The notes under the pieces: generated by a model | The model's database searches: none | What the model was told of the DNA's origin: nothing | The model's input: the letters and a program-made list of their open reading frames with translations, nothing else | Made by a program: the position numbers and the translations under genes | Source: Magnetococcales bacterium | GTDB taxonomy: Bacteria > Pseudomonadota > Magnetococcia > Magnetococcales > Magnetaquicoccaceae | DNA: 64,000 nucleotides | Direction: 5' to 3' | Assembly (NCBI GenBank): GCA_015231915.1 | Contig: JADGAR010000012.1 | Location: forward strand, 20,099 to 84,098 | Shown: in pieces, positions 1 to 64,000 of the stretch | Position numbering within the stretch: position 1 is the first letter of the stretch | Layout of the letters: each line of letters opens with the position of its first letter

Positions 1-1
1 G

Positions 2-2146
2 CGTTCGAGTTGCGGGCGCGAGGATTCGGCGCGCGCCTCCCACGCCGGTGCTTTTCTCTCCCTGCTGCATGTCCCTCTGGAAGGAGTCGGAGAGGCCGTC
101 GAACGGGTCATCGCCGCCTATGGCGCCAGCACACCGGACGACGAGGTGTTGATTCAACCCATGTTGCAAGGGGTGGTCCGCTCCGGTGTGGCCTTCAGTC
201 ACGACCCCAACACCTGCGCCCCCTACCGTGTGGTGAACTGGGCGGAAGGAGAGGATACCGCGACGGTCACCGGCGGGATGGGAGGGAGAACCTGGCAGCA
301 GGCCGCCCTCTCCCCCCATGGCCCGCCCGCCTCCCTGGCCGGGGTCCTGGCCTTGATCGAGGAGTTGCTGGCGTTGTTCGACGGTGTGCCGCTGGACTGC
401 GAGTTCGCCGTGACGGACGCCGGGGCCGGGGAGCGGCTGTGGCTTCTGCAGGCGCGTCCCCTGATCCTGGCCCGTGCCCCGGAATCCGAAGGCGGCCAGG
501 CCGCCCGTCTGCGGCGCGTCGAGGAGAAGGTCAGTCGCGGCATGGGTTCCCATCCGTTCCTGATCGGACGGCGTACCGTCTACGGGGTGATGCCGGACTG
601 GAATCCCGCCGAGATCATCGGCGTGCGGCCCAAGCCCCTGGCCCTCTCCCTCTACCGGGAACTGATCACGGACGCGGTCTGGGCCTACCAGCGGCACAAT
701 TACGGCTATCGCAATCTGCGCAGCTTTCCGTTGATGCCGAATTTTTTCGGGTTGCCCTATATCGACGTGCGGCTGTCGTTCAACTCCTTCATCCCGGCGG
801 ATCTGGACGAGGGGCTGGCCGGACGGCTGGTGGACTACTACATCGACCGTTTGCTGGCCGAACCCTCGCTGCATGACAAGGTGGAGTTCGAGATCGTCTT
901 TTCCTGCTACACCCTGGACCTGCCGGAGCGCCTGGAGCGTCTGACCGGCGCCGGGTTCAGCGGCCAGGACCGGGAGCGGATCGCCGTCAGCCTGCGCAAG
1001 CTGACCAACCGCATCATCCATCCCACCGAAGGGTTGTGGCGCCAGGATGCCGCCAAGCTTGCGACCCTGCAGGCCAGACGCGAGGAGCTGTATCTGGCCA
1101 CCGCCAACCCGCTGGAACGGATCTATTGGCTTTTGGAGGATGCCAAGCGCTACGGGACCCTGCCGTTCGCGGGTCTGGCCCGGGCGGGATTCATCGCGGT
1201 GCAGATGCTCAAGTCCCTGGTGGCGGTGGGGATCTTCGGTGGCGAGGAGTACGATGCCTTCCTGGGTGGGGTTTCCACGGTCAGCGGGCAGTTGGCCAGG
1301 GACCGGGCGTTGCTGGACCGGACTTCGTTTCTGGCCAGGTACGGCCATTTGCGACCCGGCACCTACGACATCCTGTCGCCCCGTTACGACGAGGCGCCGG
1401 ATCTCTATTTCGACTGGAGCCGGCGTCCTCCGGCACCGGAACCGGTCAAGCCCTTTTCGGTCACCCTGCCGCAGATGCGGGAACTGGTGAAACGGCTGGA
1501 AGGCCATGGCCTGCTGGCCGATCCGGTGGGATTGTTCGATTTTCTGCAGGCGGGCATCGAGTTGCGGGAGTTGGCCAAGTTTCATTTCAGTCGCAATCTT
1601 TCGGACACCCTTGCGCTGGTGGCCGAGTGCGGGGCAGGGTGGGGGTTCTCCCGGGAGGAGATGGCCTTTTGCGACATCGGGGTGTTTCGCGAGTTGTACG
1701 TGGCCACTGCGGATCCGGAAATGCTGCTGGCCCGTTCCATCGAACAGGGCCGCGCCCGTTATCGGGATGCCCTGGCGCTGTCGTTGCCGCCGGTGATCGC
1801 AGGACCGGAGGATGTCTGGGGATTCGAATGGCCGGAGTCCGCGCCCAATTTCATCACCCACAAGCAGGTCATCGCCCCGACCACCGGGTGTGAAGCGCGG
1901 GAGAGACTGGCCGGGGCCGTGGTGTGCATTCCCAACGCGGATCCCGGTTTCGACTGGCTGTTCGCCCATCCCATCGCCGGTTTGATCACGGCCTGGGGAG
2001 GGGTCAACTCCCACATGGCGATCCGCGCCGGGGAACTGGGGCTGCCTGCCGTGATCGGGGCCGGAGAGGTGAAGTATCGGCGCTGGTCCGGGGCGCGGCG
2101 GATCCTGCTGGATTGCGCCTCCAGACGGGTGGAAGTTCTGTCGTGA
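2..2146 (+). CDS. PEP-utilising phosphotransferase, 5' truncated by window edge
   Basis: The reading frame is open to the left edge, so the true start lies outside; the GTG at 146 in the ORF track is internal. Upstream codons read RSSCGREDSARASHAGAF, the end of the PEP-synthase/PPDK-type ATP-grasp domain, followed by a DCEF...LWLLQARPL segment that closes that domain. A long central region follows that I do not recognise. The C-terminus (about the last 110 residues) is a mobile phosphohistidine domain with GGVNSHMAIRAGELGLPAV, where the His carries phosphate. There is no PEP-binding TIM barrel, so the order ATP-grasp, middle domain, swivelling His domain resembles rifampicin phosphotransferase-like enzymes more than PEP synthase. 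Substrate unknown. The stop is 3 bases from the convergent cyclase gene. Confidence 0.8.
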   Translation, partial: RSSCGREDSARASHAGAFLSLLHVPLEGVGEAVERVIAAYGASTPDDEVLIQPMLQGVVRSGVAFSHDPNTCAPYRVVNWAEGEDTATVTGGMGGRTWQQAALSPHGPPASLAGVLALIEELLALFDGVPLDCEFAVTDAGAGERLWLLQARPLILARAPESEGGQAARLRRVEEKVSRGMGSHPFLIGRRTVYGVMPDWNPAEIIGVRPKPLALSLYRELITDAVWAYQRHNYGYRNLRSFPLMPNFFGLPYIDVRLSFNSFIPADLDEGLAGRLVDYYIDRLLAEPSLHDKVEFEIVFSCYTLDLPERLERLTGAGFSGQDRERIAVSLRKLTNRIIHPTEGLWRQDAAKLATLQARREELYLATANPLERIYWLLEDAKRYGTLPFAGLARAGFIAVQMLKSLVAVGIFGGEEYDAFLGGVSTVSGQLARDRALLDRTSFLARYGHLRPGTYDILSPRYDEAPDLYFDWSRRPPAPEPVKPFSVTLPQMRELVKRLEGHGLLADPVGLFDFLQAGIELRELAKFHFSRNLSDTLALVAECGAGWGFSREEMAFCDIGVFRELYVATADPEMLLARSIEQGRARYRDALALSLPPVIAGPEDVWGFEWPESAPNFITHKQVIAPTTGCEARERLAGAVVCIPNADPGFDWLFAHPIAGLITAWGGVNSHMAIRAGELGLPAVIGAGEVKYRRWSGARRILLDCASRRVEVLS

Positions 2147-2149
2147 GGC

Positions 2150-4339
2150 TCACTTGAAACGGAAGTGCTTGGCCCCGTCCCAGTTTGCGGGGGGCGGGGA
2201 TTGCATGAAGTGCTGGCAGCGCAGTCGATACAGATTCCCCAGCCCGGATTGGGGAGAGTGGGCGAGCAGAATCCGGCAGGCATCCAGTGCCTTGCGCCAT
2301 TGCCTGGCCTGATACAGCTCGAAGACCGGGGTCCATAGCGGCAGTTCCGCGAGTTGGTGCTCGGAGACCAGCAGGTGTTGCGGCCCTTCCCGCAGGCCGA
2401 GCAGTTCGAACAGGGCCACCGGATGGGTGGCGCCCTTGGGCACGGCGATGTCCACCTGACGGGTGACGAAGACCGGTTCGAGGCGTTTGACCACGGCATC
2501 GGTGATCAGAATCTGGGTGCCATAGACCTTGTTCAGCCCCTCGACCCGGGAGGCGAGGTTGACGGCGGCGCCCATGGCGGTGTAATCCATGCGATCCGGG
2601 GAGCCGATGTTGCCGATGATCACGTCGCCGGTATGCAGGCCGAAGCGGGTGAGCATGACGGGTTGCTTCCGGGCTTGCCAGACCCGGTTCAAGGCGTTGC
2701 TGGCGTGGGCGCAGGCCAGGGTGGCGATGCACGCCTGGACCGGGTGTTGATCGATGCGCTGGGGGGCGTTCCAGAAGGCCATGATGGCATCGCCGATGTA
2801 TTTGTCGATGGTGCCCCCGTGGTCGAGGATGGCCTTGGTCATTTCCCGCAGATACTCGGAGACCAGGTCGGTGAGCTGTTCCGGGGGGAGGGTTTCGGCC
2901 ATGTTGGTGAAGTTGCCGACATCTGTGAAAAGCAAAGTAATTTCACGCCGTTCGCTGTATCGACCGATGTTCTCGCCGGTGGCGATGAGTTGCCGCACCA
3001 GGGCCTTGGGGACGTATTGGCCGAAGATGTTGAGGGCGTTTTTCATGGCGCCGATGGATTGGGTCAGGGCGCGGATTTCCGTGATGTGGGAGTGGACCGA
3101 CACCGGGCCTTCGAGGTGGAACTGGCGGATGCGGCTGGTCTCCTGGGCCAGTTGGCGCAGTTTGCTGGTGAAACGGCGGGAGACGACCCAGGTGATGGGC
3201 AGGGTCAGCCCGAGGGCGCACAGGGAGAAGAGCAGGCCGCGAATGCCGGTAGAGGCGATGGGGCCGAGGAATTCGCTCAAGGGGACGGTGACGGCGATCA
3301 TGGTTTCCCTGGCGTAGCGTTCCGGGAGTTGGGTGATCAGGCCGATGTGTTCCTGGCCATGGACGGTGAAAATCGTGCCGTTGACCCATGATCCGTTGAG
3401 GTGGCGGGTCACCAGTTCCTCGATGACGGGATTGTGCAGATCGGCGACCCTGGCGATCTTGAGGGTGGTGCTGCCGGTGCTTTCATCGACGAAGACCTGC
3501 ATGGTTTTGCTTTCGTCCGGGTGGACGATCACCTCTCCCTTGCGGTTGAAGAAGAGGATCTGGCTGGAGGGGCTGAACTGCTGATGTTGCAGGAATTCGG
3601 AGAGGTGGCTCAAGGTGATGTCGATGCCGAAGACGCCGCCGCTCTCCTTGCCCTGGAGGCGATGGGAGAAGGTGATGCCCGGTTTGCGGATGCTGTGATA
3701 GAGGTAGGGATCCGAGACCTTGACGTTGTGGTCGTCCTGGTTGGCGATGAACCAGGGCCTTTGGCGGGGATCGAAGGAGGTGGTATCCGGGGGGTGCAAG
3801 CCTGCGAAGTTGCCGGCCTCGTCCAGGAAGCTCCACTGTTTGAACGAAGGTTGGCCGGGCCGGGCCACGACGGTCAGCAGGCCGAAGTGGGAGCGTTCCG
3901 GGGGTTGCAGGGATTGCTTGAAGCGCGGCTGCGAGTCCAGGTTGACCAGTTGCAGGAAGTCGCCGTTGTCGTAGCCCACATACAGGGAGAAGATTTGCGG
4001 ATACTGGAGGATGGTCTGGAAGAGATCGTCCAGGCCGGGGAAGGGGTTGGTCTCGGAGGGGTGTTGCCGCAGGCGTGACTCCGCGCTGAGGATGGTGGTC
4101 AGGCTGTGGATGGGGTCGTGGGTGCGCTTGTAGCGTTCGACGATCTTGTGGTTGACCTCCTGGAGCAGAAGTCGTGCGGAGGCGGTGGCGGTTGCGGCGT
4201 TTTCGGTGTAGTTGTACCAGGTGACGATGCCGACCAGGGTGCAGATGAGCGTCAGAAAGATGCTCGTCAGGCTGGCATGGAAGGAGATGGATCGGTCTTT
4301 CCGGAACATGTCACGGGTCATCCGATTGGGATGCGACAT
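2150..4339 (-). CDS. Class III adenylate/guanylate cyclase with periplasmic Cache-type sensor
   Basis: The 729-residue protein has a first membrane segment at about 20-44, a large extracytoplasmic region of Cache type, a second membrane segment near 365-385, a HAMP-like linker and a class III nucleotide cyclase domain from about residue 466. The cyclase core shows LLFTDVGNFTNMAE (metal-binding Asp), GDAIMAFWNAP (second Asp) and GLHTGDVIIGNIGSPDRMDY. The substrate residues are typical of the adenylate cyclase group, but ATP versus GTP is not certain. A short tail after the cyclase may be TPR-like. It overlaps the upstream NUDIX gene by 29 bases, so the two are probably co-transcribed. CNB proteins at 5.8 and 16-17 kb are possible receivers of the product. 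Confidence 0.88.
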   Translation of the reverse strand: MSHPNRMTRDMFRKDRSISFHASLTSIFLTLICTLVGIVTWYNYTENAATATASARLLLQEVNHKIVERYKRTHDPIHSLTTILSAESRLRQHPSETNPFPGLDDLFQTILQYPQIFSLYVGYDNGDFLQLVNLDSQPRFKQSLQPPERSHFGLLTVVARPGQPSFKQWSFLDEAGNFAGLHPPDTTSFDPRQRPWFIANQDDHNVKVSDPYLYHSIRKPGITFSHRLQGKESGGVFGIDITLSHLSEFLQHQQFSPSSQILFFNRKGEVIVHPDESKTMQVFVDESTGSTTLKIARVADLHNPVIEELVTRHLNGSWVNGTIFTVHGQEHIGLITQLPERYARETMIAVTVPLSEFLGPIASTGIRGLLFSLCALGLTLPITWVVSRRFTSKLRQLAQETSRIRQFHLEGPVSVHSHITEIRALTQSIGAMKNALNIFGQYVPKALVRQLIATGENIGRYSERREITLLFTDVGNFTNMAETLPPEQLTDLVSEYLREMTKAILDHGGTIDKYIGDAIMAFWNAPQRIDQHPVQACIATLACAHASNALNRVWQARKQPVMLTRFGLHTGDVIIGNIGSPDRMDYTAMGAAVNLASRVEGLNKVYGTQILITDAVVKRLEPVFVTRQVDIAVPKGATHPVALFELLGLREGPQHLLVSEHQLAELPLWTPVFELYQARQWRKALDACRILLAHSPQSGLGNLYRLRCQHFMQSPPPANWDGAKHFRFK

Positions 4340-4925
4340 GGGCGTGACGCAGGGCCTCCCGGTTGAGGAGGAGCCATTGCATGGCCAGCACGGCGATGGC
4401 GGAGTCGAGGGTATGATCGTCCAGCCACTGGATGGCGGTGGCGAAGGGGACCAGGAGGGGTTGGATGTCTTCGTCTTCCAGGGCCAGGCCGCCGCCGCCC
4501 ACCGGGGGGCGTGAGGAATCGAACAGGCCGCAGAAGAGGTGGATGCGTTCGCTGCTGCCGCTGGGGCTTAAAAAAAAGGTGCGGATGTGGTGCAGGTCGG
4601 TGAGGTGCCAACCGGTTTCCTCCAGGACCTCGCGGCGTGCGACTGCTGCGGGGTTGGTTTCCTGGCCGCAGGAGCCGGCCACGATTTCGACGATCCAGCC
4701 CGACTCCTGGCGCATCAGTGGGCCAAGGCGGAACTGGCGGATCAGGCCCACCTGATCGTGTGCCGGGTCGTAGAGGATCACGGCGGCGGCGTCGCCCCGC
4801 TCCAGGATTTCCAGGTCCACCTCGCGGCTCATGCGACCGTCGAACCGTTGATAGCGCAGGCGGGTTTTCAGCAGGCGAAAGAATCCCCGATAGATCTCAT
4901 CCGTGCGCAGCAGTTCGATATTCAT
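4311..4925 (-). CDS. nudF: NUDIX hydrolase, ADP-ribose pyrophosphatase type
   Basis: A 204-residue NUDIX protein that would hydrolyse ADP-ribose or a similar nucleoside diphosphate sugar. The NUDIX box reads GSCGQETNPAAVARREVLEE followed by TGW. The REVLEETG part is intact, while the first Glu of GX5E is replaced by Thr with a Glu one position earlier. The N-terminal strand-rich region and the ILYDPAHDQVGLIRQFR segment are typical of the NudF/YffH group. I chose ATG 4925: the longer ORF begins with a TTG inside the upstream small gene and would overlap it. It overlaps the cyclase gene by 29 bases. Confidence 0.8.
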   Translation of the reverse strand: MNIELLRTDEIYRGFFRLLKTRLRYQRFDGRMSREVDLEILERGDAAAVILYDPAHDQVGLIRQFRLGPLMRQESGWIVEIVAGSCGQETNPAAVARREVLEETGWHLTDLHHIRTFFLSPSGSSERIHLFCGLFDSSRPPVGGGGLALEDEDIQPLLVPFATAIQWLDDHTLDSAIAVLAMQWLLLNREALRHAHVASQSDDP

Positions 4926-4942
4926 GATGCGTGCAACCGATG

Positions 4943-5146
4943 CTAAAAGAGGGAACGTCGTTCCAGCCAAATTTTATCGTAGAAGTAGTCCAGCACGCCA
5001 TGCACGAGGCGTTTCTGGGTCTCGTCCATGGGATCGGATTGGGGCAGTCCGTCCAGTTCCAGGCGGGCGAGGAATTCATCATACACCATTGGCTCGGTTT
5101 GCAGCATGTTTATTTTGTTTTTGAGCGTATCGGTTCCGGCGCCCAT
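4943..5146 (-). CDS. Small conserved-looking hypothetical protein, 67 aa
   Basis: ATG preceded by an AGGGAGT ribosome-binding site. The protein is acidic, soluble and probably helical, with VYDEFLARLELDGLPQSD and a C-terminal GVLDYFYDKIWL. The same spacing of motifs (VY...L.RL...G...SD...G.L..YYD..IL) occurs in the 64-residue protein at 24168-24362, so the two look like members of one small family. It is the first gene of the run leading into NUDIX and cyclase. No function is recognised. Confidence 0.6.
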   Translation of the reverse strand: MGAGTDTLKNKINMLQTEPMVYDEFLARLELDGLPQSDPMDETQKRLVHGVLDYFYDKIWLERRSLF

Positions 5147-5581
5147 ATTGGTGACTCCCTGGTTGGGGTAAAAAACGGACGTTAATGAAAATTCAATTCT
5201 TATGCCAATTATGAAAAGCGAATCAAATAAAGATGTTATTTTGGCCGCATGCGTGTGAGCGGGTGGCGATGCGGCAGTTCTTGCCTGTTTGATCCGGCAT
5301 GGAAAATGCGTGATTCATCATGTCGGACGTTTGAGCCGATAAGGATATTGACGGGTTGAAGCATGGTCTTGCATGATTCCGGGGCTGGACAGCGTATCGA
5401 GACGGGTTTCCCTTCTCGGCGCGCCAGCCCGTCGGGATCCCGGGGGTGCGGGCATTAAGGCGTCTTTTTTGACGCATTTCCCGGAATTGCTTGAAAAAAT
5501 TTTACAAAACAGCATGGCACAAGGAATGCTTTTCCCTTTTCGCGGCGTAAGGACCAACCGGCAACGCGAGGAGAGGAAAAG
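5147..5581. other. Intergenic region with sigma-54-type element, 435 bases
   Basis: The divergent spacer between the 67-residue gene and the 58-residue ORF. It has AT-rich sequence near 5160-5240, inverted repeats (GACGGG 5401-5406 with CCCGTC 5428-5433; palindrome CGGGATCCCG 5433-5442; GCGTC-N6-GACGC near 5460) and the sigma-54-type element listed separately. I see no convincing gene in it. Confidence 0.5.
5515..5530 (+). promoter_or_regulatory. Candidate sigma-54 promoter (-24/-12)
   Basis: TGGCACAAGGAATGCT has the required GG-N10-GC spacing and a perfect TGGCAC at -24; the -12 box ATGCT departs from TTGCA by its first base. It lies about 52 bases before the ATG at 5582, a suitable distance for the 58-residue ORF and the CNB gene. 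Two other elements of this type occur in the window. Confidence 0.5.
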
Positions 5582-5758
5582 ATGGCCAGATTGCGGATTG
5601 TTGTCAGTCAACGGGATTACAAGATCGTGGATGAGGATGACCGTCGTTTGATCTGTGAGGGGATATCCAGTTACCGGCGGGCGTTGATGTTATACGAGCG
5701 TCTGATCCGATTGCAGGAAGGCGAGCTTGCCTGGCCTTCGGCAGATTCAGCAGCATGA
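5582..5758 (+). CDS. Small hypothetical protein, 58 aa
   Basis: Not in the ORF track. The ATG follows a strong GAGGAGAGG ribosome-binding site with good spacing. The product starts MARLRIVVSQRDYKIVDEDD and ends in a basic helical stretch (RRALMLYERLIRL), with no membrane segment. It is immediately followed by the CNB gene, whose preferred ATG lies 13 bases after this stop, so the pair is probably translated from one message started at the upstream sigma-54-type promoter. No family is recognised. Confidence 0.55.
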   Translation: MARLRIVVSQRDYKIVDEDDRRLICEGISSYRRALMLYERLIRLQEGELAWPSADSAA

Positions 5759-5771
5759 TCCGGAGCAACTG

Positions 5772-6446
5772 ATGCGTGAGATCGAGGGATTGGATATCAA
5801 CGACTTGAGGTCGATTTGCAACGGCATCGATTTTTTTGCCTGTTTTTCGCCTGAGGAGTTGGATGCGCTGATCGGCAAGCATTTGCATGTCGTGGCCTAT
5901 GAGGTGGGGGAGTATCTGATCAAGGAGGGGAGTGCCGACGAGCGGAGTCTGTTTTTTCTGTTGTCGGGTGGCGCGAGCGTGGTCAAGCGTGGGGCGCGCA
6001 TTCCTTTGGTGACCTTGCGTCCGGGGGATTTTTTCGGGGAGGTTTCTTTTCTCACGGATCGGGTGCGCACCACCAACGTGATTGTGCATCCTCCCGACAT
6101 GGGAGGCGAGGGGCGGCGCGATGACGTGCCTTGGCGTGGGGTTGACCAGGCGTCCACGGTGGTGATGCGCTTTGCCCCGGCGTTGCTGACCGATCTGGAG
6201 ATCGGGTTGCGGATCAAATTCAAGGATTTGATTATACAATATTTGTCTGCTCGTGTGGATGCCACCCACGAGCAGGTGGTGCGTTTCACCGGGCAGGATC
6301 CCATGTTGACGGTAGACCCGGAGTTGGAGCAGGAGTTGCGGGAGTGGAATCGTTCCCTGGAGGAGCGGGAGCGGACCAAGGATCGTCTGATTGCCCAGTT
6401 GGCCGAATTTCTGGATGAGTTGAACCGTTGTTTGGTTATGGAGTAA
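5772..6446 (+). CDS. Cyclic nucleotide-binding domain protein with an insertion
   Basis: A 224-residue protein with one CNB (CAP_ED) domain at about residues 12-150. It starts FFACFSPEELDALIGKH, and the phosphate-binding cassette reads GDFFGEVSFLTDRVRTTNV with the expected Glu and Arg. Compared with the two paralogues at 16-17 kb, about 24 residues (roughly 105-129, HPPDMGGEGRRDDVPWRG...) are inserted straight after the cassette. A C-terminal charged helix follows. There is no DNA-binding domain, so it is not a CRP-type regulator. A longer start at TTG 5727 would overlap the 58-residue gene; ATG 5772 has GGAG upstream. Ligand unknown, probably cAMP or cGMP from a cyclase such as the one at 2150. 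Confidence 0.75.
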   Translation: MREIEGLDINDLRSICNGIDFFACFSPEELDALIGKHLHVVAYEVGEYLIKEGSADERSLFFLLSGGASVVKRGARIPLVTLRPGDFFGEVSFLTDRVRTTNVIVHPPDMGGEGRRDDVPWRGVDQASTVVMRFAPALLTDLEIGLRIKFKDLIIQYLSARVDATHEQVVRFTGQDPMLTVDPELEQELREWNRSLEERERTKDRLIAQLAEFLDELNRCLVME

Positions 6447-6517
6447 TTGTTAGTATTTTGTGGGGATTTTTGTCTAATCTGGCTTACGTTAATTGAATTA
6501 TCGTAAGCTGGAAATGA

Positions 6518-8917
6518 TCAATTTTCTAAAAAGCGATAGGTTTTTGCATTGGTCGCCAGTCGTTCGATCTGCTCCATGGCCTGATTGGCGGAGAGATGGA
6601 ATTCACGGGTCAAGGTCTCGTAGACATGGGCGTATTCGTTGCGCAGGTTGGTGGCGAAGATGCCGGGGTCGTCGGTGGCCAGACAAACCGCCGGCAGATG
6701 ATCCCGCTCCAGCCCTTCCTTGATCCCCAGCCAGCGCCAGAGGTGGTGCTCCTTGTGGGAGTGGTAGAAACTGATGCGGACGTTGCTGGTGGGCATGGAC
6801 TCGATGACGATTTCGCGTTCGTGCAGGATCTTGAGCAGGTTGGTTTGCATGGATTGCAGGATCTCTTTGTGGAAACGCCGGTCATGCAGCAGGTCTGCGG
6901 TGGTCCATTCCGCCCCGCGCGCGACGATGTCGGCGCGGTGATAGCGCACGAACAGATCGAAGGCGCGTGATTGGTGCTTTTTCGCCAGTTCGATCCCATC
7001 CCACTCCTCCCGGGCCAGGAAGTCCAGACTCTCCATGGTGTCGCGTTCTGGAAAGCAGGCGATCAGGGGATCCAGGCGACGCAACTTCCAGGCCTCCCAC
7101 AGAATATAGGGGGGCAACAGCTCGCCATAAATCTCCATGGCCAGTTTCTCGATTTCATCGCGAATCGAGGCCGGGGCCTCCTGGCCTGCGTTGTTCTCCT
7201 GTCCCAGGATGAAACGGGTGAAGAGCAGATTGTCCAGCCACTCCTGTTTGGTGATCGGGATGGAGGGTTGCATGGTGGAAAACCACAATTCCGGGTCGAT
7301 CCCCACTGCCGTGGCATGGCCGATGCGGTTGCCCCGTTTCAGATCCAGGAACATCACGGCCTCGTAAATGGCACGCAGGCCGGAAATGAGGTGGACGAAA
7401 TCCTCGCCGACGTGATAGGTGAAATTCACGAAACCCGCGCGGCGGAAGCGTCGGTAGAGGGGCGCGAACACCTCCGGTGCGGCGTAGAGTTCGTTGTTGG
7501 CCGCGTCGATGCCGGTCCAGTACCGTTGCACCAGCGGGAAATTGCGGCGGACCTCGAGCAGCGCCCCCGCCTCGCGCTCCAGACGGGTGCGCAAATTCTG
7601 ATTCCGCACCCCGAGTTCCGTAGGGCTTTCCTCTCGTTTGATGAAATGGGCAGTCAGGCGCAGTTGCATTTTTTTGGGATGCGGCAGTTCCCGGTTCCAG
7701 GACAGGTCGAAAGTGCGATATCCTTGAAATTCCGTATATCCAGAAAAGATGTTTTGCAATAGCGCCACATTCCCCTCATAGCTGTCTTTGGGGGAAAAAC
7801 GGCCTTCCAGATAAGAGAGATCCCGACCGCTTTTGCCGCTCAACTGGAAAAAACGGTCCCTGTATTCCTGTTCCGGGCCGGAGCGCAGATTGTTGTTGGG
7901 AAATTGTTCGAATTGACGGAACCCGAACTGCTCCGGCTGCTGCACAAAGAAGCCGTTGAAATAGCCCCACAGCAGCATGTAGAGGTGGTAGGCACGCACC
8001 ATCACTGCTTCGCAGGGTCTTGAAAAACAGTTCAACATGTGGACATGGAACATCCCTTCCAGAATGGCCGAGGATAGAGAGTCGAAAGCCGGATCGATTC
8101 TGGAGAGGGGGTGATACCAAGGAATGAGCAGTTGCGGGTCCGGCATGTCGTTCAGGTTGCGCAATTGATCGAACTTTGTACCTGTCAACTCCTCTCTGCC
8201 ATAAAGATGACGGATCATGGCCTCCCGCAGGCAGGCGGCAAGACGCAGGCGCTTGCAAAGCTCCTGCTCGGTAATCCCCGGTTCCTTCTGATCGAACTGC
8301 TGGCGGACAATGGGGTTGCCCAGGGCATTGCGGAACGCGTCACAGAAGGCATTGCCATTTTCCAGGGCGAACAGCCAGACCCGATCCGGGTCCGTGGTCC
8401 CGTTGAGGTGCATGTGGAGTTCCATCAGGCCGTGTTGCCGGATGAGTCGTTCCAGTTGCGGGATGTTGGGGGATGGCAAGGTGGTCGGGGAGAGATTCGG
8501 CTGCAAATAATCCTTCATATAAGAGAGCATATCCGTCCAGGCGGCACGTGGCGCGCCGAAGCGTTTGAAGAGGACGAACACATTCAGGGGCAGGGCGGGG
8601 ATGCGCGGCAGGATGCCCTGCCAGGTGTCCATCATGCGCGGTTTGACATTGACGCGCGATCCGTTGATTTCCAGGTATTCGTTTGTGACCCGCCGCAAGG
8701 TTTCATACAGAATGCCCTGCAAATCGGAGGTTTGGTTCAGGGCCTGGTCGAGGAGATTGGTGAAAAAATGGTCCGGGCGCTTGAAATCGATGTTGCGTTC
8801 GGCCAGGAGCAGCCGCTCGCGGATTTTTTCCGGGGTTGGCTGGAGACCGCGCAGATAGTCGAGCAGGCTTTCCGTGTCCGCTAAGAGCTGGCGCAGGATC
8901 AGGGAGGAGTCGTCCAC
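6518..8917 (-). CDS. rdrB: RADAR defence protein RdrB, adenosine deaminase-like
   Basis: A 799-residue protein with the split metal site of the adenosine deaminase superfamily: MELHMHLNGT near residues 166-173 (HxH), YHVGEDF further on, HATAVGIDPELW, and CLATDDPG near the C-terminus (metal-binding Asp). The long N-terminal extension and overall size match RdrB, the deaminase of the RADAR system, which with RdrA deaminates adenosine nucleotides or RNA during phage infection. The start is GTG, with AAGG just upstream, three bases after the rdrA stop, so the genes are coupled. Base composition is lower in GC than the flanking genes, consistent with transfer. Confidence 0.85.
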   Translation of the reverse strand: MDDSSLILRQLLADTESLLDYLRGLQPTPEKIRERLLLAERNIDFKRPDHFFTNLLDQALNQTSDLQGILYETLRRVTNEYLEINGSRVNVKPRMMDTWQGILPRIPALPLNVFVLFKRFGAPRAAWTDMLSYMKDYLQPNLSPTTLPSPNIPQLERLIRQHGLMELHMHLNGTTDPDRVWLFALENGNAFCDAFRNALGNPIVRQQFDQKEPGITEQELCKRLRLAACLREAMIRHLYGREELTGTKFDQLRNLNDMPDPQLLIPWYHPLSRIDPAFDSLSSAILEGMFHVHMLNCFSRPCEAVMVRAYHLYMLLWGYFNGFFVQQPEQFGFRQFEQFPNNNLRSGPEQEYRDRFFQLSGKSGRDLSYLEGRFSPKDSYEGNVALLQNIFSGYTEFQGYRTFDLSWNRELPHPKKMQLRLTAHFIKREESPTELGVRNQNLRTRLEREAGALLEVRRNFPLVQRYWTGIDAANNELYAAPEVFAPLYRRFRRAGFVNFTYHVGEDFVHLISGLRAIYEAVMFLDLKRGNRIGHATAVGIDPELWFSTMQPSIPITKQEWLDNLLFTRFILGQENNAGQEAPASIRDEIEKLAMEIYGELLPPYILWEAWKLRRLDPLIACFPERDTMESLDFLAREEWDGIELAKKHQSRAFDLFVRYHRADIVARGAEWTTADLLHDRRFHKEILQSMQTNLLKILHEREIVIESMPTSNVRISFYHSHKEHHLWRWLGIKEGLERDHLPAVCLATDDPGIFATNLRNEYAHVYETLTREFHLSANQAMEQIERLATNAKTYRFLEN

Positions 8918-8920
8918 GCC

Positions 8921-11900
8921 TTACCCTTTGGGGTAGATGAGGTTGATGATGTACTCCCTGGCCACCTGCATCACCGGGCTGCTCTTTGGCACCAAACGAT
9001 AATGCCGCACCCGTCGCAGGAATTCCGACGCGATCTCCCCGGCGATCTTGTCCACTTCTTCGTACTGGAGACGTTCCGATTTCAGCCGCCGGAACAATCT
9101 GTTTTCCGTCATGAGATCCAGGAACTCCCGGTCCCTGGCCGACAGGGCGAGGCTGGCGTTTCTTTTGCCGGTGCGCTCGGTTGCGGGTTCGGTCTCCATG
9201 GTGGGTGCCTCTTCTGCCGATCCATCGGGGAAGGCCAGGAAGGCACGATAGTGCATGATGCGCTCGCCGAAGGCGAGCAGCACGGAGTTGAGCGGCGAGA
9301 AGAGATTGTCGAAAAATTTTCCGCCATGATAGGTCGGCTTCAGTTCCTCCGGTTGCATGTTGTTGACGCGGAGGATGAAGGACCACAAGGATTCCGGCTG
9401 GAGATCGGGTGCGATATACAACCCCCACATCGGACAAGAGGCGATCCAATGGAAGAAGGGGGTCATGTGCCGCAGGGTGTCATAGGGGTTGCCTTCAGGG
9501 GGTGTTTGCGTGAGCAGGCGGATGTTGTCGTAAAAAGGTTTATCGGACAGGGTGGCGTTGCGAAAGATTTCCCCCCGCTCCACGCTCCAACTCTCCTCGA
9601 TGAGGAGGGCATTCAGGAAAGCGATGATCTGACGGTGCAACAGATGGCCAAGATAGTAATGTTCAATCTTGAAAAGATTGTCCTGGCTCTCCAGGGTCTG
9701 CATGAAGCGGCTCCATGCCCGGGCCAATACGACGACGGAGATCCCTTGTGCGGGGGCGGTGTCGATCCACTCCTGGATGGTCTTGAAAAAGGCGGTATCG
9801 CCGGACTCTTCATCGACGGTTTCCGGTTGCTCTGGATTATCGAATTCAATAACCTCCTGATTATTTTCAGCAGTTTTGCTTTGATCCTCGTAGGTGAAAG
9901 GAGGGGTGTCAATGATGTCGGCGATCCATTTGACGGTGGTCAGCAGGGTGAATTGTTCGTTGTTGGCGCCCTGGGCGTAATAGAGCAGTTCGCCAAGGGC
10001 GGCAATGACAGGATAGATGGAATAGATTGGTATACGGTAGCCAGCTGCATTCTTGGTCAAGGTCAAGGGAAAATAAACGAAATGACGATGCCATGAGGAG
10101 ATTCCGTTGTAGAGATCGTCAATGCGGTTGAAATAACCCGCTTTTTTGCCTTGCAACGGGTGATCGTCGGGAATGGCGGCATGGAACTGCATGGCGAAGG
10201 TGTCCACCCCGTGCTGACGTATCCAGTCTTTCAACCAGGTTTCATTGCGGTTTTGCGCATCGATTTGGCTTGGCGTGCCGTAAAGGGTGGCGATCAGTTG
10301 CACATCCTCCGGCGTTTTCCAGTTCAGTTTTGCTCCTTTGGTCCCCCGGTTGAGCCCTCTCAAGGTAACGAGGCCTTTTTGCAGGACCTGACGAAAGAGG
10401 CCGCTTCTCTCCTTGGCATCCAGCAAGACATGCATGCACGCCGATGCTTTTCGGGCGATACTGATTGAATAATTATTGTATCGTATGCCGATATATGAAA
10501 TATAATCATTAATTTTTAAAGAAGAATTTGCTTGCTGAATAACCTCTAAAATCGTTTGTGTCAAGGCGATCTTGATGAAATACTTAAAATATAAATCATT
10601 GTTGTCGCGAGCGAGATGAGTCACCAGGGCGCCCATGACAATCATCTGGCCGTCGATCTGGTTGTCGTTGAAGTCGGGACGCAAGCGGAAACCGCGTTCC
10701 AACAGGTTGTTTTGGACCAGCCTCAACAGCAGGTTATCCAGGAGGTTGGCCGGATTGGGATGTTTCAGTTCGATGGGCCGGAATCCTCCCTGATCCAGGG
10801 GCACGAAGAACATGTCCACCAGATGACTGTAAAAGGTGGGGAAGTAACCGGTTTTTTCGCTCCAGTTCTGTCTGGCGGCACGCAGGAAATTTTGATTGAA
10901 GCGAATGGACTCTCGGAAAAAATAGCGCTGCAAGGCACGTTTGTCGTTGGAATTGTGGATGCAGAATGCCTGTTGAAAAATCTCGCTGACAAAGGTTTCG
11001 ATGCTGTGCTTTCCATCGTACAGCAGATTGTATTTTTGCAATGTTTCGTCGAGTGTGATTAATTCAATGCGTCGTTCTGTTTTTAATACTTTCAGAAGAT
11101 ATTCTTTTTCAAGATTATTCAACACTTCTTTATATTTATTGTCGTTATTATCGAATCCGATCAATTTTGGGTCAAAATTCCGAAATTGATTCTGCCGTAC
11201 CATGATCGAATAGAGATTGATGTCCCCGGAAAGCACGGCAATGATCTGCGGGGTGGTCAGGTATTTGCGGATCACCTCGAGCAAAGGCCAACCGGAGACG
11301 CAGTGGGTGTCGATGTCGTCGAACATCACCAGAAAGGCCTTTTTGCCAATCAGTTTCAGGCTCGCATCGACGAAAAGGTGAAAGAGCAAGGCCAGGTCGA
11401 TGCCGGCCTGCACATGGCTCAATTCGGTTTCCATCACCCGAAGCGGCTCGAACCAGTTCTGGGCCTTGAGTTTGTCCAGTCCGCTGCCATCGAGGACGGT
11501 CAACCCCTTGGCCAGTTTGTTGAGGGAGTTCAACCAGTCTTGATAGGCACCATCCCGGGCACCCCAGGAGTCGTGGGCGTTGGGCATGCGACCGGTCAGG
11601 TCGCGGTGACGCAGTTCGGGCGCCTTGTGATGTTCCCACACCCGTTGCTTGATCAACGTGATGATGTGAATGAAGGCGTGTCCTTCGCTCTGCTGCATGG
11701 TCGGGTCGATGATCCTCAATGGCTCGATCTCGGGATTTCGCTTGATCAGATTCAACATGCTGAGCAGAAACGATGTCTTGCCACTCCCGCGCGGCCCGGA
11801 GACCAGAATCGTGTCGTGATGATGGGTCGGACCCATCGGACCTGGTTTGCCGAGTTGCTGCAAAAAGGGTTCGATCTTGCCAAGGCTCTCCTCCACGTGA

Positions 11901-12007
11901 CGAAAAAAGGATTCCATGGCATCCCGCTGGATGATCTCCCGCTCGTCGAACGCCTGGGCATCCCCGGAATGGGTCAGATTAATGATAATTTCAGGTTTTG
12001 CGCTCAT
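8921..12007 (-). CDS. rdrA: RADAR defence protein RdrA, STAND/AAA-type ATPase
   Basis: A 1028-residue cytoplasmic protein with a Walker A motif GPRGSGKTS at residues 71-79 and a Walker B AFLVMFDDIDT ending near 233, followed by a sensor-like region (IIAVLSGDINLYSIM) and a long helical C-terminal part. Position directly before an RdrB-type deaminase and size both match RdrA, the ATPase ring-forming partner of RADAR. The ATG has AGGAG nine bases upstream, and a very good sigma-70 promoter lies in front. The middle of the gene (about 10.4-11.2 kb) is clearly AT-rich with rare-looking codons, unlike housekeeping genes nearby. No accessory rdrC or rdrD is present. Confidence 0.85.
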   Translation of the reverse strand: MSAKPEIIINLTHSGDAQAFDEREIIQRDAMESFFRHVEESLGKIEPFLQQLGKPGPMGPTHHHDTILVSGPRGSGKTSFLLSMLNLIKRNPEIEPLRIIDPTMQQSEGHAFIHIITLIKQRVWEHHKAPELRHRDLTGRMPNAHDSWGARDGAYQDWLNSLNKLAKGLTVLDGSGLDKLKAQNWFEPLRVMETELSHVQAGIDLALLFHLFVDASLKLIGKKAFLVMFDDIDTHCVSGWPLLEVIRKYLTTPQIIAVLSGDINLYSIMVRQNQFRNFDPKLIGFDNNDNKYKEVLNNLEKEYLLKVLKTERRIELITLDETLQKYNLLYDGKHSIETFVSEIFQQAFCIHNSNDKRALQRYFFRESIRFNQNFLRAARQNWSEKTGYFPTFYSHLVDMFFVPLDQGGFRPIELKHPNPANLLDNLLLRLVQNNLLERGFRLRPDFNDNQIDGQMIVMGALVTHLARDNNDLYFKYFIKIALTQTILEVIQQANSSLKINDYISYIGIRYNNYSISIARKASACMHVLLDAKERSGLFRQVLQKGLVTLRGLNRGTKGAKLNWKTPEDVQLIATLYGTPSQIDAQNRNETWLKDWIRQHGVDTFAMQFHAAIPDDHPLQGKKAGYFNRIDDLYNGISSWHRHFVYFPLTLTKNAAGYRIPIYSIYPVIAALGELLYYAQGANNEQFTLLTTVKWIADIIDTPPFTYEDQSKTAENNQEVIEFDNPEQPETVDEESGDTAFFKTIQEWIDTAPAQGISVVVLARAWSRFMQTLESQDNLFKIEHYYLGHLLHRQIIAFLNALLIEESWSVERGEIFRNATLSDKPFYDNIRLLTQTPPEGNPYDTLRHMTPFFHWIASCPMWGLYIAPDLQPESLWSFILRVNNMQPEELKPTYHGGKFFDNLFSPLNSVLLAFGERIMHYRAFLAFPDGSAEEAPTMETEPATERTGKRNASLALSARDREFLDLMTENRLFRRLKSERLQYEEVDKIAGEIASEFLRRVRHYRLVPKSSPVMQVAREYIINLIYPKG

Positions 12008-12061
12008 GCCGCACGGCTCCTGGAAACGCTGGAGAATGTCATGGTTATTAAAATACTCCGC

Positions 12062-12090
12062 ATGATATCGTTTCTTGGTTTGTCAGTCAA
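12062..12090 (-). promoter_or_regulatory. Sigma-70 promoter of rdrAB
   Basis: On the minus strand TTGACT (12085-12090), a 17-base spacer and TATCAT (12062-12067). The predicted start near 12055 gives a leader of about 48 bases before the rdrA ATG. Confidence 0.65.
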
Positions 12091-12204
12091 GAGTTATTGG
12101 CAAAAAAGAGGTCCGTATGCCAACGCCAGAAGCCGACTCGGTTTCGGTAATATTTTTTGATTCCATGTTGATTATTTATATAATTAAAAGCCGTGCCACA
12201 TTTG

Positions 12205-12233
12205 ATCACCGGCTTGCCGGCCAATCCGGTGAT
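12205..12233. repeat. Inverted repeat in rdrA-csp spacer
   Basis: ATCACCGG and CCGGTGAT arms of 8 bases around a 13-base GC-rich loop that itself contains TTGCCGGCCAA. It is far from both promoters and has no T-run, so it is not an obvious terminator; it may be an operator or the remnant of an insertion border. Confidence 0.4.
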
Positions 12234-12380
12234 GCAGAGCCGAAGATCCGTTGCGTCAATGCTGGCAGCGCATCTGCCGCAGCAGAAAAAATGGTTGTGT
12301 GACGTTCTGTTACAACATGATTGGCACCATCCCGCCATGTGGTGTCTGGCAAAAAAAAATGCCACATAAAAAAAATTTGT

Positions 12381-12410
12381 TTGCTAAAAGTCCGTTCAAT
12401 TGGCTATGAT
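12381..12410 (+). promoter_or_regulatory. Candidate promoter of the cold-shock gene
   Basis: TTGCTA (12381-12386), an 18-base spacer and TATGAT (12405-12410). The resulting leader of about 88 bases before the ATG at 12505 is long, as is common for cold-shock genes with thermosensing leaders. Confidence 0.45.
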
Positions 12411-12504
12411 CTTCCGCAAGAGGGGATAAGTGGAAGGACAGTGATTGTTTTTTCTATTATCCTATAGTTATAAAAATGTTCAAGTCAGTCAGGAGTCGAA
12501 AACA

Positions 12505-12717
12505 ATGTCGCAATCGGTACGTGGTACGGTAAAATGGTTCAACAATTCGAAAGGGTTCGGCTTTCTGGCCCCGGAAGACGGCAGCGAAGATGTCTTCGTA
12601 CACTTCTCCGCCATCAAGGCCGAAGGTTTCAAATCCCTGGAGGAGGGACAAAAGGTGAAATTCGACGTGGTGCGCGGCCAAAAGGGACTGCAAGCCGCCA
12701 ACGTCGAACCGGCCTGA
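12505..12717 (+). CDS. Cold-shock protein, CspA family
   Basis: A 70-residue single cold-shock (OB-fold) domain with [15 protein letters not shown] (RNP1) and DVFVHFSAI (RNP2), the full length of the family. It binds single-stranded RNA or DNA and acts as an RNA chaperone. ATG 12505 is preceded by AGGAG at 12491; the longer ORF in the track has no support. The gene stands alone, with a perfect 12-base-pair terminator directly downstream. The aromatic residues that stack on nucleic acid (W, F, F, H, F) are all present. Confidence 0.93.
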
Positions 12718-12747
12718 TCGCCCGCCTGGAATTCGCAACCAGCCACG

Positions 12748-12785
12748 CCGCCCGAAGCCCCCGGCTTCGGGCGGTATCGTTTTTA
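12748..12785 (+). terminator. Rho-independent terminator after the cold-shock gene
   Basis: CCGCCCGAAGCC pairs perfectly with GGCTTCGGGCGG across a CCC loop, followed by TATCGTTTTT. Confidence 0.9.
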
Positions 12786-12799
12786 CAGAACCGCACGTA

Positions 12800-13909
12800 A
12801 TGGTCACCGAATTTTCCGAAAAATCATTTTTTCTCAAGGCGTTTCACGGCTTGACCCTCGCCCTGGTCCTCTCCCGGGAGAGCGATCCGCAACCGGAAAC
12901 CATGCATGCCCTGGCCGGGGTGCTGCAAGACCTCTTCGCCCATCGGGTGAAGGCGCTGTTTCTCGTCCAGGAGACCAGCCAGATCCGCGATTTTTTGCAT
13001 GCCCTGGACGAACGTCTGCATCACGCCTGTCACCACCTGGCCACCTTCCAGCCCGGCGAGATCCCGGTGGCCCTCTGGCGTCGCCCCGCCATGTGGACCT
13101 CCCTGGGATTCGCCATCCCGGAGATCCCGCAATTCCTGGAACAGGTGGCCCGCCTGGGCAGCGTCCTGCGCCTGCCCCGCGTGCTGCTCATCGATCACGC
13201 CGGCGGCCAGGCGTGGCGCGACGACAAGAACGTCCGGCCCGGTTTCGTGAACGCCCATCGCCTGCGCAACTTCCCGGAAACGCCGGAAAACCGCCTCTAT
13301 TTGCCCGCAATCCGCACGTTGCTTTCAGGCGGCGTCGGGGCCGTGACCCTCTGCCGTCTCCAGGACCTGGAGACCGAACTCTTTTCCTACGAAGGCGCGG
13401 GCATCTTTTTCGCCCGCCGTCACTATTGTCAGGTGCGCCGCCTGACCCTGGACGACTACACCCAGGCCGCCGCCATGATCCGGCGCGGCGAAAGGGAAGG
13501 CTTTCTTTTGCCCCGCTCCGACGAGGAGGTCACCGCCCTCCTGACGCAAGGCTTCGGGGCTTTCATCTCCGAACACCACCTCGCCGGGGTCTGCGGCCTG
13601 GTCACCGCTCCCTACCGGGAGGAAAATTGCGGCGAAATCACCGCCCTCTACGCCCTGACCCGCTTTCATGGCGAGGGGGTCGGGGCGCGCATGGTCATCC
13701 GTATCGTCCAGGAGGCCAGGCGCAGCGGACTGCGTGCCCTGTTCGCCTGCGTGGGAGACCGGCGCGCGGTGGAATTTTTTGGCCACCACGGCTTCCGGAC
13801 GGTTGCCCATTCCGCCCTTCCCGATGCAAAATGGCGCCATTACGATCCGGCGCGCAAGTCCCGCATCACCTGTCTGCTCAAGGACCTGCCGCCAATTGCC
13901 GGGAGTTAG
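12800..13909 (+). CDS. N-acetylglutamate synthase-like protein (degenerate kinase domain plus GNAT)
   Basis: A 369-residue protein. The first 210 residues resemble the amino-acid-kinase-like regulatory domain of bacterial N-acetylglutamate synthase; its end, LETELFSYEGAGIFF, matches the kinase-GNAT linker of ArgA. The C-terminal GNAT domain (about 215-350) has GVCGLVTAPY..., GEITALYAL and HGEGVGARMV as the acetyl-CoA loop. It would make N-acetylglutamate for arginine synthesis. It is some 70 residues shorter than classical ArgA, and glycine-rich kinase motifs are missing from the N-terminal part. A role in another acetylation is possible. It is followed closely by thiO and mnmA. Confidence 0.65.
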   Translation: MVTEFSEKSFFLKAFHGLTLALVLSRESDPQPETMHALAGVLQDLFAHRVKALFLVQETSQIRDFLHALDERLHHACHHLATFQPGEIPVALWRRPAMWTSLGFAIPEIPQFLEQVARLGSVLRLPRVLLIDHAGGQAWRDDKNVRPGFVNAHRLRNFPETPENRLYLPAIRTLLSGGVGAVTLCRLQDLETELFSYEGAGIFFARRHYCQVRRLTLDDYTQAAAMIRRGEREGFLLPRSDEEVTALLTQGFGAFISEHHLAGVCGLVTAPYREENCGEITALYALTRFHGEGVGARMVIRIVQEARRSGLRALFACVGDRRAVEFFGHHGFRTVAHSALPDAKWRHYDPARKSRITCLLKDLPPIAGS

Positions 13910-13915
13910 AGCGCT

Positions 13916-15007
13916 TTGGAGGAGATCGTCATCATCGGCGCCGGGGTGATGGGTTGCGGCTGCGCGCATCGTCTGGGCGAAGCGGGCCACAAGGTCACGC
14001 TGTTGGAAAAATCCCTGCCCGGAGCGGAATCCTCCGCAGCGGCTGCCGGAATTCTGGGCGCACAGTCCGAGGTCTCCGGCCCCGGGCCGTTCCTCGAACT
14101 TTGCCTGGCCAGCCGGATGCGGTTTCGCGACTATGCCCGCGAACTGACCGAACTGACCGGCGTGGCGACCGGATACGAGGATTCCGGAGTCCTGGAAGTG
14201 GCCCTGGATCCCGCCGAAGGCCGCATCCTGGCGGCACGCGCCGGCTGGATGGAAGAACGCGGCCTGCGCATCGAACTGCTGGACCGGGAAGAGGCGCGTC
14301 GCCTGGAGCCGGCCCTGACCGAAACCATGGTCGGGGCCAGCTGGTTTCCCGACGATCACCAGGTGGATCCGGTGGCCCTTTCCGCCGCCCTGGCCGCTGC
14401 TGCGGCCCGTGTGGGCGCGGTATTCCGTTCCGGGGAGCGGGTGCGCGAAGTGCTGAGCCGCAACGGCCATGTCACCGGCGTGCGCATCGGCGACGGGGTG
14501 GTCCCGGCGGATCGGGTGGTGGTGGCGGGAGGGGCCTGGAGCGGCGAGATCCGGGGGCTGCCCCCCTTGCGGGCCTCGGTCAAGCCGGTGGCGGGCCAGA
14601 TCGTGCGCATGGAGTGCCGTCCACCCTTTTTTCGCCATGTGGTTTACGGCTGCAAGGGATACGTGGTCCCACGCCGGGATGGGCGGGTGGTGATGGGGTC
14701 CACCCTGGAGGACCGGGGCTTCGACAAGGCCGTGACCGTGGCGGGCCTGCACCGCATCACCGGCATGGGCATGGAGATGGTCCCCGCGCTGCGCGATGCC
14801 CGCTTCACCGGAGCCTGGTCCGGCCTGCGGCCCGGCACCAGCGACGGCCTGCCCCTGCTGGGCGAGTCTGCCACGATGCAGGGACTCTATTTCGCAGCGG
14901 GACATTATCGCAATGGCATCCTTCTGACCCCCATCACGGCGGAAGTGATCCGGGATCTGATCCACGGGGTATCTCCCTCGGTCGATATCGCCCCGTTCGC
15001 CCCATGA
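13916..15007 (+). CDS. thiO: Glycine oxidase ThiO-like FAD-dependent oxidoreductase
   Basis: A 363-residue DAO-family flavoprotein. The FAD-binding dinucleotide fold is at the very N-terminus (VIIGAGVMGCGCAHRLGEAG), the SSAAAAGILGAQ segment is typical of ThiO, and WSGLRPGTSDGLPLLG plus GLYFAAGHYRNGILLTP form the C-terminal FAD motif. ThiO oxidises glycine to iminoglycine for the thiazole ring of thiamine. No other thiamine genes are adjacent. The start is TTG at 13916, needed because the Rossmann motif begins immediately; a GGGAG lies upstream. The stop overlaps the mnmA ATG (ATGA). Confidence 0.82.
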   Translation: MEEIVIIGAGVMGCGCAHRLGEAGHKVTLLEKSLPGAESSAAAAGILGAQSEVSGPGPFLELCLASRMRFRDYARELTELTGVATGYEDSGVLEVALDPAEGRILAARAGWMEERGLRIELLDREEARRLEPALTETMVGASWFPDDHQVDPVALSAALAAAAARVGAVFRSGERVREVLSRNGHVTGVRIGDGVVPADRVVVAGGAWSGEIRGLPPLRASVKPVAGQIVRMECRPPFFRHVVYGCKGYVVPRRDGRVVMGSTLEDRGFDKAVTVAGLHRITGMGMEMVPALRDARFTGAWSGLRPGTSDGLPLLGESATMQGLYFAAGHYRNGILLTPITAEVIRDLIHGVSPSVDIAPFAP

Positions 15008-16089
15008 GCGGTCACGGGCAACTGGCTGCCGTGGCCATGTCCGGCGGCGTGGATTCCGCCACGGCAGCGGCGCTCCTTGTGGAGCAGGGGTACGAGGTCA
15101 TCGGCCTGACCATGCGGTTGTGGGACAGGGGGGATGCCGACAAGCCCGCTCCGGGCCGCGCCTGTTGCGCCACCGAGGACCTCCACGACGCCAGACGGGT
15201 GGCGCAGACGTTGGGCATTCCTTTTTATGTCGTCGATTTGACCGCCCAGTTCCAGGAGGCGGTGGTGGAGGATTTCCTCGCGGCGCTCGCCGCCGGTCGC
15301 ACGCCGAATCCCTGCGCCCGTTGCAACGAGGTGTTGAAATTCCACCATCTCCTCAACCGCGCCCGCCAGTTGGGGGCCGCCTTTCTGGCCACCGGCCACT
15401 ACGCCCGCATCGAGGAGGTGGAGGGCGAGCCGTGGCTGATGCGGGGTCTGGATCCGGGCAAGGATCAATCCTATTTCCTCTTCGCCACCCGCCGGGAGGA
15501 TTTGGCCAATATCCGCTTCCCCTTGGGGGCGATGCACAAGGAGGAAACCCGCGCCCGCGCCGTGGCCCTGGGGCTGCACCTGGCCCGCAAGCGGGAGAGC
15601 CAGGACCTCTGTTTCCTCCCGGACGGCGACCCCCATGCCCTGTTCGTCCACTCCGGGATGGCCGCATTGACGCTGCCCGGCCCCATCGTCGATGAAGCGG
15701 GCCGCCTGCTGGGCGAACATCGGGGGCTGGGCCATTATACCATCGGCCAACGCCAGGGCCTGGGCATCGGCGGCGCGCCCCATCCGCTCCATGTGATCGC
15801 CATCCAGCCGCAGGAAAATCGCCTGGTGGTGGGTCCGGCCTCCGCGTTGCTGCGGGAGAGCCTGGAGCTTGCGGCGCTCAACTGGCTGCCCCGGCGTCCC
15901 CTGACCGGGCCGGTCACCGTCCTGGCGCAAATCCGTTACGCCTCGCCCCCCCAGTCGGCCCTCCTCACCCCATTGGACGGTGGCCGGGCGCGCATCGATT
16001 TTCGTTTCCCCCAGCGGGCCATCGCCGCAGGGCAGGCCTGCGTCCTGTATGACAGGGACCGGCTGCTGGGGGGGGGATGGATCACCTGA
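15004..16089 (+). CDS. mnmA: tRNA-specific 2-thiouridylase MnmA
   Basis: A 361-residue enzyme that thiolates U34 of tRNA-Lys, -Glu and -Gln. It shows the PP-loop ATP motif AMSGGVDSATAAALL near the N-terminus, the first catalytic Cys in TPNPCARCNEVLKF, ATGHYARI, DQSYFLF and a second Cys in ESQDLCFLPDG, followed by the C-terminal beta-barrel (HYTIGQRQGLGIGG). Full length for the family. The 998-residue ORF in the track is an artificial upstream extension; ATG 15004 overlaps the thiO stop by four bases, so translation is coupled. Confidence 0.95.
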   Translation: MSGHGQLAAVAMSGGVDSATAAALLVEQGYEVIGLTMRLWDRGDADKPAPGRACCATEDLHDARRVAQTLGIPFYVVDLTAQFQEAVVEDFLAALAAGRTPNPCARCNEVLKFHHLLNRARQLGAAFLATGHYARIEEVEGEPWLMRGLDPGKDQSYFLFATRREDLANIRFPLGAMHKEETRARAVALGLHLARKRESQDLCFLPDGDPHALFVHSGMAALTLPGPIVDEAGRLLGEHRGLGHYTIGQRQGLGIGGAPHPLHVIAIQPQENRLVVGPASALLRESLELAALNWLPRRPLTGPVTVLAQIRYASPPQSALLTPLDGGRARIDFRFPQRAIAAGQACVLYDRDRLLGGGWIT

Positions 16090-16111
16090 CGACCTTACGG
16101 GAGACAATACC

Positions 16112-16555
16112 ATGGAACTGAAACCGCTGTTGGACAAGATTCCCTTTTTCGCCCAGTTCACCGACGGGGAAAAGGAACGCATCTTGCGCATGAACTGTTA
16201 TTTCGCCAAATACAAGGCCGGGGATTTCATTATCCGGGAAGGGTCCCTGGACAACAATTCCATGTACATCATCCTCAAGGGTGGGGCGCATGTGACCCAG
16301 AACCCCTTTCCCGACACCCCCATCGCCACCCTGGAGGCCGGCACCGTGGTCGGGGAGATCTCGTTTCTCACCCTGCAGCCCAGAATCAGCAACGTCGTCG
16401 CCCGTGAACCCACCGTCTGTTTCACCATCAACGGCGCCACCATGGAGGATCTTCCCTCCCCGCTGCAACACAAAATCAAGGACCGGCTGATCGAAATCCT
16501 GGTGAAACGCCTGGAAACCATGAACCAGACCCTGGTGGATCTCATGCGGCGTTAA
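16112..16555 (+). CDS. Single-domain cyclic nucleotide-binding protein (first of tandem pair)
   Basis: A 147-residue protein that is essentially one CNB domain: IPFFAQFTDGEKERIL, GDFIIREG, then the cassette VVGEISFLTLQPRISNV with Glu and Arg kept, and a C-terminal helix KIKDRLIEILVKRLETMNQTL. No effector domain. ATG 16112 has GGGAG upstream, 22 bases after mnmA. It is clearly paralogous to the next gene (same length, same helix at the end), so it arose by tandem duplication. It may act as a regulatory subunit or as a buffer of cyclic nucleotide. Confidence 0.8.
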   Translation: MELKPLLDKIPFFAQFTDGEKERILRMNCYFAKYKAGDFIIREGSLDNNSMYIILKGGAHVTQNPFPDTPIATLEAGTVVGEISFLTLQPRISNVVAREPTVCFTINGATMEDLPSPLQHKIKDRLIEILVKRLETMNQTLVDLMRR

Positions 16556-16635
16556 GCACTCCTTTACATTCGTTGCGGGATTGGTTACCATTTTGACAGC
16601 TGCCATCCACCATCCCCTTTTTGCGGAATAACGCG

Positions 16636-17073
16636 ATGATTGCCAGACAATTGCTGGATAGTATTCCATTCTTCTGGAACTTCTCGGACGAGGAAAAGGA
16701 TCACCTCCTGAGCCTGGACAACTATTTCGAGAGTTTCAAACCCGGAGAGTTCCTCATCCACGAAGGCGCCGAGGACAATGCCCTCTACATCATTCTCAAG
16801 GGCAGGGCAGATGTCACCAAGAATTCCATGCCCAAAAAGGTCATCGCCACCCTGGAGCCGGGCACGGTCGTGGGGGAAATCTCCTTTCTCACCAATCGTC
16901 CTCGCACAACCAATGTTATTGCTGCGGAAAAGATGATCTGTTTCACCATCAATGGCCAGACCATGGCCGAGTTGAACACCCACATGCAGCACAAGATCAA
17001 GGATCAACTGATCGAGATCCTGGTGCAACGCCTGGATAACATGAATCAAACCTTGCTGGAATTGGCGCGTTGA
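16636..17073 (+). CDS. Single-domain cyclic nucleotide-binding protein (second of tandem pair)
   Basis: A 145-residue CNB protein paralogous to its neighbour: LLDSIPFFWNFSDEEKDHLL, GEFLIHEGAEDNALYIILKG, cassette VVGEISFLTNRPRTTNV and end helix KIKDQLIEILVQRLDNMNQTL. The cassette Glu and Arg are intact, so binding is expected. I chose ATG 16636; the TTG at 16621 adds five residues. The 80-base gap from the first copy could hold a separate promoter but I see no strong one. Confidence 0.8.
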   Translation: MIARQLLDSIPFFWNFSDEEKDHLLSLDNYFESFKPGEFLIHEGAEDNALYIILKGRADVTKNSMPKKVIATLEPGTVVGEISFLTNRPRTTNVIAAEKMICFTINGQTMAELNTHMQHKIKDQLIEILVQRLDNMNQTLLELAR

Positions 17074-17177
17074 GTCAGAATCCATTCAACCAGGCTTTGC
17101 GATTTGTCGATAGAATTGATAAGGAAGAAGTGGCTTGTGAGTTAACGTAAGTTTGGAGTGGGCGAGCGGGGAGTTTC

Positions 17178-17585
17178 ATGTTCAACGCCATACCAGCGGT
17201 CAATCTCTTGGGGGTGAGCAATCCCTTGCTGGAGCAATCCAATCTGGCACGGGCTTCCCAGGATATTCGCACCCACAATGCCGAACGCCTCTCCTCGCGC
17301 AACGTGGAGGATGTCAAGCACAACGCCAAGAGCCGCGCGGTGAGACGCGACCACTCCACGGACGAGGACGAGGCCGAGGAGGAGGGCGAGGGGGCCTACC
17401 CGCAACCGTTTCACAAGCCTTCCATTCAGGAGCGCCAGAACCTCGCCCGGCAAGGGAAAGTGAGTCTCAATCAACGTGCCGTGACCGCAATGTTCCTCAA
17501 CCAGGCGAAAAGCGGAGGTGGCAGGGGGAATCCCTTGGACAGGGGGGGCGGCAGCGGTGAACCTTCCATCGATGTGGTCGCCTGA
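17178..17585 (+). CDS. Hypothetical protein with low-complexity acidic/Gly-rich regions
   Basis: A 135-residue protein, ATG preceded by GGGGAG. It starts MFNAIPAVNLLGVSNPLLEQ, has an acidic run (DEDEAEEEGEG) in the middle and a Gly-rich C-terminus. No membrane segment or known motif; probably largely disordered. It sits alone between the CNB pair and the small Cys protein, with no close coupling. I do not recognise it. Confidence 0.5.
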   Translation: MFNAIPAVNLLGVSNPLLEQSNLARASQDIRTHNAERLSSRNVEDVKHNAKSRAVRRDHSTDEDEAEEEGEGAYPQPFHKPSIQERQNLARQGKVSLNQRAVTAMFLNQAKSGGGRGNPLDRGGGSGEPSIDVVA

Positions 17586-17597
17586 CCTGCGGGGGGC

Positions 17598-17873
17598 ATG
17601 ATGTCCCGCCCGTCAACCGACGCGCCGTCTTCTGGCGTCGATTGTCTCAAATGCCGTCATTTTCAGGTCACCTGGGAGCCGGATTTTCCGCGCGGTTGCC
17701 GGGCCATGGGGTTCAAGACCGCCTTGTGGCCCTGGCAGGAGGTGTTGCGGAGTTCCGGCGAACCCTGTCTCAGGTTCGAGCCAAAGCCCGTCAATCATCG
17801 CCAGGAGCCATCCCGTCCGGCCAGGGAGGGGTCGTTGCCGCCGGTTTCCGGGGGTTTTTCCCGCAAGGTTTGA
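17598..17873 (+). CDS. Small Cys-motif protein
   Basis: A 91-residue protein whose core is CLKCRHFQVTWEPDFPRGC, then GFKTALWPWQEVLRSSGEPC. Four cysteines (C-x2-C, C, C) in this arrangement, with TW and GFK between, recall a small uncharacterised proteobacterial family that I cannot name with certainty; metal binding is plausible. It starts 12 bases after the preceding stop, so it may be co-transcribed with it. The C-terminal third is low in complexity and probably unstructured. Confidence 0.55.
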   Translation: MMSRPSTDAPSSGVDCLKCRHFQVTWEPDFPRGCRAMGFKTALWPWQEVLRSSGEPCLRFEPKPVNHRQEPSRPAREGSLPPVSGGFSRKV

Positions 17874-17910
17874 GACAAACCGGCGATGGCTTGTGTGTAA
17901 CAAGAATAAA

Positions 17911-17926
17911 TGGCATTAATTTTGCT
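17911..17926 (+). promoter_or_regulatory. Sigma-54 promoter (-24/-12)
   Basis: TGGCATTAATTTTGCT: GG-N10-GC spacing is exact and the -12 box TTGCT is perfect. It lies 54 bases before the ATG of the next gene. Confidence 0.68.
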
Positions 17927-17980
17927 TGAATTCAACGGACATCACCACTGCCCAGTCGGAGACCCGGAGGGAACAAGAAA

Positions 17981-18550
17981 ATGCAAGCCATTGAAATTCA
18001 GGCTGATATCACGCAGGAAGGGCAGATTTTTCTGCCACCCCCCTATCGCGATCTCTATGGACGACAGGCGCGCATGATCCTGTTGTTCGATGAAATGACG
18101 ACTGGCCCCGCAGAGGAAACGGAGCGAGGCAAGCCGCGCCCCTCCCACCCGAGGCCTGCCCATCCGGTCGATCCCTCCCGGGTGGCCGGGTCCGCCCAGG
18201 GGGTGCAGGAGATGCTGACGCAAAAACTGCGCGACGCCCTGCCCGGTCTGTTGGCGGTCTATCTGGCAAGGCGCCCAGCGCAGGGAGCGGAGGACGAAAC
18301 CATGGAACTGGCCGTGTTGCTGGAAGGGTTTGCCGACCCCGTGGTGCTGTGGTCCCTGGCCGACGACCTGAGCGCCCTGGCAGGCGGCACGGTGATCCCG
18401 CTGGATCTGCGCAACGTCCCCACCATCCGGCAACATCATGTCATCACCACCGGCGAACGGCTGTGGGGCGTCGAACCGCAGGCCGGAATGTTCGAGTGTT
18501 TCGTGTTGAGCGAAGACAATACCTTCGGAGAAATGTCGACCGCCTGCTGA
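17981..18550 (+). CDS. AbrB-like N-terminus fused to a degenerate nucleotidyltransferase-like domain
   Basis: A 189-residue protein with a strong GGAGGGAAC ribosome-binding site. Residues 1-38 (IEIQADITQEGQIFLPPPYR) look like a swapped-hairpin AbrB-type segment. After a Pro-rich linker, residues 75-180 follow the pattern of MntA-type minimal nucleotidyltransferases: LAVLLEGF, then VIPLDLRNVPTIRQHHVI and TTGERLW. The catalytic GS and DxD positions are lost (LARRPAQG and ETMELAVLL instead), so it is probably not an active transferase. No HEPN partner follows. Expression is likely sigma-54-dependent. The domain reading is inference from motif spacing only. Confidence 0.5.
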   Translation: MQAIEIQADITQEGQIFLPPPYRDLYGRQARMILLFDEMTTGPAEETERGKPRPSHPRPAHPVDPSRVAGSAQGVQEMLTQKLRDALPGLLAVYLARRPAQGAEDETMELAVLLEGFADPVVLWSLADDLSALAGGTVIPLDLRNVPTIRQHHVITTGERLWGVEPQAGMFECFVLSEDNTFGEMSTAC

Positions 18551-18571
18551 CCGGTCTGGCAACGGGCGGGA

Positions 18572-18799
18572 TCAAGCCAGTTTTTCGCGGATCGCCTGAC
18601 AAATGTCGTAATACGAAGTCATTCCTTCCATCTCGGCCACCGTCAGGACGATGCCGAACTCCTGCTCCAGCGCCAGACAGAGGTTGAGGTGATTGAAGGA
18701 GTCCCAGGAGGCCACGGACTCCATGGCTGTGGCGTCGTCGATCGTTTCCGGATCCAGATCCAGGATGTCAGCCATCAGTCGCTTGATTTGCTCTTCCAT
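18572..18799 (-). CDS. Acyl carrier protein
   Basis: A 75-residue acyl carrier protein with the phosphopantetheine site WDSFNHLNL (Ser at about 34), acidic helices and a full-length ACP fold. The DSFNH variant of DSL is typical of carrier proteins paired with FkbH-like enzymes, not of the fatty-acid AcpP. It is the last gene of the five-gene operon and overlaps fkbH by 32 bases, so it is a dedicated partner. It would carry a glyceryl or other short acyl unit. Confidence 0.85.
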   Translation of the reverse strand: MEEQIKRLMADILDLDPETIDDATAMESVASWDSFNHLNLCLALEQEFGIVLTVAEMEGMTSYYDICQAIREKLA

Positions 18800-20675
18800 G
18801 CTCTTCTCCGGTCAGGGTAAACCACGGGGGCATCTCCACCACCCCGGTCGCGAACTCCAACACCCACACGCTCTCCGTCAGGGTGTCGGAACGCAGGGCA
18901 AAGCCATGCTTTTCGTACATCAAACGGGCCGGCAGGTTCTTGGGGGTCGGAATCACACGACCAAGCACCCCTGCAAGTCCCAGGTCACGCGCCTTCCGGC
19001 ATAAGGTGGCGAGCATCGCGGTTTCCACAGTGCGACCGATGACCCGGCAACTGAGCAGAAAGGTCTCCACCTCCAGAAGTGGCTCATGGCGCGCTCCCTT
19101 TGCCATCATCACCCCCACGATGCCATTATCGCCGAAACGGTCCTCCACGCGCACGGTAAAAAGTGACCAGGCAGGATCCTCCATGCGTTGCGCCAACTCT
19201 TCTTCGCGAAAGCGCAGGGTTGTCAGATTGAATTGATTGGTCTTTTGGGTCAACTGGGCGGCGCGGGGCAGGGTGGCTGGGGTCAGGGGGGCAATGGTCA
19301 GGCGCATTTCCAAAGAGTGATAGAACCCCTCCAGCGAGCCGCTGGCCGCCTGGAGCGCATCGATCTGCGCCTTTTGCCAATAGAGATCGCCACGCTTGCG
19401 ATCCTCGGCAGAGAGTTGCAGCGTGTCGAACCAGCCGTCGTCGAGCAGGCGATCCACCGCCTCCTCGGGTTGGGCGGGGAAAGGGATCACGGTCACCATG
19501 GGCAGCGCGGCCCGCACCTGGGCGCACTCCATGGGACTGTCATCCAGGAAGACCATGTGCTCCAGGCCGATGTTCAGGCGTCTGGCGATGGCCAAAAGCG
19601 ATGCGGGTTTCGGCTGCCAGTGGACCTCCATGGCGACGAAGTGCTCCTTGCGCACCACCATGGCCGGATGCGCACGGAACAGCTCCTCCACCTCCTCGGG
19701 ATTGTTCTTGCTGGCGATGGCCAGCAGGATGCCCCGTGCCCGCAGCCGCAACAGGGTGCGTTGCAGGGCGACGTAGGCGTTGCCCGGATAGTCGGACCCC
19801 AGCCGGATGCCGTGGGGACCGTCTTCGCCCAGAATGCCTCCCCACAGGGTGTTGTCCAGATCCACCACCAGACATTTTCGGCTCAGACCCACCGAGGCGC
19901 GCAGAAATTTCAGGTACTCCGCCGCCAGAAGGGGGAGCATGCGCTGGGCAATCGGCGCCCTGGCCATGCAGGCCATGCGCAGGTCATGCCAGTGCTGCGC
20001 GCCGTGGCGGGTCACCAGACCGGCGTAATCCACCACGTGACATCCCCGGAAACGCCTGGCAAGCTCCAGCAGGGCGGAATTGACCGCATGCACCACCTCC
20101 CGTTCGCCGCAGGGGGGGAGGTGGCCGTCCAGGATGCCCAGCAGGGGGTGACGGGGCGGTTCGAGGTTGTGCAGCAGCAACAAGGCGTTCGACTGTTTGC
20201 GCAGGGCGAAGATCAGGGGTTCCACCGCGCCCAAAGCCTGTTCCACCAGGGCGCTCATGTCGCTGCCTTCCAGGGAGTGGTTCTCCCCGTAGAGGGCGGG
20301 CAGCAACCGTTCCCCCTCGATGGCCAGGATCACCACGTCGGGCCGGAAGGCGTACAGGCCGCTGTTCGGGTCGATCAGTTCCTGGTGGTACTGGGCGAAG
20401 CCGGAACGGTACGGCAGGATGCGCAGGCCATTGGCCATGCCCAGGGCCAGCAGGGGATCCAGGATGAATTCGATGGAAAAGGAGGCGAGCAAGGCGACCC
20501 GCAGGGGGATCAGGCCCAGTTCCTCGTCCGCCAGCGACTCCATCTGGCGGCGCACCATGCGCCAGCGTCCCCCGTCGCGGCTTTCGTTCAGGTAGGCCAG
20601 GGCGGCGTTCCGGGTGGCATGACTTTCCCGGCGTTGCAGACATGACAGGAAATGTTCGCGCAGGTCAGCGGTCAT
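18768..20675 (-). CDS. FkbH-like protein (HAD phosphatase plus GNAT-like domain)
   Basis: A 635-residue protein. The N-terminal 260 residues match the FkbH N-terminal region with SGNH-like features (RVALLASFSIEFI), the middle has the HAD motif VVDLDNTLWGGILGEDG and FLDDSPMECAQVR, and the C-terminal part has a GNAT-like fold (LTQKTNQFNLTTLR, VRVEDRFGDNGIVGV). FkbH enzymes take 1,3-bisphosphoglycerate, remove phosphate and load glyceryl onto an acyl carrier protein. The adjacent ACP gene supports this. The start overlaps the AAC(3)-like gene by 11 bases. Confidence 0.85.
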   Translation of the reverse strand: MTADLREHFLSCLQRRESHATRNAALAYLNESRDGGRWRMVRRQMESLADEELGLIPLRVALLASFSIEFILDPLLALGMANGLRILPYRSGFAQYHQELIDPNSGLYAFRPDVVILAIEGERLLPALYGENHSLEGSDMSALVEQALGAVEPLIFALRKQSNALLLLHNLEPPRHPLLGILDGHLPPCGEREVVHAVNSALLELARRFRGCHVVDYAGLVTRHGAQHWHDLRMACMARAPIAQRMLPLLAAEYLKFLRASVGLSRKCLVVDLDNTLWGGILGEDGPHGIRLGSDYPGNAYVALQRTLLRLRARGILLAIASKNNPEEVEELFRAHPAMVVRKEHFVAMEVHWQPKPASLLAIARRLNIGLEHMVFLDDSPMECAQVRAALPMVTVIPFPAQPEEAVDRLLDDGWFDTLQLSAEDRKRGDLYWQKAQIDALQAASGSLEGFYHSLEMRLTIAPLTPATLPRAAQLTQKTNQFNLTTLRFREEELAQRMEDPAWSLFTVRVEDRFGDNGIVGVMMAKGARHEPLLEVETFLLSCRVIGRTVETAMLATLCRKARDLGLAGVLGRVIPTPKNLPARLMYEKHGFALRSDTLTESVWVLEFATGVVEMPPWFTLTGEEHGRANQATDG

Positions 20676-21513
20676 AGCAGTACTCCCCTGCCGCCGCCAT
20701 GTCCGTCAGGGCATTCAGCACGTCACGGGCGTTGAGCAGCAGCAGTTCCCCGGTGCCCAGCCGGATTTGCCGCCAGCCCTCCCGGCGGGATCGCAGCCTG
20801 GGCACGACACGGGCGATCCTGCGGCGTCGGGAGAGTTCCGGATCGAAGAGGCGGGTGGTGGTGGTCACGGTCTCCCCCGAGGCGTTGCGAAAGACCAGGC
20901 TGAAGGTTTCCCGGGTAAAGGGCGAGACCGGCAGGCGTGGTTCCAGTAGCTCTTCCACGGTATGAAAAAAGGTCATGGAAGCGATCCCCGCACCCAGAAA
21001 CAGAATCTTGCCATCGGCTTCCAGAAGTTTGGCATAGGGGGAGCCGCGACCGCAAGGGGTGGTGCAGGTGGCGTGGTCGCGGGCGAACTCTGCGGCCCGA
21101 CCGCCCCAGATGGCCGTGGCATGGGTGGGGTGGGGGCTGCGGATCACCCCTGGTGAACGGCGGAACAGTTCGGTGAGCAGGCCGGAGCGGGAGGGGGTGC
21201 GGTTGAGGTCGAAGGTGACTCCGGAGCGCACCCACTCCAGGGCGCTGCCGGGAAAGGGGAGGGTGGGCATGAGCAGGACCCCCTCCTCGCCGACGCTCTC
21301 ACGCAAGACGGTCAGGATGTCGGTCTGTTTGCCGGTGAAGCACTCCAGCCGATCCAGTGCGGAGTGGACCAGCAGGGCATCGCCTGGTCGGATCCCCAGG
21401 TCGTGCAGCGCACGGCGCAGCGTCTCGGGACCGAAGCCGTGGCGGCGGCGCAGCCAGGCCAAACGCAGCCGTTTCCAGGTTCCCTTGAGGCGGTTTTTCC
21501 AGGCGGGCATCAT
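20665..21513 (-). CDS. AAC(3)-like N-acyltransferase
   Basis: A 282-residue protein of the aminoglycoside 3-N-acetyltransferase fold: GIRPGDALLVHSALDRL, VLLMPTLPFPGSA, SGLLTELFRRSPGVIRSPHPTHATAIWGG and GAGIASMTFFHTVEELL. The SPHPTHA segment and later His are characteristic. Family members in polysaccharide clusters acylate amino sugars, so antibiotic resistance is not implied. ATG 21513 overlaps the previous stop (ATGATG with TGA inside). In the operon it sits between an alpha/alpha-barrel protein and FkbH, which suggests transfer of an ACP-bound acyl group onto a sugar amine. Confidence 0.8.
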   Translation of the reverse strand: MMPAWKNRLKGTWKRLRLAWLRRRHGFGPETLRRALHDLGIRPGDALLVHSALDRLECFTGKQTDILTVLRESVGEEGVLLMPTLPFPGSALEWVRSGVTFDLNRTPSRSGLLTELFRRSPGVIRSPHPTHATAIWGGRAAEFARDHATCTTPCGRGSPYAKLLEADGKILFLGAGIASMTFFHTVEELLEPRLPVSPFTRETFSLVFRNASGETVTTTTRLFDPELSRRRRIARVVPRLRSRREGWRQIRLGTGELLLLNARDVLNALTDMAAAGEYCYDR

Positions 21514-22787
21514 GGCGTTTTTGTCGCCAATCGGCTTTGGAGCAGCAGAGCGTCCAGAAGGTACTTGGTGGCCCAGTTGGGAAAACCGGCGGTCATGTAT
21601 TCGCCGAGGAGCATGGGGAACGATCCGGCCAGGGCGCCTTGCATGGGGGTGCAGGGGTAGTCGGTGACCTGCACGGCCTTGAGGAAATCGGTCAGGCGGT
21701 TGGCGGCATCCAGAAACCGGCGTTCTCCGAGGGCCTGGTAGAGCCGGAAACAGACTGCGGCGAGTTGCGCGTTGCCGGTCAGGCAGGAACTGAAAGAGGC
21801 GGGGGTCCAGTCGGCGTGGAAGCGGCCCGGCAGAAAGCCTTGCCGGGTGATGGCAGCGAGCATCGGCGTCATGCCGCGCGCCGCACTGGCGACCAGATCC
21901 TCCCGCCCGGCGGCCAGCCCGGTCTCCAGCAACCCTTGCAGGGTATAGCCGATGGTGTGGGTGAGGGGGGCTTCCGGACGGGTGAGGCAGTTGTGGGGGA
22001 ACCAGCCGTTGGCGGTTTGCAGATCCATGGAGGCCTGGGCGGCGCGCAGGGCGGCCTGGCAATAGGCAGGTTCATTGGTCAATTGGCCGAAGCGGTAGAG
22101 GCTCCAGGCACACAGGCAATTGTAGGTCTTGATGGGGGCGTGGGTCACGAAATGGCCGTGGGTGCGGAAATGGCCGTCGTCGCCCTGATCGCGCAGCAGA
22201 AAATCGGCGGCCTTGCGGGCCGCGGTCAGGATGAGCGGATCGGGGGTGGTTTCCAGCAGGGTGCAAAAACCGTCCAGGACCATGCCGGTATTGAAGACCG
22301 CCGGGGTTTGCCGATCCGGTGGGACAATCGGTCCCCCTTGCACCGCGCCGTCCGGCATTTGCACGGCGGCCTCCCAGCGGGCCATGGCGAGGGCCGCATC
22401 CCGGAAAGCGCCATCATTGGCATGATCGGCATAATGCACCAATGACGAAATGATATACCCGGTCGTTTCCGGGTAGGAGGGTCGCCAGGGGTCGGCCTCG
22501 CAGGGAAAGCAGCCCAGGGAGACCCCGTCGTCCGGGGTGGCGCGCCAGGCGGTGATCAGCCAGGTGGCGGCCAGGTCGGCATGATGGTCGTTGGCCCCGG
22601 AGACCAGGTGGACGGTATGGGTGAAAAAACGCCAGTGATCGCGCCAGGCCAGATCGGCGAATTCGGGCTGGAGGCCGATATTGTGCAAGCGGGTCAGGTG
22701 CTGGCGCAGGACCCAGTAATGGCGCTTCGGGGGTGCGGAGCGCCAGCGGCTGGCCAGGATGCCGGGCAGGTGGGAGTAGGAGATCAT
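21510..22787 (-). CDS. Alpha/alpha-barrel (six-hairpin-like) protein
   Basis: A 425-residue soluble protein built of repeated helical hairpins with conserved ends (GYIISSLVHYAD, FNTGMVLDGFCTLLE, YNCLCAWSLYRF, HTIGYTLQGLLETG, GNAQLAAVCFRLYQ), the pattern of the terpenoid-cyclase/six-hairpin glycosidase superfamily. It could be a sugar-processing enzyme such as a lyase, hydrolase or epimerase; I cannot choose. ATG 22787 lies 12 bases after the MaoC-SDR stop; the longer ORF upstream is a shadow of that gene. Coupled to the next gene by a 4-base overlap. Confidence 0.65.
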   Translation of the reverse strand: MISYSHLPGILASRWRSAPPKRHYWVLRQHLTRLHNIGLQPEFADLAWRDHWRFFTHTVHLVSGANDHHADLAATWLITAWRATPDDGVSLGCFPCEADPWRPSYPETTGYIISSLVHYADHANDGAFRDAALAMARWEAAVQMPDGAVQGGPIVPPDRQTPAVFNTGMVLDGFCTLLETTPDPLILTAARKAADFLLRDQGDDGHFRTHGHFVTHAPIKTYNCLCAWSLYRFGQLTNEPAYCQAALRAAQASMDLQTANGWFPHNCLTRPEAPLTHTIGYTLQGLLETGLAAGREDLVASAARGMTPMLAAITRQGFLPGRFHADWTPASFSSCLTGNAQLAAVCFRLYQALGERRFLDAANRLTDFLKAVQVTDYPCTPMQGALAGSFPMLLGEYMTAGFPNWATKYLLDALLLQSRLATKTP

Positions 22788-22798
22788 TGGCGAGAAAA

Positions 22799-24013
22799 TC
22801 AGTTCATGGTCTGACCGCCGGTGACGGGGAGGTCGATACCGGTGAGAAAGCGGGCCTCCTCGCCGAGCAGAAAGCGGATGGCTCGGGCGATCTCGTCGGG
22901 TTCGGCCAAGCGGCGCAACGGGGTGCGTGCGGCCTCGCCCTTGAAGATCCTTTCGCTGAGGTGTTCGGTGGCGGCGGTGCGCAGCAGGCCCGGAGAGACG
23001 GTGTTGACCCGGATGGCATCTTCGGCCCACTCCACGGCCAGGGCTTTGGAAAATCCCTTGAGGGCATGCTTGGCGGCGACGTAATCGGCCATGCGTGGGG
23101 GCGGGGCGTCCCAGACCACCTGGGAGAGGAGATTGACCACAGCACCTCCGGTCTGGCGCAAGTGGGGATGCGCGGCCCGGCAGAGGTGAAACACGGCCTT
23201 GAGTTGCAGGTCCAGGTGCTGCATGAAATGGGACCAGGTCAACTCATGGATGGCGCGGTGCGCGAGTTCGCCGAGGGGGGCATTGACCAGGCCGTCCAGG
23301 CGTCCCAGGCGGTCGAGGGTGGTGCGGATGAGGTGGTCCGCTGCCTCCGGGTCGCGCAAATCCGCGCCGATGGCGCATGCCGTGCCCCCCTGGTCGAGGA
23401 TGGCGCGGGTGATGCGTTCGGCGGCAGGCGCGTTCTGGTGGTAGTGAACCGCCACGGCCATGCCGCTTTCCGCCAGGAGGCGGGCGGTGGCGGAGCCGAC
23501 CCCTCCGGAGGCCCCCACCACCAGCACGGCCTTGCGGTTCGCGGCATGGGGCAGGGGAGTGGGGGGGATGGCGTCGGGGAGGGGTTCCTCGTCGCGCACC
23601 TTGACGCGGGCCAGGCCGCTCACCACGACCTGATCCTCGGCGTTGCGGATTTCCGTGGCCAGCAGCAGGGTGCGGGTAGGCGGATTGAGGCCGGTCACCC
23701 TGGCGATGGCCACGATGGGTTCCCCGGCCAGCACCGGACGGCGGAAGGCCAACTCCTGGGAGAGATAGAGGGCGTGTTTGCCCGGCAGGCGCATGCCCAC
23801 CAGATTGGAAAAGAGCGCGGCCAGCAGCATGCCGTGGACCACCCGTCCGCCGAAACCGGAGTGCCGGGCATAGGTTTCATCCATATGCAACGTGCTGAAA
23901 TCGCCGCTCAAGTCGGCGAAGCGGTCGAGGTCCTCCCGGGTGAAGGTGCGCTCCACCCGAAAGGCGTCGCCCATCCGGATACTGGCAAAAGTCGATTCTG
24001 CGGGTTGGTGCAT
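22799..24013 (-). CDS. MaoC-like hydratase fused to FabG-like SDR
   Basis: A 404-residue two-domain protein. Residues 8-150 form a MaoC hot-dog domain with the catalytic Asp and His in DFSTLHMDETYAR followed by GFGGRVVHGML. Residues 160-404 are a short-chain dehydrogenase with VVGASGGVGSATARLLAES, catalytic Ser in NLLSQ, YVAAKHAL (Tyr-x3-Lys) and the C-terminal TGGQTMN ending. Together they fit hydration and oxidoreduction of a 3-hydroxyacyl thioester, presumably on the operon's carrier protein. It is the first gene behind a good sigma-70 promoter. The fusion places two consecutive fatty-acid-type steps in one chain. Confidence 0.85.
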   Translation of the reverse strand: MHQPAESTFASIRMGDAFRVERTFTREDLDRFADLSGDFSTLHMDETYARHSGFGGRVVHGMLLAALFSNLVGMRLPGKHALYLSQELAFRRPVLAGEPIVAIARVTGLNPPTRTLLLATEIRNAEDQVVVSGLARVKVRDEEPLPDAIPPTPLPHAANRKAVLVVGASGGVGSATARLLAESGMAVAVHYHQNAPAAERITRAILDQGGTACAIGADLRDPEAADHLIRTTLDRLGRLDGLVNAPLGELAHRAIHELTWSHFMQHLDLQLKAVFHLCRAAHPHLRQTGGAVVNLLSQVVWDAPPPRMADYVAAKHALKGFSKALAVEWAEDAIRVNTVSPGLLRTAATEHLSERIFKGEAARTPLRRLAEPDEIARAIRFLLGEEARFLTGIDLPVTGGQTMN

Positions 24014-24055
24014 GTTTTGTCTCAGGCGTGGCCGATTCTGGGGATGGTTGCCGCC

Positions 24056-24084
24056 ATTTTATGCCACACGCCCGGCTTTGCCAA
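24056..24084 (-). promoter_or_regulatory. Sigma-70 promoter of the MaoC-SDR/FkbH operon
   Basis: Minus-strand TTGGCA (24079-24084), 17-base spacer, TAAAAT (24056-24061); both boxes match five of six consensus bases. The leader is about 36 bases. Confidence 0.5.
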
Positions 24085-24091
24085 CTCTATT

Positions 24092-24120
24092 TTGACGCAG
24101 GCTTCCGGTATGTTTATTGC
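24092..24120 (+). promoter_or_regulatory. Possible promoter of the 64-residue gene
   Basis: TTGACG, 17-base spacer, TATTGC. The -35 is good, the -10 weak. The distance to ATG 24168 is suitable. Confidence 0.33.
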
Positions 24121-24167
24121 AACCTGGCCGGGCATTGTCTCTTTCCCTGCCGCAGGAGGCCCAGGCC

Positions 24168-24362
24168 ATGTTCGAAATTCCCGATCTCACCCGCATCAAG
24201 CTGGATCTGCTCCGGGAGATTCCCCGCGTTTACAGCACTCTGCTGACCCGTCTCAACCGGGAGGGGGTGACGGAAAGCGACCTGCTCAACCATGTCAAGA
24301 GCGCCCAGTGGGACGGGATTCTGGAGGATTATTACGATCGTTTCATCCTGCATGCGGGATGA
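24168..24362 (+). CDS. Small hypothetical protein, 64 aa, related to the 67-residue protein at 4943
   Basis: ATG with a perfect AGGAGG 10 bases upstream; the TTG start in the track is not needed. The sequence reads MFEIPDLTRIKLDLLREI, then VYSTLLTRLNREGVTESD and GILEDYYDRFILHAG. It is helical, soluble, and shares the motif order of the 67-residue protein near the window start. It converges on the GT41 gene, overlapping its 3' end by 20 bases. Function unknown. Confidence 0.62.
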   Translation: MFEIPDLTRIKLDLLREIPRVYSTLLTRLNREGVTESDLLNHVKSAQWDGILEDYYDRFILHAG

Positions 24363-26532
24363 GTCCCGCGCCCCGCTCTTGCCACATCCTCTCGTAAAGC
24401 CGCTCCAGATCCCGCGCGAATCCTGCCGAATCGAACAAGGGATGGGTGGCGCGATTGACCGTCAGACGCTCCCGGATCACCCGCAACCGCTCCGGGTCGC
24501 GCGCCAGGTCCAGGGCCAGGGAGAAATACCCCTCCCAGTCGCCGGTGATCAACTCCGGCAGGCCCACGGCATGCAACAGGCTCGCCCCCACCCGGCTGGC
24601 GAAGGTCTCGCCGAGGCGCGTGACCAGCGGCACGCCACACCACAAGGCATCGCTGCCCGTGGTGTGCGAGGTGTAGGGAAAGGTGTCCAGGGCCAGATCC
24701 GCCAACGCCAGACGGGCCAGATGCTCCGGCAACGGCAGCCTGGGCGCGAAGATCAGCCGCTCTGGATCCACCCCCCGCGCGGCTGCCTCGCAACGCAAAT
24801 TGGCCGTGGCCGCAGGGTTCGGTTGCAACAGCCACAGCAGGCTGTCGGGCACGGCCAACAGCAACCGGCACCAGACATCGAACGTCGCGGCATTGTACTT
24901 GAAACTCTGATTGAAACTGCAAAAAACGAAGCCGGATTCGGGCAGACCCGCCTGGGCGCGTGACGGCCTGGCGGCCACCTGGCGCTGGCGGGCGTTGGGC
25001 TGATAGCAGTGGGGGAGCAAGGCCAGACTCTCGGCGAAGTGCGCCGCATGCTCCGGCGGGGTCACCCAGGGATCCCCGATCAGGTAATCGGCCAGTCGGG
25101 CGTCGCCCAGAGTCCCCGGATAGCCCAGCCAGTTCGCCTGCACCGGGGCCGGGCGACAGGCGAGAATCCCAAGGCGCGCGCCACCGGTGAAACCCTGCAG
25201 GTCCACCAGGATGTGAATCCCATCCGCCGCAATGCGCCGCGCCGCCTCCTGATCGGTCAGGCCGTTCAACTCCACGAACCGGTCGCACCCGGCTTGGATA
25301 CGCTGGCGCACCGGATGACCGTCATCCCGGCCATGGGAATAGACATGAATGGCAAACCGGTTCCGGTCATGCAACTCGATCAATTCCGCGATCAGGTGGG
25401 CCACCGGATGTTCCTTGATGTCGGCGGAAAGGTAACCGATTGCGAGTCGTTCCGGCTGGCGCTCCGGTAATGCGGCGACGGCAGCCGCCCGGTATCGGGA
25501 GACGAGCTTGCCTGCGAAACGTTCGGCCAGGGCGCGCTGCTCCATGGCCGATACCGGCAGCGCCAGCGCCATGAACGGCACCATCTCCCCGGCTCCGGCG
25601 CGCGCCAGGGTCAGCAGACGATCGCTGGCCTCCGGCATCTCCTCCCAGCCACACGTGATGGAAAGCAGATGCACCAGAGAGGCATGGGCCTCCAGAAAAT
25701 CGGGGCGGCAGGCGATGGCGCGTCGATGGCAGGCCATGGCATCGAGGCTCTGGCCGCGCTCATGGAGGATCAAACCCAAATTCTGGTATGGCTCGGCGCG
25801 TTCCGGATCAAGGCGGATCGCCTCCCGGTAGGCCGCCTCGGCTTCGTCACGACGTTGCAGCGCATCCAGCAGAATGGCCAGGTTGTTGTAGGCCTCCGCA
25901 TGTCCAGGGTGGAGGCGGATCGCCTCGCGGAAGGCCTGTTCCGCCTCCCCATGGCACTCCAGAAGGAACAACCGGGTGCCCAACTCGAAACGCAGCGTGG
26001 CATCCTCCGGTTGCAGACGGGCGATTTCCCGCAAGGCCGCCACGGCATCGGGAAGGCGATCCTGGGCTTGCAACAGTTGATACAGATTGGCGTGGATCTC
26101 CGGATCGTCCGGGTTGAGCCGCATGGCCTGGCGGAAAGCGGCCTCCGCCTCGCTCGGACGGTTCGCCCCCTGCAATGCAAGCCCCAGATTGTTCCAGCCA
26201 TCCGGCTGGTCCGGCATCAGGCCAAGCGACCTCCGATAGCACGCCTCTGCCTCGTCGTGGCGATGGTGCGCCAGATGCAGATTGCCGAGCCGAAAACAGG
26301 CCTGCCCCAGGTTGCCAAGGGTCTCCGCGTCCTCCGGCATTCGTTGCGCGGCCTCTTCGAGCGCGGCGATGGCCTCGCCGTGACGACCGGTTTGCAGCAG
26401 GATCGTCCCCAGGGCCTTCCAGCCGAAGCCCTCCCCAGGCAGGGCGGTGATCCATCGCCTGGCCAGCAGTTCCGCTTCCGGATAGCGCCCCTGCTGGAAC
26501 AAAGCCACCAGTTCGTCTGCGGCATGGGTCAT
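24343..26532 (-). CDS. TPR protein with GT41 (O-GlcNAc-transferase-like) glycosyltransferase domain
   Basis: A 729-residue protein. Residues about 10-290 are tetratricopeptide repeats (for example AEAYNNLAILLDALQRRDEA, AEPYQNLGLILHERGQSLDA). Residues 330-720 are a SPINDLY/OGT catalytic domain: IGYLSADIKEHPVAHLI, ILVDLQGFTGGARLGILA, APVQANWLGYPGTLG, FCSFNQSFKYNAATF and DTFPYTSHTTGSDALWCGVP. It would transfer a sugar from a nucleotide sugar to Ser/Thr of proteins in the cytoplasm. It is the last gene of a four-gene operon with adaptor proteins (one base after the M50 gene's stop), so a surface or secreted protein of that system may be its substrate. Confidence 0.9.
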   Translation of the reverse strand: MTHAADELVALFQQGRYPEAELLARRWITALPGEGFGWKALGTILLQTGRHGEAIAALEEAAQRMPEDAETLGNLGQACFRLGNLHLAHHRHDEAEACYRRSLGLMPDQPDGWNNLGLALQGANRPSEAEAAFRQAMRLNPDDPEIHANLYQLLQAQDRLPDAVAALREIARLQPEDATLRFELGTRLFLLECHGEAEQAFREAIRLHPGHAEAYNNLAILLDALQRRDEAEAAYREAIRLDPERAEPYQNLGLILHERGQSLDAMACHRRAIACRPDFLEAHASLVHLLSITCGWEEMPEASDRLLTLARAGAGEMVPFMALALPVSAMEQRALAERFAGKLVSRYRAAAVAALPERQPERLAIGYLSADIKEHPVAHLIAELIELHDRNRFAIHVYSHGRDDGHPVRQRIQAGCDRFVELNGLTDQEAARRIAADGIHILVDLQGFTGGARLGILACRPAPVQANWLGYPGTLGDARLADYLIGDPWVTPPEHAAHFAESLALLPHCYQPNARQRQVAARPSRAQAGLPESGFVFCSFNQSFKYNAATFDVWCRLLLAVPDSLLWLLQPNPAATANLRCEAAARGVDPERLIFAPRLPLPEHLARLALADLALDTFPYTSHTTGSDALWCGVPLVTRLGETFASRVGASLLHAVGLPELITGDWEGYFSLALDLARDPERLRVIRERLTVNRATHPLFDSAGFARDLERLYERMWQERGAGLIPHAG

Positions 26533-26533
26533 C

Positions 26534-28681
26534 TCAAAATCCCCCTTCCCGATGAAAAATATCCAACAGGGTGTTCCACAGCCGGAGCAGGGGGCGTTCC
26601 GGGTTGGAAGGAAACGTCATCACCCCTCGTATCACCTGCCCTGCGGCGACCTGGGAGTCGGGCGTCAGATCCACCCGGTGGAACGATCCTTCGACCGGTC
26701 GTTTTTCCATGCGCTCGCCACGTACCGGCACCCCGCCTCCATGCCGGGAGTCCAGTTCGGGATCGGGCAGGGTGCGCATCGGGGCCGGATCCTTGCGCAG
26801 CACCCGGCCATGCAGGGGTGCGGCTGCGGGGTCGTCCGGGTGGAAGATGGCCGTCATGCCGGGAATGATGGCGGGCAGGTCACGTCCGGCCACATACCCC
26901 TTGATCAAGGGGGTCCGGGGGTCGATGAGGGTCAACAACGCTTCCCCGGAGGCCACCCGGTCGCCTGCCTCGATCCCCTCGCCGCGTTCCGCCACCGTGC
27001 CGGCGAAGGGGGCGAGTACGCGCAATTTTTCCAGTTCTCCGGCAATGAAACGCTGTTCCGCCAGGGCGGAAGTCAGTTCCTGTTCCACCACCGCCGGGGC
27101 GCGTTCCCGGTTTTTGCCGGGTTCCGGCGCCTCCACCCCCAGCGCCTCCAGTTCCCAGCGCAGCAGGGTGATGGTCCGGGTCACGCTTTCCATCCGGTAG
27201 CGCAGTTCGGGGTCGTCGAATTCGATCAGGGGTTCTCCCTGGGTTACCTGCTGGCCGATGCGGACCGGAAAACGGGTCACCAGGGCGGCGGTCGGGGCAT
27301 GGATGACCGTGTGCGCTCCGGCCTGCAGAATGGCCGGTGCCGCAACCCCCGGAAAGCGCACCGGGGTCAGGGACCAGACCAGCAGCGCCATGCCAGCCGA
27401 CAGGGTGATGACCAGGTTGCGGTTGCAACGCAACCCTTTGCGCAATCGATGCCAGGCCATGATCTCCCTTCCCACGGGCCGCAGGATGAACCAGCCGATC
27501 TCCACCAGAAACAAAAACAGCCCCAACAGCTTGAAGAAAAAATGGTAGACCAGCAGGGCGATCCCGGCAAACAGAAAAAACCGGTAGCACCACACCGCCC
27601 AGGCAAAGCCGATCAGAAACGCGGCCCGGCCCGGCGGGTGCGGTTCCGGTGGGGGGTGATCCCAGCCGAACAGCCATTCGCGCAGTTTCCAGCGTCCCAT
27701 GGCAAAGGCCCTTTCCTGCAAATTGGGCAGATCCAGGGCGTCCGCGAGGAGAAAATAGCCGTCGAAGCGCATCAGGGGGTTGAGATTGACGGTCAGGGTG
27801 ACGATCCAGGTGGAACTGGCCAGCAGAAAGGCGGCACTGCGCATGGGTCCGTCTTCCAGAAAGCCCCACAGGCAGGCCGCCAATCCCGCCAGGATCAGTT
27901 CCGCCGCCATTCCCGCGCCGCCCACGGCCAGGCGTTCCCGGCGGCTGGCCAGTTTCCACGCCTCGCTGGTTTCGGTATAAAAAACCGGCCACAGGACCAG
28001 CAACGCCACGCCCATGGAGGGGACCCGGCAGCCGAAATGCCGGGCGGTGAGGGCGTGTCCCAGTTCGTGCAGCCCTTTTCCCGTCAACAGCGCCCCGCCC
28101 CAGGCCACCATCCCCACCGGATCGAAAAAATGGAGAAAGGTCGCCTGAAAGGCCTCCCATTGCCGGATCACCAGCCCCAGACCCAGCACGGTCAGCGTCA
28201 GCACCACCCAGGCGAAGCCGTGGGTGAACAGCCATGGCATCCTGGGCAGCAGCCGTTGCAAAAACCGATCGGGATGCCACAAGGGGATGCGCAGGAAGAG
28301 ATAATTGTGCAGCATCCATTTTGCCAGTTGCGGTCTGGCCCGTTTTTGCAGATCCAGGAATCGTTGGCGGTCTGATTCGTTCTGGGGGCGCAGGAGGTGA
28401 TTGCGCTGCAAGTGATCGCGCAGGGCAGCGACATCATCGGGGGTGACCCGCAGGGTGGTCTCCCGGTCGATGGCGTCGGCGATGGCCTGCGCCGACTCCA
28501 GTTCCCAGCGCGCCAGGATTTCGAATTCCGGCCATCCCAGCCGAAAAAAGCGCCCTGCCGCCGGATCGTGCAGCGTCCAGGTGGGAAAACCGCCGTCGCC
28601 ACGGGGGCCGGGGTGGAGGGTCAACTCCTCGCGCAGGGGGGGGAGGGTGGGCATGGTTTTGCAAAACCGGTCATTGTTCAC
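26534..28681 (-). CDS. M50 metallopeptidase fused to HlyD-type adaptor
   Basis: A 715-residue membrane protein. An N-terminal winged-helix-like region with PqqD-like features (residues 30-100) is followed by several membrane segments and the zinc motif KGLHELGHALTARH at 203-214 (HExxH variant HELGH). A later NLNPLMRFDGYFLLAD supplies the third ligand region of site-2 proteases. From about 440 there is a barrel-sandwich/lipoyl hairpin of HlyD type (VIHAPTAALVTRFPVRIGQQVTQGEPLIEF, LRVLAPFAGTVAERGEGIEAG). The start GTG 28681 overlaps the previous stop; ATG 28654 is an alternative. It may process or export peptides with its adaptor partners. Confidence 0.85.
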   Translation of the reverse strand: MNNDRFCKTMPTLPPLREELTLHPGPRGDGGFPTWTLHDPAAGRFFRLGWPEFEILARWELESAQAIADAIDRETTLRVTPDDVAALRDHLQRNHLLRPQNESDRQRFLDLQKRARPQLAKWMLHNYLFLRIPLWHPDRFLQRLLPRMPWLFTHGFAWVVLTLTVLGLGLVIRQWEAFQATFLHFFDPVGMVAWGGALLTGKGLHELGHALTARHFGCRVPSMGVALLVLWPVFYTETSEAWKLASRRERLAVGGAGMAAELILAGLAACLWGFLEDGPMRSAAFLLASSTWIVTLTVNLNPLMRFDGYFLLADALDLPNLQERAFAMGRWKLREWLFGWDHPPPEPHPPGRAAFLIGFAWAVWCYRFFLFAGIALLVYHFFFKLLGLFLFLVEIGWFILRPVGREIMAWHRLRKGLRCNRNLVITLSAGMALLVWSLTPVRFPGVAAPAILQAGAHTVIHAPTAALVTRFPVRIGQQVTQGEPLIEFDDPELRYRMESVTRTITLLRWELEALGVEAPEPGKNRERAPAVVEQELTSALAEQRFIAGELEKLRVLAPFAGTVAERGEGIEAGDRVASGEALLTLIDPRTPLIKGYVAGRDLPAIIPGMTAIFHPDDPAAAPLHGRVLRKDPAPMRTLPDPELDSRHGGGVPVRGERMEKRPVEGSFHRVDLTPDSQVAAGQVIRGVMTFPSNPERPLLRLWNTLLDIFHREGGF

Positions 28682-30018
28682 ATCCCCGCCATCCGCCGGG
28701 CCATGGCCAGCGGGCGCCTCAGGAGATAATACCAGAGGGATACCTCCTCTCCAAGGATGCGGGCCGAGCCGCGCACGCCCAGGGCGGGCAGGGTCTCTCC
28801 AGGGGAAAAATCGGCCTTGAGACGATACGCCAGGATCCCATCCGGGAGAAGTTCGGCACGATAACTCGAATAACGTAACACAGCACGGAAGCGATGGCCG
28901 GGTTCGGCGGCCCCGAACAGCTCGATGGGAGCGCCCGGCGGAAAACGTAGCGCGTCGGCAATGGGCAGATCAATCTCCAACTCCACCTTGGCCGGGTCGG
29001 CCAGCATCAGGATTTTTTCGCCAATGGCCACCGGACGGCCCAGCCAGTCGTTGGCATCGCTGAAAACCGCCACCCCGTCACGGCTGGCGGTCACCCGCAC
29101 CCGCTCCAGTTGCTGACGCAAGAATTCCAGATCCGCGCCTTTTTGCTCCATGCGCCCCTTCAACAAGGCCTGCCGGGTGGCGTCGCGGGGATGGTGCAGG
29201 GCGGTCTGCACCGCCTGCCGGTATTCGGCCCGTGCCACCTCCAGTTCGGTCCGGGTGACGGCCAGCCGGTTCGCGAGCTTGCGGGCATCGAGACTGAAGA
29301 GCGCCTGGCCGGCGCTCACCGCCTGGTTGGGAGTGACGTGGAATTCGTCCACCACCCCTTCCAACGGGGCGCGCACCAGCACCGGATCACGGGGGATCAC
29401 CTCGGCAGGGGCCACCACCGACTGCCGAACCGGCAACCATGAGAACAGCAACACCAATGCCACCAGCAATACACGCCTTCTGCCGGGCGCGCCTTCCCGC
29501 AAGCGTCGCCAAACAGTGCGTCTGGCCCGCAACCCCCACCAGACCGGGGCCGAAGTGAGCAGCAATTGGGAAAGCAGCACCGTCTCCCCCTCGCTCCAGG
29601 GTTCCTCCCGTGCGAGCAACAACCCCCCCAGCGGACGACCGGTTTCCCCCGGCAAGGCGATCGGCAGCCACAGGGCGTGGCGCGGCAACCATTCGCTCCA
29701 GGCCTCGCGGAGCGCATCCGGCAGATCCTCCTGACGCACGGAAACGGGATTTGCAACAGTTTGAAATGGGGCGCATACCTGCCCGACCCAGCGCACGAAC
29801 GGCGTCTCCCGGTCGGGCAGCGGAACCCCGGAGAGCGCCTCCACCCGCCCACTGGGATCGGCGCGCCAGAGAATGGCCTGCCGGAATGGCACCAGATAGA
29901 CCGTCTCGTTGACAAGCGAGTAATGGAATTCCTCCAGGGTGGCGGAACTGGCGATGCGCTGCTGAAGATTGAGCAGGGCGCCCAGGATCGAATCGAGAGG
30001 TTGCCCGGCAGCGCTCAT
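28678..30018 (-). CDS. GAF-like sensor fused to HlyD-type periplasmic adaptor
   Basis: A 446-residue protein. The N-terminal 160 residues resemble a GAF domain (LEEFHYSLVNETVYLVPFRQAILWRA), then comes one membrane segment (VLLVALVLLFSWLPV, near 178-193) and an adaptor region with VRAPLEGVVDEFHVTPNQAVSAGQALFSLD, a coiled-coil hairpin and VTASRDGVAVFSDANDWLGRPV. The cytoplasmic GAF-like domain would face in and the adaptor would face the periplasm. It overlaps both neighbours by four bases (ATGA-type coupling), so the three adaptors are made together. Confidence 0.82.
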   Translation of the reverse strand: MSAAGQPLDSILGALLNLQQRIASSATLEEFHYSLVNETVYLVPFRQAILWRADPSGRVEALSGVPLPDRETPFVRWVGQVCAPFQTVANPVSVRQEDLPDALREAWSEWLPRHALWLPIALPGETGRPLGGLLLAREEPWSEGETVLLSQLLLTSAPVWWGLRARRTVWRRLREGAPGRRRVLLVALVLLFSWLPVRQSVVAPAEVIPRDPVLVRAPLEGVVDEFHVTPNQAVSAGQALFSLDARKLANRLAVTRTELEVARAEYRQAVQTALHHPRDATRQALLKGRMEQKGADLEFLRQQLERVRVTASRDGVAVFSDANDWLGRPVAIGEKILMLADPAKVELEIDLPIADALRFPPGAPIELFGAAEPGHRFRAVLRYSSYRAELLPDGILAYRLKADFSPGETLPALGVRGSARILGEEVSLWYYLLRRPLAMARRMAGM

Positions 30019-30779
30019 GGCGTGGCGGGAAGCCGCCCACCCCCCAGCGTGACCCGCCCGCTCATGCCAGGGGTGAGTTCCGGAAAGGTGCCGACGATCT
30101 CGCCGGCAATCTTGACCTGCTGACCCACCGCGTCGATCCTGGCGCCAATCGCGCGGATCGCGGCTGGATAGCTCTTGCCGGTCTCGTCGATGCGCACCAG
30201 GAACCGTTCCCGATTAGAGATGCGTTGCAGCCAACGGGAGGGAATGTTGAACAGCAGTTCCAGCGCACGGGGATCGTGAATTTCCAGCAACGCTTCCCCG
30301 GGCTTGACGTATTGATGCTCCCTCGCCTGCAGGGTCACCACCCGGCCCGCGAAGGGAGCGAGGATCTGGCAGCCGCCGATCTCGGCGCGAATGATGGCCA
30401 CCTCCGCTTGCGCCTTCTCCTCCTCGGCCTTGGCCACGGCCATCTCCATGCGGCTGGTGACGTTGAGGTTGTCCAGCCTTTCTTGCACCTTGGCCTTCGC
30501 GGTTTCCGCCTGCAGCGCCGCCTTGGCGCGGTTCAGCCGTGCCTGCTGGATCTCGCAGTTCAGGGAGACCAGCAGATCCCCCTTGGCGAACGACTCCCCC
30601 TCGCGAAACGGAATCCGCAGAATGCGCGCCGCCATCTCTGAAGAGAGCGTGGTGAAGTGACGCGCCACCAACTCCGCGCGCACCTCCATCTCCTCGACCG
30701 GCGCAGCGCCGGACGACTCCTCGCCCCAGGCCAAACCAGGCAACAGGGCCAGCAGAATTGCCATGCATGATTTTCTCAT
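30015..30779 (-). CDS. Periplasmic adaptor subunit, MFP/HlyD family
   Basis: A 254-residue exported protein with a signal peptide (MRKSCMAILLALLPGLAWGE), the two halves of a biotinyl-lipoyl-like domain (FREGESFAKGDLLVSLNCEI and ILAPFAGRVVTLQAREHQYVKPGEALLEI) separated by an alpha-helical coiled coil, and a beta-barrel end (GMSGRVTLGG). It is short for RND adaptors. It is the first gene of the operon; no ABC or RND pump gene follows within the operon. Confidence 0.85.
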   Translation of the reverse strand: MRKSCMAILLALLPGLAWGEESSGAAPVEEMEVRAELVARHFTTLSSEMAARILRIPFREGESFAKGDLLVSLNCEIQQARLNRAKAALQAETAKAKVQERLDNLNVTSRMEMAVAKAEEEKAQAEVAIIRAEIGGCQILAPFAGRVVTLQAREHQYVKPGEALLEIHDPRALELLFNIPSRWLQRISNRERFLVRIDETGKSYPAAIRAIGARIDAVGQQVKIAGEIVGTFPELTPGMSGRVTLGGGRLPATP

Positions 30780-30872
30780 GGGGCCAGCATAGCATTATGG
30801 CTTGAATATTGAAAGAGTTTGGGGTTGAATCATGCCGTCGCTCTTCCCGTCCGCTCCTGATCCGGTTGCGCC

Positions 30873-31175
30873 ATGTCACTTGCCACCCATCGTCATCGCC
30901 CGCTGCTGCTCTGGGGAAGCCTCGGATTGCTTTTGGCGGGCAGTTTGATCGTCGAACAACGCGGCGACAACGAAATCCGGCCAACGGCCAGGGGGGCAGG
31001 GGAACTGCCGCCGGGATTCTCCAGTGGCACCGCAGAGATTCGTCCCGGTGACGACCCGTCACGCCATGCGTGTCGGTCCCGTGACGGCTCCCATGGCGTC
31101 AATGGCTTGCCACGCTTGTGGGACGCCTTCGGCAATTGTCCGGTCGATGGAGGCAGCGGCGATGTCGAGCGCTAG
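30873..31175 (+). CDS. Possible small exported protein, 100 aa
   Basis: ATG start with a positively charged N-terminus and a hydrophobic stretch (HRPLLLWGSLGLLLAGSLIV), followed by a polar, Gly-rich tail with no known motif. Codon third positions are GC-rich like real genes here. There is no clear ribosome-binding site, and the end overlaps the channel-fusion start by 14 bases. It might be a small membrane partner of that protein or a chance ORF. This is otherwise a 382-base spacer between divergent operons. Confidence 0.35.
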   Translation: MSLATHRHRPLLLWGSLGLLLAGSLIVEQRGDNEIRPTARGAGELPPGFSSGTAEIRPGDDPSRHACRSRDGSHGVNGLPRLWDAFGNCPVDGGSGDVER

Positions 31176-33282
31176 ATTCCTGCTGGCAACCCTGACCGTG
31201 CTCCTGGCGACGTTCCTGTTGCTGTACGCCTGGCTCTTCGCCCCGGAAAGGAAAGAGGTGCTGGCCATCGGTCTGGGCGCCCCCCTGAGCGGCCCCTTCC
31301 GGGAGATCGGACACTCCATGCGCCGGGGCGCCGAACTGGCCGTCCAGCACATCAACCAGCGCGGCGAGTTGAAAAATTTCACCCTGGAACTGGTCACCGC
31401 CGACGACAAGAGCGGTACGAACGTCAATGTCCAGGCCGAAAAAGCGGCCAGGGAACTCATGACCCGCTCCAACATCGTCGGCGTGGTGGGACACTACTTC
31501 AGCGTGCCCACCATCGACGCAGGCGATATCTATCGCATGCATTCCATACCCTTCATCACCCCTTCCGCCACCCTGCCGACCCTGACCGCCAACAACGACT
31601 GGGCCTTCGGCATCATGCCCGACGACTACTATCAGGCCCTGTTCCTGGCCAACTACGTGATCCACGGCCTCAACCGCAAAAAGATCGCCGTGATCCACGC
31701 CCGGGACCCCTATGGCAACTCCCTGAGCGAGTTCTTTGCCAGGGAGTTGCAGGTCAACAATCTCAAGCCGACCGTGTTCGTCGGCCTCGACAAGGAGAAT
31801 TTCCAGCCGGCCCTGCTCAAGGATCATATCGATGCCTTGAACCAGTCCGACATCGTCTTCCTGGCCATGAACTACGTCAACGCGGCCAAGGCGATCCAGT
31901 TTCTGCGCAAGAACAGCATGAATACCGATTTCATCGGCGCGGAAAGCCTGGGGGGCGCCCATTTCCTCCAGGAGGCGGGAATCTACGCCGAGGATGTCTA
32001 CGCCGTCACCCCTTACCTCCCCAGCCTCTTCGGCGAGGAGTCGAAACATTACCAGCACGACTACATCAAGGAGTTCCAGCGCGAGCCGGACTGGGTTTCC
32101 ACCTACTCCTACGAGGCGGTCAAGCTGCTGGCGCATGCCATCGGTCAGGTGGGCAGGGATGGCACGCGCATGCGCAATTTCATGCGCAAGATGATCTCCC
32201 GTCAGGAGGCCCTGCTTGGCATCGCCGGAGACCTCCATTTCAACGAAACCGGTTCCAGCCGGCGTCCTCTGTCGGTCGGCCAGGTCAAGCAGGGGCGTTT
32301 CATCCCGGCCCGCTTCCAGTTGACCCATGTCAAATACCAGGAACTGGCCAAGGCCAAGAGCGACGAGGAGGGGGCCGACATCTTCACCATGGAGGGGCGC
32401 TTCATGAAGCGGGCCACCGTGGTCCATACCGGCATTCACGTGGATGAGATCAAGGCCTTCAACCCGGTGGAAGGCTCTTTTGTCGCGGATTTCAATCTCT
32501 GGTTTCGCTGGGACCCGAACAGAAACAAGAACCTTGATTTCGAGATGACCTACGGCAAGGTGTTGAGCGCCAGCGTGCGGGAAAAATACTTCGACGAAAA
32601 GACCAACAGCAATTTCATCTCGTATGCCGTCTCCTCCCGCATGGTGGACGAGTTCCCCCTGCACGAGTACCCCTTCGATCAGCAGGTCCTGAAAATCCGC
32701 ATCAAGCCGAAACTCAAGACCAGCGAGGAGCTGATTCTGGTGACCGACATCGATGACGATACCCTTTTGCACCGGAAACTGGATTTCGGCTCCTGGAAGG
32801 ATATCCGGCATTTTCACTTCACCAACTCCCGGGAGTTTTTGTGGAGCTATCGCAATCCCAAGTACGACCGCAAACTCTTCACCCTCGATCACGCCCAGTA
32901 CAACTACCACGTCATCCTGGAACGGAAAGTGGCGGCCTATGTGATCACTCTGTTGCCGCTGATGATCCTGGTGGCGTCCGCCTACGTGATCTTCACCATC
33001 GACTTCGAGTGGATCTCCTCCCGCTATACCGTGGGCATCACCACCATGTTGAGCGCCATGGCCTATCACAACGTCAACAAACTGGGCGTGGGCTATCTGG
33101 TGCGGGGGGATCTCTTTTTTCTCTTTTCCTATATTCTGTTCTTCTTCACCATCCTGGAGACCTCGGTGGTGGGATATTTTCGCAAGATCAAACGGGTGGA
33201 GATCGCGCAGCGGCTGGACCTCATCTCCTTGATCCTCTACCCGATTCTGGTCGGCGTTGCATTGGTCTTTCTGCTGAGGTGA
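31162..33282 (+). CDS. Periplasmic binding protein / pentameric ligand-gated ion channel fusion
   Basis: A 706-residue protein. A signal anchor (residues 6-25) precedes a type I periplasmic-binding domain at about 33-390, of the Leu/Ile/Val-binding family (GAPLSGPFREIGHSMRRGAE, VGVVGHYFSVPTIDAGDIY, FITPSATLPTLT). Residues 418-587 are a Cys-loop-receptor-like extracellular beta-sandwich, with NLWFRW and the pro-loop EFPLHEYPFDQQ. Four membrane helices follow: M1 590-613, M2 618-640 (SSRYTVGITTMLSAMAYHNV), M3 648-674 and M4 684-705. This predicts a channel opened by a small molecule such as an amino acid. ATG 31162 has GGAGG eight bases upstream; earlier starts lack a site. The chemoreceptor-like gene follows after five bases. 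Confidence 0.88.
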   Translation: MSSARFLLATLTVLLATFLLLYAWLFAPERKEVLAIGLGAPLSGPFREIGHSMRRGAELAVQHINQRGELKNFTLELVTADDKSGTNVNVQAEKAARELMTRSNIVGVVGHYFSVPTIDAGDIYRMHSIPFITPSATLPTLTANNDWAFGIMPDDYYQALFLANYVIHGLNRKKIAVIHARDPYGNSLSEFFARELQVNNLKPTVFVGLDKENFQPALLKDHIDALNQSDIVFLAMNYVNAAKAIQFLRKNSMNTDFIGAESLGGAHFLQEAGIYAEDVYAVTPYLPSLFGEESKHYQHDYIKEFQREPDWVSTYSYEAVKLLAHAIGQVGRDGTRMRNFMRKMISRQEALLGIAGDLHFNETGSSRRPLSVGQVKQGRFIPARFQLTHVKYQELAKAKSDEEGADIFTMEGRFMKRATVVHTGIHVDEIKAFNPVEGSFVADFNLWFRWDPNRNKNLDFEMTYGKVLSASVREKYFDEKTNSNFISYAVSSRMVDEFPLHEYPFDQQVLKIRIKPKLKTSEELILVTDIDDDTLLHRKLDFGSWKDIRHFHFTNSREFLWSYRNPKYDRKLFTLDHAQYNYHVILERKVAAYVITLLPLMILVASAYVIFTIDFEWISSRYTVGITTMLSAMAYHNVNKLGVGYLVRGDLFFLFSYILFFFTILETSVVGYFRKIKRVEIAQRLDLISLILYPILVGVALVFLLR

Positions 33283-33287
33283 TCGCC

Positions 33288-34974
33288 ATGTTCAAGAACA
33301 TGAAACTCGCAACCCATCTGACACTGTTCCTCATGGTCGTCGAGGCCGGGGCACTGCTGGGCGGGGGCAGCGCCTTGCGCGTGGTCCAGCGTCTGGAAAA
33401 CAGAATCACCACCCTGGATGCTCGGGATTTTCCCTTGAATCTGGCGGTTGCGGACGCCGCCCGCCAGCAGATGGATCAGGTGCTGCGCTTGAGTGAGGTG
33501 CTTTTGTATGCCCAGGTGGACGACCGGCAGAACTTCGAGATCGCCAACGACGGCTTCATTCATGCCGGCAAGCGGCTCGCCAATGTCCTGATCGAGGCAC
33601 GCCACATCACCCAGAAGGCACTGGATACCCCCGGCTCGGACGAAGAACGCAACCACCTGGAACGCATCAAGGGGGTGATGGGAGAGTTGGAGAAAATCCA
33701 TGGCGGCTATGAGCACCTTGCCGGCATCATCATTCGCGGACAGTTCAAATACCGTTTTCTGACCAAGGCCGGGCTGATCACCGGAACCGCCACCCAGAGC
33801 CAGGGCGAAGCGGAACGGGAGTATCGCGAGGAGTTGAACAAGACCATCTCCAACCTGGATGACGAAACCAAGCGTATGGAGAATAAACTCAAGGAGGCCT
33901 ATCATCTCACCAAGGAGTTGCTGCGCAACCTGACCGAACAGGCCGGCCAGGAAAAAAAGATGGCATGGATCCTCTTTCTGCTCTGTGGGGGGGGGGGCTT
34001 TGGTGGCCGGAGTGGCCTTGCTCCTGGTCGTGAACCGCATCCATGGCATCCGATTCCGGGAGTTGCAAAACGCCATTCGTCAGCGGGCGCTGCCCTTCGG
34101 AGAGAAGGCGGAATCCCTGCGCAAGACCGCGCAACGCCTGGATCACTCCTTGAGCCATCAGGCGGAATCCAGTCAGCAACTGGCCGAAACCATGCAACAT
34201 GCGCACAACGGTCTGACCACCATGGAGGAACTGGCCGCCACAACGGTCAGGAGTGCCGCAGAGATCCGAACGGCGATGGAGGGGAACGCTCAAGGGTTGA
34301 CGGACGCGGATCGTGTGCTGCGGGAGTTCGGCGAGGCCGCGCGCCGTTCCATGGCGGATGGAGAACGCATCGACAAGAGTGTGGCGCAACTGGGCGGGTA
34401 CGTCATGCGGCTGAACCTGCTGGCCACCAGCGCCAGCGTGGAGGCCACCCGCACCGAGGGCAAGCGCGGGTTTGCCATCTTCACCGACGAGATCAAGGAG
34501 ATCGCCCAAAAGGCGCAGGGATTGGTCGATGAGATCGGAGAACGCTCCTCTGGTTTGCTCAAGGATCTGCTGGCGAGCCGGACCGCCATGGAGCAGGCCG
34601 GGGGGACCCTGCGGGACATCGCCGCCGTTGCGACCCGTTTGCAAGGGGTCGCCGGGGAAAAGCGGGATGCCTCGCGGCAACTGGGTGTTCTGGTGGAGTC
34701 GGTGCGTTCCGACGCGAGCGGATTGCACGAACTGTTTGCCGCCTACTCCCGACTGCTGCTCGACAACGCGGGAGCCTGTCGTCAATTCCGGGAACAAACC
34801 GAGGCCATCGAGACGCTCCTCCAGGAAATCGGCGCCCTGATGGAGGATCGCCGGACGCAGCAGGAGCGCAGGAGCAGACCCGTGGAACCCTCTCTGCCCG
34901 CACCCCGCGCCCCATTCACCGGAGGGGACCTCAAGGTGGAGGGTGGCGTCCTGAAACTGGAAAGGAAAGGATGA
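33288..34974 (+). CDS. Chemoreceptor-like (MCP) protein, frame broken at an 11-G tract
   Basis: The reading frame from ATG 33288 gives a first membrane helix (HLTLFLMVVEAGALLGGGSAL), a helical periplasmic domain and the start of a second membrane helix (KKMAWILFLLC), then shifts at G11 (33987-33997). The frame that begins at 33985 continues as ALVAGVALLLVVNRI, a linker and a degenerate MCP signalling hairpin (RLNLLATSASVEATRTEGKR, FAIFTDEIKEIAQKA). With ten Gs, one 561-residue protein results; as given, the first frame ends at 34532 as noise. Either a sequencing error or a phase-variable gene. It lies between the channel fusion and the 2Fe-2S protein. Confidence 0.75.
33987..33997 (+). repeat. 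Homopolymer tract of 11 G inside the chemoreceptor-like gene
   Basis: Eleven consecutive G between TGT and CTTT, within the codons of the second membrane helix. Loss of one G restores the frame; gain of two would as well. Confidence 0.95.
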
Positions 34975-35267
34975 TGGAGCACAAGCCGGTCACGGTGGTT
35001 GCGTGCATCAAGGAGCGCGTTGCAGGGTCTTCCTGTGCCGAACGGGGAGGGGTGGCCCTGGCGGATGCCGTGGAGCAGGAACTGGCGCGCCAGGGCCTGC
35101 CGATCGGCGTCAAGCGGATCCTCTGTCTGGGGCAGTGCGAACAGGGTCCGAACCTGCGCATTGCGCCCGGAGGGGCCTTTTTCCATCGGATGACCATGGA
35201 TCGGCTCGGCGAGGTGGTGGAAGCGGCGCGAGCGGCGTATGAAACCGCCCGGGATCAGGCGCCCTGA
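34971..35267 (+). CDS. Thioredoxin-like [2Fe-2S] ferredoxin-domain protein
   Basis: A 98-residue protein with cysteines spaced as in the thioredoxin-like 2Fe-2S group: VACIKERVAGSSCAERGG and ILCLGQCEQGPNLRI, followed by a helix. It would carry one 2Fe-2S cluster and act in electron transfer or sensing. The ATG overlaps the stop of the chemoreceptor-like gene (ATGATGG with TGA inside), so it is translated together with it. The 3' end overlaps the convergent hypothetical gene by 13 bases. Confidence 0.75.
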   Translation: MMEHKPVTVVACIKERVAGSSCAERGGVALADAVEQELARQGLPIGVKRILCLGQCEQGPNLRIAPGGAFFHRMTMDRLGEVVEAARAAYETARDQAP

Positions 35268-35731
35268 AGAGCGGACAGCAGCCCGTTCCAGCGATCGGTC
35301 TCGAAGCGTGTCGGTTCCGGGGCCGGGTCGATGTGCAGGCGGGTGCGGAACGGCTCGTCCCCGTCAGCCTCCCAGTCGATGGTGTAGCCGTTGCCTTCGA
35401 TCAGTCGAAACAGTTCCAACAGGGCGACCAGCATGGCCCGTTTCATGGTTGGGGCCTCCCGGTCATAGATCGTCCGCAGCCACTCGTCGGCCTCGCCGTC
35501 GGCCAGCTTTTGCCACAGCCAGGTGACCGGGGCGTCGTAGATGGTCCCCTCCCATTGGTTTTCGTAGGCGGTGGGGTCCTGGCACTCTTCCTCGGGTTTG
35601 CCGATGATCAGCAGAATTTCCGCCTCCTCTTCCCCGGTCAGCAGATGGACCTCGCCAAAGGCAAAGGGATTTTCATTTTTGTGGGTCTGAAACCACTTGC
35701 CGATTGCGCGGCACAAAGCTTCGGTTTGCAT
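35255..35731 (-). CDS. Hypothetical protein, 158 aa
   Basis: An acidic soluble protein (MQTEALCRAIGKWFQTHKNE...) with GAGG before the ATG. It has mixed alpha/beta character, with EAEILLIIGKPEEECQD and WLWQKLADGEADEWL, but no motif I can assign. It lies downstream of the NUDIX gene on the same strand with a 16-base gap, so it is probably co-transcribed with it. Confidence 0.55.
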   Translation of the reverse strand: MQTEALCRAIGKWFQTHKNENPFAFGEVHLLTGEEEAEILLIIGKPEEECQDPTAYENQWEGTIYDAPVTWLWQKLADGEADEWLRTIYDREAPTMKRAMLVALLELFRLIEGNGYTIDWEADGDEPFRTRLHIDPAPEPTRFETDRWNGLLSALQGA

Positions 35732-35747
35732 TTGGCACGACCTCGTT

Positions 35748-36398
35748 TCATCGGAGCAGATGATAATAGCGCTGCATGAAGATGCGAGCGCCGTCGGCGT
35801 AATTCCAGGGATTGGTCATCAAGTCGGCCAGCAGATCCTGTCGGTTGACGAGGCGGTGATCCCTGGCCTCCTGGTCCACGAATCGCATGGGGCCATCGTA
35901 GACCCCGGCATAGACGGCAACATTGTGACGTTTCAACCAGGGTTCTCCGCCGCGCACCCGGCTGATGGCCCCCTGCCAGGGGTCGTAGTCGATCATGCGT
36001 ATCACCGCCGCAGTGCTCGTATCGAGGGGGTTTGATTGCAGCAGGCGGTGGTAATGGAGATCGTCGTTGGCGATGACCACCTGTTCCACACCGATCTCTT
36101 CGGCCATTTCCTTGCGGGCATTGGCATCGAAATCCTCGCGGGTGAGATGGGGGTTTTCCGCCACCACATGGCCACCCACTGCCTTGTCCCACATGAAGGG
36201 ATTTTCCGGTTTGTCGCCCCGTTGCACCAGGTGGATTTTTCCGGTACTGGTCAGGAGGATGATGTGGACCACCGGCACGGCCAGGGGGGCATCGCCGTGC
36301 CGCAAGGAGTGGTCGCGGATCTCCCGGAGCAGGGCAACCCGTTCGCCGGTCTTGACGTAATGGCCGTGGCTGTCGGTAGCGTGCAGCAATTCGCTCAT
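35748..36398 (-). CDS. NUDIX hydrolase of the Idi-like group
   Basis: A 216-residue NUDIX-fold protein. The box region is AVGGHVVAENPHLTREDFDA followed by NARKEMAEEIGV, which has the GGH opening and an insertion typical of isopentenyl-diphosphate-isomerase-like NUDIX proteins. PVVHIILLTSTGKIHLVQRG is the first strand pair. REUxEE is replaced by KEMAEE, so catalysis may differ. The substrate is unknown. The ATG is the only good start; it begins a two-gene unit with the hypothetical gene. Confidence 0.72.
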   Translation of the reverse strand: MSELLHATDSHGHYVKTGERVALLREIRDHSLRHGDAPLAVPVVHIILLTSTGKIHLVQRGDKPENPFMWDKAVGGHVVAENPHLTREDFDANARKEMAEEIGVEQVVIANDDLHYHRLLQSNPLDTSTAAVIRMIDYDPWQGAISRVRGGEPWLKRHNVAVYAGVYDGPMRFVDQEARDHRLVNRQDLLADLMTNPWNYADGARIFMQRYYHLLR

Positions 36399-36645
36399 GG
36401 GATTCGTTCGGTGGGCAAGGGGGTCAGATGTTACAGGTTACAGCTAACCGGATTGAGATGCAATGCTTTTTCGCATCCATTCAAACTTTCTTTGGCGTGG
36501 AACAAGGCACTTGTGGACCCGCCATTTCGACTCCCTCTTGGGTAGCAATGGGCTTCTCGTCACACTTTTCCCACGTAAGCGTTGAAATGGAGAATCCGAT
36601 CCGGAAAATGCCAAGGTGTCGTTCGGTCCGATCCGGGCGATTCAC

Positions 36646-37632
36646 TCATATCGCAAAGACCTCATCAACCGAATTGGCAAAGACGAAGTTGTCGCTCCAT
36701 GTCTCGATCAGTGCCAGGTCCGCTGATTTCACCTTCTCGGTCACCCAATCTGGGGTCTGGCCAAATTTGCGGCGCATCTGTTTGAGCAGCATGGAAGCGG
36801 CTTCTTCCTGGCGGCCTTCCTGGCGGCCTTCCTGGCGGCCCTCCTGAAACCACTCCCGTTTTTTTTCTTTTTTCCAAGTTTCAATCCTGGTCTGCAACAT
36901 TGTCGGCACCTCATCCAGTTTGGAAAGTGAAGTTTGTGCGGCTTGAGTGTCCACGCCAAGCGCTGAGAGCGTCATCCAAAGCAGATCCGTGATCGTCTGC
37001 TGAAGTTCCTTGAATTCTGGGTGCTTTGTCATCCAGGCGATCAGTTTTTCCGCCAATTCAGGCAATTCTTCCGGTGTCAGGCAGTGTCCGGTCCGAATCA
37101 ACAAGGCCGTCATGGCATCCATTTGTTCCAGTTCCTCTAACGAAAACCGGCCTTCATCCAGCAGGAAAAATCGTCCATTCGGTTGGAATTTCCACAGGGG
37201 TGAATCATCGGGCAATCCGATCAGTTCATGGAGATGCACAGGAGCAAGCCAGGGAGGATCGCCGCTGTAAATGACCACTGGAAAGACAGGCGGCAATTTC
37301 TCGCGTCGGGAAATGCGTTTTTCATGGAGCAACTGCAACCACAGCAGGCAGATGTACACCACGATCCGGATCACCATCCAACGTTCCGACCGGGACTGGA
37401 ACTCCAGCATGGTGATGAGGTAGATCGGGGCTTTGGAGCGGGTCGGGATCCGCCAGATCAGGTCTCCCTCCCGTCTGCGCAGTCCCCGGACATGGAATTT
37501 GGCGTTGAACCGCTTCATATGGGCGAAATCGAGATCCGCCACCCAGGGTTCCTTCACGAAATGCCGCATCATATCCGCCACCAGCCTGGGGTGGGAATAG
37601 AGTCGGTGGTACAGATCGTCGTGCTTGCTCAT
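36646..37632 (-). CDS. Rpn/YhgA-type recombination-promoting nuclease family protein
   Basis: A 328-residue protein of the PD-(D/E)XK family once called putative transposase YhgA-like. The N-terminus HDDLYHRLYSHPRLVADMMR, GDLIWRIPTR and ITMLEFQSRSERWMVIRIVVY carry the D...ExQ nuclease core. The C-terminus has a QEGRQEGRQEGRQEE repeat encoded by a 12-base tandem repeat, then MLLKQMRRKFGQ, both common in this family. Such proteins have been linked to RecA-independent recombination and phage defence. It stands alone between the NUDIX unit and tRNA-Lys. Confidence 0.82.
   Translation of the reverse strand: MSKHDDLYHRLYSHPRLVADMMRHFVKEPWVADLDFAHMKRFNAKFHVRGLRRREGDLIWRIPTRSKAPIYLITMLEFQSRSERWMVIRIVVYICLLWLQLLHEKRISRREKLPPVFPVVIYSGDPPWLAPVHLHELIGLPDDSPLWKFQPNGRFFLLDEGRFSLEELEQMDAMTALLIRTGHCLTPEELPELAEKLIAWMTKHPEFKELQQTITDLLWMTLSALGVDTQAAQTSLSKLDEVPTMLQTRIETWKKEKKREWFQEGRQEGRQEGRQEEAASMLLKQMRRKFGQTPDWVTEKVKSADLALIETWSDNFVFANSVDEVFAI
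36807..36846. repeat. 12-base tandem repeat in the Rpn-like gene, three copies plus part
   Basis: CCTGGCGGCCTT twice, CCTGGCGGCCCT once and a partial fourth copy, coding for EGRQ units. Unit length is a multiple of three, so copy change keeps frame. Confidence 0.9.
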
Positions 37633-37963
37633 GCCATGGGCACATCCTATCGCAAGTCGGCCTTGTCCAGTCGCTCGATCAGGCAGGGTTTGCAGGCGTG
37701 TTCCTTGCGGGGGGCAGCAAGGCGGGTCAAAAGGCAGGATTGCATTGGATCAGTCTGAGGCCCGGTCATGCTGCAACCTTTTGTGTTGGCGTCAGGAGGA
37801 ACCATTCCCCCCGGCGATTCCATGACATGGTAACCAATCCTGGAAGCGTATTCCAGATGCATCTTCGGGATTGCCATTCCACCCTTCGGGCGGGTTTTTG
37901 GGCTATGTGGGTACCAACACAAGAACGGCCACCTGGAAAGTGGCCGCATCGATTTGATTTTAT
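37633..37963. other. Intergenic region before tRNA-Lys, 331 bases
   Basis: No convincing gene. A minus-strand reading frame could encode a 40-residue peptide (MTGPQTDPMQSCLLTRLAAP...) with a CKPC pair and AAAGG upstream, but support is thin. A near-perfect hairpin at 37879-37893 followed by T5 (plus strand) looks like a terminator without a gene. The tRNA terminator lies at 37917-37946. Confidence 0.4.
37917..37946 (-). terminator. Terminator of tRNA-Lys
   Basis: On the minus strand CGGCCAC-N7-GTGGCCG followed by TTCTTGT, about 18 bases after the tRNA CCA end. Confidence 0.55.
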
Positions 37964-38039
<76 letters not shown>

Positions 38040-38067
38040 GAAGAGGCAAGATCGATGAAACCACGCG

Positions 38068-38096
38068 ATACTATCAAGCTTCCAACCGGCAGTCAA
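38068..38096 (-). promoter_or_regulatory. Promoter of tRNA-Lys
   Basis: Minus-strand TTGACT, 17-base spacer, TAGTAT, followed by a GC-rich discriminator (CGCG) as in stringently controlled promoters. Confidence 0.7.
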
Positions 38097-38156
38097 GAAA
38101 AGATCGCACCAGGACCCAACAAATTGTCCAGGCCGGATTTCTCGCCGCTTCGTTCT

Positions 38157-39308
38157 TCACACCGACCGGCCATGTTGGCGTGAATAAATATTTACATGCG
38201 CCAACAATCCCATCGCAATCATGACCGTCACCATGGAACTGCCCCCGTAACTGATCAGCGGCAACGGTATCCCCACCACGGGCAACAGACCCACCACCAT
38301 CCCGATGTTGACCAGAACCTGAATCGAAAACAACATCGTCACCCCCACCACGATCAACAGGCCGAACCGGTCGTTCGCCATCTCCGTGATCATCATGGCC
38401 CTCACCATGATCAAGGCATACAGCGTCAACAGGGTCACCCCGCCAATGAATCCCCACTCCTCGGCCAACACCGAAAAGATGAAATCCGTATGACGCTCCG
38501 GCAAAAAATTCAACTGGCTTTGACTCCCGGCCATGAACCCCTTGCCGGTCCAGCCCCCGGAGCCTACCGCGATCTTCGATTGGATGATGTGATACCCGGC
38601 ACCCAATGGATCCTGATCGGGCGCAAACAAGGTGATGATCCGTTTTTTCTGATAGCCATGCATGCTGTTCCAGATCACCGGCAAGGAGGCCCCTACCATC
38701 CCCATGAGTACAAACAAGATCCTCCACGACAATCCCGCCACCACGATCATCGAGATGCCCACCCCCCCGATCAGCACCGCCGTGCCCAGATCCGGCTGCT
38801 TCACGATCAATCCCATGGGCGTCAGGGTCATCACGAACGGCAGCAGAAAATCCCGCCATGTCAGCACATGTCCCACGGAACGATCATGAAAATACCTGGC
38901 CAGTGCCAGAATCAAGGCCACCTTCATCAACTCCGAGGTCTGCAACCGCAAGAATCCCATTTCCAGCCAACGCCGCGCCCCCATCCCGACACTGCCCATG
39001 ATCATGGTGGCAATCAACAATAATAAACTAAATATATAGAATAAATAGGCAAAACGTCGATAAAATTTCTCATCAGCCACCAGGGCGACCGTGCCCAGAA
39101 TCCCCATCCCGAAAATGAATTGCGCCACTTGTCGCCAAAACAACCACATATTCTCCCGTCCCCCCACGGCGGAAAACAGGATGACGAACCCCACCATCGA
39201 GGTCACGGACAACAGGACGATCAGGCTCCAGGGAAAACGCCGCATGCGTTCCGACCAGCTCAAGGCCGTTCTGCCCAATGCCAACAAGGTCTGCCCCGTT
39301 TCGATCAT
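38157..39308 (-). CDS. rodA: Rod-shape-determining SEDS protein RodA
   Basis: A 383-residue polytopic SEDS-family glycosyltransferase that polymerises peptidoglycan strands with PBP2 in the elongasome. Typical features are GMGILGTVALVADEKFYRR, GARRWLEMGFLRLQTSELMK, VKQPDLGTAVLIGGVGIS, GSGGWTGKGFMAGSQSQLNFLPERHTDFIF (split) and the C-terminal PLPLISYGGSSMVTVM. Full length. The ATG overlaps the PBP2 stop by four bases, and it is the last gene of the mre-mrd operon. Confidence 0.95.
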   Translation of the reverse strand: MIETGQTLLALGRTALSWSERMRRFPWSLIVLLSVTSMVGFVILFSAVGGRENMWLFWRQVAQFIFGMGILGTVALVADEKFYRRFAYLFYIFSLLLLIATMIMGSVGMGARRWLEMGFLRLQTSELMKVALILALARYFHDRSVGHVLTWRDFLLPFVMTLTPMGLIVKQPDLGTAVLIGGVGISMIVVAGLSWRILFVLMGMVGASLPVIWNSMHGYQKKRIITLFAPDQDPLGAGYHIIQSKIAVGSGGWTGKGFMAGSQSQLNFLPERHTDFIFSVLAEEWGFIGGVTLLTLYALIMVRAMMITEMANDRFGLLIVVGVTMLFSIQVLVNIGMVVGLLPVVGIPLPLISYGGSSMVTVMIAMGLLAHVNIYSRQHGRSV

Positions 39309-41122
39309 TCCGGCACCCCGTACTTGGCGAAATAACGATCCAGTACCCGCTTGGCCACCGGAGCGGCTGCGGAACCGCCATGCCCGCCATGCTCCACGAT
39401 CACGGCCATGGCGATCTTCGGTCGATCCGCCGGGGCATAACAGACGAACAATGCATGATCCTGCAACTTCTCGCCGGTCTGCTTGATGAGTTGACCGCTC
39501 TTTTCCCGCTTGTGCTTCACCACCTGTGAGGTTCCGGTCTTGCCGGCGGCATGGATGCCACCCTCCGGACGCGCCTTGGCCCCGGTTCCGGTGCGATCAT
39601 GCACCACGGCCTCCAGACTTTGGCGCAGAATCTCCATGTGAGAGGACGATACCGCCAGCCGCGACAGGATCTCCGGTTGCTGCCCAGGGTGCAAACGCAG
39701 CAGGGAGGGACGATACACCACCCCGCCGTTGGCCACCGAGGCCACCATGTTGGCCAACTGCAGCGGCGTGGTCAGCACATACCCCTGTCCAATTCCCGTG
39801 ATCAGGGTCTCGCCTGGATACCATGCGGCCTTGAATCGTTTGCGTTTCCAGGTGCGTGACGGAATCAGACCTGCACGTTCCCCATCCAGTTCCACGCGGG
39901 TGAGATCCCCAAGGCCCATCTTGTGCGCCTGTCGTTCGATGGCATCGACCCCCAACCGTTCCGCCAGTTTGTAAAAATAGACATCGCACGACTGCGTGAT
40001 GGCCTGCATCAACCCCACGCTCCCGTGACCGCCACGACGCCAGCAGTAGAATTTCTGTTCCTCCTTGACCAACACCCCGCCGCAGAAAACATGTTCCCGC
40101 GGGTCGATCTTGCCCATGCTCAGGCCTGCCAGCGCCACCACGATCTTGAAGGTGGAACCCGGCGGATACTGCCCCTGAATCGCCTTGTTGATCATCGGAC
40201 GGCTGGGATCGTTGATCAGGGAACGCCATTGGGCATGATTGAACCCGCGAATGAACTGGTTGGGATCGTAAACGGGGTAGCTCACCATGGCCAGCACCTC
40301 GCCATTGTTGGGATCCAACGCCACCACGGAACCGGCGGCATTGCCGAGCGCAGCTTGCGCCTCCAACTGAAGATCCACATCCAGCGACAAATGCAAATCG
40401 GCGCCTTGTTGCGGCGAGGTGCGGTGCAACTCCCGGACGTGTCGTCCCACCGCGTTGACCTCCATTTCCACCACCCCTTCGCGGCCACGCAATTGTTCCT
40501 CGAAATGCTGTTCCACGCCGCTTTTGCCTACCAGATCGCCTGGACGAAACGTCACACTGGCAAATCGTTGGCGATCCCGGTCACTCGGCTCGCCCAGATA
40601 TCCCAATATGTGACATGCCAAGGAATTCAAAGGATAATATCGGATCGACTGGTTTTGCAGGTCCACCCCGGGAAATTCGTGGATGCGCACCGAGATGTTG
40701 CTGACCTCCTCCCAGGTCAGGTGGGATTTCAATCGCAGCGGCAGGAAGGATCTTTGCCGACGGGCTTGCTGCAGAATGAACTTCACCTCTTCGTCGGAAA
40801 ACTCGATGAAGCGACGCAGTCGCCGCAAAAGAAAACGCAAGGTCCCGCCCGCCAGTTCCGGAATCACCACCATTTCGAAATCGGGATTGTTTTCCACCAG
40901 AATGCGGCGATCCCGGTCGAAGATGCGTCCCCGGGGCGCGGCCATCGGTTTCAGGCTGATGCGGTTGTCTTCGGCCAGGGTGCGGTATTCCCCGCCGCGC
41001 AACACCTGCAAATGGAACAGGCGTCCGCCCAGGGTCGCCATGGCCGCACCGAGAAAACCACCCACCAGAAGAATCCGGCGGCGCGCATCGCCGCGAAACT
41101 GCTCACGGTCATCATCGAGCAT
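39305..41122 (-). CDS. mrdA: Penicillin-binding protein 2 (MrdA)
   Basis: A 605-residue class B PBP, the transpeptidase of lateral wall synthesis. An N-terminal membrane anchor (ILLVGGFLGAAMATLGG), a dimerisation domain (APRGRIFDRDRRILVENN) and the transpeptidase domain with PPGSTFKIV (active Ser, about residue 320), SCD at the SxN position and AAGKTGTSQ (KTG box) near 525. The SCD variant is usual for PBP2. ATG 41122 has GGAGGA upstream and overlaps mreD by 11 bases; the longer ORF runs into mreD. Confidence 0.94.
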   Translation of the reverse strand: MLDDDREQFRGDARRRILLVGGFLGAAMATLGGRLFHLQVLRGGEYRTLAEDNRISLKPMAAPRGRIFDRDRRILVENNPDFEMVVIPELAGGTLRFLLRRLRRFIEFSDEEVKFILQQARRQRSFLPLRLKSHLTWEEVSNISVRIHEFPGVDLQNQSIRYYPLNSLACHILGYLGEPSDRDRQRFASVTFRPGDLVGKSGVEQHFEEQLRGREGVVEMEVNAVGRHVRELHRTSPQQGADLHLSLDVDLQLEAQAALGNAAGSVVALDPNNGEVLAMVSYPVYDPNQFIRGFNHAQWRSLINDPSRPMINKAIQGQYPPGSTFKIVVALAGLSMGKIDPREHVFCGGVLVKEEQKFYCWRRGGHGSVGLMQAITQSCDVYFYKLAERLGVDAIERQAHKMGLGDLTRVELDGERAGLIPSRTWKRKRFKAAWYPGETLITGIGQGYVLTTPLQLANMVASVANGGVVYRPSLLRLHPGQQPEILSRLAVSSSHMEILRQSLEAVVHDRTGTGAKARPEGGIHAAGKTGTSQVVKHKREKSGQLIKQTGEKLQDHALFVCYAPADRPKIAMAVIVEHGGHGGSAAAPVAKRVLDRYFAKYGVPE

Positions 41123-41615
41123 GGGGTTCCTCCAACCAGGTCCGGTGGACCATGACCAACAGATGAATGACCAGTGGGGCAAGCAACATGGTGGCCACGG
41201 GTCGTCCGGCCAACAGCATCCATCGCGCCGCCCCCCCCATCCACGGCAAGGTCACCAGCAACTGAATTCCCTCGACGAAGCAGGTCAGGAAGAGCAGCAC
41301 GAACAGCACATAATAGAAATCCATCGAGCGCAGCACGCGGGCATACAGCCCGACGACCAGTACCAGCACGATATGAGAGATGGCATGAACCCCCAGGCGC
41401 GTCCCCGAAAGCATATCCACCAGAATTCCGGCCAGGAAGGCCAGTTTCGCGCCGCAAAGGTCGCCCCGGTACAGTCGCCAGTAGAACAGGGTGATCAATA
41501 CCAGATCCGGTCGGAATACCGCCCATGCGGGCACTGGAATCGCCAATTCCTGGATTATCGCCGCCATGCACAGGGTCAAGGCTGGCAACCACGGAATCAG
41601 CCAGGAGACGATCAT
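41112..41615 (-). CDS. mreD: Rod-shape-determining protein MreD
   Basis: A 167-residue inner-membrane protein with five or six hydrophobic segments (WLIPWLPALTLCMAAIIQE, DLVLITLFYWRLYRG, KLAFLAGILVDMLSGTRLG, ISHIVLVLVVGLY), the usual MreD length. The LVDMLSG...G motif is typical of the family. It links MreBC to the wall enzymes. The start is ATG 41615; the ORF track extension overlaps mreC and is not needed. Confidence 0.9.
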   Translation of the reverse strand: MIVSWLIPWLPALTLCMAAIIQELAIPVPAWAVFRPDLVLITLFYWRLYRGDLCGAKLAFLAGILVDMLSGTRLGVHAISHIVLVLVVGLYARVLRSMDFYYVLFVLLFLTCFVEGIQLLVTLPWMGGAARWMLLAGRPVATMLLAPLVIHLLVMVHRTWLEEPHAR

Positions 41616-41631
41616 GGCATGGGAAAACGTC

Positions 41632-42486
41632 TCATTTCGCTGCCTGCCCGGCGGGGAGCGCCTGGGGCAGCAACAGATGCGCCTCTTCGATCCGGTCGAA
41701 ATCCACCATGGGCTGGGCCACGGCCCGCTTGAACAGGCCATCCTCGCCCGCCTCCAGGGAGACCACCCGTCCCACCAGCAATCCCTTGGGGAAGATGCCG
41801 CCGGTTCCGGAGGTGATCACCGCGTCTCCGATTTCGATATCCGCGTCCTTGGGCAGATATTCCAGGTTCAGCAGGGGGGAGTTTTGACCGGCGGAGATGG
41901 CCCGCACCCGGGAGCGTTGAATCAGCACCGGTATGCGGGAGTTGAGATCCAGCATGGACAACACCAGCGCGGCAGAGCCGGAGGCGCGCACCACCCGGCC
42001 CACCAGTCCGTTGGGCACGGTCATTGGGGCATTGACGATCACCCCGTCCTGGCGACCGGCATTCACGATGAACGAACGGGCGAACGCCGACGAGGAGTCC
42101 CCGACCACCCGCACGGCCAAGGCGCGGTAGCCGGGTTCCGGCTGCATTTTCAGGAGTGACTTGAGGCGTTGATTTTCTCGTTCCAGTTCCTCCAGGCGGG
42201 TGCCCAGGGGACGCAGTTGTTCGAGTTCCGCCTTGTACATGCGGTTTTCCCGATCCAGTCGCATCAGTTCCTGAAATCGCAGTTGCAGCCGATCGACGAC
42301 CGCGACGGGTCGCAGCAGCAGGGATTGTGCTTCGGCAGTGACCTGCAGGAGGTTCTCCTGGACCAGATTGCGGTCCTGGTTGAAGTGGCCACCCGCCATC
42401 ACCAGCAGAAACAAAGCAGCCATCAGGGTCAGAAAGACCGAGATGGCATTGCGATATTCGCGCAACAAGACCAGAAGAGCGGTCAT
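41632..42486 (-). CDS. mreC: Rod-shape-determining protein MreC
   Basis: A 284-residue bitopic protein: one membrane helix (FLTLMAALFLLVMAGGHF), a coiled coil (LMRLDRENRMYKAELEQL) and the periplasmic double beta-barrel with VNAGRQDGVIVNAPMTVPNG and DAVITSGTGGIFPKGLLVGR. It forms the scaffold that activates PBP2-RodA. It is the second gene of the operon, 23 bases after mreB. Confidence 0.94.
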   Translation of the reverse strand: MTALLVLLREYRNAISVFLTLMAALFLLVMAGGHFNQDRNLVQENLLQVTAEAQSLLLRPVAVVDRLQLRFQELMRLDRENRMYKAELEQLRPLGTRLEELERENQRLKSLLKMQPEPGYRALAVRVVGDSSSAFARSFIVNAGRQDGVIVNAPMTVPNGLVGRVVRASGSAALVLSMLDLNSRIPVLIQRSRVRAISAGQNSPLLNLEYLPKDADIEIGDAVITSGTGGIFPKGLLVGRVVSLEAGEDGLFKRAVAQPMVDFDRIEEAHLLLPQALPAGQAAK

Positions 42487-42509
42487 GCCTTGAACCGTTC
42501 AAAGTTGGG

Positions 42510-43550
<1,041 letters not shown>

Positions 43551-43648
43551 CTACCCATCCATTTGTTCACGATATGCGAAAAACCAGGCACACTCGCCAC
43601 CCTGATCCTTTGACCAACCAACCGAACTCACAGGCAGATGCTGAAAAC

Positions 43649-46339
43649 ATGACACCGAAATTCTGCAAGGAGGAGATCCTCGACCTGACGGCGTTGGATC
43701 GCGAAATCCGCGCCATTCATGACGGCTCGGCCCCTTTGACCGACGACCAGCGCGCCAGCCTGCTCCCGGTGTTGCGGGACGCCATGCAGACCGGTCGCAA
43801 AAGGCTGCACGGCTTTCACCTCGCCGGGGCCAGTGGACAGTTCATCGTCCAGGGGCACACCCATCTGGCCGACGCCATCCTGCAACGCATCCACGCCCTC
43901 ATCGTCACAAACCTGACGCCCTCCGAGAGCTTCTGCCTGGCGGCCACCGGTGGTTACGGTCGCAGGGATCTCGCTCCCTATTCGGACATCGACCTGCTCT
44001 TCATCCTGCCCGATGGTGCCACCCATTTGTTGCCTCTGGTGGAACGCATGCTCTACGTGCTGTGGGATATCGGACTGGATGTGGGGCACGCGGTACGTAC
44101 TGTGGATGACTGTCTGCAACAGGCGCGCCAAGAATTGCACATCCTGACCTCCATGTTGGAATCCCGGTTTCTGGCCGGCAATCACGATCTTTTCAAGACC
44201 TACAAGGAGACTCTCGACGGCAATCCGCTTCTCAAGGATCCCCTGGGATTCCTGCGCGCCAAACTGCTGGAGCAGAACAAGCGTCATGAGCGGTTCGGCG
44301 CCTCTCTCTATTACCTGGAACCGAACATCAAGGAAAATCCGGGCGGTTTGCGGGATCTGCAGACCTTTGGCTGGATCTCCAAATACCGCTACCGGGTGGA
44401 GCGGATTTCGGACCTGATTGCCATGGGGATCATCACCGAGGAGGAGTTCACCAATTTCAAGACCTGCCGAGCCTTTCTGCGCCGGGTGCGCAATGCCCTG
44501 CACTACCGCGCGGGGCGCAAGGACGACCGCCTGACCTTCGGCCATCAGGTGGCCATCGCCGAGGAGTTGGGTTACCAGGATCGCCCCGGTCTGCTGGCGG
44601 TGGAGGTCTTCATGCGCCGGTACTACCGGGTCGCCCGCCGGGTGGGGCATCTCTCCTGGATCTTTTTGCGCAAGTATCAGGACGAACACAAGGATCTGCC
44701 GGTCTCCGTGCATGCCCTGGATGACGTTTTTCAGCAGATTGGCAACAAGATTGCCGTGGTGGAACCGGAGGATCTGGTCCGCAAGCCGATCCGGATCATG
44801 CGCCTGTTCGAGGTGGCGCAGCGCAACCTGTTGTCGATCCATCCCGACACCATGCGTCTGCTCAACAGCAATCTGCATTTGATCAATGCGGATTTCCGTT
44901 CCGATCCGCATGTCAACCAGATTTTTTTGCAGATGCTCAACGGCAAGCGGGCCGTGGCCTGGGTCCTGCGTCGCATGAACGACGCCGGGGTGCTGGGTCG
45001 TTTCATCCCGGAGTTCGGTCGCATCATCGGCCAGACGCAACATGACATGTATCATGTCTTCACCGTGGACGAGCACACCATCCTGGCCGTGGAGGCCCTG
45101 CGGCACATCAGTGCCGGCAAGTTCTCCCAGGAGTTGCCCATCGCCACGCAACTGATGCAAAAACTCAACAATCCCGCCGTGTTGTACCTGGCGGTCCTGT
45201 TCCACGACATCGCCAAGGGGTTGGGGGGCGACCATCACATCAAAGGTGCGGCCATCGCCAAAACGGTCTGCGAGCGGATGCATCTGCCAAAGCACGACGT
45301 GGAAATGGTCACCTGGCTGGTGGAAAACCATCTGCTTTTTTCACGCACCGCCATTCATCGCGACATCAACGACCCGGAGACCGTGGCCTCGTTCACCCGG
45401 CAGATTGGTACGGTCAAGCGGTTGAATCTTCTGGTGCTGCTCACCGTGGCCGACATTCGCGCCGTGGGGCCGGGGGTCTGGAACCGGTGGAAAGGCAATC
45501 TGTTGCGTCAACTTTACGACCGCAGCCTGGACACCTTGAGCAAAGGGATCGTCTTTTCCGCCGAGGAGATCGCCCAGCGTGCCACGGCCCAAAAGGAGGC
45601 CCTGTTCCGCAAGTTCGCCCAGGACCACGCCCCGGAACGGATTCGCCGGCATCTGGACCGTTTCTATCCCGACTATTTCATCCACTACGACGAGGAGATC
45701 GTCCTGGAGCACGTCCACATCCTGATCGAGCGGTCCCAGGAGTCCCTGATCATCGACTTCAAGCAGGTGCCCAAGATCAACGCCACCCGGCTGCTGGTCT
45801 ACACCCCGGATCACCCCGGACTGATGGCGCGCATTTCCGGGAGCCTGGCCGCAGCGGGGGCCAACATCCTTTCCGCCGACATCACCACCACCAAGGACGG
45901 CATGGCCCTCGACAGCTTCATCATCCAGACCCAGAACGGCGAACCGATCGAACGGCCCGACCGTCTGGAGAGGATTCGCTCCACCCTGACCCAGGTGCTG
46001 GACGGGACCTTGCGTCCCTCCATTCTGTTGGCCAATTTCAAGCCGGATGCCTGGAAGAAACGGCCCTTCGAGATCTCCTTTTCCCTGGAGGTGGACGAGA
46101 GTCTGGATACCTTCACCGTCATCGAGATCACGTCGTTGGACCGTCCCGGCCTTTTGTACGCGATCACCCGCGTGTTGCAGACCCACGGGGTGCAGATTCG
46201 GGCCGCCAAGATCGCCACCTACGGAGAGCGGGTTGTGGATGTGTTTTATCTGCGGGACATGTATGGCCTGAAACTGGATCCGCGCAAACTGGAAATGGTC
46301 TCCAAAAATCTGCGGGAGGCGGTGGACAAGCTGGAATAA
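43649..46339 (+). CDS. glnD: Bifunctional uridylyltransferase/uridylyl-removing enzyme GlnD
   Basis: An 896-residue nitrogen-status enzyme that adds or removes UMP on PII proteins. The N-terminal nucleotidyltransferase motif GGYGRRDLAPYSDIDLLF holds the two metal-binding Asp. PGGLRDLQ marks the GlnD-type helical domain; the HD phosphohydrolase motif VLFHDIAKGLGGDHHIKG follows. Two ACT domains at the C-terminus (VYTPDHPGLMARISG, ITSLDRPGLLYAITRV) bind glutamine. ATG 43649 gives the usual length and leaves room for promoters; the ORF could start at 43574, only 29 bases from mreB. No sigma-54 site is seen in front. Confidence 0.95.
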   Translation: MTPKFCKEEILDLTALDREIRAIHDGSAPLTDDQRASLLPVLRDAMQTGRKRLHGFHLAGASGQFIVQGHTHLADAILQRIHALIVTNLTPSESFCLAATGGYGRRDLAPYSDIDLLFILPDGATHLLPLVERMLYVLWDIGLDVGHAVRTVDDCLQQARQELHILTSMLESRFLAGNHDLFKTYKETLDGNPLLKDPLGFLRAKLLEQNKRHERFGASLYYLEPNIKENPGGLRDLQTFGWISKYRYRVERISDLIAMGIITEEEFTNFKTCRAFLRRVRNALHYRAGRKDDRLTFGHQVAIAEELGYQDRPGLLAVEVFMRRYYRVARRVGHLSWIFLRKYQDEHKDLPVSVHALDDVFQQIGNKIAVVEPEDLVRKPIRIMRLFEVAQRNLLSIHPDTMRLLNSNLHLINADFRSDPHVNQIFLQMLNGKRAVAWVLRRMNDAGVLGRFIPEFGRIIGQTQHDMYHVFTVDEHTILAVEALRHISAGKFSQELPIATQLMQKLNNPAVLYLAVLFHDIAKGLGGDHHIKGAAIAKTVCERMHLPKHDVEMVTWLVENHLLFSRTAIHRDINDPETVASFTRQIGTVKRLNLLVLLTVADIRAVGPGVWNRWKGNLLRQLYDRSLDTLSKGIVFSAEEIAQRATAQKEALFRKFAQDHAPERIRRHLDRFYPDYFIHYDEEIVLEHVHILIERSQESLIIDFKQVPKINATRLLVYTPDHPGLMARISGSLAAAGANILSADITTTKDGMALDSFIIQTQNGEPIERPDRLERIRSTLTQVLDGTLRPSILLANFKPDAWKKRPFEISFSLEVDESLDTFTVIEITSLDRPGLLYAITRVLQTHGVQIRAAKIATYGERVVDVFYLRDMYGLKLDPRKLEMVSKNLREAVDKLE

Positions 46340-46360
46340 GGGCGGAGAGTGCGGTATACT
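46332..46360 (+). promoter_or_regulatory. Possible promoter of the DAHP synthase gene
   Basis: TATACT at 46355-46360 with a weak -35 TGGAAT at 17 bases. A start near 46367 would exclude the TTG at 46365 as initiation codon and supports GTG 46422. Confidence 0.35.
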
Positions 46361-46421
46361 CTCTTTGTTGATGTTCGTTTCAAGCCACATGATGATATTG
46401 CATCGAGAAGGAAACCTCCCC

Positions 46422-47777
46422 GTGTCCGACGTTTGGCATCCCCTTTCATGGAAGAATTTTCCCGCGCTTCAACAACCCGACTGGCCCGATCCGCAAGCCC
46501 TGGACGAGACCCGCCGCAATCTCTCCGGCTATCCCCCGCTGGTTTTCGCCGGCGAGGTCCGTTCCCTGAAGGCCCATCTGGCCAGGGTGGCCAAGGGCGA
46601 GGCCTTTTTGCTGCAGGGGGGCGACTGCGCCGAATCCTTCAACGATTTCCGGGCCAACGCCATCCGCGACAAACTCAAGGTCTTGTTGCAGATGGCCGTC
46701 ATCCTCACGCACGGGATTTCCAAGCCGGTCATCAAGGTGGGTCGCATTGCCGGTCAATTCGCCAAGCCCCGTTCCAGTCCGATGGAGACCCGCAACGGGG
46801 TTTCCCTGCCCAGTTTTCGCGGCGAGTCGATCAACGATCCCGACTTCACCCTGGAGGCCCGGCAACCCGATCCCGGTCGTCTGGAGCGGGCCTATTTCCA
46901 GTCCGCCAGCACCCTCAACCTGTTGCGTGCCTTCACCCATGGCGGGTATGCGGACCTGACGCGTCTGCACACCTGGAATCAGGATTTCGTGGCCAACAGC
47001 CCCCAGGGTCAGCGTTACGCCCTTTTGGCCGATCAGCTCACCAGCTCCCTGAAGTTCATGGATGCCATCGGCGTCAACGCGAAAAACACGCCGCAATTGC
47101 GCGACATCGAGTATTTTACCAGTCACGAGGCCCTGATTCTGGAATACGAAAGCGCCCTCACGCGGCAGGACTCCATCACCGGAGACTGGTACGACTGTTC
47201 GGCGCATATGATCTGGATCGGGGAGCGGACCCGGCAGACGGACGGGGCGCATGTGGAATTTCTGCGCGGGGTCAAGAATCCCCTGGGGGTGAAGATCGGT
47301 CACACCGCCACTTCGGACGAAATTTTGCGGCTATGCGACCTGCTCAATCCGGAGAACGAGCCGGGTCGTCTGACCTTGATCGGTCGTTTTGGTCACAATC
47401 AGATTCTCCGGGTACTGCCGGATCTGCTGCGTTCGGTGCGCCAGGAGGGGCGCCAGGTGGTCTGGAGCTGTGATCCCATGCACGGCAACACCTACAGTGC
47501 CCCTTCCGGACACAAGACCCGTCATCTGGACGAAATCATGACCGAATTGCGGCATTTTTTCGCCATCCTCCAAGCCGAGGGGGTATGGCCTGGAGGGGTG
47601 CATTTCGAATTGACCGGGGACGATGTCACCGAATGTGTGGGGGGGTCCCACGACATTCGGGAGGAGCATCTGGCAGAACGTTACGAGACCACCTGCGATC
47701 CACGTCTCAACGCGGCGCAGAGTCTGGATATCGCTTTTCTGGTGGCCGAAGCGATGCGGGCTTCGCAAAGCCGCTGA
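46422..47777 (+). CDS. Class II DAHP synthase (first step of the shikimate pathway)
   Basis: A 451-residue class II 3-deoxy-D-arabino-heptulosonate 7-phosphate synthase, joining PEP and erythrose 4-phosphate. Typical plant/AroA-II motifs: QQPDWPD near the start, FLLQGGDCAESFNDF, KVGRIAGQFAKPRS, WIGERTRQTDGAHVEFLRG, VWSCDPMHGNTY and HFELTGDDVTECVGGS. The KPRS Arg and CDPMHGN region contribute to the metal and substrate site. I chose GTG 46422, with GAGAAGGA upstream; ATG 46392 and TTG 46365 are alternatives. No other aro gene is adjacent. Confidence 0.93.
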   Translation: MSDVWHPLSWKNFPALQQPDWPDPQALDETRRNLSGYPPLVFAGEVRSLKAHLARVAKGEAFLLQGGDCAESFNDFRANAIRDKLKVLLQMAVILTHGISKPVIKVGRIAGQFAKPRSSPMETRNGVSLPSFRGESINDPDFTLEARQPDPGRLERAYFQSASTLNLLRAFTHGGYADLTRLHTWNQDFVANSPQGQRYALLADQLTSSLKFMDAIGVNAKNTPQLRDIEYFTSHEALILEYESALTRQDSITGDWYDCSAHMIWIGERTRQTDGAHVEFLRGVKNPLGVKIGHTATSDEILRLCDLLNPENEPGRLTLIGRFGHNQILRVLPDLLRSVRQEGRQVVWSCDPMHGNTYSAPSGHKTRHLDEIMTELRHFFAILQAEGVWPGGVHFELTGDDVTECVGGSHDIREEHLAERYETTCDPRLNAAQSLDIAFLVAEAMRASQSR

Positions 47778-47867
47778 CGGATGTGGCCTGGTGGAACCAG
47801 GCAGAGGGACGCAGGCATTTGCCTCCCTTGGGAAAGAGCGGATCGCTGGCCGGGGTGGATTGGAACA

Positions 47868-48080
47868 TCATTGCGCGCCTCCTTCCTGGTTCACGAAGCG
47901 GCTCCAGGTGGTCCCTTCGGCCTTGACGCCGGAGAGACCGCGTCCCAGGCCATACGACCAGCCACGGATGGAGGATTCGCTCAGGGCGGAGGCGCCCACC
48001 GGCTGCCGGACATAGCCGCGGGCGATGAGACCGTTGCCGTGGCGGTTGCGTTCGATATGGTGCATTTCAATGGTCGTCAT
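47868..48080 (-). CDS. Small hypothetical protein, 70 aa
   Basis: ATG preceded by AAAGGAGTG at good spacing. The protein is basic, MTTIEMHHIERNRHGNGLIARGYV..., with Gly-rich GWSYGLGRGLSG and no membrane segment. It follows the 66-residue membrane protein on the same strand after 23 bases, so the two form a unit. Not recognised. Confidence 0.5.
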   Translation of the reverse strand: MTTIEMHHIERNRHGNGLIARGYVRQPVGASALSESSIRGWSYGLGRGLSGVKAEGTTWSRFVNQEGGAQ

Positions 48081-48103
48081 GTCATTTCACTCCTTTTTTG
48101 TCA

Positions 48104-48304
48104 TCAGAATCCGGCCCACAGTTCCAGGGCCAGTAACGTGGAAAGAATCAGGCTCGACGCGGAAAATCCCCAGAACACCATGACCGGGAGGTCCCATCCC
48201 TCCTGCCGTTCTCCGGTCTGGAGGGCCAGAAGATCCGATTCGGACAAATCGGCCAGCAGTTTTGCGTACAGCTCTTTGTCACCTGTTTGCTCCAAAGAAT
48301 TCAT
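48104..48304 (-). CDS. Small membrane protein, 66 aa
   Basis: An acidic N-terminal half (MNSLEQTGDKELYAKLLADL...) followed by one C-terminal membrane helix (VMVFWGFSASSLILSTLLALELW), a tail-anchored layout. ATG 48304 chosen over the longer ORF: AAGG is just before it and the sigma-54-type element at 48360 would lie inside the extension. It is divergent from the TerD-FtsK gene. Function unknown. Confidence 0.5.
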   Translation of the reverse strand: MNSLEQTGDKELYAKLLADLSESDLLALQTGERQEGWDLPVMVFWGFSASSLILSTLLALELWAGF

Positions 48305-48359
48305 CCTTATGTTCCCTTGTCCCCGCGCCAAATGGTTGCAAAACCGACGCATGATATCT

Positions 48360-48376
48360 AGCAAATTTTTTGCCAA
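48360..48376 (-). promoter_or_regulatory. Candidate sigma-54 promoter of the small membrane protein unit
   Basis: Minus-strand TTGGCAAAAAATTTGCT: exact GG-N10-GC spacing and perfect TTGCT at -12; about 57 bases before ATG 48304. Confidence 0.55.
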
Positions 48377-48423
48377 TATTGCAATAATCGATAATATGTT
48401 ATTTTAGTAACAAAAACAGAACA

Positions 48424-48456
48424 TTGACATCTTTTTCCGCAGATGCCAAAATGGCA
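48424..48456 (+). promoter_or_regulatory. Candidate promoter and operator of the TerD-FtsK gene
   Basis: TTGACA (48424-48429), 17-base spacer, CAAAAT (48447-48452). The inverted repeat TGCCA-AAA-TGGCA (48444-48456) covers the -10, as expected for a repressor site. Confidence 0.4.
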
Positions 48457-48511
48457 AAAAAGTGACACGTCAAGGAGGCCAACCCCTTGCGGCCTCCCAG
48501 GAAACGGGAAC

Positions 48512-50233
48512 ATGCACATGGAAATACAACGCGGTCAGCGTCAAGAATTGATCCATCTGGTGGATCCGCAACGCCCGTTCGTGGCCGGCGTCCATTTGGG
48601 CATGCCGGCAGGGGTGACCGTGGATTGCGCCTGTTTCGGACTGGATGGCAAAGGCCGGGCGACGGATGACCGGTATGTCACCTTTTTCAATCAGCCTGCC
48701 ACCCCGTGTGGTGGTGTCGCCCTGGCGGTCACCCCGGAAGGGGAGGAGGGCTTCGAATTCCGTCTGCACGCGCTGCCGCCGGAGATCAGCCGGCTGGTCC
48801 TGGTGGCCTCTCTCGACGGGGAGGGTTTGTTTTCCGCCATGGGGGAGGGGAGGGTCCGGCTGCTGCAAGGGGGCGGGGAAACCGGACGCTTCACGATGCA
48901 AGGCGGGATGTTTGCCGACGAAAAGGGGCTGATGCTGCTGGAGTTCTACCGCAAGGAAGAGAGTTGGCGCGTCTGCGCGGTCGGCCAGGGATTCGCGGGG
49001 GGATTGGAGGCGCTTTGCAATCATTTCGGGGTGGCGGCGGGGGAGGAGGACGGGAGCGTCACCATACCGATGCCTCCGCTCTCCCTGTTGCCCCTGGACG
49101 ACGCCCCCACGCCCGAGGCAGATGCCGCGCGGCATGAGGCACAGATCGAGGCCATCGAGCGAACCCTGGGAGAGTTCAAGGTCAAGGGCAAGATCGTGGG
49201 GAGCGAACCTGGTCCGGTGGTGACCACCTACGCCCTGGACCCGGCTCCAGGCGTCAAGCTGTCACGGGTGATCGGACTGGAGCCGGATTTGGCCCTGGCG
49301 ATGTCGAGTCCCGGATTGCGCATCGATCCCATTTTCGATCATGGGGTGATCGGCATCGAAATCCCCAACCCGACTCGTGACACGGTGCCGTTGCGGCGCA
49401 TTCTGGAGGCGGTACAGGCGCAGCGCAATCGGTTGCTGTTGCCTTTGGGAGTGGATGCGCGGGGTGGGCCGGTGGTCGCTGACCTGGAGCAGCTGCCCCA
49501 TCTGCTGGTGGCCGGGACCACCCGTTCGGGCAAGTCGGTGGCGTTGCACGGGATCATGTGCGGATTGATGCTGCGCAATCCGGTGGCAGCGGTGCGTCTT
49601 GTGCTGGTGGATCCGAAGCGCAGCGAGTTTTCCCTGTACGACAACGCGCCGCACCTGCTGGCCCCGGTGGTTACCGAGGCGCGTCAAGCCGTGGAGGCGC
49701 TCCATTGGCTGACCGGGGAGATGGAGAGCCGTTATCAGCGCATGCGGGAGCTGGGGGTGCGCAATCTGGACGGCTGGCGCGGGTTGCGTGGGGGCACGTC
49801 GCCGGTCCCGCCGTTGCTGGTCGTGGTGGTGGACGAGTTGGCGGACTTGATGCTGCAAAGCGGCAAGGGGATCGAGGAGCCTTTGGCGCGTCTGGCACAG
49901 ATGGGGCGGGCGGCGGGCCTGCATCTGATTCTGGCCACCCAGCGTCCTTCCAGGGATGTGTTGACGGGACTGATCAAATCCAACATTCCGGCGCGACTGG
50001 CCTTCAAGGTGACCTCGAAGACCGACGCGCGGATCATCCTGGACGAGGGGGGCGCCGAGAACCTGCTGGGCGCAGGCGACGGTCTGTTCATCGCCCCCGG
50101 TCAGGCCTTGCGGCGGATTCAGGCCCCCATGGTGAGCGATGCCAATGTCATCGCCATTTTGCGCTACCTGCGCGCCACCGCGCCCTATGCCCCGGATGCG
50201 GGGTTGATGGCCGGGTTGTCCAGTACCGCTTGA
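48512..50233 (+). CDS. TerD-domain/FtsK-type DNA translocase fusion
   Basis: A 573-residue soluble protein. Residues 1-175 follow the TerD (tellurium-resistance, calcium-binding) pattern: EIQRGQRQELIHLV, FVAGVHLGMPAGVTVDCACF, GKGRATDDRYVTFFNQ and LEFYRKEESWRVCAVGQGF. From about 205 an FtsK/SpoIIIE motor begins, with its alpha region (EFKVKGKIVGSEPGPVVTTY), Walker A GTTRSGKS at 335-342 and Walker B VVVVDELADL ending near 445, then LATQRPSRDVLTGLIKSNIP. The membrane part and the DNA-reading gamma domain of FtsK are absent. ATG 48512 or 48518. It is a single gene. A DNA-handling stress function is inferred. Confidence 0.85.
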   Translation: MHMEIQRGQRQELIHLVDPQRPFVAGVHLGMPAGVTVDCACFGLDGKGRATDDRYVTFFNQPATPCGGVALAVTPEGEEGFEFRLHALPPEISRLVLVASLDGEGLFSAMGEGRVRLLQGGGETGRFTMQGGMFADEKGLMLLEFYRKEESWRVCAVGQGFAGGLEALCNHFGVAAGEEDGSVTIPMPPLSLLPLDDAPTPEADAARHEAQIEAIERTLGEFKVKGKIVGSEPGPVVTTYALDPAPGVKLSRVIGLEPDLALAMSSPGLRIDPIFDHGVIGIEIPNPTRDTVPLRRILEAVQAQRNRLLLPLGVDARGGPVVADLEQLPHLLVAGTTRSGKSVALHGIMCGLMLRNPVAAVRLVLVDPKRSEFSLYDNAPHLLAPVVTEARQAVEALHWLTGEMESRYQRMRELGVRNLDGWRGLRGGTSPVPPLLVVVVDELADLMLQSGKGIEEPLARLAQMGRAAGLHLILATQRPSRDVLTGLIKSNIPARLAFKVTSKTDARIILDEGGAENLLGAGDGLFIAPGQALRRIQAPMVSDANVIAILRYLRATAPYAPDAGLMAGLSSTA

Positions 50234-50252
50234 GGCGCGGCGTTTTGCCGGG

Positions 50253-50540
50253 TCATCTGTGCTCCCAGTAGAAATTGGAGGGCCGGTTGCTCTTGCCGCT
50301 CTTGACGATGACATATCCCGGACAACGGCCATGCGTCCTGCCGGTGGTTGGGCAAGGATTGTATTTGCGAAACCAATACAACGCCTCCCCATGGCTGTAT
50401 GTCTTTTTGCGATGGTGATGCTTCCGATAGCGTCTGTCGGAATAACCATCATATCCTCCCCACCCGTCACGCGCGCTGGCCGGTTCCGGGACGCCCGACA
50501 CCAACAGGGCAAGCATCAATATTGCAATCGTTTTGATCAT
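50253..50540 (-). CDS. Small secreted basic protein, 95 aa
   Basis: Signal peptide (MIKTIAILMLALLVSGVPEPASA), then a Gly/Tyr/His/Arg-rich region (GWGGYDGYSDRRYRKHHHRK) and a C-terminal part with two Cys (YNPCPTTGRTHGRCPGYVIV) that could form a disulfide. ATG 50540 has GGTGGAG upstream. It is the last gene of a three-gene set of exported proteins. No family recognised; the His cluster could bind metal. Confidence 0.62.
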   Translation of the reverse strand: MIKTIAILMLALLVSGVPEPASARDGWGGYDGYSDRRYRKHHHRKKTYSHGEALYWFRKYNPCPTTGRTHGRCPGYVIVKSGKSNRPSNFYWEHR

Positions 50541-50574
50541 GCCAGCTCCACCCCATGGACAAACAAACAATCCG

Positions 50575-50901
50575 TCACTCGGCCCCCACCTCGCGGATGG
50601 CATCCAGGAGCATGGTCTTGCCCCGCGCCTGGCAGCGTTCCAGCAGACGCTCCGTGATCACTTCGAGTTTTTTCCAATTCAGGACCGTGTCGCCGGTCAC
50701 GCCGCTCAGATAACCATCCAGCCACAGCAAAACCGCGCCGATGTCCTCCTTGTCGGACTCCTTGACATCATCGAGAAACTCCCGGCAGCTCATGTTGCCG
50801 AAGTCGATATTGGGCACCCGGGGTTTCTTTTTGGCCTCGACCGGGGATGCCATAGCCATGGTCAGCGCCACAGCGACGGCGAGGAAAAGGTTCGTGCGCA
50901 T
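50575..50901 (-). CDS. HdeA/HdeB-like periplasmic protein
   Basis: A 108-residue exported protein with a signal peptide (MRTNLFLAVAVALTMAMASPVEA). The mature part has MSCREFLDD, VLLWLDGYLSG and a final RLLERCQ; the two Cys at the positions that form the single disulfide, and WLDGY, match the HdeA family of acid-stress chaperones. ATG 50901 has AAGGAA upstream. It lies 29 bases after the DUF4189-type gene. Confidence 0.72.
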   Translation of the reverse strand: MRTNLFLAVAVALTMAMASPVEAKKKPRVPNIDFGNMSCREFLDDVKESDKEDIGAVLLWLDGYLSGVTGDTVLNWKKLEVITERLLERCQARGKTMLLDAIREVGAE

Positions 50902-50930
50902 GTCGGGTTCCTTGCTTCGTTAAATGGGAA

Positions 50931-51287
50931 TTATGATTCGCATTCCGCCGCCACGATTTCACACCGCTTGCTGCCGCACATATCCAGGGCGTCATCGATG
51001 GCCTTTTGCTTGTGCCTGCCGTAGCCGTAGCCACGGTATTTCCTGGAGATGGCTACCGCGCCGCAGGTTTCGAACCAGACGATGATGCGGCAGTTGGTGC
51101 CGCCGTATTCGCGGCAATAGCGCAGCGCGGATGCCTTGGCACTGGCCTTGGAATCCTCATTGATGGAAAAGCCGTAGGCAGGATCCTCGTCACCCGGCTG
51201 ATCGTCGAGGGCAATGGCGCCATAGGCAAAGGCATCCGTCGGCAGGAGCAGCCACGACAGAAAGATGAATAAAACGGTTTTTTGCAT
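50931..51287 (-). CDS. DUF4189-type secreted protein
   Basis: A 118-residue exported protein with a signal peptide ending in AFA, then YGAIALDDQ, GFSINEDSKASAKASALRYC, GGTNCRIIVWFETCGAVAI and a closing CEIVAAECES. Six cysteines and the A..C / CGA pattern match DUF4189. Function unknown; the cysteine pairs suggest a stable periplasmic or extracellular fold. It is the first gene of the secreted trio. Confidence 0.78.
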   Translation of the reverse strand: MQKTVLFIFLSWLLLPTDAFAYGAIALDDQPGDEDPAYGFSINEDSKASAKASALRYCREYGGTNCRIIVWFETCGAVAISRKYRGYGYGRHKQKAIDDALDMCGSKRCEIVAAECES

Positions 51288-51406
51288 GGAGACAGGTTCC
51301 CCGTAAGATGTTGCATGGAAATTGCCTGGCGGTCGCCAAGTCGGGCATGATGATTGTTTCTCAAAATGTGCCTTCCAGTCAACCGGAATTTCGCCAAGGC
51401 GTCATT

Positions 51407-51442
51407 GCTTGGCTTGCCAAGCCGATGAAGAGGTATTATACT
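51407..51442 (+). promoter_or_regulatory. Promoter with overlapping inverted repeat before the GGDEF gene
   Basis: TTGCCA (51414-51419), 17-base spacer, TATACT (51437-51442). GCTTGG-CTTG-CCAAGC (51407-51422) covers the -35, suggesting an operator. Confidence 0.48.
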
Positions 51443-51508
51443 GGTATAAGATAATTTTTGTTTATGGACCATTAATGCCCATTATGCCTGTTGCCGGAAT
51501 TCGTGACG

Positions 51509-53806
51509 ATGCGCACCATCAAAATGCCCGTTCTGCTCCCTCTGGCGATCTTCATCGCCATTCTGACCCTGGCGGCCTCCCTGGGGGTTTACTGGTACGC
51601 GCACACGGTCAACCGTGCCGCACTGCAAACCACCACCGAGGACATTCAACAGAGCTGGACGCTGGGAATGAGCAACGACACCGCCATGATGAGCGCTGCG
51701 CTCTCCGCTGTCGTGCGCAACTCCGCGATCCGGGAGGCCTTTGTGGCAAGGGATCGGGAGCGGCTGTTGCGCCTGACCAGGGAACTGTTCGGGGAATGGC
51801 GCGACCGGCACGGCATCACCCACTTCTATTTCACCCAGCCGGACAGGATCAATTTCCTGCGCATTCATCAGCCGGATCGGCATGGCGATCTCATCACACG
51901 CCATACCACCCGGGTCGCCCAAGAAAAAGGCGCCACCACCTCGGGTTTGGAAATGGGGCAGATGGGCACCTACACCCTGCGCACGGTCACGCCCTGGTTC
52001 GAGGGGGGGCAGCTGATCGGCCTGGTGGAGTTGGGCATGGAGGTGGACCATCGCATCACGGAGATCCACAAACGGCAACATGTGGACCTGTTTCTCCTGG
52101 CGCCCAAGCGGCATCTTCAGCGTGGGGCGTGGGAAGCCGGCATGGCCATGCTGAAACGCACCCCCCAATGGGACGCCTTTGCCGATATCGTGCTCATCGA
52201 TCAAACCGCAACCCCTCCTGCCGGCCTGCTCGATCGTTTCGATGGGGCGTATGCCGACAACGAGGTGCGACGGGAATGGATGCATCTTTCCCTGGGAGAA
52301 AGTCATGTCAACGTCGCCCGTCTTCCCCTTGCGGATGTGCAGGGGCGGGAGCAGGCCTTTCTGGTGTTCGTGCAGGATGTGACGACCCGCTACCACGATT
52401 CGCAACGGCTGATTTTTCTGGTGATTGGCATCAGTGTGGTTGGTGGCGGAGGCTTGATTCTGCTTTTTGCCATGCACCTGGAACGGATCGAAGCCAAAAT
52501 GCGGGAACACGAGGCCGCCCTCATGGAAAGCGAGGCCCGTTTCCGGGGGATTGCCACTTCGGCCCAGGACGCCATCATCATGATCGACGACCAGGATCGG
52601 GTGCAGTACTGGAATCCCGCCGCGCAACGGATTTTCGGTTATGCCGCCGGGGAGATGGAGGGCAGGGAGTTGCATCGTCTGCTGGCCCCGGAACGGTTTC
52701 GTCCGGCGGCAACCCGTGGCATGCGCAAACTGCGCGAGACAGGGGAGGGGAGTATTCTCGATCGTACCGTGGAACTGATCGGGGTGCGCAAGAGCGGCGA
52801 GGAGTTTCCCTTCGACCTGTCCACCTCCGTCATCCGGTGCCGGGACCGCTGGTGCGCCATCGGCATCCTGCGCGACATCTCCGCGCGCAAGGAGATCGAA
52901 CAGCGGCTGAAACTGGGCTTCACGATCATCGAACAGGCCCTGGAAGGGATCATCATCACCGACGCGGAGGCGGTCATTCAGTTGGTCAATCCGGCGTTCA
53001 CCCAACTGACGGGCTACGCTCCAGGCGAGGTCATCGGCAGGAACCCGCGTCTGCTGCAATCCGGGCGGCATGATGCCTCTTTCTTCCAGGAGCTTTGGCA
53101 AACCTTGAACGCCACCGGCTCCTGGCGCGGGGAGTTGTGGAACCGACGCAAGAGCGGGGAGATCTTTCCGGAGTGGCTGAGCATCAGCGCCATCCGGGAC
53201 GAAAAGGATGAGGTGACCCATTACATGGGCATTTTTTCCGACATCACGGAGCGCAAGGCCTTTGAGGAGCAGCTCGAAAATCTGGCCTTCTACGATGCCC
53301 TGACGGCGATTCCCAATCGGATGTTGTTCCATCAGCGGCTGGAGCAGGCGCTCAAGGAGGCGGCGCGTCACCGGCAGCGGCTGGCGGTGCTCTATCTGGA
53401 TCTGGATCTGTTCAAGGCGGTCAACGATACTCATGGCCACAAGACGGGGGATTTGCTGTTGCAGTCCGTGGCCACCCGGTTGCAGGATCTGTTGCGTCAA
53501 GAGGACACCGTGGCGCGTCTGGGGGGGGACGAGTTCGCCGTTCTGCTGCGCAACGTCCAGAACCTCGAGGATACGCGCCTGGTGGCCGAAAAGGTCATCG
53601 CAACGCTGACCCGCCCCTTCACTCTGCAGGGCATCGAATGCCGGATCGGCACCAGCATCGGCATCACCCTGTTCCCCGACCAGGGGAAGGATCCGGAAAC
53701 CCTGCTGAAACAGGCCGACACTGCCATGTACTACGCCAAACGGGGCGGCAGAAACCGTTATCGGGTTTATGGGGGCGAGGAAGCGTTGCGGGGAGCGGGT
53801 GATTGA
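51509..53806 (+). CDS. Membrane diguanylate cyclase with Cache-like sensor and two PAS domains
   Basis: A 765-residue protein: first membrane helix (PVLLPLAIFIAILTLAASLGV), a periplasmic region of Cache type (THFYFTQPDRINFLRIH) to about 290, second helix (LIFLVIGISVVGGGGLILLF), two PAS domains (FRGIATSAQDAIIMIDDQDR; IIEQALEGIIITDAEAVIQL) and a GGDEF domain with RLGGDEFAVLL near residue 670. The intact GGDEF predicts c-di-GMP synthesis. The allosteric RxxD site five residues before GGDEF reads RQED, so feedback inhibition is plausible. No EAL domain. TTG 51491 is an alternative start. A PilZ-like gene follows after three bases. Confidence 0.9.
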   Translation: MRTIKMPVLLPLAIFIAILTLAASLGVYWYAHTVNRAALQTTTEDIQQSWTLGMSNDTAMMSAALSAVVRNSAIREAFVARDRERLLRLTRELFGEWRDRHGITHFYFTQPDRINFLRIHQPDRHGDLITRHTTRVAQEKGATTSGLEMGQMGTYTLRTVTPWFEGGQLIGLVELGMEVDHRITEIHKRQHVDLFLLAPKRHLQRGAWEAGMAMLKRTPQWDAFADIVLIDQTATPPAGLLDRFDGAYADNEVRREWMHLSLGESHVNVARLPLADVQGREQAFLVFVQDVTTRYHDSQRLIFLVIGISVVGGGGLILLFAMHLERIEAKMREHEAALMESEARFRGIATSAQDAIIMIDDQDRVQYWNPAAQRIFGYAAGEMEGRELHRLLAPERFRPAATRGMRKLRETGEGSILDRTVELIGVRKSGEEFPFDLSTSVIRCRDRWCAIGILRDISARKEIEQRLKLGFTIIEQALEGIIITDAEAVIQLVNPAFTQLTGYAPGEVIGRNPRLLQSGRHDASFFQELWQTLNATGSWRGELWNRRKSGEIFPEWLSISAIRDEKDEVTHYMGIFSDITERKAFEEQLENLAFYDALTAIPNRMLFHQRLEQALKEAARHRQRLAVLYLDLDLFKAVNDTHGHKTGDLLLQSVATRLQDLLRQEDTVARLGGDEFAVLLRNVQNLEDTRLVAEKVIATLTRPFTLQGIECRIGTSIGITLFPDQGKDPETLLKQADTAMYYAKRGGRNRYRVYGGEEALRGAGD

Positions 53807-53809
53807 CGG

Positions 53810-54265
53810 ATGAACGCAGGGCGATGGCAACGTCAGACGGTGCGCGTCCAACCTCCGGACGGGATCGAGCTGTTGCTCAATATTTCTCAAAACTCTTGCA
53901 ACCTCGATGTCGTCTTGTTGAATCTCGGCGCGGGCGGCTGCAGTGTTGTGTTGCCGCATGACGAAGCGTTGCCGGAGATCGGCGTTCCCGCAGCATTGAC
54001 GCTGCATTGGTGTATCGACCAGCGCATTTTTGTGCAAGGCGTCCTGTTGCGCATCCACCACCACCCGGACACTCTGGTGACGGGGCATCTGCGCTTTGCC
54101 ACGGACGATCCCCAGGCGCTCCAGGCGATCACCGCCCTGGTTTTCCGGCTGGAACGGGTCCATTTGCGCGCCAAAAGCAACTGGGCGCACCCGGAACAGG
54201 AGTTTATGAATCCAAAACCTCCCGCAAGAGGATATGTGCGTCAGTCAATCTGCCGAAGATGTTGA
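53810..54265 (+). CDS. PilZ-like domain protein
   Basis: A 151-residue protein whose core fits a PilZ barrel: RWQRQTVRVQPP at the start (RxxR-like) and LLNLGAGGCSVVLP (the NxSxxG position), then IFVQGVLLRIHH and VTGHLRFAT. These are the c-di-GMP contact regions, although the Ser is replaced by Ala. The gene sits three bases after a diguanylate cyclase stop, which supports a role as effector of that enzyme. The C-terminal tail looks unstructured. Confidence 0.6.
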   Translation: MNAGRWQRQTVRVQPPDGIELLLNISQNSCNLDVVLLNLGAGGCSVVLPHDEALPEIGVPAALTLHWCIDQRIFVQGVLLRIHHHPDTLVTGHLRFATDDPQALQAITALVFRLERVHLRAKSNWAHPEQEFMNPKPPARGYVRQSICRRC

Positions 54266-54307
54266 CAATCCCGCCTTGCTCACACCCCCATAAGCACACC
54301 GAAAAGC

Positions 54308-54337
54308 TTGACGGATCCAAAAAAATATGCATACAAT
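54308..54337 (+). promoter_or_regulatory. Promoter of brnTA
   Basis: TTGACG, 18-base spacer, TACAAT; the predicted start is nearly at the brnT ATG (54345), so the message may be almost leaderless. BrnA usually represses its own promoter. Confidence 0.52.
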
Positions 54338-54344
54338 TTAATCC

Positions 54345-54626
54345 ATGAAGATCACCTTCGATCCGAAAAAGAATATGAAAAACATCCAGGAGCGAGGAAT
54401 TTCGTTCGAGGATGCGGCACGGTTCGATTTCAGCAGGGCATCATTCGCCATGGATATTCGCCGTGACTATGGGGAAACCCGGTACGTGGCGATTGGTTAT
54501 GTCGGGCAGCGATTGCATGTGTTGTGTTTTGTGGAAACCGTTGATGGTATACGGGTCATCAGCTTCCGCAAGGCCAATGCACGGGAGGTCAAAAGACATG
54601 AAAACGCAAAAGCCGTTGACCAATGA
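54345..54626 (+). CDS. brnT: Toxin BrnT
   Basis: A 93-residue RelE-fold ribonuclease toxin. Typical features: ITFDPKKNMKNIQERGISFE, AARFDF, DYGETRYVAIGYVGQRLHVL and the end VISFRKANAREVKRHE, which contains the conserved Arg residues. It cleaves RNA and stops growth until bound by BrnA. It overlaps the antitoxin gene by 29 bases. Confidence 0.9.
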   Translation: MKITFDPKKNMKNIQERGISFEDAARFDFSRASFAMDIRRDYGETRYVAIGYVGQRLHVLCFVETVDGIRVISFRKANAREVKRHENAKAVDQ

Positions 54627-54864
54627 AAAAGGCGATGTGCGTGAGTTGACGCCGGAAGACCTGCGCAATTTCCGACCGGTCGATGCATTGCCATCGTCAC
54701 TGACACGCAAACTCGGCGTGCGAGGCGTGCAAAAGGCCCCCACCAAGGAACGCATCACCATCAGGCTTTCCCGCGAGGTCCTGGATGCGTTCCGGGCAAC
54801 GGGACGCGGGTGGCAATCCCGCGTGGATGATGCCCTCAAGCAGTTCGTCTCATCCAAAGGATGA
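54598..54864 (+). CDS. brnA: Antitoxin BrnA
   Basis: An 88-residue antitoxin. The C-terminal half has the ribbon-helix-helix-like KERITIRLSREVLDAFRATG and RGWQSRVDDALKQFV typical of BrnA; the N-terminal half wraps the toxin. ATG 54598 has GGGAGG upstream, within brnT. The 150-residue ORF in the track starts in the wrong place. Confidence 0.9.
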   Translation: MKTQKPLTNEKGDVRELTPEDLRNFRPVDALPSSLTRKLGVRGVQKAPTKERITIRLSREVLDAFRATGRGWQSRVDDALKQFVSSKG

Positions 54865-54884
54865 AACGGCGCTTTCGCCCAACG

Positions 54885-55708
54885 TTACAGGTCATGCTCA
54901 ATTCCCCACTTGACCATCTCCTCGAAGCTGGGTCCGTCCTTTTCCCGCTCCTCTGGGCTGCGTTCCAGTGGGGCAAGTTTATCCAGTTGCTCCAAGAACC
55001 AGTTTTCAGTTTTTTGATCATTATAGGCGAAACAGCTTTTTATCTCTGCTAATTTAACGTTGCGTCTTGTTAATGCGAAGGTAATTATATCTAACAATGG
55101 CTGAATTATTTTATATTTAAATGAATGAGAAAAAAATCCTAAATGAATTTTTTGTGGTTGGCGTACAAGAGAGGTATGTATAGAATTCTGAATTAAATAT
55201 TCAAAGTCGCGCGATAATATTATCCATGGCTGAATAATAGTTCCAAGAAATATAATTTGCCGTATCCTCGTTCTACTGCGGGATGACGCTGAGGGGCGAA
55301 GATCATGGACCAATCCGGCGCCTTTTCGGTAAACTCCCCGACCCTCCGGGAGAGTGTTTCCAACATCGGCGTGGTGTGCAACGAGGCGTTTCCAGATGGC
55401 ACGACCTGACCGTGTTCACTCAGTTTTTCCAGAGATTTCCGTGCCTGGGTCAGAGCCGACTGAAGGTACACCTGGGCACCGAACCCATCCAGTCGTTCCG
55501 CCTTGAGTTTGTCGAAGTAGGCATCCAGATAATCCTGCCCGAAGACCTTCAAAAGCAATCCCGCCGCGCCTCCCACCCCATCCAGCATTGCCGGACCGCC
55601 ATCTTCGAGTCGTTTTTTTCCCGCCTCGATCAAACCCTTGAACACTTCCGGGAGGGCGGTCATCCGCCTGCGCGCCGTTTCTTTGTCGCCCCATAGCGTC
55701 AGTGGCAT
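54885..55708 (-). pseudogene. AT-rich gene of unknown function, frameshifted
   Basis: Two minus-strand frames overlap: 55708-55220 (162 aa, MPLTLWGDKETARRRMTALP...) and a second frame ending at 54885 (...EKDGPSFEEMVKWGIEHDL). The second has no good start: its first codon is a TTG lying within the coding part of the first. Reading across a minus-one shift near 55240-55260 joins GYGKLYF to LGTIIQPWIILS and gives one chain of about 280 residues. The first part has ATG with GAGGTGA and a very good promoter. Sequence around 55.03-55.26 kb is much richer in AT than neighbours, which points to transfer. No family recognised. Confidence 0.5.
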
Positions 55709-55782
55709 GATTCACCTCGCGAAGAACACGAACAGGATAATAAAAGACGCTATTTTTTGAATCACAAGGGATTATAAAAAAA

Positions 55783-55811
55783 ATTATACCATATTGGCTG
55801 GCAGGACACAA
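55783..55811 (-). promoter_or_regulatory. Sigma-70 promoter of the AT-rich gene
   Basis: Minus-strand TTGTGT, 17-base spacer, perfect TATAAT; a second TATAAT occurs just downstream. Confidence 0.6.
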
Positions 55812-55875
55812 GGTCAAACGAATTGGCAATCCGACAGGCTGCTTGCCTGCGTATCCTCTGGAGGTGGCGTTCGGT

Positions 55876-56487
55876 TCACTCCCCGCTGCGTCCCAGCCGG
55901 ACCCGCACCGCCTCCTCCTGTTCCATCTCCTCCAGCCGGATGTCCATCTCGTGAATGGCCCCGTCCAGTTCCGGCAGGATCACATCTTCCAGGGCGCGGG
56001 CGCGGCGTTCGGTGCGCTGGTATTCGGCCAGCAGACGATGCAGATTGCCGGACAGGGCGGCCAGTTCCGTGACCAGGGGCAACAACCGGGAAAAGGCCTC
56101 CTGACAGGCCCGTCGCTCCGGGGAGGGCAGCAGCGCCGCAAACGCTGGCGGGTGCGGTTCCCCCGGCAGAAGGCGCGGCAGGTCCACCAAAGGCACCCCG
56201 AAGAAAATCCGGTCGAAACGCTCGATGCCCGCCGCATACAGTTCTTGAGCCGGGGTCACCTGCATGCCGTGCAGGCCATGGCGGGTGACGGCGGCACCCA
56301 TGGCTGCCGACGCTTCCCGGTGAGCGCGCAGATACTCCTCCTGCAACTCCTGAAAACGACCGGCCAGCTTGATGATCTCCGAGGCCAGCAGCAGCCGTTT
56401 TTCGTCCAGGAAACGATACCCCTCGCCCATCACCTGGCGTTCGTCCCGGATCTCCAGCAACGCGCTGCGGGTGGGGGTGATCTCCAT
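55876..56487 (-). CDS. ntpD: V/A-type ATPase subunit D
   Basis: A 203-residue long helical hairpin protein that forms the central rotor stalk: TPTRSALLEIRDERQVMGEG and DEKRLLLASEIIKLAG at the N-terminus and RTERRARALEDVILPELDGAIHEMDIRLEEMEQEE at the C-terminus (split here). This is the usual D arrangement with a short domain between the helices. It is the last gene of the operon, five bases after subunit B. Confidence 0.93.
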   Translation of the reverse strand: MEITPTRSALLEIRDERQVMGEGYRFLDEKRLLLASEIIKLAGRFQELQEEYLRAHREASAAMGAAVTRHGLHGMQVTPAQELYAAGIERFDRIFFGVPLVDLPRLLPGEPHPPAFAALLPSPERRACQEAFSRLLPLVTELAALSGNLHRLLAEYQRTERRARALEDVILPELDGAIHEMDIRLEEMEQEEAVRVRLGRSGE

Positions 56488-56492
56488 GGCAA

Positions 56493-57889
56493 TCAGCCGT
56501 CCGCCGCCGGTTTGCGCAGATAACGCTTGATCTGCTCGTCGGACAGACGCGCCAGTTCGGTCTCCGGCAGCCCCCGCAGCAACTCCCAGCCCACCGCCAT
56601 GCTCTCCTCCAGGGTGCGCGACCCCTCGGGCTGGGCAACGAAACGGCTCTCGAACTGCTTGCCGAACTCCAGAAACAGCCGGTCGGTCGGGGTCAGCCCT
56701 TCGGCCCCCACCACGCCGGCCAGCAGTCGCACCCCCATGGTCCGGGCATAGGCCGCATAGAGCTGATTGGCCAACGCCGGGTGATCGGGATGGGTGAAAC
56801 CTTCGCCGATGCCGTCCTTCATCAGACGCGACAAACTCGGCAACACCCCGATGGGGGGATACACCCCGGCACGGTCCAATTTGCGGTCCAGGGTGATCTG
56901 CCCCTCGGTGATGTAGCCGGTCAGATCCGGAATCGGATGGGTGATGTCGTCCGCCGGCATGGTGAGAATGGGAATCTGCGTGACCGAACCCGGACGCCCC
57001 AGAATGCGCCCCGCCCGCTCGTACAGGGTGGCGAGATCGGAATACATGTAGCCCGGATACCCCTTGCGGCTCGGAATTTCGCCGTGACTGGCCGAAACCT
57101 CGCGCAGGGCCTCGCAGTAGTTGGTCATGTCCGTAATGATCACCAGAACATGCCGCCCCTCGACATACGCCAGATACTCGGCGGCGGTCAGGGCGAAGCG
57201 CGGCGTCAGCAGTCGCTGCGCGCTGGAATCCGAGGCCAGATTCAAAAAAAGCGCCGTATGCCCCAGCGCGCCACCTGTCTCCAGACTCTTGCGGAAGGCC
57301 TCGGCCTGATCATACGGCACCCCGATCCCGGCAAAGACGATGGCGAACGGTTCGCTCTCGCCGGAGCGCAGCCGGGCATGCAACGCGATATCCACGGCCA
57401 GGCGATTGTGGGGCAAGCCGCCGCCGGAAAAAATCGGCAGCTTCTGCCCCCGCACCAGACTGTCCAGGGTGTCAATGGCGGAAATGCCGGTTTCGATGAA
57501 ATCCTCCGGCTTGGCGCGTCGCATCGGGTTGATGATCGCCCCGTCGATGGAGACCCGCATCTTCGCTGCCACCGGTGGTCCCCCATCCAGGACCCGGCCC
57601 ACCCCGTCGAACACCCGGCCCAGAATCCCAGGCCCCAGGGCAAAGGTCACCGGTTCCCCGACGAAGCGGATCCGGGTGCCGGCCAGGGTCAGACCGGAGG
57701 TGGACTCCAGGGTTTCGATGGTCATGTACGTCTCGTCCACCGCCGCCACCCTTCCCAGCCGGACGCGACCGTCGGTCCCGATCACCTCCACCGCCTCGTT
57801 GAGGCCCACCTCCACCCGCCGCTGCGCGAACACCAGCGGCCCCTCGATGCGGGTCACCGCATCCGCGCAAAAAAGATCCGCCTGCACGG

Positions 57890-57893
<4 letters not shown>
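56493..57893 (-). CDS. ntpB: V/A-type ATPase subunit B (regulatory)
   Basis: A 466-residue non-catalytic nucleotide-site subunit. It contains RIEGPLVFAQ, SIDGAIINPMRRAKPEDFIET, SAIDTLDSLVRGQKLPIFSG (no P-loop, as expected for B), AGIGVPYDQAEAFRK, VLVIITDMTNYCEALREVS and GRPGSVTQIPILTMPADDIT (split). Full length. It overlaps the A gene by four bases. Confidence 0.95.
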
Positions 57894-59652
<1,759 letters not shown>

Positions 59653-59656
<4 letters not shown>

Positions 59657-60270
59657 TTCGACGCTCCCTCCGGTTGCAACAGCGCCAACAGCATGGCGTC
59701 GATGGCCATGCGGTCGGCCATCAGACCCGTTGCGCTCCCATCCACCCAGGCCCCCTGGCAGGCGATGCGCAGGCCCGCCACCATGCCGGCCTCTTCGTGC
59801 GGTGTCGGGTCGGGTTTGCCGACCTCCCGCAGTTTTTCCCGCAGCGGGTCGAGCGCCTCGGTCGGCAGCCCAGGCGGGTGCCACACCTCCCATTGCCCCT
59901 CCGGCAGACAGGCGAGGGCACGCGCGGTGAGACCCAGAATCCACGCCTGGCGGCTGGCCGGGTTTTGCCAGCGTTCCAGCAGGGTGTTTTCCAGAAGTTG
60001 GCGTCCTTCCCGCAGTTGACGGTTGGCCAGGTTCATGGCATGGCCGCGCAGTTCGGTCTCCTGCCGGGTATGGGCTTCCTGCAGGGCCTGGCGCGCCATG
60101 CGCCGTTCCCCGACGATGGCCTCGTGCATGCGCGTTCTTGCCTGACGGTGGGCGACGGCGATCAGGGCGACGGCCTCCGCGCGGGCCTGGGCGAGGATGT
60201 GCTCCTGCTGTTGGCGTTTTTTCTCTTCCACCAGGGCGAGCATGGCCGCCAGAGTCGGTGAGATGTTCAT
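59653..60270 (-). CDS. ntpE: V/A-type ATPase subunit E
   Basis: A 205-residue peripheral stalk protein. The N-terminal 110 residues are a long charged helix (LVEEKKRQQQEHILAQARAE...) and the C-terminus a small globular domain (GMVAGLRIACQGAWVDGS), the E-subunit layout. It pairs with the G/H-like protein encoded first in the operon. The start at 60270 overlaps the F stop by four bases. Confidence 0.83.
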
Positions 60271-60566
60271 GCGGAAATCCCCATCCGGGCGCGCACCCGG
60301 TGCATCAGGTCGAAGGCGGGGGCCGGGTCCGTCACTTCCGGGACCACCAGGGTCAGGGGCCGAAGCGAAACAAGCACGCGTTCCAGCAGGGTCTGGGGCA
60401 GGCGACGCGCGCACGAGGTGGAAAGCAGCAGAAGTTCCGTGCCCCCGGACAGGTACGCAAGGACCGTTGTCGCTTCCTCCCCAGGGGTGGGGGTCACGAC
60501 CCGCGCTCCGGCCAAACGCCAACCCGTGGCGCTCGCCTCGTCGCCGATGAAGACCGGGGATGGCAT
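60267..60566 (-). CDS. ntpF: V/A-type ATPase subunit F
   Basis: A 99-residue small Rossmann-like subunit of the rotor: PVFIGDEASATGWRLAGARV, ELLLLSTSCARRL and LTLVVPEVTDP. It lies at the position expected between proteolipid and E. The ATG shares bases with the K stop (TGATG). Confidence 0.83.
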   Translation of the reverse strand: MPSPVFIGDEASATGWRLAGARVVTPTPGEEATTVLAYLSGGTELLLLSTSCARRLPQTLLERVLVSLRPLTLVVPEVTDPAPAFDLMHRVRARMGISA

Positions 60567-60916
60567 CAGCCCAGGCGATTCAGGATCAGGATGGAGATGA
60601 TCAGGCCGTAGATGGCGATCCCTTCGGCCAGGCCGACCAGGATCAACATGCGGCCCAAAAGCTCCGGTTTTTCGGTGATGGCGCCGATGGCGGCGCTCCC
60701 CACGTGGCCCACGGCAACACCGGCGGCCAGGGAAGAGAGGCCGGTCGCCAGGGCGGCGGCCAGATAGCCCATGCCTGGATCGAAGGCCGGCGCGCTGCCG
60801 GCGGCGGCGCCTCCACCCGCGAACGCAGGGGTCGAGAAAAGCAGAATCGTGCCCCCCGCCGCCATGAGGGTGGTCATCAGGGTCAGGGCAATGGCGAATG
60901 TGGCGCGTGGCGTCAT
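60566..60916 (-). CDS. ntpK: V/A-type ATPase proteolipid subunit (c/K), single hairpin with N-terminal extension
   Basis: A 116-residue membrane protein. An N-terminal hydrophobic segment ending in PAFA-GGG looks like a signal peptide, followed by a Gly/Ala-rich helix (YLAAALATGLSSLAAGVAVG) and a helix with the ion-binding Glu (ILVGLAEGIAIYGLIISILI). This is one hairpin per chain, as in F-type c, not the doubled chain of many V-type rings. The residues after Glu are GIA, not the ST pair of known sodium rings, so proton coupling is more likely. ATG 60916 chosen over the longer ORF. Confidence 0.85.
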   Translation of the reverse strand: MTPRATFAIALTLMTTLMAAGGTILLFSTPAFAGGGAAAGSAPAFDPGMGYLAAALATGLSSLAAGVAVGHVGSAAIGAITEKPELLGRMLILVGLAEGIAIYGLIISILILNRLG

Positions 60917-60944
60917 GGCCGTTCCTTTTTCAACGATTGAAGGG

Positions 60945-62777
60945 TTATTCCGGCGGGGGTGGCAACGGACGAAAGGGCCGCCCCTCCCCACGCAGGAAAC
61001 GAACGAAAAATTCGAACAGGATCAGACGGGTGGTCTGTACCGAGACCACCAATCCCTCCAATGATAGAATCAAAAGGTTGCCCGCCACCAGGATAATCGT
61101 GCCGGCCAGGCCGCCGCCAGTCAGATCGGCCAGGGTGATCACCGCCTGGGAGAGACCGGCATGGGCCAGGGCGAAGGCGCCGACGCGGGCAAAAGAGAGG
61201 GTGTTGACCCCGAGTTGCATGAGGGTTTCCAGCAGATGGGCCAGACGCGCGGGCAGGGAGAGCGGCGCCTCCAGACCGTTGCCGACCGCGAACCAGGCCA
61301 GGCCGATGGCGGCCAGATACCAGCCCGCTGGCGAAAAAAAGGCGAGCAACAGCCCCAGATAGAGGATCGGCACCCCCCCTTCGTGGCGCAGCCAGTGATG
61401 GCCTTCCCGGTTCCAGAAGGCGCCCTGTGCCCGGAATCCCATGCCGGTGAGCACCAGCAGCACCCCCAGGATCAGCGGGATTCCCAGCACGGTCAGGGGA
61501 TGGGAGGTGGGATGGAGCCACAAGGCGGGCAGGATCGCTTCCGAGCAGAAGAAGCTGCCGAAGAGCAGGCCGAAGCAGGCCGCAGAGATCCCGCCGGTCA
61601 TGAGCAGCCAGGATGCGGCCAGCTTGCGGCGCAGGGCGTAACCGGCAGCGGCGATCACCAGACCTTGCCCCAGATCGCCGAACATGAAGCCGAAGAGCAG
61701 TGGGGCGACGAAGGCCAGCAGGCGGCTGGGATCCACCTCGTTGGCGCCCGGCGTGCCCAGCAGGGTCGGAAAGAGTTCGAAGGGTTTGGCCCACCAGGGA
61801 TTCACCAGGAGCATGGGAGGCGGGGAGGGGGCGTCAGCGGAGACCGTGGCCAGGGCGCGCACTCCGGAGCGTTCCAGCATGCGGTTGAGGGCGCCGGCCT
61901 CGACATCGGCACCCACCCAGCCGCCCAGATGGGAAAATGCCTCGCCCGTCGCGACCGTGCGGATCGCACCAAAGAACCACTGGATGCGCGCCACTTCTCT
62001 CAGATGCCATGTCACTTTGTGGTGTTGCCCCAGACGCGCCAGTTCCTGTTCGATGTGCAGAATCTCGTCACGACCGGCGTGCAGTTGCTGGCGCAGGAGC
62101 GGCAGGAACGCGTTGCCGCAACCGGTCCACTCCTCCGGAACGGCCAGGGCGCGTCCGTTGACGGCGGTCACCGCGTCTTGCACTGCGGCCATGGCGGCAC
62201 TGGGGGCGACCACCAGCAGGAAACGATTTTTCGTCCCGGTTGCCTCTCTGGCCAGGAGGTCGCTTCCCAGGCGTGGCGACGGGGCCTCCAGGGGAAGGAC
62301 GAAGACCCGACCGGTCAATGCGAGGGCATGCTGATGGTCTGCGGGGATGCGTGCCGGGTCCGGATGGCCTTTCCCCAGGGCCTGGGCGAGGTCGGCCAGG
62401 ACCAGCCGATCGGCCTCCAGGGCGCGCAGCGCCAGGTGACGGTCGATGAGGGGTTGGGCGTCGTTGCGCCAGGCTTCCAGGCTTTGCAGGGCGAACTCCA
62501 GCACGGCCAGCGGGGGGGTCGCGCCGGCTGGGGCAGGGGGCGGATTGTCCCTGGCCAAGGTCTGGTCGCCGGGCCACCAGGTGCGAAAGGTTTGTGTCAG
62601 GCTGGCGAACCTGGCGAGGCGTTGGGCGATCTCCGGGGTGAGCACGGGGTGATCCTCGCCGGGGCGGGATTCCGGTTCCACCGGGCATTGTCTGGCCAGG
62701 GCCACCAGGGCGGCGGGCAGGTCGTCGTTGACCGCCAGCAGGTTCATCCAGCGTGCGGGGAGAGGGCGGGGGATCAT
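60945..62777 (-). CDS. ntpI: V/A-type ATPase subunit I (a)
   Basis: A 610-residue membrane subunit. The N-terminal half is cytoplasmic with long helices (VARIQWFFGAIRTVATGEAF near the elbow), and the C-terminal half has seven to eight helices, including LLFGFMFGDLGQGLVIAAAGY, a hallmark of subunit I, LGVNTLSFARVGAFALAHAGL (with the essential Arg) and the last segment GTIILVAGNLLILSLEGLVV. It provides the ion half-channels. The start overlaps the preceding gene by four bases. Confidence 0.92.
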   Translation of the reverse strand: MIPRPLPARWMNLLAVNDDLPAALVALARQCPVEPESRPGEDHPVLTPEIAQRLARFASLTQTFRTWWPGDQTLARDNPPPAPAGATPPLAVLEFALQSLEAWRNDAQPLIDRHLALRALEADRLVLADLAQALGKGHPDPARIPADHQHALALTGRVFVLPLEAPSPRLGSDLLAREATGTKNRFLLVVAPSAAMAAVQDAVTAVNGRALAVPEEWTGCGNAFLPLLRQQLHAGRDEILHIEQELARLGQHHKVTWHLREVARIQWFFGAIRTVATGEAFSHLGGWVGADVEAGALNRMLERSGVRALATVSADAPSPPPMLLVNPWWAKPFELFPTLLGTPGANEVDPSRLLAFVAPLLFGFMFGDLGQGLVIAAAGYALRRKLAASWLLMTGGISAACFGLLFGSFFCSEAILPALWLHPTSHPLTVLGIPLILGVLLVLTGMGFRAQGAFWNREGHHWLRHEGGVPILYLGLLLAFFSPAGWYLAAIGLAWFAVGNGLEAPLSLPARLAHLLETLMQLGVNTLSFARVGAFALAHAGLSQAVITLADLTGGGLAGTIILVAGNLLILSLEGLVVSVQTTRLILFEFFVRFLRGEGRPFRPLPPPPE

Positions 62778-63442
62778 GGGGCGTCATCGCGCGCGAAGAG
62801 CCAGCGCCGGGAGAGTTCTCCGCGCAGGCGGTTGAGATCCATGGCCGTCAGGAGCAGATGGGAAAAGAGCACCGTGGGGTGCATGGCGTGACGGCGAAAG
62901 CGGAGGGTCACCCCCTCGTTGAGTTCCTGCCAGGTGACGTTGTTGCGCGTCAGGGCAGTCTGCAGGTAGCGGATCAATTCCAGCAGTTGGGCATGTGCTC
63001 CGGGGTCCTTGGGCCAGAGTAGCCGCCATTGTTCCAGCCACCAGGCGAAAGGATCAGTGCCCGGCGGCGGGAGCGGGTGGGTCTGGTCATCGAGCCATTG
63101 CAGCCACGGGTGGGTCATGCCCCAGGCGCGCCGGTGCAGCATGGCTTCCAGGTCGGGGAGGGTGGTCAACCAGCTCCCGGCGGCACGCCATGCCGGGGGC
63201 GCCCAGGAGACCACCTCGACCACGTGCCGGCGGAAGGCGTCGCGCAGGGACCATTCCAGGTGATGGATCTCCCCGATCGGGTCGATCCCTTCCAGCCAGG
63301 GGCCGAGTGAGGTTTCGCGGGCCTGGGAGAGAAAGCGGTTGAAGGAGTGGGCCGAGGAAAGCATGCGCCACTGGTTTTCATCCAGGCGCTGGCCGTGGCG
63401 TGCCTGGATGCGTGCGAGCAGGTATCCGGCCTGGGCGGTCAT
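62774..63442 (-). CDS. Probable V/A-type ATPase subunit C (d)
   Basis: A 222-residue helical protein: GYLLARIQARHGQRLDENQW, FNRFLSQARETSLGPWLEG, IGEIHHLEWSLRDAFRRHVV. The opening YL.ARI and the FL...T...L pattern are those of subunit C, the rotor cap, but the chain is about 120 residues shorter than usual C and otherwise divergent. Position between G/H and I also fits C. It overlaps both neighbours by four bases. Confidence 0.65.
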   Translation of the reverse strand: MTAQAGYLLARIQARHGQRLDENQWRMLSSAHSFNRFLSQARETSLGPWLEGIDPIGEIHHLEWSLRDAFRRHVVEVVSWAPPAWRAAGSWLTTLPDLEAMLHRRAWGMTHPWLQWLDDQTHPLPPPGTDPFAWWLEQWRLLWPKDPGAHAQLLELIRYLQTALTRNNVTWQELNEGVTLRFRRHAMHPTVLFSHLLLTAMDLNRLRGELSRRWLFARDDAP

Positions 63443-63804
63443 GGCGCGTGTGGATCCGACGGGGCGCCGGTGAGGCGGGCGGCGAGGATGCGGACCGCCT
63501 CGGCGAGGGGGATGGCGTTTTCGGCGCTCTGGGCCAGGAAGGTGGCCTGGCGTTGTTGTTGGAGCCGGATGGAATCCAGGCGTTTTTTCATGGCTTTGGC
63601 GTGCTGCTTGCGGATGGCGGCGATGCGGGATTCGGTGCGGGCGGCGATTTCCGCTGCCTTGTGGCGTGCCGCGAGCACGATCGTTTCGGCCTGACGGCGG
63701 GTTTGCGATACGGCTTCGATGGCCTGTTGTTCCGCCTGGATGGCCTGCTGCATGGCGGCCTCTATGGACGCATCACGGGCCTGTTCGGAGTTCCTGTCGG
63801 ACAT
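63439..63804 (-). CDS. V/A-type ATPase G/H-like peripheral stalk subunit
   Basis: A 121-residue protein that is almost entirely coiled coil (AIQAEQQAIEAVSQTRRQAE, AARHKAAEIAARTESRIAAI), rich in Ala, Gln and Arg, as in the H/G subunit that pairs with E. GAGGAG precedes the ATG. It is the first gene of the operon. Confidence 0.75.
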   Translation of the reverse strand: MSDRNSEQARDASIEAAMQQAIQAEQQAIEAVSQTRRQAETIVLAARHKAAEIAARTESRIAAIRKQHAKAMKKRLDSIRLQQQRQATFLAQSAENAIPLAEAVRILAARLTGAPSDPHAP

Positions 63805-63853
63805 GGGGTCTCCTCGATTCGGGATTGATCTCGCGATTCGGCAACCAGCAGAG

Positions 63854-63883
63854 ATGATAGCGCAGACGGGGGACGGATCTCAA
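63854..63883 (-). promoter_or_regulatory. Candidate promoter of the V/A-type ATPase operon
   Basis: Minus-strand TTGAGA, 18-base spacer, TATCAT between tRNA-Leu and the first gene. The tRNA transcript might also read through. Confidence 0.48.
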
Positions 63884-63887
63884 GATC

Positions 63888-63972
63888 TGGTGCGAAAGGC
63901 GGGAGTCGAACCCGCACGCCTTGCGGCACTGGAACCTAAATCCAGGGCGTCTACCAGTTTCGCCACTTTCGC
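63888..63972 (-). tRNA. tRNA-Leu (anticodon TAG)
   Basis: GCGAAAG...CTTTCGC acceptor stem with encoded CCA, D-arm GGCGAAACTGGTAGACGC, anticodon loop TTTAGGT giving TAG, a long class II variable arm (TGCCGCAAGGCGT) and T-arm GCGGGTTCGACTCCCGC. Confidence 0.95.
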
Positions 63973-64000
63973 GCCGCAGGAAAAAACAGAGGAAGGATAT

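Follow-up and report, generated by a model that had tools for sequence, protein, structure and literature searches.

A chemoreceptor-like gene of a Magnetococcales bacterium is thrown out of frame by eleven consecutive G inside its second membrane helix. The explanation that we favour, with about even confidence, is that this run was born by chance, is private to the lineage and recently slipped by one base, in a receptor gene that is otherwise intact and selectively maintained. The analysis was centred on a stretch of 64 kb, here called the window, from a 133-contig draft genome of 4.02 Mb. The locus matters more than the tract, whose own interest is low to moderate: the receptor gene forms a pair with a channel gene, and this pair merits its own study.

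Results

The G run and the frame break

The run of eleven G, on the forward strand, is the longest homopolymer in the window, with the next longest having nine bases. The frame starting with the ATG at 33288 is open through the run and is then read out of the receptor frame up to a stop at 34530-34532, giving a product of 414 aa, and the downstream frame is open up to the stop at 34972-34974. With one base less in the run, or two more, the two frames fuse into a receptor-like gene of 561 codons. This is a slippage-prone repeat positioned in such a way that a length change of one unit switches the frame, and at eleven G it is one base off. Placed by alignment to the 562-aa gene of the sister genome WMHbin3 (locus L031), the run lies within the second hydrophobic helix, ILFLLCSGVALVAGVALLL, whose Kyte-Doolittle mean of 2.78 is the maximum of the protein, and it is the sole single-base gap inside the receptor gene.

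An earlier note on this DNA had claimed that the tract throws a chemoreceptor-like gene out of frame, that it falls within the second membrane helix, and that matching protein, periplasmic before the tract and signalling after it, is found on both sides. All three claims are confirmed; the identity to the sister is 93% before the run and 85% after it. Scaled from the genome figure given below, about 0.1-0.2 G/C runs of at least 11 bases are expected per 64 kb; a run of this kind is mildly unusual for 64 kb and not for a 4.02-Mb genome. It is the clean switch of frame, flanked on both sides by conserved protein, that goes beyond chance.

Table 1. Features of the receptor locus and two further features of the window (positions are those of the window).
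Feature	Position	Strand	Basis
PBP-I domain and Cys-loop-type (pentameric ligand-gated) channel fusion gene, upstream	31162..33282	+	PF13458, LGIC_1, PDB matches
Chemoreceptor-like gene, 5' part: helix 1, periplasmic helical region, start of helix 2	33288..33986	+	93% identical to sister; dN/dS 0.10
G run of eleven, breaks frame inside second membrane helix	33987..33997	+	sequence; alignment to sister locus L031
Chemoreceptor-like gene, 3' part: remainder of helix 2, cytoplasmic MCP-like signalling hairpin, next frame	33985..34974	+	MCPsignal PF00015; 85% identical to sister; dN/dS about 0.2
Small thioredoxin-like [2Fe-2S] protein gene	34971..35267	+	PF01257, E 0.0019, below cut-off, weak assignment
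Rfam cspA thermoregulator match	12452..12777		84.3 bits (gathering score 78)
Neighbouring pair of similar ORFs, their DNA about 71% identical, with putative cyclic-nucleotide-binding-type regulatory domains	16116..17073		domains named by eye

A 9-G run at 16068 was considered as a second frameshift and rejected: it lies where an MnmA-like gene (named by eye) ends in ...LLGGGWIT, and the change of frame there is a gene boundary.

The receptor gene and its neighbours

As in methyl-accepting chemotaxis proteins (MCPs), two membrane helices of the receptor flank a periplasmic helical region, and a cytoplasmic helical hairpin carries an MCP-like tip (NLLATSASVEATR...RGFAIFTDEIKEIAQ); in the intact sister protein, hydropathy peaks at residues 7 and 228. 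Unlike typical MCPs, it shows a diverged tip sequence, no HAMP domain by Pfam and an MCPsignal (PF00015) score slightly under the curated cut-off of 34.6 bits, namely 33.5 bits (E 4.7e-8) for the 3' part in the window and 24-34 bits for the intact relatives. The start of the [2Fe-2S] protein gene overlaps the receptor stop (ATGA); among the loci of the relatives, this gene was found beside the receptor in the sister only.

The upstream channel gene stops 5 bases before the receptor start. It encodes an N-terminal type-I periplasmic binding (PBP-I) domain of the amino-acid-binding type (PF13458 at residues 33-376) followed by the ligand-binding and four-helix domains of a channel of the neurotransmitter-receptor type (LGIC_1 at residues 497-693, with 1.1e-17 and 64.4 bits, far under the model's own cut-off of 500), and its PDB matches were to leucine-binding proteins and GABA-A receptors. 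Channel and receptor genes are adjacent in every comparable Magnetococcales locus, meaning any that has a close homologue of at least one of the two genes and sufficient contig on the relevant side; the loci considered were the window (31162-34974), L031, L034-L049, L054-L055 and L151-L165. The pair was missing from nine of the ten other genomes of the same genus that were searched, several of them incomplete, and no homologue of the receptor was found within about 1.5 kb of more distant channels in the phylum.

Relatives and selection

The nearest genome with the receptor gene is that of Magnetococcales bacterium WMHbin3, which falls into the same genus by genome search and has been treated as belonging to Ca. 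Magnetaquicoccaceae, whose members are magnetotactic cocci (PMC6783814). Its kinship to the window's own organism suggests that the latter may be magnetotactic as well. The WMHbin3 receptor gene is uninterrupted and has TCGGGCGTGGCG at the site of the G run. All 18 further receptor homologues from the order Magnetococcales are uninterrupted too, with no homopolymer longer than eight bases anywhere in the gene, and none of the 19 homologues (WMHbin3 and these 18) has a G run in the second helix. Among the genomes compared, of which one species represents the close relatives, the run is private to the source genome.

Against the sister, dN/dS was 0.10 for the part that precedes the run and about 0.2 for the part that follows it; being pairwise, these values average over the window and sister lineages. 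Within the 561 codons, no other stop or frameshift was found. Because both halves look selectively maintained, the frame break is probably recent or not real, and a long-standing break of the receptor gene is, judged from these comparisons, unlikely. Amino-acid changes were polarised with five outgroups. After the run, nine were assigned to the window lineage and 12 to the sister lineage, with 26 unresolved, revealing no window excess; before it, the window lineage carried nine and the sister lineage one (six unresolved). Decay as a pseudogene was rejected in view of the low dN/dS of both halves and the lack of an excess of window-lineage changes after the run. The excess before the run (9 versus 1) is left unaccounted for by the slip explanation.

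Other long G/C runs in the genome

Markov models of orders 3-5, fitted to the 64-kb window, predict about 24-26 interior G/C runs of at least 10 bases for the genome, while only 10 were seen. For runs of at least 11, three were seen versus about 7 (Markov) to 12 (independent bases) expected in the 4.02 Mb. Long G runs are not enriched genome-wide, the interior runs staying below expectation. Runs of at least 10 were located in rpsC, cheD, a LysM/M23 peptidase gene, a DUF1156 methyltransferase gene and an ETF-QO homologue, in ssb, where the DDDIPF tail stays in frame, in an H-type lectin ORF (11 G), by the start of a dihydrouridine synthase ORF and opposite a GTPase-like ORF, in a CRISPR-like repeat array (12 bases), and in the receptor gene itself. 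The array (L118:2400-4400, corresponding to G000:C122:38552-40552) consists of the repeat GTTTCAATCCGCGCCCCCGCGCGGGGGGCGAC with a spacing of about 66 bp; its copies degenerate toward the low-coordinate end, one of them carrying a 12-C run that replaces CCGCGCCCCC.

Seven further coding runs of 10-11 G/C allowed comparison with a relative (six with the sister, one with another congener). All of them, an 11-G run at locus L114 included, are in frame, a result that is still compatible with a per-run error rate as high as about a third. A systematic assembly error at G runs was rejected as a general rule on these grounds, and the assembly appears, as a rule, to be correct at runs of such length. 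The 10-G run of cheD (L111:2999-3008; sister locus L216) has the same length and frame in both genomes, which differ by about 6% there, making it a useful control for slippage studies. We also considered that interrupted GC-rich sequence might have been "smeared" into pure G, as hinted at by a single odd CRISPR repeat and by ribosomal protein S3, which has a glycine where alanine was expected; this idea is weakened by the sister S3, which is identical in protein, and by the cheD run, which is identical in DNA. Across the roughly 41 kb that align with the sister, no further difference in G/C-run length breaks a conserved gene. Long G runs in this genome are ordinary by-products of GC-rich coding. 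Poly-G stretches of 10-24 bases, possibly sequencing or assembly artefacts, were also noticed at the contig ends of G000:C7, C38 and C132.

Discussion

Replication slippage at a G run of such length adds or removes single bases, reversibly. According to the explanation that we favour, the run would have arisen by chance in helix 2 of the receptor gene, in this lineage only, and would recently have slipped by one base in the sampled population. Midway through helix 2, ribosomes would then leave the receptor frame; they would terminate at 34532, yielding 414 aa without the signalling hairpin and a cell that lacks this receptor. Translational coupling of the overlapping downstream gene could be lost, and termination about 440 bases earlier may reduce translation of that gene. 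Loss of the receptor seems tolerable because the module is missing from most of the other genomes of the genus, several of which are incomplete, and reversion by the same slippage would be possible in principle. We infer that the extra base is truly in the DNA, that the slip is recent and that the cell is affected in this way. There is no sign of the run being kept as a switch.

The main competitor of a recent slip is an error of consensus length, in which the true run is ten G long, an intact gene encodes 561 aa and a base was added by assembly or basecalling. We consider this possible, if rather less probable than a slip. In its favour, the genome is a 133-contig draft with poly-G at several contig ends, the receptor gene has no other lesion, only one run is affected and homopolymers are prone to sequencing error (PMC8808543). 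On the other side stand the seven other coding runs found in frame and the report that spurious Illumina indels arise especially in tracts longer than 14 bases (PMC8808543), although the platform used here may not be Illumina. The earlier note had left the choice between such an error and a phase variant caught in the off state. This either/or omits the simplest biological reading, that a G run born by chance recently underwent a slippage mutation. The factual core of the note, a slip site that breaks the frame, stands, and the off/on arithmetic of eleven G inside an ORF, a classic slippage site, fits a contingency locus whose run is maintained since switching of the receptor is useful; poly-G tracts are also known to control genes in other bacteria (PMC3373638). 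Such an evolved switch is nevertheless unlikely, as the run occurs in none of the relatives, long G runs are not enriched in the genome, and similar runs are in frame in housekeeping genes, with rpsC, ssb and cheD among their sites and switching senseless for at least rpsC and ssb. That the PBP-domain Cys-loop channel and its partner chemoreceptor form a two-gene unit switched by slippage in helix 2 of the receptor is quite unlikely as well. A scan for phase variation would flag this run; set against the relatives and against the genome's other G runs, the flag would probably be a false alarm.

Permanent loss of the receptor in this lineage, as a fixed pseudogene, would fit the absence of the module from most same-genus genomes searched and the mild surplus of changes assigned to the window lineage ahead of the run. 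It is very improbable in the light of 561 codons without another stop or frameshift and of a dN/dS that is low in both parts. Long homopolymers can also slip during transcription, and slippage of RNA polymerase or of the ribosome at the run might yield some full-length receptor despite the eleven G. We give this hardly any credence, since the run is conserved in no relative and the RNA structure at the site is not unusual (z-score -0.24), a value on which a structured recoding signal was rejected.

The poly-G phase-variable genes of Campylobacter and Neisseria, and the poly-G repeats of Treponema pallidum (PMC3373638), carry about 8-12 G in a row, either within the gene or ahead of it, and one-base changes in the length of this run turn the gene on and off through the frame. 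The receptor gene shares the G run, the one-base change and the dependence on frame. Unlike those genes, its run is present in one genome only, without genome-wide enrichment, and is known here from a single consensus sequence.

For the channel, the closest comparison is the account of Tasneem et al. 2004 (PMC549065), which, in the part considered here, describes PBP-I-channel fusions for Magnetospirillum and Bradyrhizobium, reports channel neighbours of the PBP-II, Cache and Na+/H+ symporter type and proposes, from domain context, that bacterial Cys-loop channels are chemotaxis receptors. The upstream gene of our locus shows the same PBP-I plus channel architecture. Unlike the channels described there, the Magnetococcales channel is paired with an MCP-like gene, a partner absent from that part of their account. 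No report of a channel-MCP gene pair was found in the limited library searched, which is weak evidence of novelty. Judged from gene order, the conserved pairing supports the 2004 proposal that bacterial Cys-loop channels may serve chemotaxis, and it makes this idea testable in two defined genes.
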